Of a DNA stretch of 34,210 nucleotides, positions 1 to 34,210 are shown piece by piece (position 1 is the stretch's first letter; each line of letters starts with the position of its first letter). The notes beneath the pieces are model-generated. The model did not search any database. It saw nothing but the letters and a program-made list of their open reading frames with translations, and was not told the origin of the DNA. The position numbers and the translations under genes are program-made. Source of the DNA: Desulfocapsaceae bacterium (GTDB lineage Bacteria > Desulfobacterota > Desulfobulbia > Desulfobulbales > Desulfocapsaceae); NCBI GenBank assembly GCA_030653035.1, contig JAUSAB010000014.1:1-34210 (forward strand). The letters run 5' to 3'.

Positions 1-581
1 TTTTCCAGGGCGGCCATGGTGTTGGAAAACTTGGCGGCAAGTTCTGGAAAATCAAGGGATTGCATGGCCTGAGTCATTTGTTGCATTTCGGAAGGGACTG
101 CCGGGATTTCCAGATATTTCCCACTTTTATCATGGTAGATCGCCTCAGTGTTCTCATGGATGGCCAGATCGATATAAAGCTTGCCAGTGAGCAGGCTTTG
201 GGTCTTCAGGGTGGCTCTCAGCCCCCGGTCGCACATATTTTTTAAGAAGGTATTGATGTCATGGGTTTGCTCTTTGTTGTTTTTTCCTGCAACCTTGATA
301 ACCTTGTCAGAGATAAGACTGATCAACACCGGTACTGTGATCTGATACGTGGCGGCATCGACATCTATCTGGATCTCCTTTATCTCGCCGATAGTGATCC
401 CTCGATAGGCAACTGGGGCGCCGACATTCAGGCCCTGCAGAGAGCCTTCAAGGTAAACGACAGCGGTATCTTTATTACTGAACAGGCGCCCTCCGCCAAA
501 AACAACGATCCCGGTTGCCAACAGCAGAAAGGAGAGGACGACAAAGGCGCCGATACGGGTAGAATTTGCTTTTTTGCTCAT
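1..581 (-). CDS. MCE/MlaD-family lipid transporter substrate-binding protein (C-terminus off window)
   Basis: Reads leftward from an ATG at 581 and stays open to the window edge (about 193 codons), so the C-terminus is missing. The first residues are basic and followed by one hydrophobic segment (about residues 10-30), the usual single anchor of MlaD/PqiB proteins. The MCE domain follows at about 38-115, with the signature stretch around 'YRGITIGEI'. MlaD-family proteins form periplasmic rings that shuttle phospholipids between inner and outer membrane. It lies 29 nt downstream of the ATPase gene and in the same direction, which fits permease-ATPase-MCE order. The family call is firm. Whether the system is Mla proper or a related MCE importer cannot be decided here. 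Confidence 0.85.
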   Translation of the reverse strand, partial: MSKKANSTRIGAFVVLSFLLLATGIVVFGGGRLFSNKDTAVVYLEGSLQGLNVGAPVAYRGITIGEIKEIQIDVDAATYQITVPVLISLISDKVIKVAGKNNKEQTHDINTFLKNMCDRGLRATLKTQSLLTGKLYIDLAIHENTEAIYHDKSGKYLEIPAVPSEMQQMTQAMQSLDFPELAAKFSNTMAALE

Positions 582-610
582 AACGAGGGTGTATCCTTAT
601 CGTTTTCTTT

Positions 611-1408
611 TCAAGGAGAAAGGGGTTTGATATCAGTTCCCTGTACACTGCCGCCTCGGGTTAAGAATTGTTTAACTTTTTGATTCGTGGTCGATGCCAG
701 CAGGGTTTGCGGAGCCCCTTGAGCAATCATGGTATGGGAGTCGGCATCAAGAAAGATCGAATCACTGCCAATGGCAAAGATTGAGGCAAGTTCGTGGGTA
801 ACAATCACAATGGTGGCCCCCAGGCTGTCACGCAACTCAAGAATCAGATCATCAAGAAGTCTGGCACTGATGGGATCAAGGCCGGCCGAGGGTTCATCAA
901 AAAAAAGGATCTCCGGGTCAAGAGCGATGGCCCTTGCCAGTCCCGCCCGTTTTTTCATACCGCCGCTGATCTCGGAGGGGTAGAAACCATCAAATCCGGC
1001 AAGGCCAACCAGACGCAGTTTGAGCGAGACCAGATCGGCAATCTCATCCGGGGCCAGGGTTGTGTGCTGGCGCAAGGGGAGGGCCACATTCTCAGCCAGG
1101 GTCATGGAACTGAGCAGGGCGCTGCTTTGATAGAGGATGCCGCAACGGCGCATAATCTGACTGCGTTGTCCCTCGGATGCCGCCCAGAAGTCGGCATCCC
1201 GAAAATAAACTGTCCCGGCTGCCGGTTCTTTCAGGCCGATCATGTGCCTGAGCAGGGTGGACTTGCCGCATCCTGAATCCCCCATGATCACAAAGATATC
1301 CCCTTGCTGAATAGTAAAATTCAGATCCCGCTGGAGGACAAAGGAATCGTAGGCCATGGTCAGGTTCGTGACCGTTATTAGCGGTTTTGGCTGCATGTTT
1401 TGAACCAT
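611..1408 (-). CDS. MlaF-like ABC transporter ATP-binding protein
   Basis: This 265-residue ATPase energises the MCE lipid transporter on the cytoplasmic face. Visible motifs: Walker A 'GDSGCGKS' near residue 43, the Q-loop 'LYQSS' near 92, ABC signature 'ISGGMKKRAGLARA' near 148, Walker B 'ILFFDEP' near 168, and the switch His in 'VTHEL'. The variant signature with GGMKKR rather than GGQ-QR is characteristic of MlaF proteins. The ATG at 1408 shares one base with the TGA of the upstream permease gene, implying translational coupling. The MCE gene follows after 29 nt. Size and motif set are those of an intact MlaF. Confidence 0.93.
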   Translation of the reverse strand: MVQNMQPKPLITVTNLTMAYDSFVLQRDLNFTIQQGDIFVIMGDSGCGKSTLLRHMIGLKEPAAGTVYFRDADFWAASEGQRSQIMRRCGILYQSSALLSSMTLAENVALPLRQHTTLAPDEIADLVSLKLRLVGLAGFDGFYPSEISGGMKKRAGLARAIALDPEILFFDEPSAGLDPISARLLDDLILELRDSLGATIVIVTHELASIFAIGSDSIFLDADSHTMIAQGAPQTLLASTTNQKVKQFLTRGGSVQGTDIKPLSP

Positions 1409-2532
1409 CAGATGCCAAGGATTTTAAAGATAACCGTCATCACCGCATCAGAGACCACGATCAGCACAATGGCTGTGACCACCGCGGACGTGGCTGCTGT
1501 CCCCACGGCTGAAGCGCTGCGTCCGCATTGCATCCCTCTGAGGCAGCCGGAGAAGGCAACCAGATACCCAAAAATAATTGCCTTGAATAGACCGACTCCA
1601 AAATGCCTAAGGGTAATAGAACTGATGGTCTGGTTATAGTATTCGACCATGCTGATATCAAGGGTAGCCCAGGCAATCAGAAAACCACCACCAATGCCAA
1701 GCAGATCAGCCCACAGGGCGAGCAGAGGCATCATGAGCAGCAGGGCTGAGAGACGAGGCAGGACCAGAAAGTCTATCGGATCTATCCCCATGGTCTGGAG
1801 GGCATCAATCTCTTCATTGACTTGCATGGTGCCAAGCTGGGCGGCAAAGGCGGCGCCGGTTCTGCCTGCCATAATAATGGCAGCCATCATCGCCCCCATC
1901 TCCCTGGTCATACCGAGACCAACTAGGTTGGCAATATAGATCTCTGCCCCGAACAACTGTAACTGAACCGCTCCCACAAAGGCCAAGATGACGCCAACCA
2001 GTACCGCAATAAGCGAAACGATGGGTAGCGCCATCGGGCCACACTCTTCAAGAAAACAAAAAAAATCAGATCTGAGAAACTGGGCCTTGCCGGAAAAAAG
2101 CCGGAGATAACTCAGGGTGATCGAACCGGTAAAGGCGAGGATATCCCGACTGTCTTCAATCAGGTGGGAGGTTTTGCTGCCGACAGTCTCAAGGAATGAT
2201 TGATTTCTCTCTTCTGGTTTAAAGGGGGTTTTTTCAGGAGATGCAGAGGCCAGGGTCAGGAGACGCTGCACCCCAACCGGTAGGCCATCCGCTACAAACA
2301 GGATAGCATTAAGTGTGGCATGGTTCTTGATATCACTCAAAATAATCAAAAAACGGCTATCCCAGTCTTGCAGTTCTACGGTATCAAAACAGATGGAGTC
2401 GATGGAACCAGGAAATAAAGACTTGATTTCAGTAAAAGACGGAAACACGCTGCCGATTGTCCACTGTCCCTTAAAATGCAGATACAGACCAGATCCTTTA
2501 TTCTCTGCCTCGACAGTGCCGCTTGTTTCCAT
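1408..2532 (-). CDS. MlaE-family permease with N-terminal STAS domain
   Basis: 374-residue inner-membrane permease of the MCE transporter. Residues 1 to about 105 are soluble and look like a STAS domain (mixed, with 'FDTVELQDWDSRFLIIL' matching the conserved STAS core). The rest is a polytopic MlaE domain with the family stretch 'GRTGAAFAAQLGTMQV' followed by 'EIDALQTMGIDP'. In E. coli the STAS protein MlaB is a separate small gene. Here it is fused to the permease, as is common outside the Gammaproteobacteria. First gene of a three-gene minus-strand operon (permease, ATPase, MCE). It overlaps the ATPase start by one base. Its promoter must lie in the divergent gap before rplU. Confidence 0.9.
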   Translation of the reverse strand: METSGTVEAENKGSGLYLHFKGQWTIGSVFPSFTEIKSLFPGSIDSICFDTVELQDWDSRFLIILSDIKNHATLNAILFVADGLPVGVQRLLTLASASPEKTPFKPEERNQSFLETVGSKTSHLIEDSRDILAFTGSITLSYLRLFSGKAQFLRSDFFCFLEECGPMALPIVSLIAVLVGVILAFVGAVQLQLFGAEIYIANLVGLGMTREMGAMMAAIIMAGRTGAAFAAQLGTMQVNEEIDALQTMGIDPIDFLVLPRLSALLLMMPLLALWADLLGIGGGFLIAWATLDISMVEYYNQTISSITLRHFGVGLFKAIIFGYLVAFSGCLRGMQCGRSASAVGTAATSAVVTAIVLIVVSDAVMTVIFKILGI

Positions 2533-2947
2533 ATCGTTAGAGCTATCTCGTGATTGTTCTGAATATATATGTCAACCTGACATTATTTTTTCGTCAATGA
2601 CGAAGAAGATAGATTGTACTATAAATGGTTCTCTGGAAAGTGCCCATTCTTTTTATCCATTGCCCCTGCAAACATATTGAACAAACAGAGGAAAAAATGT
2701 TGACATTAATCGAAAAAAAGTGTCTTTTATAATGTTTCTCGTAGTCATGAATGGTAAGCCGTCGTTCAATAATAACCGTAACATGGGAATGCCATGACTG
2801 GCATAAGGATCCGATTGCTCTTCATTATTTTATGGGGAGATCAACACTATGCTGTTCATGGCCGTCGCAACGAATTGGTTAGAAAAACAAGAGTTGTTTC
2901 GTAATGGCTCCTAATATGTTCAGGTTTTTTCCAAAGAGGAATGAATA
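2533..2947. other. Divergent intergenic region and rplU leader
   Basis: 415 nt between the minus-strand permease and plus-strand rplU, without a credible gene. It must hold promoters for both directions. On the plus strand a TATAAT is at 2728-2733, and a TTGACA at 2700-2705 sits 22 nt upstream, too far for a standard pair. Two overlapping short hairpins occur in the presumed leader: CATGG/CCATG (2782-2796) and ATGCCA/TGGCAT (2789-2804). They cannot form at the same time. The rplU ribosome-binding site (AGAGGA) is just before 2948. Confidence 0.6.
2728..2733 (+). promoter_or_regulatory. Candidate -10 box for rplU-rpmA
   Basis: A perfect TATAAT in the gap upstream of rplU. A transcript from it would start near 2740 and carry a leader of about 200 nt. 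No well-spaced -35 is visible (the nearby TTGACA is 22 nt away), so this is only a candidate. Confidence 0.35.
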
Positions 2948-3259
2948 ATGTATGCAATAGTACGCACCGGTGGAAAGCAGTATCAGGTAGCTTGTGGAGA
3001 CCAACTGCGAGTAGAGAAAATAAATGGGAACGTAGGCGACATCATTGAGCTCAATGATGTTCTGATGGTTGTTGATGGAGACAATGCCCAGATTGGCCGT
3101 CCGGTTTTGGAGAATGCCAAGGTCGTAGCCAAGATAGCTGAACAGGGGAAAGCCAAGAAGGTTCTCGTTTTCAAGAAAAAAAGACGTCAGGGCTATCAGG
3201 TCAAAAATGGCCACAGGCAGTTGTTTACCGCTCTGCAGATTCAGGAAATTAACGCATAA
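2948..3259 (+). CDS. rplU: 50S ribosomal protein L21
   Basis: 103 residues, the standard length for bL21, which binds 23S rRNA in the large subunit. It begins 'MYAIVRTGGKQYQV' and contains 'KVVAKIAEQGKAKKVLVFKKKRRQGYQVKNGHRQ' spread over residues 58-95, both strongly conserved family stretches. The C-terminal segment 'GYQVKNGHRQ' is the L21 RNA-binding region. A good AGAGGA ribosome-binding site precedes the ATG. It is followed 93 nt later by rpmA, the universal partner, and then by obg, the classical order. Confidence 0.98.
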   Translation: MYAIVRTGGKQYQVACGDQLRVEKINGNVGDIIELNDVLMVVDGDNAQIGRPVLENAKVVAKIAEQGKAKKVLVFKKKRRQGYQVKNGHRQLFTALQIQEINA

Positions 3260-3352
3260 CAACACATAAGAGTGATGTTTGCGGCATTTTATATAAAAAA
3301 TAAAAAGTAGACGACCAGATTGATACACAACCTGGTAAAAAGGGAGTAGACC

Positions 3353-3610
3353 ATGGCGCATAAAAAGGCGGGCGGCAGTTCCAGAAACGGTCGCGACAGT
3401 GCAGGGCAGAGACGGGGAGTAAAAAAATTCGGTGGACAAAATGTCACGGCCGGGAATATTCTTGTTCGTCAGGTTGGTACCAAGATTCATCCTGGTACTA
3501 ATGTTGGCTGTGGTAGAGATTACACCCTGTTTGCCAAGGTGGATGGCATCGTTACTTTTGAAGAATTTGGTCGGAACAAAAAACGGGTCAGCGTCTATCC
3601 CGCAGCCTGA
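3353..3610 (+). CDS. rpmA: 50S ribosomal protein L27
   Basis: 85-residue bL27. It begins '[16 protein letters not shown]', the flexible N-terminal arm that reaches toward the peptidyl-transferase centre. There is no cleavable N-terminal extension of the Firmicutes kind, as the Met is directly followed by the mature sequence. '[15 protein letters not shown]' and '[13 protein letters not shown]' are the conserved core. The ribosome-binding site GGGAG is 7-8 nt upstream. A strong terminator at 3673-3713 closes the rplU-rpmA unit before obg. Confidence 0.98.
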
Positions 3611-3672
3611 TTATTGCTTCAGTTACCTTGCTGGAGTCATTGTAAAAGACATGGCTTCAGGGCAGGCTTAAG

Positions 3673-3713
3673 CTCGACTTCAATGATCGTTATTGATAGT
3701 CGAGTTTTTTTTT
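3673..3713 (+). terminator. Rho-independent terminator after rpmA
   Basis: CTCGACT (3673-3679) pairs with AGTCGAG (3698-3704), with an inner TCAAT/ATTGA helix continuing the stem. A run of nine T follows at 3705-3713. This is a textbook intrinsic terminator. It separates the ribosomal protein genes from obg. Confidence 0.9.
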
Positions 3714-3739
3714 GCAAATACCATACAAGATGCCATAAT
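3712..3739 (+). promoter_or_regulatory. Candidate sigma-70 promoter for obg-proBA-nadD
   Basis: TTGCAA at 3712-3717 and CATAAT at 3734-3739 are 16 nt apart, directly after the rpmA terminator. A promoter is expected here because the terminator isolates obg. The match is fair, not strong. Confidence 0.4.
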
Positions 3740-3806
3740 ATGGAATATATCAATGTCTATGGCTATTCTTAACAGGCGGTTTCATGTTGTTTTTGATGAG
3801 GATTAG

Positions 3807-4895
<1,089 letters not shown>

Positions 4896-4925
4896 CATAT
4901 TGAGTTTATTTGATTTTATCCAACT

Positions 4926-6083
4926 ATGATCACTCAGATAAGCAGAGAGGATGGCCTTTACTATCGTCAGACTCTTTTTGATAAGGCCAAACGTATTGTT
5001 ATCAAGGTTGGAAGTGCCGTCCTCACCAACGAGTCGGGCATCAATCAGAATGTTGTGGAAAATATTGCCCGGGATTTATCTTTTCTCAAAGATACCGGAC
5101 GTGAGGTTATCCTCGTCACCTCCGGGGCCGTGGCTGCCGGCAAAAAAAAGATTGTCCTCAGTGATACCCTGAAAGTCGGCCTCAAGGAAAAACAAGCCCT
5201 GGCCGCTATTGGTCAATCCTGTCTGATGCAGACCTATGACGAGGTTTTTCAACGACACGGCAAGATCATCAGCCAGCTTCTTCTGACCCACGCCGATCTC
5301 GCCAGCCGAGATCGGTATCTCAATGTTCGCAATACCATCCTCACCCTTTTACGTTTTGGGGCCATTCCCATTATCAACGAAAATGATCCTGTTTCCGGTG
5401 AAGAGCTTCGGTTCGGAGATAATGATACACTGGGAGCTCTGGTCACTAATCTCATTGAGGCCGATATGTTTATCTGTCTCACTGATGTCGATTGTCTCTA
5501 TACCGGCAACCCCCTTTCTGATCCTGAGGCCCGTCCTGTTTATACTGTGGCCCGCGTTACTCCGGAGATTGAGGCCATGGCTGGAAACGTCAAAAGTGCT
5601 CTTGGCACCGGTGGGATGCAGACCAAGATACGGGCCGCCAAGATGGTGGCAGCAGGAGGTGGCAGCTCTTTTATTGGGCCAGGCCGTAATGGCGCCATTT
5701 TGCAGGAACTTTTCAGTGGAGAAATGATTGGCACCTTCTTTCTCCCAGCCGAGGACAAAATCCAGCGCCGAAAACATTGGATAGCCTATGTGCTCCGTCC
5801 CAAAGGGTATTTAGTCCTTGACGCCGGGGCCTGTACGGCCCTTTGCAAACATGGAAAAAGCCTTCTTTCTTCCGGTATCCTTGAGGTCCGAGGTGAGTTC
5901 GGGGTAGGGGAGGCTGTCCATTGTCTTGACAACAACAATCAGCCCATCGCTGCAGGACTGATTAATTACAGTTCGGTCAACCTGGATATCATCAAGGGCC
6001 ATCATTCCGATGTGATTGAGTCCCTGCTTGGCTTTAAGGATTGCGATGAGGTTATCCATCGGGATAACCTGGTTCTCTTGTAG
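4926..6083 (+). CDS. proB: Glutamate 5-kinase
   Basis: 385 residues. First step of proline synthesis: glutamate plus ATP to gamma-glutamyl phosphate, in the cytoplasm. The amino-acid kinase domain covers about 20-265, with 'VIKVGSAVLTN' (phosphate loop), 'VTSGAVAAG', 'NENDPVSGEELRFGDNDTLGA' split around residues 155-175, and 'GTGGMQTKIRAA'. A C-terminal PUA domain (about 290-370) starts near 'AYVLRPKGYLVLDAGA', as in E. coli-type proB. No clear ribosome-binding site precedes the ATG at 4926. The start was chosen because the phosphate loop lies only about 20 residues in and no other in-frame Met is near. proA follows 14 nt downstream. Confidence 0.96.
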   Translation: MITQISREDGLYYRQTLFDKAKRIVIKVGSAVLTNESGINQNVVENIARDLSFLKDTGREVILVTSGAVAAGKKKIVLSDTLKVGLKEKQALAAIGQSCLMQTYDEVFQRHGKIISQLLLTHADLASRDRYLNVRNTILTLLRFGAIPIINENDPVSGEELRFGDNDTLGALVTNLIEADMFICLTDVDCLYTGNPLSDPEARPVYTVARVTPEIEAMAGNVKSALGTGGMQTKIRAAKMVAAGGGSSFIGPGRNGAILQELFSGEMIGTFFLPAEDKIQRRKHWIAYVLRPKGYLVLDAGACTALCKHGKSLLSSGILEVRGEFGVGEAVHCLDNNNQPIAAGLINYSSVNLDIIKGHHSDVIESLLGFKDCDEVIHRDNLVLL

Positions 6084-6097
6084 GAGCATAATAAAAA

Positions 6098-7366
6098 ATG
6101 TCAAACAATCAAGAAATTGAGAAAAATATCCGTGAAATAGCTCGAAAGGCAAAGAAGGCTGCCCGTAGCCTGATCTCTTTATCCACTGAGACCAAAAACA
6201 CCCTGCTCCGGCAGATGGCTGAGGCACTTGAGGAAAATCGGCCATTTATCCAACAGGAAAACCAGAAAGATCTGGTGGCCGGAAAACAGAAAGGGCTGTC
6301 TGCGGCGATGCTCGACCGCCTGGAGCTCTCAGATAAGGTGATGGCCTCAATGATTGCCGGACTGTTGGAAGTTGCAGCCTTACCCGATCCTGTGGGCGAG
6401 ATCCTAAATCTTACCAAAAGGCCCAATGGCTTGATGGTGGGGAGGATGCGGATACCCTTGGGGGTGATAGGAATGATCTATGAATCCCGCCCCAATGTGA
6501 CCGTCGATGCGGCGGCCCTTTGCCTGAAGGCTGGCAATGCCATTATCTTAAGAGGGGGGTCCGAGGCCATCCATTCCAATCTGGCCTTGGCAGTGGTCTT
6601 GCAGAGAGTCTTGGCCGCACACGGCATTGATCCTGCGGCCATTCAGGTAGTTCCGACGACTGATCGCTCCGCCGTCACAGTGCTTCTGGCCCAGGAAGAG
6701 TTCATTGACCTGATCATCCCGCGCGGAGGTGAAGGATTGATTCGCTTTGTCAGCGAGACTTCACGGATTCCGGTACTCAAACACTACAAAGGGGTCTGCC
6801 ATATCTTTGTTGACAAAAGCGCCGACCCTTTAAAGGCCTCGCCGATCATCATGAACTCCAAGACCCAGCGTCCTGGTGTCTGTAATGCCCTTGAGGGTCT
6901 GCTCATTCAGCGCGATATCGCCGACAGTTATCTTCCTGTCATTGCCGAAGAACTCCGTGCAGCTGGGGTGGAACTTCGTGGTTGTCCTGAATGTGTAGCC
7001 CTAGATTCCACAATTAAGCCTGCCTTGCCAGGTGACTGGGGAACTGAATTTCTAGGGTTGATTCTCTGCGTGAAGGTTGTTGGAACACTTGATGAAGCCA
7101 TGACTTATATGGCTGAATATGGTTCACAACATACCGAAGTGATCATTACTGAAGATTACACTAATGCTCAGCGTTTTCTGGCCGAGGTGGATGCCTCGGC
7201 AGTCATGGTCAATGCCTCGACTCGCTTCAACGATGGTGGACAGCTTGGTCTGGGGGCGGAGATTGGGATCAGTACCACAAAATTGCATGCCTATGGCCCA
7301 ATGGGGCTTGAAGAACTGACGAGTAAAAAATTTATCGTCTATGGCGCCGGACAGGTACGGAGTTGA
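6098..7366 (+). CDS. proA: Gamma-glutamyl phosphate reductase
   Basis: 422 residues. Second step of proline synthesis: NADPH reduction of gamma-glutamyl phosphate to glutamate-5-semialdehyde, normally in complex with ProB. It belongs to the aldehyde dehydrogenase superfamily. Visible are 'PLGVIGMIYESRPNVTVDAAALCLKAGNAIILRGG' across residues 119-155 and the catalytic-Cys region 'NSKTQRPGVCNALE' near 250-263. 'FNDGGQLGLGAEIGIST' near the end is also conserved. It lies 14 nt after proB, and its TGA overlaps the TTG start of nadD. The length is normal and nothing is missing. Confidence 0.97.
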   Translation: MSNNQEIEKNIREIARKAKKAARSLISLSTETKNTLLRQMAEALEENRPFIQQENQKDLVAGKQKGLSAAMLDRLELSDKVMASMIAGLLEVAALPDPVGEILNLTKRPNGLMVGRMRIPLGVIGMIYESRPNVTVDAAALCLKAGNAIILRGGSEAIHSNLALAVVLQRVLAAHGIDPAAIQVVPTTDRSAVTVLLAQEEFIDLIIPRGGEGLIRFVSETSRIPVLKHYKGVCHIFVDKSADPLKASPIIMNSKTQRPGVCNALEGLLIQRDIADSYLPVIAEELRAAGVELRGCPECVALDSTIKPALPGDWGTEFLGLILCVKVVGTLDEAMTYMAEYGSQHTEVIITEDYTNAQRFLAEVDASAVMVNASTRFNDGGQLGLGAEIGISTTKLHAYGPMGLEELTSKKFIVYGAGQVRS

Positions 7367-8007
7367 GTCCACGCATAGGGCTTCTGGGCGGCACCTTTGA
7401 TCCTGTTCACAATGGCCATCTCCAGGTCGCCGAGATTGCCCGGGATTTTTGTGATCTGCAGGAGGTCTGGTTTATCCCAACAGCCGTGCCACCTCATAAA
7501 AATCTGCAAGCTATCGCCAGTTTCAACCATCGAGCTCGGATGATTCAACTGGCCTTGGCCGGCAGAGCTGATTTCAAACTATCCACCATAGAAGCAAGTC
7601 TGCCTGAACCGTCTTATACGATTGATACCTTACAATATTTTCATACCCATGCAGAGAGCACCACGGATTTTTTTTTCATCATTGGTGCGGATGCGTTTCT
7701 TGATATCACAACATGGAAGTCATACCAGCATGTTCTCCAGGCTACTCATTTTGTGATATTGGATCGGGCGGGGTACGACTCTTCGAAAGTGAAGGAACTT
7801 ATAAAAAGACTTGGCTATGAGACGGACGATTCTTCGCTGATCTGGCAGCATTCGACCTTCCGGAAAAAGATTTTTTTTCCGGCAATGCCAATTATGAATA
7901 TTTCCTCTTCTGATATCCGTCAGGGCATCAAGGAAAACAAGCCGGCTACCATGGCTGTACCGACGGCGGTCCTTGATTATATCCAGACATATAGCCTTTA
8001 TGCCTGA
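7363..8007 (+). CDS. nadD: Nicotinate-nucleotide adenylyltransferase
   Basis: 214 residues. Converts nicotinate mononucleotide and ATP to deamido-NAD. 'GGTFDPVHNGHL' (residues 8-19) holds the nucleotidyltransferase (T/H)xGH motif, and 'ISSSDIRQGI' near 183 is the ISSTxIR motif. The start is TTG at 7363, overlapping the proA stop as TTGA. No in-frame ATG lies upstream within reach, and the nucleotide-binding motif starts only eight residues in. GGAG sits immediately before the TTG, closer than ideal. Last gene of the obg-proB-proA-nadD run. The rsfS gene that often follows nadD is not here. Confidence 0.94.
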   Translation: MSPRIGLLGGTFDPVHNGHLQVAEIARDFCDLQEVWFIPTAVPPHKNLQAIASFNHRARMIQLALAGRADFKLSTIEASLPEPSYTIDTLQYFHTHAESTTDFFFIIGADAFLDITTWKSYQHVLQATHFVILDRAGYDSSKVKELIKRLGYETDDSSLIWQHSTFRKKIFFPAMPIMNISSSDIRQGIKENKPATMAVPTAVLDYIQTYSLYA

Positions 8008-8045
8008 CGGCAAGCTTTGATTTGTTCTTGATTTGACGCATACCC

Positions 8046-8076
8046 TTGACAGTCGCTCTTTTTATCATGTTATAAT
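8046..8076 (+). promoter_or_regulatory. Candidate sigma-70 promoter for the CheB-like gene
   Basis: A perfect TTGACA (8046-8051) and a perfect TATAAT (8071-8076) with a 19-nt spacer lie in the gap after nadD. The spacing is slightly long, but both boxes are full matches. This suggests that the CheB-like regulator starts its own transcript. Confidence 0.55.
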
Positions 8077-8159
8077 GAAACAGTTTTAACATTGTTGTCC
8101 TTGCTTGAATGTTCAAAGATGTTCCATTCAGGAAACTCTATTTGTGAAGGAAAACGGTC

Positions 8160-9380
8160 TTGACTCACCAACCTGCCAAAACAACTGCGCTATCTTCTCC
8201 AATCAAGGTCCTTATCGCCGATGACTCCTGGGTTTTTCGTCGGATTTTGCGCGACACATTCAAAAAGATGCAACATATTGAAATCATGGATGACGCAGCC
8301 AATGGTATTGAGGCCCTTGAACAGATTATAAAAGTCAAGCCTGATGTCCTTATTCTGGATATGGAAATGCCGATCATGGATGGACTGACAACCCTGCAAC
8401 ACTTGATGATTCATACCCCGACTCCAACGATCATCTTTTCCAGTTTAAGTCAGAATGGCTCAGTCAGGTCTTTTGATGCGCTCAAGTATGGTGCCGTTGA
8501 TTTTATAGCCAAGTCTTCCTTTTTTAAGGGTAGTGATATGGCGGCCGATAATGAGTTAATTATCAAAAAAGTGACCCAGGCGGCAAACATCTCCGTCAGA
8601 TCGATTGATCCCATGCAGTCGACAATAGGCAAATGTGAGATTCATGATGCCCAGCAGCTCTTTTTTTGTGAAGATTGTGGGACCAAAAATGTTGTGAATA
8701 TGCAAACATATTTGACGCGTGGAAATGCACAATGCAGCAACTGCGGTGATGACTTGAAATTAAGTCCCCACGAAAGATTGCGTCGCCTTTCTTATGTCGT
8801 GGTGATGGGCGCAGGTGAGGGTGGTTATGGCAATCTCCTGCAAATTATCCCCTCGCTTTGTCCTGAAATGGGCGGGGCGGTGATTATTGTTATTCATGAC
8901 GAACCTGAGAATGTCTCTTCTTTTGTCGACTACCTTGGTTCAATCAGTGCCATGCCCGTGGTGCGAGGTCAGGACGGCCTGACGGTAGAAGGCGGAACCT
9001 GTTATGTCTTCTCCGGCTCTAAGCGAGTGACATTGTCGCCATATAGCGGTCATTATACCATTCGGGTCACAAGTGACCCGACATCCATGAAACAAGCAGC
9101 GCTCAACACAATATTGGCGTCAATGGCACCTCTTCTCAAAGAGCGGGTTGCGGGAATCCTGCTTTCCGGATCTGAAAATGACGGTGTAAGAGGGATGGAG
9201 GCAATTCGCAAGCACCATGGCACCGTCATTTCTTTGGAACTTAGCCGATGTCTTTGTAAGGATATGAGTGACAGGCTCCTACGAAAGTATCCTGAAACAT
9301 TGATTGCCAATGAACAAGGAATCGTTGAATTGATTCAAACCATGGAGCGTCAAAATAGAAAGCATGTCGCTACGGCATAA
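8160..9380 (+). CDS. CheB-like response regulator with zinc-ribbon insert and degenerate methylesterase domain
   Basis: 406 residues. A receiver domain covers about 14-135: acidic pair D21-D22, phospho-acceptor D67 in 'ILDMEMP', Ser95 and K118. Residues 159-196 hold C159 and two CxxC pairs (C170/C173, C192/C195), a zinc-ribbon not found in standard CheB. From about 210 the sequence follows the CheB methylesterase fold, but the nucleophile motif GASTGG reads 'GAGEGG' (217-222), so the catalytic Ser is Gly219. The family His (H246) and Asp (D341, in 'SENDGVRG') are kept. CheB normally demethylates chemoreceptors. This one probably cannot, and may act as a phospho-switchable binding protein. No cheR, cheA or receptor gene lies nearby. 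TTG start at 8160 with GAAGG 9 nt upstream. Confidence 0.85.
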   Translation: MTHQPAKTTALSSPIKVLIADDSWVFRRILRDTFKKMQHIEIMDDAANGIEALEQIIKVKPDVLILDMEMPIMDGLTTLQHLMIHTPTPTIIFSSLSQNGSVRSFDALKYGAVDFIAKSSFFKGSDMAADNELIIKKVTQAANISVRSIDPMQSTIGKCEIHDAQQLFFCEDCGTKNVVNMQTYLTRGNAQCSNCGDDLKLSPHERLRRLSYVVVMGAGEGGYGNLLQIIPSLCPEMGGAVIIVIHDEPENVSSFVDYLGSISAMPVVRGQDGLTVEGGTCYVFSGSKRVTLSPYSGHYTIRVTSDPTSMKQAALNTILASMAPLLKERVAGILLSGSENDGVRGMEAIRKHHGTVISLELSRCLCKDMSDRLLRKYPETLIANEQGIVELIQTMERQNRKHVATA

Positions 9381-9492
9381 CAACTTTGAGAGGGGTTTGC
9401 ATTACCCCCAAGGCTATCAACAAACTGTTGTCCGCCGCAAGATCGCTGACAGCAAAACCACTCTATTTGTATAAAGAGGAGATCGAGATTCA

Positions 9493-9852
9493 ATGGAAAA
9501 GACAAGTCTCTCTGAACGTCGGCAACATCCTCGTACACCGCTTGATCTCGACATAGAGGTGAGTCAAGTCTTGTCTGATAATGGGCAAAGTGTTGAGGAC
9601 GGTATTCGCTGCAAGTGCCGAGATATCAGCGGTGGTGGGATTTCATTTTATTCAATGAATTCATATCCATTACACTCTGTATTGAGGTTGCATGTCCTGC
9701 TTGAGGATATCAATATCAAGGTTATGGGCAAGGTAATGTGGGGAAAACAACTGCCCACAGCCCCTACCTTTATCACGGGTGTTCAATTTCTCAATATCTA
9801 TGAACACGATTTTAATGTGCTTTGCTCCTATATCATGACCAAGTGCTTATAA
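9493..9852 (+). CDS. PilZ-domain protein (predicted c-di-GMP receptor)
   Basis: 119 residues, essentially one PilZ domain. The N-terminal 'ERRQHPRTP' carries the arginine motif RxxxR, and 'CRDISGGGISF' (about 42-52) matches D/NxSxxG. These are the two motifs that clamp a c-di-GMP dimer. No other domain is present, so it would act by binding a partner. It lies 112 nt after the CheB-like gene in the same direction, with an AGAGGAG ribosome-binding site before the ATG. Together with the GGDEF-EAL protein at 26195 and the riboswitch candidate at 15811, it shows active c-di-GMP signalling in this organism. Confidence 0.88.
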   Translation: MEKTSLSERRQHPRTPLDLDIEVSQVLSDNGQSVEDGIRCKCRDISGGGISFYSMNSYPLHSVLRLHVLLEDINIKVMGKVMWGKQLPTAPTFITGVQFLNIYEHDFNVLCSYIMTKCL

Positions 9853-9945
9853 GATTCATATTTATAGATTTACCGGCAGCAGGTCTTCTTCCCATCCAGG
9901 GGTGCCAAAGTCTATTTCGATTACTGGCTGACTGGTTAAAATGTC

Positions 9946-11211
9946 ATGCGTTTTATTGCTGATCTTCATATTCACTCCCTCTATTCACGTGCCACCAGCC
10001 AGAGATCGCATATCCGTTCTCTGGCGGCCTGGTCACAGATCAAAGGGGTGCATCTCCTGGGAACAGGAGATTTCACCCATCCTTTATGGTTCCGTGAACT
10101 CCAGGAAACACTTGAGCCCGCTGAACCCGGTTTTTTCCGGATGAAAGACTCAATCACCCCCGATTCTTTCTTGCCTTTTCCGTATGTCCCGTCATCTAAG
10201 TGCATTCCTACTCGCTTTATTCTGAGTACCGAGATAAGTTCCATCTATAAACGTCACGGCAAGGTCAGAAAGGTTCATAGCCTGATCTTTGTCCCTGATT
10301 TTGCATCGGCAGAACGGGTCAAAAGCACCCTGGCAGCTATCGGTAATCTTGCAACAGATGGCCGGCCAATGCTGGAACTTGATGTCCATGATCTTCTGGA
10401 GATCGTTCTCGAAAAAGCCCCGGAAGGGTTTCTCGTTCCCGCCCATATCTGGACGCCCTGGTTCTCCCTGTTTGGTTCACGGTCGGGATTTGATTCTGTC
10501 GAAGAGTGCTTTGGCGATCTCTCGTCTCATATCTTTGCCCTCGAAACAGGGTTGTCTTCTGATCCGGCAATGAATCGGCTGGTTTCTGCCCTTGACCGTT
10601 TTACCCTTATCTCAAACTCCGATTGTCACTCTCCGGAGAAAATCGGCCGAGAGTCCACGGTCTTTGATACAGCATTTAATTTTTTTGCCATGAAGGCCGC
10701 CCTGCAAACCCCATGCGATGCAACCGGGCATCGCCATCTGGCCGCGACCATTGAATTTTTTCCTGAAGAAGGGAAATATCATCATGATGGACATCGTCTA
10801 TGTGATTTCTGTTGTAATCCCCACAAGAGTCGAGAATTGCATGGTCTGTGCCCGGTCTGTGGCAAGCCTCTGACGATAGGTGTCTTCTCCCGGGTTCTTG
10901 ATCTGGCTGACCGGTTGGCCCCAGTCTATGCCCCTGGATCCCCTGATATTTACAACCTGATTCCTCTTCAGGAGGTCCTGGCAGAACTCCTGGGAGTGGG
11001 GCCAGGGACAAAGACCGTTATGAGTAAATATGGGCAACTTATTCAACAATTTGGCCCCGAATTAACGATCTTGACCGAAACGCCGATTGCCGATCTTGCT
11101 TCAGGCGATTTCCCCTGCCTTGCCGAGGCGGTTAGTCGCGTTAGACAAAATTTGGTTTACAAAAAAGCAGGTTTTGATGGTGTTTTCGGCACCATCAAGG
11201 TTGGTTTATAA
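9946..11211 (+). CDS. Endonuclease Q-like PHP-domain protein
   Basis: 421 residues. Starts 'MRFIADLHIHSLYS', a PHP metal site (H8, H10), followed by 'GTGDFTHP' (D42, H45) and 'SNSDCHSP' near 224. A four-Cys zinc site lies near 284-306 ('CDFCCNPHKS' followed by 'LCPVCGKPLTIGV'). The C-terminus has a helix-hairpin-helix-like 'LLGVGPGTKTV' stretch. This order is that of endonuclease Q, which nicks DNA 5' of deaminated bases (uracil, hypoxanthine). The family was first described in Thermococcales and is patchy in bacteria, where it is often misnamed a UvrD helicase. The ribosome-binding site is weak. A start at 9946 puts the metal motif at the very N-terminus as expected. Function is inferred from family. 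Confidence 0.82.
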   Translation: MRFIADLHIHSLYSRATSQRSHIRSLAAWSQIKGVHLLGTGDFTHPLWFRELQETLEPAEPGFFRMKDSITPDSFLPFPYVPSSKCIPTRFILSTEISSIYKRHGKVRKVHSLIFVPDFASAERVKSTLAAIGNLATDGRPMLELDVHDLLEIVLEKAPEGFLVPAHIWTPWFSLFGSRSGFDSVEECFGDLSSHIFALETGLSSDPAMNRLVSALDRFTLISNSDCHSPEKIGRESTVFDTAFNFFAMKAALQTPCDATGHRHLAATIEFFPEEGKYHHDGHRLCDFCCNPHKSRELHGLCPVCGKPLTIGVFSRVLDLADRLAPVYAPGSPDIYNLIPLQEVLAELLGVGPGTKTVMSKYGQLIQQFGPELTILTETPIADLASGDFPCLAEAVSRVRQNLVYKKAGFDGVFGTIKVGL

Positions 11212-11235
11212 AAAAAGAAAACGAGGTACAAGGGT

Positions 11236-11403
11236 ATGCATTTATTTGAGACGGAAGAGGGTGACAGATGGGTCTGCGTCGCCTGCGGTCTGGAACAGGC
11301 ACAGTTAATTGAAGAAAAAAAATGGGAGTACATTTTTGACAAGGATAATCCCATGTTGCGATGCAGTTTCTGCGGTCAGGGCGATTATGAAATAGAAGAT
11401 TGA
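11236..11403 (+). CDS. 55-residue zinc-ribbon protein
   Basis: A short gene with ATG at 11236 and TGA at 11401-11403. The product starts 'MHLFETEEGDRWVCVACG' and ends 'MLRCSFCGQGDYEIED'. Two CxxC knuckles (C14/C17 and C43/C46) flank a charged middle segment, a rubredoxin/zinc-ribbon pattern able to bind one Zn or Fe. It begins 24 nt after the endonuclease Q-like gene, with the purine-rich sequence ACGAGG about 10 nt before the ATG, and a strong terminator follows at once. It therefore looks like the last gene of that operon, perhaps a partner of the nuclease. No specific family was recognised. Confidence 0.7.
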   Translation: MHLFETEEGDRWVCVACGLEQAQLIEEKKWEYIFDKDNPMLRCSFCGQGDYEIED

Positions 11404-11416
11404 TCTTTTTATCACT

Positions 11417-11472
11417 ACAACAACAGCTCGTCTTTCTGTTTAGATTTAAGCAGAAAGACGAGCTGTTGTTGT
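11417..11472. terminator. 22-bp hairpin between convergent genes
   Basis: Arms 11417-11438 and 11451-11472 are perfectly complementary around a 12-nt loop. They sit between the zinc-ribbon gene (plus) and the M23 peptidase gene (minus), whose TAA starts inside the arm. With convergent genes this serves as a bidirectional terminator. The stem is unusually long, and the T-rich tail on the plus side is poor (TTAATGGG), so an mRNA-stabilising role is also possible. Confidence 0.7.
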
Positions 11473-12857
11473 TAATGGGAGTTAGAACTTGCCAATGGTT
11501 CGGTAATGGTTACCCCAATCCAATGAGGATCCCACCATTCTACCGGGTTGACAAATACACCGTTAATCAACATGGAGAAGTGTAGATGATCTCCTCCAGC
11601 CATACCGGTCGTTCCGGTCAGACCAAGAACCGTATTCTGATCCACTAAGCTTTCTACGGTCACATTGATCTGGCTGAGATGGGAATAGAGACTGAAAACC
11701 CCTTGGCCGTGATCGAGGACAACCATCTCGCCATAAATCCCGTTGTATCCGGTGAAAACAACCTTACCGGCCTCAGCAGCCTTGACTTCAGCTCGCTCCG
11801 TAGACGCGATATCAACCCCCAGATGAACCTGTTCGTCGATGGATTTCCCCTTGTAATCATAGGTGCGATGATCGGCAAAACCGGCGCGTGGACTGCCGGG
11901 CATACGCTGAAACTCACCTTTCCATAACCTTTCCGGTGTCGGATTTTTACACAGATCATGAATCTTTTTATTGTTGACATCACGAAGATTGCGGTTTGTG
12001 TAGAGATATTTTTCGATCACATCCCCCTTCATTTCCGGGTAATGTTCTTCAAATTCAGGGATCTTTGTGGAAAGAAAGCCATCACTCAAGGCAATGGTAT
12101 CGTGTTTCTGATTTGCTTTTTTATAAGTGCTGGTAAAGCCAATCGCTGTTTTATTACCGGCCAGATCTTCTGCCATGACTTTGGCATCGACAATGGCAGT
12201 CGCCTCATAGGGTAGGGCGATATAGGCGACATAGGTGTGTTCACGACCACTCAACGGAAATCCTGGATGGAAATTCCCATTGATCTGGGCGCCATGATGC
12301 ACGACATCTTCCGTTGTCTGATAGATAACAATACCGGCTCCGCCTTGTTTTAAATAGCGTGTGGCATGGAGGAGATTAATCTTTGGCGCTTTGGTATCAA
12401 TGGTAATATTCTTGACAATACGAGTCAGGTTGCCTTGAAAGAATCCCCAGAGAGAATAATCATACACCTCAAGGGTGATTTCCGCCGGGCCGTCTTTCAA
12501 CCCCAGCTTTTTGAGATCAACCAGTTGTTTTTCTTTGACCTCAGTCGGACCAATCTTTCCCCAATATCCCTTTCTGGGGTAATCAGTACGAAGGACTTCT
12601 TTTTCCTGACTTCCTTGTTTGATAGCAATACGGACACTGCGTAATCCACTTTTTGCATCCGACAGGGTCAAGTCCAGGGTCGTATCCGTTCCGATTTGTT
12701 CAGGAATTTCACCCATGGCAATAACGGGTTTCCGGTTTTCAAAAATAGTCATTGCCCCAAAGCCAGCAACCGCCAACAATGCCACAAGAAGCAGTAGAAA
12801 GAATGGTTGCAGCAACTTTTTATTGTTGCTGATTTTTTTAATTCGCTGTTTAGCCAT
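11472..12857 (-). CDS. Membrane-anchored M23-family metallopeptidase
   Basis: 461 residues from the ATG at 12857, preceded by AAAGGAG. An in-frame ATG 33 nt further upstream lacks such a site. A basic N-terminus leads into one hydrophobic segment (about 17-37), an anchor or uncleaved signal. Residues 40-310 are an uncharacterised periplasmic region that looks beta-rich. The C-terminal M23 (lysostaphin-type) domain has its zinc ligands: H345 and D349 in 'HLGVDIAS', and 'HLHF' at 424-427 with upstream H393 in 'YSHLS'. All catalytic residues are present, so active peptidoglycan endopeptidase activity is likely. It follows rng by 66 nt on the same strand. Confidence 0.9.
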   Translation of the reverse strand: MAKQRIKKISNNKKLLQPFFLLLLVALLAVAGFGAMTIFENRKPVIAMGEIPEQIGTDTTLDLTLSDAKSGLRSVRIAIKQGSQEKEVLRTDYPRKGYWGKIGPTEVKEKQLVDLKKLGLKDGPAEITLEVYDYSLWGFFQGNLTRIVKNITIDTKAPKINLLHATRYLKQGGAGIVIYQTTEDVVHHGAQINGNFHPGFPLSGREHTYVAYIALPYEATAIVDAKVMAEDLAGNKTAIGFTSTYKKANQKHDTIALSDGFLSTKIPEFEEHYPEMKGDVIEKYLYTNRNLRDVNNKKIHDLCKNPTPERLWKGEFQRMPGSPRAGFADHRTYDYKGKSIDEQVHLGVDIASTERAEVKAAEAGKVVFTGYNGIYGEMVVLDHGQGVFSLYSHLSQINVTVESLVDQNTVLGLTGTTGMAGGDHLHFSMLINGVFVNPVEWWDPHWIGVTITEPLASSNSH

Positions 12858-12923
12858 AAAAATATTTACTCCTTTGCTTAGATGACTCATGATTAGGGCA
12901 TTTTGTCAGGATGATAATTTCTA

Positions 12924-14459
12924 TCAGTTTTGCCAGGTAAGTTCATATTTCTCAATATGCAAATTATTGGTAGGGATAATGGTTAATCGTTTTTTTATGT
13001 TGCGCTCCAACTCCAGAGTCACATGTTCTTCTTCTTTCAACAGCATATCAGCAATGCGAGAATGAACAGTAAGGGTAACCATGCTCCCCTTAAATTTCTG
13101 TGCATCCTTGGCTACCTTGCGAAAAATTTCATAGCAGATTGTCCGACGGGATTTTAACCGGCCTTCACCTTCACAATAGTGACAAGGTTCGCAAAGCAGT
13201 TGATTCAAATTTTCACAACTCCGCTTCCGGGTCATCTGCACCAGACCAAACTCAGTAAGCTTTAAGATATTGATCCTGCTTTTATCTTTTTTAACAGCCT
13301 CCTTAAATGAGGCAAATAACTCTTCGCGGTGCAATTCATCATCCATATCAATAAAATCAATGATAATGATCCCGCCGATATTGCGGAGACGCAGTTGATA
13401 GGCAATTTCTTTGACGGCCTCCATATTTGTCTTGAAAATGGTCTCTTCAAGATCATTCTTACCCACAAAGCGTCCAGTATTGACATCAATGACCGTAAGG
13501 GCCTCGGTCGTTTCGATGATAATATACCCACCCGAGCGGAGCCACACCTTCTTTTCGATGACCCGGCTGATCTCCATTTCTATTCCATGGGCCTCAAAAA
13601 GTGGCGCTGCTTCCTGGTAATAAACGATACGATGCTGCAGGTCAGGGGCAAAGATTTTAATAAAATGCAATAACTTTTCATACGTGTTCTTGTCGTCAAC
13701 CACCAGGGTATTCACATCTGCGGTAAACAGATCACGCACGGAACGAAAGGTGATATCAAGGTCTTCATAGATAAGCGAAGGGGAGGATGAGCTGAAAGCG
13801 CTATCCTGAATTTCATCCCACAGATGCAACAGAAATTCCATATCGGCCTCCAGCTCTTCCATGTCTGCATATTCAGCAACAGTGCGGACAATAAAGCCGG
13901 TTCCAGCCGGACGAAGTTCTTCGATACGCGCCCGCAGAGTCTGACGCAGGGTCTCATCCTCAATCTTTCGGGATATGCCGATATGGTCAGTCAGGGGCAT
14001 AAAAACAAGATTACGACAAGGCAGGGTGATATGGCAGGTGAGACGGGCCCCTTTGGTGCCCATGGGCTCCTTTCCCACCTGGACCGTGATATCCTGCCCC
14101 TCGCGCAACAGATCTTCAATATTCATTCCCGAGACACGGTAAATCTCATTATCAGGGGAAGAGGAGGTGGAGTTGTATTTCCCACATGGTTGCTGCTCCT
14201 GACCGAGTAATCTCTGTTCAAGTTCAGTCATGGAAATATAGATATCGTCCACATAAAGAAATCCTGTCCTCTCCAGGCCGATATCAATAAACGCCGCCTG
14301 CATGCCTGGTAACACACGCACCACCCGGCCTTTATAAATATTGCCAATCAGGCCTTTTTCCGATGGTCGCTGGATATGAAATTCAACGAGATGATCATTT
14401 TCAACAAGGGCAATTCTTGTCTCATAACTTGCTGAATTTATAAGTATTTCTGTGCTCAT
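12924..14459 (-). CDS. rng: Ribonuclease G (Rne/Rng family)
   Basis: 511 residues from the ATG at 14459. The start 'MSTEILINSASYETRIAL' matches the family N-terminus, so an upstream in-frame TTG is rejected. An S1-like RNA-binding domain spans about 35-130. It is interrupted by a serine-rich insert at about 85-110. The catalytic metal ligands D325 ('VIDVNTG') and D368 ('IIDFIDMDD') are intact, and the Zn-link is 'CEPC' at 423-426. Endonuclease for 5'-monophosphorylated, AU-rich RNA in 16S rRNA maturation and mRNA decay. It lacks the long RNase E scaffold tail. No good ribosome-binding site is visible. The M23 peptidase gene follows on the same strand. Confidence 0.93.
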   Translation of the reverse strand: MSTEILINSASYETRIALVENDHLVEFHIQRPSEKGLIGNIYKGRVVRVLPGMQAAFIDIGLERTGFLYVDDIYISMTELEQRLLGQEQQPCGKYNSTSSSPDNEIYRVSGMNIEDLLREGQDITVQVGKEPMGTKGARLTCHITLPCRNLVFMPLTDHIGISRKIEDETLRQTLRARIEELRPAGTGFIVRTVAEYADMEELEADMEFLLHLWDEIQDSAFSSSSPSLIYEDLDITFRSVRDLFTADVNTLVVDDKNTYEKLLHFIKIFAPDLQHRIVYYQEAAPLFEAHGIEMEISRVIEKKVWLRSGGYIIIETTEALTVIDVNTGRFVGKNDLEETIFKTNMEAVKEIAYQLRLRNIGGIIIIDFIDMDDELHREELFASFKEAVKKDKSRINILKLTEFGLVQMTRKRSCENLNQLLCEPCHYCEGEGRLKSRRTICYEIFRKVAKDAQKFKGSMVTLTVHSRIADMLLKEEEHVTLELERNIKKRLTIIPTNNLHIEKYELTWQN

Positions 14460-14621
14460 GGGTATCGAGAAGATAGTGAAGGGGGAGGCTACAGCCTCAG
14501 GGTACAAGAACAGGCATGGAGACTCTTGATAAATTTTTAATTATACAGTACTTCAACTAAAAAAAGCCACTTTCTTTTTATAAATTGTCCTTTCCGGTAC
14601 AATATTCACCTGTGGTGAACC

Positions 14622-15065
14622 ATGAAAAAAAGCTCCTGGCTTGTTTTTGTTTTTTTGCTGCTGCAACCGTGCATGTCCCTTGGAGCCACGGTCAAGCAGT
14701 TTTCACCCCTGGGACGCATTGACCAGCAGACCAGGGTCTCGGTTAAATTCAGCACCAAAATGGTGAAGTTGGGTGATACCACCGCACCGGCGCCATTTGT
14801 GGTGAACTGCGGCAACGTCGGCGACGAGGGCCGCTGGGTGGACGCCGCCAATTGGGCCTGGCAGATGAAACGTCCTATGAAAAGCGGGGAACGCTGCGAA
14901 TTCGTGCTGCGTTCCGATCTTGTCGCCCTCAAAGGTGAAGCACTCAGCGGCAAGAACCGTTTCGAGTTTTTTGTTCCCGGCCCCTGGCCTCGCTCCGTCT
15001 TTCCCAAGCCTGAATCAAAAGTGGATGAGGATCAGGCCTTCATCATCAGTGTCGGAGGTGGTCTG
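14622..15065 (+). pseudogene. Alpha-2-macroglobulin, 5' fragment
   Basis: About 148 codons starting at an ATG with a clear signal peptide ('MKKSSWLVFVFLLLQPCMSLGA'). The segments 'FSTKMVKLGDTTAPAPFVV', 'GRWVDAANWAW' and 'KVDEDQAFIIS' match the N-terminal region of bacterial alpha-2-macroglobulins (YfhM type). These are periplasmic protease traps of about 1,600-1,900 residues. Everything after about residue 145 is gone, because the reading frame runs straight into a creB fragment. The thioester and bait regions are absent, so it is not functional as a protease inhibitor. The signal peptide and frame are intact, so a short chimeric protein could still be made and exported. Confidence 0.8.
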
Positions 15066-15186
15066 ATCCCTACAACCATTCTCGTTATTGAAGACGAGCC
15101 ATCCATTGCGGATAACATCACATATGCGCTTACCACCGAAGGGTTCACGACCCAATGGAGGTCAAGCGGCGGTGAAGGGCTGGCCA
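15066..15186 (+). pseudogene. creB-like response regulator, 5' fragment
   Basis: About 40 codons in frame with the alpha-2-macroglobulin fragment. They read 'PTTILVIEDEPSIADNITYA', then 'LTTEGFTTQW' and 'GGEGLA', the first third of a CreB-type receiver domain. The expected initiator ATG reads ATC at 15066, as if a deletion fused the two genes within the start codon. The phospho-acceptor Asp, the rest of the receiver and the DNA-binding domain are missing, since the sequence switches to an IS66 transposase after about 15186. CreB identity rests on the similarity of this short stretch only. Confidence 0.65.
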
Positions 15187-15455
15187 CATACGGGCCGGTC
15201 GGGAAATGTTGCCGCTTCATTTCTGAAAGATTACACTGGTGTTGTGCAGACGAACGGATACGCCGGTTATGATTTTCTTGACAGGATACCGGATGTTCCC
15301 CATGCCGGTTGCTGGGCGCATGCAGTCGCAAGTTTATGGAGGCCCAGAAAGGAAGCGGCAAAGGGAGCCGAGCCGGAAGTGTGGACGTCGCCTTGAACTA
15401 CATCCGGCAGATCTATGCGGTCGAAAAGGAGGGGAAACAGAATGAATACTTTTAG
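15187..15455 (+). pseudogene. IS66 family transposase (TnpC), internal fragment with frameshift
   Basis: Reads 'TGRSGNVAASFLKDYTGVV', then 'QTNGYAGYDFLDRIPDV' and 'HAGCWAHA', the DDE-domain core of IS66 transposases. One base has been lost near 15323. The conserved continuation ('RKFMEAQKGSGK', then 'VDVALNYIRQIYAVEKEGK') resumes in another frame, ending with a TAG at 15453-15455. Both ends of the transposase are missing. IS66 DNA inserted in or recombined with the creB remnant explains the junction. Three bases downstream lies a 26-bp palindrome beginning GTAAGTGTCC, and IS66 ends commonly start with GTAA. Confidence 0.85.
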
Positions 15456-15457
15456 AT

Positions 15458-15491
15458 GTAAGTGTCCGTAATTGGACACTTACAAGAGTTA
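15458..15491 (+). repeat. 34-bp direct repeat, copy A (contains 26-bp palindrome)
   Basis: GTAAGTGTCC and GGACACTTAC form 10-bp arms around GTAATT (15458-15483), and the repeat continues ACAAGAGTTA. A copy with three mismatches lies at 24476-24509 in the same orientation. The position just after the IS66 fragment and the GTAA terminus suggest an insertion-sequence end. The two copies bracket the cytochrome operon. Confidence 0.7.
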
Positions 15492-15681
15492 AAATAGCTG
15501 AAAAATATTCTCAATTGTCTCTTCCTTAAAAAAACTACAAACCACACAACTTTCTTGCCTTTCAAAAAACATCCATTCCACAACCAAAAAATTAATATAT
15601 TTTTCGTCATAGTATTGAATACAAGATAACACATATTCCTAATAGGAAAAATAAGATTATTCAATAATATTGATATGAGAC

Positions 15682-15737
15682 GTTATTAACAGCAATAAAA
15701 AATGAATGGGAATTCATTTTTTATTGCTGTTAATAAC
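15682..15737. repeat. Perfect inverted repeat, 26-bp arms
   Basis: Left arm 15682-15707 (starting GTTATTAACAGC) is perfectly complementary to 15712-15737 (ending GCTGTTAATAAC), with the 4-nt loop GGGA. Perfect identity over 26 bp implies recent origin or selection. It could be a MITE-like remnant, a terminator for leftward or rightward reads, or a cruciform/operator site. The right arm overlaps the -35 of the candidate riboswitch promoter. Confidence 0.85.
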
Positions 15738-15752
15738 AAAATTCTATATAGT
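15724..15752 (+). promoter_or_regulatory. Candidate promoter for the riboswitch-cytochrome transcript
   Basis: TTGCTG (15724-15729) and TATAGT (15747-15752) are 17 nt apart, placing a start near 15759, about 50 nt before the riboswitch aptamer. The -35 lies within the right arm of the 26-bp inverted repeat. Only the -10 is a good match. Confidence 0.3.
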
Positions 15753-15810
15753 AAAAAAAATCATCAAAATATGTAGTAAGAATGTGGCGAGATTTGTCCA
15801 TTCACCAATA

Positions 15811-15889
15811 TAAAGTAAAGCCAAACCTGCTGTGAAGCAGGGACGGAATGCCTCGGGATTCAGAAGTGAATTGGCCGGGTGTTTTTTTT
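15811..15889 (+). ncRNA. GEMM-I (cyclic dinucleotide) riboswitch candidate
   Basis: The core reads AAAGCCAAACC, then a 6-bp stem CCTGCT/AGCAGG (15826-15841) closed by GNRA loop GTGA, then GGACGGAATGCC. A second hairpin follows (GATTC/GAATT, 15857-15872) and then GGCCGGGT. This order and spacing follow the GEMM-I aptamer (GCAAACC, GNRA stem, GGACGCAAAGCC, second stem, GCCGGGTTGCC). The GGACGGAA form resembles Geobacter members. The base matching position 20 of the Vibrio Vc2 aptamer is G (15820), as in c-di-GMP binders. The 3' ligand-contact C (position 92) seems to be U, so ligand choice is open. T8 at 15882-15889 can pair with the A-rich 5' strand, suggesting a transcriptional switch. It lies about 410 nt upstream of the octaheme gene. 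Confidence 0.7.
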
Positions 15890-16032
15890 GCCCAGCGATA
15901 TGTCACTTTGGCTGTCAGGTGAAGATGTCAACTCTGGTAATGGGATAGATAATGAGATAATCCAGAGATATGGGTTGTTTCAAATGACTTACAAAAGGTT
16001 CGATAAAAAATAAAATGTCCGTTAACACCGCT

Positions 16033-16078
16033 AAAAAAGCATTGGTGACCAGCCAGAAAATTGCAAGTGCTTTTTTTT
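16033..16078 (+). terminator. Weak terminator-like hairpin in the cytochrome leader
   Basis: AAAAAAGCA (16033-16041) can pair with TGCTTTTTT (16068-16076) and is followed by further T. The stem is mostly A-U with only a GCA/TGC clamp and a 26-nt loop, so it is weak by itself. Its place between riboswitch and operon makes it a possible attenuation element. Confidence 0.3.
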
Positions 16079-16299
16079 GAGTCGTTTATGTCGGTTCGCT
16101 GTTTGATTACTATTGGAGAAAGTAAGCAAGTAGCACTTTAGTTTTAAAGTAGTATTAAAGTCGTCATTCCATGTAAAAAATCTTCAACAATGTTTTTACG
16201 TGTGGATTTTCTCATACGGCACATAAAGGGAATCCAGGCAACAAAGCATCTAAAATATTTTTCAAATCCGGTCACTTTGTGTACCGGAGGGAGGGATTA

Positions 16300-17496
16300 A
16301 TGAAAGATCATGAAGTCAAACAAGGGCTTTTTTTTCTCTGGATAATAATGTCCTTCACCCTATTGCTACCGCAGCATTTGTATGCGGCCGATGAGGAGGC
16401 ATGTCTCGTCTGTCACAGGTACCCTGGTCTGGGGAGGATAGATCAGGCTGGGAGTCTGCGCCTTTTTTACGTGAACGATGGCACCCACAAAAATTCTGTA
16501 CATGGAAAAGTACTTTGTAGGCATTGTCATCTCAATCTTGATGTGATCCCCCATACCGATGCCAAGAAAGTCGACTGTGCGACCAAATGTCATCTCAAAG
16601 AACCTTCTACCGACCGGGAGTTCTCCCACGGTTCACACTACACTGAGATCAACGACAGTGTTCACGGTAAACTCACCAAAACTGGTGAACCAAAAAAGTT
16701 TAGCGAGGACATGCCCGGCTGCACTTCTTGCCATATTAATGCAGTTTACCGGCCCGTCACCAGCATTACAGAGCAAGAAGCTGGTGTCTCGGCCGATGCC
16801 CTGAGACGATGTCTCGGCTGCCATGAAGACAAAAATTGGACCAATCGTTTTTACCGGCACTTCAGTCACCGGCTGCATCGTTCAAAGACCCCCAAAGAAA
16901 CAGTCCTGCTTTGCCTTCAATGCCATGAAAATAAAAAGATGATGTCCCGGCATGGCCTTACCGCCACCGCCAACTATAAGGACACATACCACTGGAAAGG
17001 CGTGCTTTTCAGTGACCCCAACGCACCCGACTGCATCAGTTGTCATGCTCCGGTGGGGTATCCCGTGCATTCCATGAAAAGCATGGTGGAGTCCTCTTCT
17101 GCGGTTCATAAAAATAACCTGCGCCAGACCTGCGCCAACACCTCCGGCGTTCAACAATGCCATCCAAATGCAACGGCAAAGTTTGCGGAAGGAGAAATTC
17201 ATCAGGCCGGCTTGGGACTTGAAGACACAGTAGCGGCATTTATCAAGAATGAGGCTGCATTAAGCGACATCGACGACTTAAGAAAGGAACGTCGGTTCCG
17301 CAACCTTTTTGAAAATGTTGATGTTGACCCTGACACTTTTGACGAAGACGAAGCTTTCCATAGAAAAATATACGGCCTCGTGCGATATGTTTACACCTTA
17401 TTAATCACTGTAGTTATTGGAGGAATGCTCCTTCATCAGATTCTGGATTTTTATCGAACCGTTAAAAATCTGAAAAAACATGGGGAGGAAAACTGA
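16300..17496 (+). CDS. Membrane-anchored multiheme (octaheme) cytochrome c
   Basis: 398 residues from the ATG at 16300, preceded by GGAGGGAGG. An in-frame GTG 21 nt upstream is rejected. Signal segment about 9-29, cleaved near 'LYAA'. Heme c motifs: CxxCH at 35, 73, 141, 171, 205 and 245, a CX3CH at 93-98, and a possible CX8CH at 278-288. One C-terminal transmembrane helix (about 360-382) anchors the heme domain to the periplasmic face. Many spare His residues could serve as distal ligands. The stop overlaps the ATG of the b-type cytochrome gene (TGATG), implying a stoichiometric partnership. It probably takes electrons from that quinol-oxidising subunit. No exact family name was recognised. 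Confidence 0.88.
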   Translation: MKDHEVKQGLFFLWIIMSFTLLLPQHLYAADEEACLVCHRYPGLGRIDQAGSLRLFYVNDGTHKNSVHGKVLCRHCHLNLDVIPHTDAKKVDCATKCHLKEPSTDREFSHGSHYTEINDSVHGKLTKTGEPKKFSEDMPGCTSCHINAVYRPVTSITEQEAGVSADALRRCLGCHEDKNWTNRFYRHFSHRLHRSKTPKETVLLCLQCHENKKMMSRHGLTATANYKDTYHWKGVLFSDPNAPDCISCHAPVGYPVHSMKSMVESSSAVHKNNLRQTCANTSGVQQCHPNATAKFAEGEIHQAGLGLEDTVAAFIKNEAALSDIDDLRKERRFRNLFENVDVDPDTFDEDEAFHRKIYGLVRYVYTLLITVVIGGMLLHQILDFYRTVKNLKKHGEEN

Positions 17497-19076
17497 TGAA
17501 TTCAGAAAATAATACATCACACAACAATGACGCTAACGCGTCGACGAGCAAGACACGACCCAGAGAAATTGTGCGCCTTAATGGCCATGAAAGGCTTCAG
17601 CACCTCCTTACCTTTTTGACATTTTTTCTTTTGGTGGCCTCAGGATACGCCCTGCGTATACCGGAAGAATGGATACTGAAGTTGGGAGACGCAGGAAAAA
17701 CTCTTTTCTTCTACCGGGGACTCGTGCACCGCATTGCTGGTGTGGCTATGATCCTTGCTGGTTTCTATCACGTCGTTTACCTGATCGCCCACCGGGAGGG
17801 AAGATCATTCTTTATGGACATGATACCCAATCTGAAGGATGCAAAGGACATTTTTCAAAATCTTGCCTATTATATAGGAAAACGGCCCAATCCACCCGAA
17901 TTCGACCGCTTCGACTACCGGGAAAAGGCTGAATATCTGGCACTTGTGGCAGGTACGATTATCATCTGCGTAACCGGTGTCCTCCTGTGGACAGAGGCGC
18001 ACTGGAGTAAATTCGCCCTTGATCTTTCCCTGCTCATTCACGGCATGGAAGCCATCCTCGCCACACTTGCCATCATTGTCTGGCATTTTTATTCCGTTCA
18101 TTATAAACCCGGAAAATTTCCAATGAGCTGGGTGTGGATAACAGGAAAAATGCCGTTGCACGAGTTGGAAGAGGAACACCCGCTGGAGTTCAAGAGGATG
18201 GTCGAACAAGGCCTTATCAACCCCGATGACGCGCATCATGCAAGCCGCACCAAAAAAGGTTGTATGCAGGTCATCTTTGAGGGAGTTGTATTCTTGTCTT
18301 TTATTTTCTTTCTTGGCGTTTCCGTGCTGCTGATCAAGCTGCTTTACTTTCCACCCGAGACTCGACGCGTGGATCAGGTGGCGGATAAAGGGACACTGAA
18401 AACCTTTTTCAAGACATCCGAAGCCAAGGAAAGGGTAAGCTATTTCCATACCCCTGACGCAAGTGTTAAGCCAGTCACCCTCAATCCTGTAGTCTGTGTG
18501 CAATGCCATGGTACTTTCCCCCATAGCAAATCACCTGATGTCCGTTCCTTCCTGAATATGCACAATTACTTCATGGCCTGTGAAACCTGTCACGTTCACC
18601 AACGTGACATCGAGACAAAACTGGATTATGTCTGGTTCGACAATAAAACAGAGAGGAAAATAGACGCTCTTGTTGGTGACAGTGGTGTTTACGGCGCCAA
18701 AATGGTTCCTGTTCTTACGTCGAGCACAGGCGAACCACGGCGTCTTGATAATTCGACCAACGAAGATTTTGTCAAGGAATACATAGCAACCAAGAGCAAG
18801 CTCACGCTAGAGGAACAGGCAAAGGCCAAGGTGGTTCTTCATAAAGATATCTCAAAGAAACCGGTTCAATGTACGGAGTGCCACGGCAAAAAACCATATA
18901 TTGATTTTACCACTGTTTTATATACTCCACAGCAGGCACAAAGCCTCTATCGTACCGAGGTAGCAGATATGATCGACAAGTACATGAAGTTCTACCTGCC
19001 GACCATGTTTGACATAGATCTCATGAAGAAGCAGAAAACAGAAGGCTTGGAGAAAGAAAATCGGCCAACCAAGTAA
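17496..19076 (+). CDS. Cytochrome b561-type quinol oxidoreductase subunit fused to triheme c domain
   Basis: 526 residues. The N-terminal half is a b561/FdnI-like membrane domain with helices near 37-54, 75-97, 148-168 and 180-201. Paired His candidates for two b hemes include H31/H36, H78/H92 and H182/H197. A fifth helix (about 259-284) leads to a C-terminal periplasmic part with three heme c motifs: CVQCH (334), CETCH (362) and CTECH (459). The fold suggests menaquinol oxidation and electron delivery to attached c hemes. This is similar in concept to the Cbc-type b/c proteins of Geobacter. It overlaps the octaheme gene by one base, and the NHL gene starts 2 nt after its stop. GGAGG ribosome-binding site at 17483-17487. 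Confidence 0.9.
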   Translation: MNSENNTSHNNDANASTSKTRPREIVRLNGHERLQHLLTFLTFFLLVASGYALRIPEEWILKLGDAGKTLFFYRGLVHRIAGVAMILAGFYHVVYLIAHREGRSFFMDMIPNLKDAKDIFQNLAYYIGKRPNPPEFDRFDYREKAEYLALVAGTIIICVTGVLLWTEAHWSKFALDLSLLIHGMEAILATLAIIVWHFYSVHYKPGKFPMSWVWITGKMPLHELEEEHPLEFKRMVEQGLINPDDAHHASRTKKGCMQVIFEGVVFLSFIFFLGVSVLLIKLLYFPPETRRVDQVADKGTLKTFFKTSEAKERVSYFHTPDASVKPVTLNPVVCVQCHGTFPHSKSPDVRSFLNMHNYFMACETCHVHQRDIETKLDYVWFDNKTERKIDALVGDSGVYGAKMVPVLTSSTGEPRRLDNSTNEDFVKEYIATKSKLTLEEQAKAKVVLHKDISKKPVQCTECHGKKPYIDFTTVLYTPQQAQSLYRTEVADMIDKYMKFYLPTMFDIDLMKKQKTEGLEKENRPTK

Positions 19077-19077
19077 A

Positions 19078-20007
19078 ATGATTTTCTACCGCTGGTTGAC
19101 TCTTTCGTTTTCCCTGCTTCTGCTATTCTCTCCCGGTGCTGTTTCTGCAAAAAACAGCACCGGCGAGATAATAGCCTATAAACAGGTTCTTGAGATATCA
19201 ACCCACCTCCAGCTGCCAAGCGATGTCGCCGTGGATGGCAAAGGGCACATTTACGTCCTCGACGGTACCGTAAATCTTGTACGTGTATACGACAAGAAGG
19301 GAATACCTCTTTTCACCCTTGGCGGTGATAAGATGCTGAACCAGCCTCTTGGTATCGATGTTTCACCCGCTGGTGATGTACTGGTTGCCGATTCCGGCAA
19401 CCATCGGCTTGCTTATTTTGCCTTGGGACAAACAACGCCTCAGTATTTGGATTTACCATCTCCTCCAGATGGTAAACCTGCAGATCCCACGGATGTATGT
19501 TTTGGGGTAGACAACCGCACCTTTCTCGCAGTTGATAATGACAACCACAGGATACTTGCTTTGGATCACAGCGGAGCAATTCTCTGGTCGCGAGGGGGGA
19601 TGGGGCGTAATCCTGGCGAGTTTCGTTTTCCTTTCATGATGGACCAAGATGAGGCAGGAAATATCTATGTCGTGGAGGTAATCAATACTCGGGTTCAGGT
19701 TCTTGATGCCAAAGGCAACTTCTCCCAATTTATTGGTGAATGGGGGATTGAACCAGGACAACTGTATAGACCAAAGGGCGTGGCTGTCAATGATAGCAGC
19801 GAGGTGTTTGTCTCGGACAGCTATCTCGGGGTTATTCAGATCTTTGATCGAGAGGGACGACTCACAGGTATTGTGGGAGATGAAAATGGCAAACTCAGAA
19901 AATTCATTACCCCTGTCGGCATGACTTCATCGGACAGTAGGCTGTTTGTTGTTGAAATGTTTAAAAATCGAATCACCGTATTGCAAAGGCAGAAGTCGGA
20001 AAATTAA
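19078..20007 (+). CDS. Exported NHL-repeat beta-propeller protein
   Basis: 309 residues with a signal peptide (about 1-24, cleaved near 'AVSA'). The rest is a series of NHL repeats of about 45 residues. Recurring segments are 'PSDVAVDGKGHIYVLDG', 'PLGIDVSPAGDVLVADSGNHR', 'PTDVCFGVDNRTFLAVDNDNHR', 'YRPKGVAVNDSSEVFVSDS' and others, giving a six-bladed or similar propeller. There are no heme motifs. NHL propellers are protein-interaction scaffolds, and in multiheme cytochrome operons they recur as partners of unproven role. It starts 2 nt after the b/c cytochrome stop, and the 22-heme gene begins 5 nt after its own stop. Co-translation and co-assembly are therefore likely. Confidence 0.9.
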   Translation: MIFYRWLTLSFSLLLLFSPGAVSAKNSTGEIIAYKQVLEISTHLQLPSDVAVDGKGHIYVLDGTVNLVRVYDKKGIPLFTLGGDKMLNQPLGIDVSPAGDVLVADSGNHRLAYFALGQTTPQYLDLPSPPDGKPADPTDVCFGVDNRTFLAVDNDNHRILALDHSGAILWSRGGMGRNPGEFRFPFMMDQDEAGNIYVVEVINTRVQVLDAKGNFSQFIGEWGIEPGQLYRPKGVAVNDSSEVFVSDSYLGVIQIFDREGRLTGIVGDENGKLRKFITPVGMTSSDSRLFVVEMFKNRITVLQRQKSEN

Positions 20008-20011
20008 ATCA

Positions 20012-22666
20012 ATGCATAGATTATTCCCGGCATTTCTCACAATCCTATTACTGGCTGTGCTTGCCATACCACTAACAATCCAGGCAGAAGGCAACCTCCT
20101 GGTTCAGAACTCATCACGAGAATGTGCCATCTGCCATTTCAGATGGATGGATCAATTTGTTCAGGGTCACGGCACGCTACTGGCTCCCCTTGAGATCGAG
20201 GATGTCGCAGGCGATGAAATGATGTGCCTGAGCTGCCATGATGGCTCCAATCAGGATTCCCGCTCCAAGGTATGGCTGAAGGATATGCACAAAACCGGCA
20301 TTGTCCCTTCGGACAAGGTAACCATTCCAAAACTGTTTCCACTATCACATGATGGAAAGATAGTGTGCGCCACCTGCCACTCCGCCCACTCCAACCCGAC
20401 GGATACCAGCATTGAGCGCTCTGTTTTTTTACGGATTACCAATAATAATTCCATTATGTGCGAGATGTGTCATGTCGCCCAACTGGACAAGGTTCATAAT
20501 CATCCCCTTCATGAGGGAAAAAGACCGCTTCCAGCCACAATCTACGATGCCGGCGGTGTCCGTTCCACTACCGATCCGAATCACCTGATTTGTGAAAGCT
20601 GCCATACGGCCCATGGTGCAGTTGAAAAAAATCTCATCCTGCCGGTGACCAATTCCGTTCTCTGTGCAGCTTGCCATGGTGACAAGATAGACGATACGTC
20701 CGCGCCTCCATCGCAGCAAAAAAATCATCCTCTTTTAGTCAAGTACAATCCTGATCCCGCCCATGAAAAGGATATGCGGGCCGTCCCCAAAAACACCCTC
20801 CAATGTCTTTCCTGCCACAAAGTTCATGGACATGAGGCTGGCATCAAGGGCCTGATTGCCACCAAAGACACTCTCTGCGCTTACTGCCACAGTGACAAAG
20901 CAGATCTGAGCTCAACGCCAGCATCATGGGGGAAAAACCACCCTCTGTCAGTTGCCTTTAAGCCAGTGGCTGAAAGTGCCAAACTCCTTGAGGCTGGACC
21001 AAAGGGGACTGTTCGCTGCTACACCTGCCACAAGGTGCATGGGCATGAACCCGGAACAAGAGGACTGGCAACAAAAAGAGACATATTGTGCGCTGCCTGT
21101 CATATTCAGCAATCTCTCGTCGCCAGAACAGATCATGATCTGGGCGTCACTGCTCCTGACACTAACAATGTAGCTGAACAAAATGTTCAACAGGCGGGCA
21201 TATGCAGCCCTTGTCATATTCCTCACAAAGCCACAGGACCGGCACTTTCGGCTCGTCGCATTGCAAAATATTCTGACGAACACTCGGCTATCTGTATCAG
21301 TTGCCATCAGGAAAAAGGACCGGCCTCAAAAAAGACTGTAGGACAGTACTCGCACCCAGTTGGTATTGCAGTAAAAAATCCTACCCTGCCCCTCTTTAAA
21401 AAAAATAACGCCAGCGAAATCATGGCCTGTCAGACCTGTCACAATCCTCACCAGTGGCAGCCCGGACTGCAAACAAAAGGAACAGGTGCTAATCTGGAAG
21501 GCAATGCTGGAAACAGTTTTTTACGAAAGCCCGCAGGAACTGATCCCGCGCTTTGCGCAACCTGTCATCCAGACCACTACTTAATAGAGGGTACGGATCA
21601 CGATCTTGCAGTCACTGCCCCGGAAAAGACCAATATTACCGGACAGAATGTCCAGCAATCCGGGGTCTGTGGTGCCTGTCACGTTCCACACAATGCAGCA
21701 GGTCGCTCTCTATGGGCGGGCAGCATAACGGCAACAAAGAATGCATCGCCTTCGGCCATATGCCTTGACTGTCATCATAAGGATGGGATTGCTACAAAAA
21801 AGACCACGGGACAACATTCCCATCCTGTTAATGTTGTTGCTGAGTCCGAGTTATTGCCGCTTTACACAAGGATGGACAAGAAAAAAGTGATGGAATGTTC
21901 CTCCTGCCACAACCCTCATAGATGGGTGGCCCAATCAGACAAAAAGGGGAAGGGAATCAATCTCGAGGGAAACGGTGACAGCAGTTTCCTCCGTGCCGGA
22001 ACTTTGGCAAAACCCCTGCTCTGCGAAAAGTGCCACCAGCAAAAAGCACTGGTGACCGGAACGGATCATGACATGCGGATAACTGCTCCATCTTCAGTAA
22101 ATCTGCATGGAGAGAGGGCGAGTGAAGGTTCTGTCTGTGCCCCATGTCACTCGGTGCATAATGCATCCGGAGAAATCCTGTTATGGAATTCTCCACTGGC
22201 TGATCAGGGCCTGGATTTCATGGAAATGGCCTGTAACGGTTGCCACAGTAAATCCGGAGCAGGGAAAGATAAGATTATCACCAGCGGAGTCCATCCAAAA
22301 AAACTCTATTTTGGCTACAACAAATCATATCGTGACATTCTTATTCCCATGGAAGAACCGGCGCAGGAACCAATTCCCCTCTACAGTGACCAGGGAGTTC
22401 AATCACCTAAAGGCGAAATATCCTGCCCGACCTGCCATGATGCTCATGTCTGGAATGCCCAAACCGGTTATGTTAAACACGAAGGAAATCAAGAGGGAAC
22501 GGTTGTGGATAGCTTCCTGAGAAAGAGCGCCAGAAACGATCTTTGTTACGCCTGCCATGGCAGAAACACGCTTATGTTGTACAGATACTACCATGATGCC
22601 AAGGAAAAAAAGAGAATTCTCGGCCAATCTTCGGTCAAACAACAACAAATTATGCCCGCTAAGTAA
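20012..22666 (+). CDS. 22-heme periplasmic or extracellular cytochrome c
   Basis: 884 residues from the ATG at 20012. In-frame upstream codons would overlap the NHL gene and place the signal peptide internally. Signal peptide about 1-25 ('LAIPLTIQA'). I count 22 CxxCH motifs from 'CAICH' near 38 to 'CYACH' near 846, with no other domain. Internal duplication is plain. A 71-residue, two-heme unit beginning 'KNHPL' occurs twice (about 235-375). A unit of about 155 residues with four hemes, marked by 'TDHDLxVTAPxxxN', occurs three times from residues 373, 528 and 684. No membrane helix or lipobox, so it is periplasmic or secreted. It would serve as an electron wire or store downstream of the membrane module. 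Confidence 0.92.
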   Translation: MHRLFPAFLTILLLAVLAIPLTIQAEGNLLVQNSSRECAICHFRWMDQFVQGHGTLLAPLEIEDVAGDEMMCLSCHDGSNQDSRSKVWLKDMHKTGIVPSDKVTIPKLFPLSHDGKIVCATCHSAHSNPTDTSIERSVFLRITNNNSIMCEMCHVAQLDKVHNHPLHEGKRPLPATIYDAGGVRSTTDPNHLICESCHTAHGAVEKNLILPVTNSVLCAACHGDKIDDTSAPPSQQKNHPLLVKYNPDPAHEKDMRAVPKNTLQCLSCHKVHGHEAGIKGLIATKDTLCAYCHSDKADLSSTPASWGKNHPLSVAFKPVAESAKLLEAGPKGTVRCYTCHKVHGHEPGTRGLATKRDILCAACHIQQSLVARTDHDLGVTAPDTNNVAEQNVQQAGICSPCHIPHKATGPALSARRIAKYSDEHSAICISCHQEKGPASKKTVGQYSHPVGIAVKNPTLPLFKKNNASEIMACQTCHNPHQWQPGLQTKGTGANLEGNAGNSFLRKPAGTDPALCATCHPDHYLIEGTDHDLAVTAPEKTNITGQNVQQSGVCGACHVPHNAAGRSLWAGSITATKNASPSAICLDCHHKDGIATKKTTGQHSHPVNVVAESELLPLYTRMDKKKVMECSSCHNPHRWVAQSDKKGKGINLEGNGDSSFLRAGTLAKPLLCEKCHQQKALVTGTDHDMRITAPSSVNLHGERASEGSVCAPCHSVHNASGEILLWNSPLADQGLDFMEMACNGCHSKSGAGKDKIITSGVHPKKLYFGYNKSYRDILIPMEEPAQEPIPLYSDQGVQSPKGEISCPTCHDAHVWNAQTGYVKHEGNQEGTVVDSFLRKSARNDLCYACHGRNTLMLYRYYHDAKEKKRILGQSSVKQQQIMPAK

Positions 22667-22688
22667 ATTCGTCTTAATATAAAACAAA

Positions 22689-23948
22689 ATGAGCATGATG
22701 AAACCAGTTGAATCATACCGATTTTCATTATTATCGTGTCTAGTTTCCCCCTTTATCCTTATTTTTTTACTGGCAATGGTCTCCTGTTCCGTACTTGAGC
22801 AATCACAGAACAACGTCATCAGCAAGCAGGAAAAATCACCACATATTCCTGAAGATGAAACCACCTGTTTTGTCTGCCATAAAAAGGATTCTGTAGAAAA
22901 AGGGAAGCCGGAGAAGATACTGGCCTCCGATATTGAGGTGCGTTGTACATCCTGCCATAATTCCCTGACAAGTGTGCATTACCTTGGCATCAACCCCTTT
23001 ACTGACCCTCTGGCTCTTCAACAATACACAAGCCCGGAAAAAATTCTTGCCGATGATCAAGCCAGTTGTATCGCCTGCCACTCTCCCCACGCGGCAGAAA
23101 ATAACAACAGATACCGCCTAACTAAAGAATATCTTCGGCTGGCAACCATAGCAAGAAGTATTAATCCGCACAGGCAACAGCCTATGTGTCTCTCCTGCCA
23201 CAGTACTGCCCCTGTCGCAGGGCAGCCTAACCTTGCAAAAGATGGCAATATCAATGCCCTGTGCAACCACTGCCATGCCTCTGGATTTGCAAGAAAAGAG
23301 ATTCATCCCGTGGGGATCATTCCTTCAAAGCATATACGGATACCGCCCGACATGCCCCTGCAGAATGGCTTGCTTACCTGTGAGACATGTCATCAGTCTT
23401 CATTGCAACCCGGCAATCCCTGTCAAAGTGTAGCCGACAAAAAAGAAAACAAAAGATTTCTGCGCGGAGGCAAACTCTCCAGGAGTGATTTTTGTTTTCT
23501 CTGCCATATCGAAGAGACATATAAACGCTTGAATGCTCACCTACAGTTAGATGAGCAAGGACAGATCAAAGAAAAAACTTGCCTCTTCTGCCATGCAACC
23601 CGTCCGGATATCAATATTTTAGGACTGAATCAGGTGGTTTTCCTTGTGGACGACATTAATGTGCCCTGTATGGGATGTCATTCCGGATTTGAGGTAAAAC
23701 ATCCTTCGGGAGGCAACCATTTAAGAGAACCCAAAGGAAAAATCCTGCAAGGCCTGAAAACAGCGATAGATCGAATCGGTGTGGAACTTCCCCTGTATAA
23801 CGGAAAAATTGTCTGCGCAACCTGTCATAATCCCCATCAGGACGGGGTAATTAAAATCAACGCTGCGGCAGCAGGAAGCCAAAGAAAAAACAAATTGCGG
23901 TTATTACCGGGAAGCTTACAGTGCACAGGCTGCCACTGGGACAGATAA
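22689..23948 (+). CDS. 11-heme cytochrome c, putative lipoprotein
   Basis: 419 residues. A hydrophobic segment (about 12-32) ends 'LLAMVSCSV', a possible lipobox with lipidated C33 (Met at -3 is unusual). Eleven CxxCH motifs follow: CFVCH, CTSCH, CIACH, CLSCH, CNHCH, CETCH, CFLCH, CLFCH, CMGCH, CATCH and CTGCH. The last sits four residues from the C-terminus. It is last in the operon, 22 nt after the 22-heme gene. The ribosome-binding site is poor, and ATGs at 22695 or 22698 are equally possible starts. A lipid-anchored multiheme cytochrome would suit an outer-membrane exit point. No beta-barrel porin gene accompanies it here. Confidence 0.88.
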   Translation: MSMMKPVESYRFSLLSCLVSPFILIFLLAMVSCSVLEQSQNNVISKQEKSPHIPEDETTCFVCHKKDSVEKGKPEKILASDIEVRCTSCHNSLTSVHYLGINPFTDPLALQQYTSPEKILADDQASCIACHSPHAAENNNRYRLTKEYLRLATIARSINPHRQQPMCLSCHSTAPVAGQPNLAKDGNINALCNHCHASGFARKEIHPVGIIPSKHIRIPPDMPLQNGLLTCETCHQSSLQPGNPCQSVADKKENKRFLRGGKLSRSDFCFLCHIEETYKRLNAHLQLDEQGQIKEKTCLFCHATRPDINILGLNQVVFLVDDINVPCMGCHSGFEVKHPSGGNHLREPKGKILQGLKTAIDRIGVELPLYNGKIVCATCHNPHQDGVIKINAAAAGSQRKNKLRLLPGSLQCTGCHWDR

Positions 23949-24067
23949 CTTACTCTTTAACCACACATCACTTTCCGGTGCAAAACTGTGACGCGTCGCC
24001 CTGATTTTCGATAAAACAACATTTCTTATGTAAATTCAATTTCTTTTCGTATTTGCTCTCACTGCAT

Positions 24068-24086
24068 TGCCTGACAATGTCAGGCA
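24068..24086. repeat. Short palindrome TGCCTGACA-A-TGTCAGGCA
   Basis: 9-bp perfect arms with a single central base. Too tight for a hairpin terminator without opening the centre, and no T run follows. It could be a recombinase or regulator site, or part of a mobile-element end. Confidence 0.5.
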
Positions 24087-24294
24087 TACCCCCCATTAAG
24101 TCCAAGCACTTTGGGTACTCACACCTCGCAGCCCTGACATTTATGACTGTCATCCTTGACCGATAGTTGATGATGGTGAAAAAGCGGTTTACCCACAGAC
24201 CTGTGGGGTTTAGAAACGAACGCATCAGTCACTGGATTTCTTCGGCTTACAGGCACTCTTTTGTGCCTGCTCCTGCTTGCTCTTCCACTGAGTA

Positions 24295-24456
24295 CTATAC
24301 GCCACAACCTGTCCGGGCAACATTCGAAATGGCTGCTGACTCGATGGACAGCCCGGGAATATGCATCAATTGTTGATTTTCATTTCCCTGAAGTTTGAGA
24401 AAATTCAGATGACGCAGATAGAGGTGTTTAAATCGTTTTACTTCATCAGACTCCAT
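24295..24456 (-). pseudogene. Tyrosine-recombinase-like N-terminal fragment
   Basis: 53 codons from an ATG at 24456 to a TAG. The start 'ESDEVKRFKHLYLRHLNFLK' continuing 'LQGNENQQ' resembles the SAM-like N-terminal domain of small integrases that accompany insertion sequences ('HLxxLKLQGKxxxTI'). The similarity ends after about 30 residues. The catalytic domain is absent, so this is debris. The identification rests on a short stretch. Confidence 0.35.
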
Positions 24457-24475
24457 GGTATGCTCTTTTTATAGT

Positions 24476-24509
24476 ATAAGTGTCCGTAATTGGTCAATTA
24501 CAAGAGTTA
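24476..24509 (+). repeat. 34-bp direct repeat, copy B
   Basis: ATAAGTGTCCGTAATTGG followed by TCAATTACAAGAGTTA, differing from copy A (15458-15491) at three positions. Its own inner palindrome is GTAATTG-GT-CAATTAC. It is in the same orientation as copy A and about 9.0 kb away, on the other side of the cytochrome operon. Confidence 0.7.
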
Positions 24510-24763
24510 TACTCTATTTTGGTTGTTTTTCCGCAGCGAGAGCGGCTTCGTCCAACAAAGCAATTAACTGGACCGAGACAAGCTCGGCGGTTTTTCTGAA
24601 AGGTTCCTGGCCGGCCAGTTATCGCCAGCGATGTTACGTGGGCAGACCGATGAAAAAAATGATGGAGTACTGCTGAACGGTTACGATATCATTTCCCAAC
24701 TTAGAGCTTGTGCGTAAATAAAATATTTATAAGAAGGTTAGACCTGATCTGGCCATAATATCG

Positions 24764-25885
24764 ATGTCACAAAACCAATCATGGGTCGATCCCTCACTTT
24801 TTGTCAAACAGATCCACGTCGAAGAATCCTGCCTGGATCTTCCTTATACCCAAGCAATTCTTGCCAGGGCCCGACTGCCCTATACGGTTATTCCTGATTA
24901 TCAGGATCTGGAGGCAGTTCCCGGACACTATCCCCAAAATCTCACCGCCGGCAAACAGCATCTACTGTTGTGCCGCAATAGGGGTCATTTTTTCAAACCC
25001 TGTCCTGCCACTCGTGAGTATCGCTGCTGTGAATATCAGGTCTTGAATATTGGCATGAACTGCCCCATGGACTGCGTCTATTGTATCCTTCAGGCCTACC
25101 TGAACAAGCCATGGCTCACCTTCTTTCTCAATGTTGATGACCTGCTTGCGGAGATGACATCAGACTTTGCGGCTGAGCCTGACCGGTTTTTCCGGATCGG
25201 AACCGGCGAGTTTACCGATTCCCTGGCCCTTGACCGGCTTACCCAGCTCAGCCGCACCCTGGTGACCTTTATGGCCGGGCAACCACAGGCGGTATTGGAA
25301 CTGAAAACCAAGAGCGCAGTTATCCAGAATCTGGAGGGACTTGAACACAAGGGACGCACCGTTGTTTCCTGGTCTCTCAACAGTACCCCTATCATGGCCG
25401 GAGAAGAGATCCGAACGGCAACGCTTGAACAAAGGCTTGCGGCTGCCAGACAATGCGCGACCTGGGGATATAAACTGGCCTTTCATTTCGACCCGATTAT
25501 CGAACATCCAGGCTGGCAGCAAGGGTATGCAGAAACCATCACCCGGCTTTTTAATACCGTGCCGGCTGAAAGCATTGCCTGGATTTCCATGGGAGCGTTG
25601 CGTTATCTGCCTGCCCTTAAAGACATTGGGACTGGACGTTTTCCCCAGTCCCGGATCTATTATCAGGAATTCATCGAAGGACTTGACGGCAAGCGCCGTT
25701 ACTTTCGTCCTCATCGAGTGGAGCTCTATCAACATATTTATAATCTGCTGAAAAGCAGGGCGCACCCTAAGACCTGTATCTATTTCTGCATGGAGAGCGA
25801 CGAGATCTGGCGGGAGGTTATGGGGTATGCCCCGGAGGAGAGGGGGGGGATTCCCCATATGCTGGACCAGACGGTTCGGGGATGA
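24764..25885 (+). CDS. SPL-family radical SAM protein (DNA photolyase-like)
   Basis: 373 residues. The radical-SAM cluster motif CX3CX2C is seen as 'CPMDCVYC' near 99-106, in the context 'YQVLNIGMNCPMDCVYCIL'. This matches spore photoproduct lyase-like (SplB/COG1533) proteins. Later, 'FRIGTGEFTDSLALD' and 'LELKTKS' are also typical of that family. True SplB repairs spore photoproduct in Firmicutes. Homologues in non-sporeformers have no settled substrate, so repair is only a guess. No good ribosome-binding site precedes the ATG (AAGAAGG is about 30 nt away). It sits alone between decayed DNA on both sides. Confidence 0.85.
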   Translation: MSQNQSWVDPSLFVKQIHVEESCLDLPYTQAILARARLPYTVIPDYQDLEAVPGHYPQNLTAGKQHLLLCRNRGHFFKPCPATREYRCCEYQVLNIGMNCPMDCVYCILQAYLNKPWLTFFLNVDDLLAEMTSDFAAEPDRFFRIGTGEFTDSLALDRLTQLSRTLVTFMAGQPQAVLELKTKSAVIQNLEGLEHKGRTVVSWSLNSTPIMAGEEIRTATLEQRLAAARQCATWGYKLAFHFDPIIEHPGWQQGYAETITRLFNTVPAESIAWISMGALRYLPALKDIGTGRFPQSRIYYQEFIEGLDGKRRYFRPHRVELYQHIYNLLKSRAHPKTCIYFCMESDEIWREVMGYAPEERGGIPHMLDQTVRG

Positions 25886-26194
25886 TGACGGCACGAAGCC
25901 ATTCGTAAATCGCGTTATTCACTCTTGGCAGGATATATCCGATCTGCTTACCTCCAGGGGGATTTTTTCACCAAGGATCTTATGTTCGATTACCAATTCC
26001 ACTGGCGGAAAACGTGATGAAGTTCCCGCAAAAATATCGATTCTGCAGTTAATCGCTAAAGAATTGGAAGGAAGAGAGGGGAGAAGGATTCCTCACCAAA
26101 CCCCGGCAGTTCCAGCATAACAAGCGGGCCGGGCTCAAAGAGGTAATCATATTGTCCGACCGGATCAATGATCTGAATTCGATTCCCGCCGAAC
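25886..26194. other. Gap holding a decayed minus-strand gene
   Basis: 309 nt between the radical SAM gene and the GGDEF-EAL gene. The plus strand shows nothing convincing. The minus strand has protein-like segments in two frames, described in the separate pseudogene entry. Confidence 0.5.
25919..26193 (-). pseudogene. Unidentified broken gene
   Basis: On the minus strand, one frame reads 'SEFGGNRIQIIDPVGQYDYL' continuing 'FEPGPLVMLELPGFGEESFS', then hits a stop. Another frame takes over with 'CRIDIFAGTSSRFPPVELV' and 'IEHKILGEKIPLEVSRSD', ending in a TGA at 25919-25921. The residue mix is protein-like in both halves, and the frame switch suggests a frameshifted gene whose 5' part is lost against the GGDEF-EAL gene. 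No family was recognised. Low confidence. Confidence 0.3.
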
Positions 26195-27856
26195 TCACTC
26201 TGCAAGATCAAGAGGAGATGTCGTGTCAAGCGGAGGCGTTAGAAAATTTTTGTTTTTCACAACAGACCAGGAAGTGGTATCAAGCCAATCCTGAAGCTCA
26301 TTACTTGGCAGAGGGCGGCAAAGATGAAAGCCCTGGAGAATATCGCAGCCCAGTTCCTCCAAGAATTGCAGGGTGTCCTCATTCTCAACACCTTCCGCTA
26401 CCACTTTGCGGCCGATGTTATGAATCATCTCAATGGTAGATCTGACGATCACCGCATTATCCTCATTCTGGAGCATATCAATAATAAAGGATTTATCGAT
26501 TTTAATCTCACGGGCCGGGAAGTTTTTCAAATACGATATGGAGGAATAGCCCGTGCCAAAATCATCAATGGAGAGATGCAGGCCCATTCTTTTAAGCTCG
26601 GCAACGACCCTGGCAACCCGATCCTCGTCAACGACAATACTGCTTTCAGTAATTTCCAGAAGTAGCATTTCCGGCTTAATCTGCCACTTAGCGAGAAGAA
26701 TAGCGACATCAGAGGGAAAGTTGAGATCGTGAAGGTTTTTGAGGGATAAATTCACCGCAACCGGAATGTGATAGCCAGCCTGTTGCCATTTGCCACATTG
26801 TTCCAGGGCCTTATCAAGTACCAGAGTCGTAAATTGTTTACAGAGTCCGGCCTGTTCGGCAAGGGAAATAAAATCATCCGGATCGACGATTCCCCGATTT
26901 GCGTGCTGCCAGCGAGCCAAGGCTTCTACACCAATCAAGGTCCTGTTACGAATGGATATTTTTGGTTGATAGCAGAGAAATATGTCGTTCTTTTTGATGG
27001 CATCACGCAGCTCACCAATCAATACCAGACGATTAAAGGTCGCCCGGTGCTGCTCGATATTAAAAATGGCATAGATAACATCGTTACGCTTGGCATCATA
27101 CATGGCTATATCTGCCCGCTGCACCAGAGTCTCACTATCGGCTCCATGGTCGGGGTACATAGCAATTCCGACACTGATACCCACCTTAAGGCTATGCCCC
27201 TCAATCATAAAGGGCTGATCAATGGTACTGGCAATCTTCATACTGATCATAACCGCTTCTTCCAAGGTTGTATCAGGCAGTACCAGGGCAAATTCATCGC
27301 CGCCAACTCGGGCCAAGGTATCAGATTCCCGCATCACATTCTTCATCCGAAAAGCTACTTCCTGCAGAACATAATCACCGTAAAAATGGCCCAGAGAGTC
27401 ATTAATCTCTTTAAAACGAACAAGGTCCATAAGAACAAAGGCTAGGGGATTCCGATTACGTTTGGCAATCAACAGGCCATGATCGAGCCGCTCCTCGGCC
27501 AGGATACGGTTCGGCAGTTCTGTGAGCTCGTCATGGAGGGCCCGATGCCGTTCCAGGGAGGCAAAATGCTCGCTCAGCTTGATGGAGGCCAGGCTCAGCC
27601 GCACCACCATGACGACAAAAATGGCGCCGCTAAAAAGGATGGTGGCAACAATCATCTCCAGGGTGGAGGATTGTTCTTTCAGCACCACATTCAGGAAGAG
27701 GATATAGCCGATGATAAAGAAGAGGATCAGAACGCCAAGAAATTTCCAAGAGGCGTAAAGTTGATGTTTTCTGAGACAGATCTTTCTGGTTGGATTAAGT
27801 GAAAAAGCAAGCAGGGCGATGCCTGCCAGAACCATGGTTATGGATACAATTTTCAA
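26195..27856 (-). CDS. Membrane GGDEF-EAL protein (c-di-GMP synthase/phosphodiesterase)
   Basis: 553 residues. Three hydrophobic segments (about 4-20, 38-58, 67-88) place the N-terminus in the inner membrane, with no recognisable sensor. GGDEF domain about 105-265: intact GGDEF (185-189), inhibitory-site RESD (176-179), and guanine-binding N152 and D161. The Asp at 161 argues for c-di-GMP rather than the cGAMP made by Geobacter Hypr enzymes, which carry Ser there. EAL domain about 285-525: 'EAL' (311-313), 'NLS', 'ITES', 'IDDFGTG' (430-436) and 'AEGVE' (487-491) are all kept, so both activities are possible. TTG start at 27856 with AAGGA 9 nt upstream. Confidence 0.93.
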   Translation of the reverse strand: MKIVSITMVLAGIALLAFSLNPTRKICLRKHQLYASWKFLGVLILFFIIGYILFLNVVLKEQSSTLEMIVATILFSGAIFVVMVVRLSLASIKLSEHFASLERHRALHDELTELPNRILAEERLDHGLLIAKRNRNPLAFVLMDLVRFKEINDSLGHFYGDYVLQEVAFRMKNVMRESDTLARVGGDEFALVLPDTTLEEAVMISMKIASTIDQPFMIEGHSLKVGISVGIAMYPDHGADSETLVQRADIAMYDAKRNDVIYAIFNIEQHRATFNRLVLIGELRDAIKKNDIFLCYQPKISIRNRTLIGVEALARWQHANRGIVDPDDFISLAEQAGLCKQFTTLVLDKALEQCGKWQQAGYHIPVAVNLSLKNLHDLNFPSDVAILLAKWQIKPEMLLLEITESSIVVDEDRVARVVAELKRMGLHLSIDDFGTGYSSISYLKNFPAREIKIDKSFIIDMLQNEDNAVIVRSTIEMIHNIGRKVVAEGVENEDTLQFLEELGCDILQGFHLCRPLPSNELQDWLDTTSWSVVKNKNFLTPPLDTTSPLDLAE

Positions 27857-28375
27857 GGGGAGATTTCCTTTTCATATCAGTCTATCAGATTTCAAGCCAC
27901 GATTATGAATCGAAATCTAACAGATGGAGTTGAGAGTTACAATAAGTTAATATGATGAGAGATCGGTCGTCAAGAGTGGATACCAAATCAGTCATGCTCT
28001 TCATTAAAGGTATCTTAAAACTTAGCATATATTTTTGTTTTTTGCTTCCTAAGCCCCCAAGCTGTACGTCCATTTTGAATCCGCGCTTGTTTTGGGGAGG
28101 CAATTAAACAATACAATAAAATTGTATCAAATTTAGTTATTTCAGTATGTTAAATAACATATGATTTTTAAAATAATTTTGCAAGATGTCTTAAGAGACA
28201 AGTTGTTTCGTTACGGCCCTCAACAATGGTTGTCCATTTTCTTCTGGAAGAAAACAGCTACTCTATGGTAAGAAGAACACTGACTGAAATCAGGCAGGCT
28301 ATTGATCAAACATCAATGGACAACTCTGCCTTTTATTGACACATCAAAAGATTACAAATGGTTGCAGGAGAAATT
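27857..28375. other. Divergent intergenic region (GGDEF-EAL / ssb)
   Basis: 519 nt, AT-rich in its centre, that must hold promoters for both neighbours. I find no strong -10/-35 pair. Small frames occur on both strands, including a possible 37-codon gene at 28226-28339. On the minus strand CCCCAAAACAAGC and GCTTGGGG (around 28035-28100) can form an imperfect hairpin. No tRNA or known riboswitch was seen. Confidence 0.5.
28226..28339 (+). CDS. Possible 37-residue ORF upstream of ssb
   Basis: ATG at 28226 to TGA at 28337-28339, reading 'MVVHFLLEENSYSMVRRTLT' and then 'EIRQAIDQTSMDNSAFY'. The composition is that of a soluble helical peptide. There is no clear ribosome-binding site and no recognised family. 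It ends 36 nt before ssb, so it could be a leader ORF or the tail of a decayed gene. It may also be chance. Confidence 0.2.
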   Translation: MVVHFLLEENSYSMVRRTLTEIRQAIDQTSMDNSAFY

Positions 28376-28816
28376 ATGCTGAATAAAGTTATGCTGATTG
28401 GTAATCTTGGGAAAGATCCTGAACTTCGCTATACCCAAAGCGGCACTGCCGTTGCCACTTTTAATGTCGCGACCACTGATCGATACAAAGATAAAGATGG
28501 GCAGATGCAGGAAACGACCGAATGGCATCGTGTTGTCGCCTGGGCGAAGTTGGCTGAGACCTGTGGTGAATATCTGCATAAGGGATCAAAGGTCTATATT
28601 GAAGGCAAGCTCCAGACCAGAAAATGGCAGGATCAGAATGGCAATGATAAATTTACCACAGAAATTGTCGCTCGTGAAATGAAGATGCTCAGTCCGCGTG
28701 GTGGGGCAGGTGACGACACATCATACGGTGGGGGCGGCGGTTCGCAGGAGCATACCTATTCAGAGCCACCTCAGGGGATGATGGGTGGCGGGGGACGAGA
28801 CGAGGTGCCGTTTTAA
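28376..28816 (+). CDS. ssb: Single-stranded DNA-binding protein
   Basis: 146 residues from the ATG at 28376, chosen because GCAGGAG precedes it and the family start '[20 protein letters not shown]' follows. The OB-fold covers about 1-105, including '[20 protein letters not shown]' and '[21 protein letters not shown]'. A glycine-rich linker then leads to the acidic tip 'RDEVPF', a slight variant of the usual DDDIPF tail that recruits replication and repair proteins. It coats single-stranded DNA in replication and repair. A strong terminator follows at 28853-28888. Confidence 0.97.
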
Positions 28817-28852
28817 AGTTTTTACATGAGAGAACAGGTTGTTGACGCAACG

Positions 28853-28888
28853 AGGCGGAATCTTCATGGTTCCGCCTTCTTGTTTTTT
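28853..28888 (+). terminator. Rho-independent terminator after ssb
   Basis: AGGCGGAA (28853-28860) pairs with TTCCGCCT (28870-28877), extended by two inner pairs, around a short loop. It is followed by TCTTGTTTTTT. This ends ssb transcription before the J-protein gene. Confidence 0.88.
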
Positions 28889-29015
28889 GTCGGACAGAGA
28901 TTGCCATTGTCGCTGACAGGGTTGACTGACAGGCAATGCATCCATATTATTGCTGACACAGAACATTCATGGCTATTTTTTTATTAGATCCAACTCGTAT
29001 AATCACAAATCAACA

Positions 29016-29951
29016 ATGGAATATTACGAAACCTTAGGCGTGTCCAAAAACGCCTCCGCCACCGAGATCAAAAAAGCATACCGTCAATTGGCCTTAAAGT
29101 ATCATCCAGATAAAAATCAAGGGAATAAAACCGCCGAGGATAAGTTTAAAGAGATCAATGAGGCCTATGCAGTACTGTCAGATCCGGAGAAAAAAAAGCA
29201 GTACGACACGTATGGTTCCACTGATTTTCATCAGCGTTATTCGCAGGAAGACATTTTCCGCAACTTTGATTTGAATGACATCCTTCGTCAATTTGGCGGC
29301 GGCGGTTCTTCCAAGTTTCGTAACAATATGGGTGGTGACGGGGCCCACTTTCAATCTTTTTTCGGACAGGGTGGCGGCCCAGGCCGAATGGGCGGTGGTT
29401 GTGGAACCGGGGGCTGTCATCAACCCACGAAAGGTCAGGACCTGACGTATCAGATCTCAGTAACACTTGATGAAGTCATGCATGGCGCTGAAAAAAATAT
29501 CACCCTGCGCACCCATGGCACGTCCCAGAATGTTACGGTCAAGATCCCTAAAGGAATCGAGGCGGGGAAAAAGCTACGACTGAAGGGGAAGGGTGACGCT
29601 TCTTCACAGGGGGGAGCCCCTGGCGACCTCTATCTGAAAGTAGAAATAAGCAAACATGATCGCTTTGCCAGAGATGGAGATGACCTGATTTGCGATAAAT
29701 GGATTTCATTCAGTGATGCCTGTCTGGGAACCAAGGTTGCCGTTGAAACCCTGGAAGGAAAGAAGTTTATGGTCACTGTCCCTGCCGGTGTCCAGCCAGA
29801 GGCCAGATTACGCATCAAAGGACACGGCCTGCCAAGCGGCCCATTAGGGCATCGTGGTGATATCTACGTGAAGCTTGGAGTCCAGGTTCCTGAACATCTT
29901 TCCGAAGAACAGACCCAGTTGGTTCTCAGTTTGCAAGAGGCCGGACTGTAG
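29016..29951 (+). CDS. DnaJ/CbpA-type co-chaperone (class II Hsp40)
   Basis: 311 residues from the ATG at 29016, which places the J domain at the N-terminus ('[20 protein letters not shown]'). The HPD motif that stimulates DnaK is at about 32-34 ('YHPDKN'). A G/F-rich linker with a short Gly/Cys patch (about 95-140) follows, then two beta-sandwich substrate-binding domains ('[19 protein letters not shown]' and '[19 protein letters not shown]'). The four-CxxCxGxG zinc domain of true DnaJ is missing, so this is CbpA/DnaJ-like class II. No clear ribosome-binding site is seen. TATAAT at 28998-29003 lies so close that the transcript would be nearly leaderless. Convergent with the kinase gene, 4 nt apart. 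Confidence 0.92.
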
Positions 29952-29955
29952 TCCT

Positions 29956-32658
29956 TCAGCATTTATCCGCAGGGAGCAATATTCGTAGCGTCGTTCCTTT
30001 ATCTTGTACACTTTGCACCAGAATGGCCCCATGATGGGAACGTATGATCCCTGCCGCCAAGGCCAGGCCCAGACCGCGACCAATAAATCTGGTGGTAAAA
30101 AAAGGTTCAAAGATACGTTCAATATCGCCTGATGCTATACCGTTGCCGGTGTCCGTAATTTGACAAAAGGCATAGATAGAGACATCAGGGAGACCTTCTC
30201 GAAATTGAATGGGAATAATCGTGGAACAATAAGGCTGTACGCCAAAGGTTATTCCAATCTCTCCTATTGAGTCCGCCAATGCTTCAAGGGCATTGGTCAG
30301 GATATTTTTAAGAACTTCCTTGATCTGTCCCTTGTCAAATCTGCATATTATGGGCATGAACGGCGGGATCAATTGCATCACTACAGAGGCAGGGAGCGTA
30401 TTCTGGACGGCAAAGAGAACCTCCCTGGCAACCTCAACCAGATTCTCTGGTTGCAGCCTGGGTTCCCCTTGACCAACATAGGTCAACATGGAGCTTCCTA
30501 CCTTGGTGGCCTCCTTGGCTGCTTGCGATGCCATGGTGGCCATGTTCATTTCTTTTGACTCGGTCGGCAGTATTCGCCGCAGCATCTCCACATTTCCAAG
30601 AACAACCAGCATGGAATTGTTAAAACGATGGGCAATAGCCCCGGCCATTGTTTTCAGGGATTCGATCCGCTTGGCCTGCTCCTGCAGTTGGCTTGTTTCC
30701 AGGGAAAGTTGTTCCTGCTCTTTCTGTCTGCTGATATCAAGGTGAACGCCAAGTGCCCGCAAGGGCTTTCCTTCTGTATCCCATTGAAAAACCTTGCCCA
30801 CATCAAGAACCCAGACCCATTTCCCTGACTTGTGCCGGAGTCGATGCTCAGTCATATAGAGAGGAGTCCGTCGTTCCAGGTGATCGTCAAGTGCCCTGGT
30901 GATCTCGCCTACTTCGTCAGGATGAACCAATTTCCCCCAGGTTGACACATTCGGTTCCAATTCATCCAGGGTATAGCCCAGGATCTCAGCCCAACGTTCA
31001 TTGTAGACAACCTCGTCGGTCTGGATATTCCAGTCCCAGGTACCAAGACGAGCGGCATCAATAACAAACTCAAGACGATCTCTGGTGTCCAGCACCTCTT
31101 CTTCCATCTGTACCGTTCTGGTGATATCGACAAGATAGCCCTGATAATGGCTGATCTGGCCATGGTTGTCCCGCACCAGGGTCGTAGCGTCAAGCACCCA
31201 GACGATCTTGCCATCCCGCGCCATCAACCGATAAGGCTCATGGGTAAAATGGGTGCTGTCTGCCAAGGAATTGGCCCGCACCTCAGCCGCCACCCTTTTT
31301 CTGTCATCAAAATGAATAAGAGACGAATACAGGACAGAACCATTAAAAAAATCCTGGTCTGAATATCCAAGGACAGCAAGGACATTCTCAGAAACATATT
31401 CTACCGGCCAGTTTTCACTGTCCCGCCAAATAAAGATGACGACCGGTCCATTCATGAACATGGCCCGATCCTGTCGCAGGGCCATCTCGATATCATGTTT
31501 GGCGGTAATATCATGGACAATGCCAAGAGACCGGATTGGGTCGCCATCCACGTTATACTTCGTGGTACAGATCTCCCGTACCCATTTTATGTCTCCATTA
31601 TGCAAAAGGAGACGATGCTCAATATCGTATGGCCTTTTATCTGCCACCGAATCCGTATAGGTTTGTTGCACATACTCTCGATCATCAGGATGGACTTGGG
31701 CTAGAAAGGTATCAAAGGTTATTTTTAATTGCTGGGTATCCATGTCAAAGATACGGTAAATCTCATCTGACCAGAACAGGACATTGGTCTGGTGATTCAA
31801 TTCCCAAGACCCCAGACCGGCAATATGTTGAGCATCTTTCAGGAGCAGTTCACTGTGCCGCAGTCTTTCTTCTTTTTCTTTAAGCGAGGTGATGTCCCGG
31901 TTACTGGCCCGGCGCCCCAGCCAATTCCCATGTTGATCCAGAGCCGCCTGGCATTGATGCCATATCCAGCGAGTCTCACCGGTTTTAGTGATAAGACGGA
32001 ATTCTATATCAGACTTTTCACAACCAAGATGCAGATATTGCTGACGATGAGCATGAGCGTTTTCCTGATCATCAGGGTGGATAATATCTACAAAAAGATC
32101 AGGGTTTGCCTGAAACTCTTCCCGTGTATAGCCAGTGATCCGCTCACATGACGGAGACATATATTTACATACGCCATCCACGCCGAGCCAGACCTCCCAG
32201 TCATAGGAGTAATCGACCATCGTCCGCAATTCTTCAGCGCTTTCGAGGAGTTTATTTTCAGCATGTTTCACCTTTTGTTGCGATGCAAAAAGGTTCCATA
32301 AATATGCGATGGCAAGAAAGGAGAGCAGGGCGATAAGGAAACCCAATGTATCCCGGACAGTTGCAGTAAAAGGTGTTTTGTCAATGATCCTGTTGGCGGA
32401 TAAAAAGGTTAACGTCATCCGGCATATCATCAAAAAAAGCATAAAGGCAAGGGGTAATGCCCGCCACTCTTTCCAGTAAAAATAAGCTGCTACAGTTACA
32501 AGCCATGCTATTGAAAGGATAAATATGGACGGAACAAAAAGAGGATGAGAGAGCAGGGTCCACAAGTAAAGGGACAGAACGGTGAGCAGAAGGGCAAAGA
32601 AGGCAAAGACCGCAAGGAATGACCGGGGAATGGTTGAAAGAACAGGGTGCAGTTGCAT
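29956..32658 (-). CDS. Multi-PAS membrane sensor histidine kinase (NtrB-type)
   Basis: 900 residues. Four hydrophobic segments (about 12-36, 43-61, 68-87, 104-124) without a sizeable periplasmic loop. Then four PAS/PAC units at about 140-260, 272-390, 395-515 and 525-645, several ending in the PAC signature ('GIVHDITAKH', 'GYLVDITRT', 'GVHLDISRQ'). The kinase core is of the AxxxAHxFNN class, with phospho-acceptor H677 in 'AGAIAHRFNNSM', N box 'EVLKNILTNALEAL', G1 'DTGNGIASGD', 'FEPFFTT' and G2 'GRGLGLA'. All catalytic boxes are intact. No response regulator gene adjoins it, so it is an orphan kinase. ATG at 32658 with AGGCGA upstream. Confidence 0.93.
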   Translation of the reverse strand: MQLHPVLSTIPRSFLAVFAFFALLLTVLSLYLWTLLSHPLFVPSIFILSIAWLVTVAAYFYWKEWRALPLAFMLFLMICRMTLTFLSANRIIDKTPFTATVRDTLGFLIALLSFLAIAYLWNLFASQQKVKHAENKLLESAEELRTMVDYSYDWEVWLGVDGVCKYMSPSCERITGYTREEFQANPDLFVDIIHPDDQENAHAHRQQYLHLGCEKSDIEFRLITKTGETRWIWHQCQAALDQHGNWLGRRASNRDITSLKEKEERLRHSELLLKDAQHIAGLGSWELNHQTNVLFWSDEIYRIFDMDTQQLKITFDTFLAQVHPDDREYVQQTYTDSVADKRPYDIEHRLLLHNGDIKWVREICTTKYNVDGDPIRSLGIVHDITAKHDIEMALRQDRAMFMNGPVVIFIWRDSENWPVEYVSENVLAVLGYSDQDFFNGSVLYSSLIHFDDRKRVAAEVRANSLADSTHFTHEPYRLMARDGKIVWVLDATTLVRDNHGQISHYQGYLVDITRTVQMEEEVLDTRDRLEFVIDAARLGTWDWNIQTDEVVYNERWAEILGYTLDELEPNVSTWGKLVHPDEVGEITRALDDHLERRTPLYMTEHRLRHKSGKWVWVLDVGKVFQWDTEGKPLRALGVHLDISRQKEQEQLSLETSQLQEQAKRIESLKTMAGAIAHRFNNSMLVVLGNVEMLRRILPTESKEMNMATMASQAAKEATKVGSSMLTYVGQGEPRLQPENLVEVAREVLFAVQNTLPASVVMQLIPPFMPIICRFDKGQIKEVLKNILTNALEALADSIGEIGITFGVQPYCSTIIPIQFREGLPDVSIYAFCQITDTGNGIASGDIERIFEPFFTTRFIGRGLGLALAAGIIRSHHGAILVQSVQDKGTTLRILLPADKC

Positions 32659-32764
32659 AGTCTTTCGCCTCGATAATCAGGGGATTGTTGCTTTATTAAA
32701 ATATAGGTCTCAATCCTTGCGACCTTACACCTGTTGCTCCTGTTTTAAAACCTAAATTCCCGAG

Positions 32765-34198
32765 TTATTGTAACGAGGAAGGAGGCTTTACCCCCAGCTT
32801 GGTATAGAGTTCCATTTGATGCTTGGTGGTCTCGCCAACCTGAAGTCGTCGCCCAGGCACTTCAAAGCATTCAATAACATCCAATTCGTCGAGAACTTCT
32901 TGCAGGGTATAGGTTTTAAACAGCTTGCTCTCCTGCATTTTCTTCGTGATATAGGACAGATAGATCAGAGCGATAAATTGCACGAAGAGCTTGCCATCAA
33001 GGCTTTGTTCCGAGGAAACAGCCAATCGTCGAAGATTGAGCCGTTCCTTCAGGTTGTCGAAGGCCTTTTCGACCACATCTTTATTCCGATAGATCTCCAG
33101 AGCCTGCACAGCGTCCCGGATGTCGTTGCTCAGCAAGGGAAAATAGCCGAAATTGCGCTTGGCTTCAGCTATGGCTTCATCTTTAGCGGTAACCTTGATG
33201 CCGCGAACCGGCGTTTGCGTCACTTCAAAATATTTTGCATATTGCTGCTCATAGTCATGATTGCGCTGTCCGCTCTCCAGCTCTTGTTGCCTTTCGGATA
33301 ATCGACTGTTGAATGCTTTTTCGTCTTCCAGAGCCCGATCCGGAGAGAAATACAGATGAAGATACATCCGCCGATTTCCCTTGAAGGTGTCTCCTTTATT
33401 CGGTCGTTCTTGACTATACTCCCAGGTGATTGGCCGGGTCATACTGTAAACCTGGTACTCCTGGCTGTAATTATTCCAGTTTCGCATTGTCTCACGGACC
33501 GTATCCAGCTGGGTCTTAACCAGTTGCAGGGAGAGCTTCCCGGCGATCAAGAACTTCAGGTGGTGCTGGCACAGCCCGTTGATATTGGCAGCACTGTAAA
33601 AACCACGGTCCAAAACGACCTTTATCTTTTTGTAGCCGATGGTGTTCATGTCTGCCAACAGCTTCCTGATTGTTTTTACGTCAGAAATATTTCCGGTCAG
33701 CTTGCGGTAATAAAAGGGCAAACGAGAATCCTGGCCGAAGAGCAAAGTCAGGTTGATCTGGGCCAGATGTTCATGATCTTTGTTTGTGCCGTAGCGAACT
33801 TGTCTGAGAGTTTGTGAATAGCTCGAGACCGAGGTGCTGTCATAGGCCAGATACTCTTGCTCAACTCGTCGATTACCCTGGAGACGAAAGAACTTCTGTC
33901 TGGCATCTTCGCTAATCGAGGCAAACAGCTCACTGCTCCTTTGGGAGGTGATCGCCTCTCTATATGGGTGATAATGAGTACTTGCCCATCGAGGAAAGCG
34001 GCTCAAAGGGTTTCTGTCCTCCATGATCAGATAATAGGCAATGGAGAGTATCTGCCGGTACTGATCAGGGAAGCAAACCTGCAAATCCTTGGCAACACCT
34101 GTAACTTCACCAATTTGGTCGAAGAGATTGGTCGCTCCGTAAAAATTTCTGGTGGCAACCGTTACCGGCGCTGGCCCAGGCTTGCCCCTCTCTTTCAT
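32765..34198 (-). mobile_element. DDE transposase (IS4/IS1634-type), 5' end may lie outside window
   Basis: 477 codons from an ATG at 34198. The frame remains open to the window edge at 34210, so the true start may lie outside. DDE triad candidates: Asp in 'YDSTSVSSYS', Asp in 'VLDRGFYSAANI', and Glu in 'VVEKAFDNLKERLNLRRL', followed by 'LFVQFIALIYLSYI', an arrangement typical of IS1634/IS4-group enzymes. No frameshift is visible, so it may be active. The left end of the element should lie between its stop and the kinase start (32659-32764). I could not recognise the terminal inverted repeat because the partner end is not in the window. Confidence 0.85.
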
Positions 34199-34210
34199 TA
34201 ACGACAGAGA

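Follow-up and report, generated by a model that had tools for sequence, protein, structure and literature searches.

A GEMM-I riboswitch ahead of a multiheme-cytochrome operon in a Desulfocapsaceae bacterium that has probably lost its output

Introduction

Does the GEMM-I RNA that precedes a multiheme-cytochrome operon in a Desulfocapsaceae bacterium still control that operon? The RNA lies in a 34,210-nucleotide stretch of contig JAUSAB010000014.1 (assembly GCA_030653035.1), referred to here as the window. The original prediction, made from the letters alone, was of an ON switch in which a ligand-stabilized P1 helix, formed by an A-rich 5' strand and a tract of eight U, would hide that tract and so prevent termination. 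The genome belongs to the same genus as a Desulfocapsa MAG, not to Geobacter, and the whole case rests on this one draft genome. Gene 1 of the operon has a counterpart at 88% identity in the MAG of Desulfocapsa sp. N3_15 (Desulfocapsaceae). A genome of the same genus, designated G006, carries the orthologous leader and a gene 1 that is 88% identical, and it provided the main comparison.

Results

A covariance search of the whole window (cmscan) returned one Rfam match above threshold, to the c-di-GMP-I (GEMM-I) family RF01051 at 15810-15887 (+); it scored 46.3 bits (gathering score 35) at E = 3.8e-06. As the score exceeds gathering, the RNA is by descent a member of RF01051, and the GEMM-I identity assigned to it is borne out, with the 3' strand missing. 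When the threshold was opened over 15300-16700, the top clan member was c-di-GMP-I-UAU (RF03168) at 48.4 bits; this is below that family's own gathering score of 65.9, and the RNA has a G at position 20 where the RF03168 consensus is U, so that it falls outside RF03168. The elements follow one another as AAACC, a CCUGCU/AGCAGG stem with the GNRA loop GUGA, GGACGGAAUGCC, a second stem and GCCGGG.

The individual features that had been described, all on the forward strand, are present: the P2 stem with its GUGA loop (15826..15841), intact in the alignments to RF01051 and RF03168; the P3 stem (15850..15879), intact in alignments and folds; G20 (15820); A47 (15847); a U at position 92 (15883); and a run of eight T (15882..15889). 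Within P2, a C-G pair stands in place of a U-G pair of G006 as a result of T15830C. The position numbers are those of Vc2. Both ligand-sensing bases, G20 and A47, are thus found in alignments to the two models, and the A20 that marks the cGAMP type (GEMM-Ib) is replaced by G. This base selects the ligand, and G points to c-di-GMP over cGAMP, as had been proposed, on the nucleotide-20 specificity given in passages of PMC6456294. C92, the Watson-Crick partner of the ligand, is absent; excerpts of PMC9049102 name G20, A47 and C92, and count C92 among the key residues. Elsewhere in the 3.41-Mb genome no second GEMM-I was found with RF01051 at E up to 0.001 (best 150 of 258 candidates), and no further relic with our own 40-sequence family model at E up to 10 (best 150 of 800 candidates).

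The aptamer lies 413 bases 5' of the multiheme-cytochrome genes, which form a five-gene operon on the forward strand (16300 to 23948). Gene 1 (16300..17496) encodes a multiheme cytochrome with an MtrC/F-like domain, six CXXCH motifs and one CX3CH motif; gene 2 (17496..19076), a cytochrome b561-type membrane protein with three CXXCH; gene 3 (19078..20007), an NHL-repeat protein; gene 4 (20012..22666, counted from the first ATG at 20012, the mechanical ORF running from 19946), a cytochrome with 22 CXXCH; and gene 5 (22689..23948), a cytochrome with 11 CXXCH and, by eye, a lipoprotein-like start. The operon had been recognized correctly for what it is; the 44 hemes ascribed to it come down to 42 CXXCH motifs and one CX3CH motif over the five genes. 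A protein with GGDEF and EAL domains, for c-di-GMP synthesis and breakdown, is encoded downstream on the reverse strand (26195..27856). With 33 GGDEF matches in this genome, compared with 43 in G006, c-di-GMP signalling itself has been kept. At the contig end there is a DDE transposase gene (32765-34198, reverse strand). One in-frame TGA in the gene-1 homologues of five genomes prompted us to consider selenocysteine, which we rejected: in L034, the sole homologue translated separately, the TGA is the C-terminal stop, and in alignment A2 the residue read as selenocysteine sits near the C-terminus.

The leaders of the window and G006 align from 5' of an inverted repeat upstream of the riboswitch as far as the start codon, except at about 16160-16260. 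At the riboswitch there is a single gap: between GCCGGG and the T-run, G006 has 26 bases (CTGCCATATCAAAGCGGTAGCTCGGT) and the window has none, the junction falling at 15879..15880. In G006 the segment provides the 3' strand of the aptamer, in which C92 and C93 lie, the loop, and the 3' arm that pairs with the terminator 5' arm CCGGGCTGCC. G006 contains six near-copies of a cassette made up of inverted repeat, promoter region, aptamer and terminator, the orthologous leader included; the 26-base segment is present in all six, and their T-runs are 7 to 11 T long. A deletion in the window's lineage would be the simplest reading, because an insertion in G006 would need to recreate an aptamer end that is common to other relatives. 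Since such a deletion brings the T-run beside P3, both the "U92" and the "U8" of the window would be terminator T-run, the latter its relic. U92 as a natural ligand-switching substitution was considered and rejected, as the G006 leader and the six cassettes trace it to the deletion.

An error of assembly or sequencing has to be weighed at this point: the genome is a draft in 118 contigs, and what is missing is one arm of a hairpin, rich in GC and beside a T-run. The gap is nevertheless a sharp one of 26 bases, its flanks align readily and the stretch contains no N; we consider it very improbable that the genome has the full switch and that the hairpin arm was lost in assembly.

Compared with the G006 copy on contig C80, the aptamer has 6 differences in 71 sites and the UTR that follows it has 19 in 240; these divergences are similar, so that neither special constraint nor special decay is visible, and from such counts the loss may be young. 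Where the six G006 copies agree, the window has changed at 2 of 54 columns of P2/P3 and at 2 of 47 of the palindrome; the figures for the promoter region and the P1 strand are 4 of 41 and 2 of 12. Position 92 was compared among 88 relatives from 30 genomes, fetched out of the 99 RF01051 matches listed besides the window's (ten of G043 and one of G052 were omitted): it is C in 81, U in six and A in one, and four of the six with U belong to a subgroup with an extra hairpin and a different architecture (see below). At the conserved columns of alignment A1 (n = 40) the window has 8 departures and ranks third of 41 sequences, behind two relatives, presumably working switches, that have 10 and 9; these counts are weaker evidence than the position-92 count, because the 40 members were picked from 53 fetched family-level relatives mainly by P3 length.

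The cassette has several features beyond the aptamer. Its palindrome is, in the window, a 26-bp perfect inverted repeat with a 4-base loop (15682..15737; z -12.5), and none of 200 shuffles folds as well. The palindrome part is matched in 12 of the 17 genomes of the genus, and two more of the 14 matching genomes have the aptamer part only. Among the instances compared, varying palindrome bases are mostly, not always, matched on the opposite arm, as for an operator or a hairpin. A candidate promoter noted by eye (TTGCTG, 17 bases, TATAGT; 15724..15752, forward strand) has its first hexamer in the right arm of the palindrome; a sigma-70 scan gave three promoter-like sites against 3.3 in shuffles, and this candidate was not among them. 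The palindrome-promoter part, with the aptamer absent from the matched part, recurs at four more places in the window's own genome (G000), namely C77:34362-34507, C112:14166-14324, C23:85038-85135 and C113:6905-7040.

The six G006 cassettes, each of roughly 250-300 bases, lie on contigs C80, C10, C88, C96, C110 and C165 and have different genes downstream: two multiheme proteins and, by eye, a carbonic anhydrase, a Fur-type regulator, a pyrophosphatase and a CBS protein, where the gene named is the longest ORF starting within 900 bases and not always the next gene. We read these copies as dispersal of the whole riboswitch-promoter module. The stretch of about 100 bases around 16160-16260 that the window's leader has and the G006 leader lacks contains, by eye, an imperfect inverted repeat, CATGTAAAAA...TTTTTACGTG.

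The second half of a switch is its expression platform. Intrinsic terminators were scored with a formula that we take to be of the d'Aubenton-Carafa type. All 11 G006 switches scored between 31.9 and 67.1, against 0.4 for the best residual hairpin of the window. A strong terminator that shares bases of its 5' arm with the aptamer 3' strand is absent here, and between 15740 and 16300 the scan found no other candidate above zero. At the level of the family, 28 of 53 leaders have a terminator with a positive score; the other 25 have none and may act in another mode. By eye, the hairpins in the 28 leaders start within GCCGG (or a variant), the 3' strand of P3, and extend into YYR(C), so that terminator and ligand-bound aptamer draw on the same bases and compete. 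On this arrangement the intact relatives are predicted to be c-di-GMP ON switches. The ON logic first proposed for the window therefore suits the relatives, which look like ON switches, and does not carry over to the window's own copy as a working switch, where the 26 bases are gone.

The residual hairpin raises the possibility that the deletion created a new attenuator, P3 and the T-run together forming a ligand-independent intrinsic terminator that damps the operon. P3 is indeed extended by AUG/UGU and followed by T7, with a dG of -11.6, and when the core was shuffled and the tail kept, as few as 14 of 200 sequences reached 0.4. That score, however, is right at the threshold. The stem is interrupted by two bulges and closed at its base by A-U and G-U pairs, and the comparable figure in every one of the 11 G006 switches is 31.9 or more. 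Nor is the hairpin listed by a simple terminator scan, which returned two other sites (0.7 in shuffles) at 15841-15826 (-) and 16078-16098 (+). We regard attenuation as unlikely.

The P1 helix is where the original prediction placed the switching. Folds of the window RNA keep P2 and P3 and extend P3, and A47 pairs with the T-run side. The usual 3' strand of P1, the helix that closes the junction, is absent. The proposed pairing of the A-rich 5' strand with the T-run, as a GUAAAG/UUUUGC helix, would be a replacement; of four transcript lengths folded, the minimum-energy structure contained it at 96 bases and not at 88, 90 or 100. At 100 bases this helix is 0.5 kcal/mol above the minimum-energy fold, and the ensemble is expected to hold 0.55 pairs between 15806-15819 and 15879-15889. 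Two window-specific changes, A15815G and T15891C, form the closing G-C pair of this possible new P1; few changes are involved, and the pairing may be due to chance.

These observations bear on whether the window has a working minimal ON switch, in which ligand-stabilized P1 prevents termination and, with G20/U92, 3',3'-cGAMP is a possible ligand. The RF01051 score, the fold at 96 bases with its near-equal at 100, and the new closing pair all speak for it; so does the occurrence of G20/U92 aptamers among the relatives (6 of 88), from which it follows that U92 alone need not mean a dead switch. On the other hand, the helix takes up G20 itself and is lost from the minimum-energy fold at three lengths, and C92 and C93 are both missing. 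The bases shared between alternative structures in the relatives are those of the terminator 5' arm rather than a U tract serving as a P1 strand, and the U8 tract is the tail of a true terminator, separated from P3 in G006 by the 26 further bases. Moreover, when termination occurs the U tract is still within the hybrid in the polymerase, where it cannot pair upstream and so cannot be hidden in time. The claim that P1 conceals the U tract is not supported for the window copy, and a working minimal switch, kept as a rival reading, seems to us decidedly improbable.

GEMM-I is patchy in this group. RF01051 was found in 31 of the 58 genomes searched, the window's own included, and in the window's genus at least one copy is present in 9 of 17 genomes, with 1 to 11 copies each. 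G011, of the same genus and 99% complete, has no match, although some other negatives are incomplete genomes. Among 23 loci with operon homologues in named genomes, one (that of G006) has an RF01051 match within the flanks fetched, several of which end at contig ends. Two of the aptamers with G20 and U92 lie outside the extra-hairpin subgroup and are candidates for altered specificity or decay, judging from their sequences: G016:C13:447-520 (L083), with a terminator-like hairpin scoring 9.8, and G023:C235:7804-7881 (L093), for which no terminator-like hairpin was found.

Four RF01051 matches are without the usual 3' end and yet are long and conserved. They share a layout of P3, an extra hairpin (UUCGAA...UUCGAG) and a closing P1 of UGAUAC/GUAUCA. 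A model built from these four was run over 257 genomes of the order, with 13 candidates per genome scored and strict filters, and found at least six copies in three genomes, four of these copies being those that had built the model. The six score 75.5 bits or more, against 67.8 or less for ordinary GEMM-I, and the copy at 75.5 bits reached 111.4 bits once its long P3 insert was included. The copies are G003:C7:138122-138291 and 140839-140962 (L213:1607-1804 and 4340-4463), G009:C13:28264-28386, G009:C69:5813-5935 and 8294-8406, and G209:C25:11288-11410 (L214:2289-2411). Position 92 is U in four and C in two. Two copies compared with Rfam had RF03168 as best match, below its gathering score. 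Covariation among the four model rows is not clearly above that in shuffles (71 of 500 reach it), and the extra hairpin thus rests on pairing and conservation. All six copies are followed at a short distance by an ORF for a protein with (V/T)P(I/L)PG(A/S), hydrophobic residues and a basic tail at its C-terminus, presumably an exosortase-type sorting signal. The subgroup is more novel than the probably decayed switch of the window.

Discussion

The answer that best fits these comparisons is that the cytochrome operon has probably escaped riboswitch control, because about 26 bases, which held a key ligand contact and one arm of the off-switch, are missing. We think it likely, from the sequence comparison, that this GEMM-I riboswitch has been deprived of its output and of one of the two contacts to its ligand, and that the operon was thereby freed. 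In the intact form, c-di-GMP would keep GCCGGG-YUG-C92 inside the aptamer, and GCCGGGYUGCC would thereby be unavailable as 5' arm to the intrinsic terminator that follows directly, leaving expression ON. The deletion would have removed C92, C93, the aptamer 3' strand and the terminator 3' arm, with the T-run left abutting P3. Ligand binding is predicted to be lost or very weak and the terminator to be absent or, at best, feeble. At any level of c-di-GMP, transcription that starts at the upstream promoter would therefore run into the cytochrome operon. A switch locked ON would be the likeliest outcome, a wild counterpart, by analogy, of the laboratory-selected pgcA mutants of Geobacter; the source cited for the evolved pgcA variants is reportedly Tremblay 2011.

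Evidence against a broken switch is that P2 and P3 are well kept and that the score is above gathering. The 3' contact strand, however, is unpaired consensus at the end of the RF01051 model, so that its loss is forgiven in the score, and the case warns against equating an Rfam match above gathering with a working switch. It is also conceivable that the deletion rewired the RNA instead of breaking it: the T-run would serve as both terminator tail and new P1 strand, A15815G and T15891C would strengthen the closing pair, and G20/U92 would read one G and one A. A minimal cGAMP-type switch would then have arisen from a c-di-GMP switch in one step; we give this very little credence. If loss of output is instead the right reading, a natural electron-transfer operon has been freed from second-messenger control, in parallel to laboratory selection on Geobacter pgcA, and an intact close relative allows a clean comparison.

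Work on other GEMM-I RNAs gives these predictions a background. Passages of PMC9262584 report that the ligand-pairing C75 of pilM is sequestered by the terminator, that pilM and Cd1 cease to bind when the pairing C is occupied, and that changing the equivalent G of Cd1 to A or C has no large effect; those of PMC6456294 report that A-to-G at nucleotide 20 of Gmet_0970 turns cGAMP selectivity to c-di-GMP. A G20A/C92U double mutant has a Kd of 4900 nM against 0.011 nM (in part of PMC9049102) and binds c-di-AMP (in part of PMC7288161); in the literature passages searched, no Kd was found for C92U alone. According to further excerpts, changes in the G. sulfurreducens pgcA riboswitch give cGAMP-insensitive, constitutive expression (PMC6456294), selection for growth on Fe(III) oxide enriches riboswitch mutations that raise pgcA expression (PMC5732950), and GEMM riboswitch mutations arose in 17-year electrode cultures (PMC13194489). 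A non-exhaustive survey of the literature at title level found no decayed GEMM-I leader, no Desulfocapsa riboswitch and no GEMM-I with PEP-CTERM genes.

The window shares with the c-di-GMP-I family (RF01051) P2, P3, A47, G20, the C21-G46 and C22-G45 pairs and a place in a multiheme-cytochrome leader, and differs from it in having no C92, C93, usual P1 3' strand or strong terminator. A47 and U92 are common to RF03168 (c-di-GMP-I-UAU) and the window, where U92 comes from the deletion. The leaders of G006 follow the same plan as the cGAMP ON switch of pilM in Geobacter metallireducens, in that the aptamer 3' strand is the terminator 5' arm; pilM is cGAMP-selective, in contrast to the G20 seen here, and the window lacks the overlapping region (as described in parts of PMC9262584). 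A parallel for the window itself is the set of evolved pgcA variants of Geobacter sulfurreducens, C78U, 94+G and 93+A, described in passages of PMC6456294. There, too, a damaged GEMM-I leader precedes a cytochrome gene and expression is ligand-independent, which for the window is a prediction; the window differs in its loss of 26 bases, its organism and its c-di-GMP-type aptamer.
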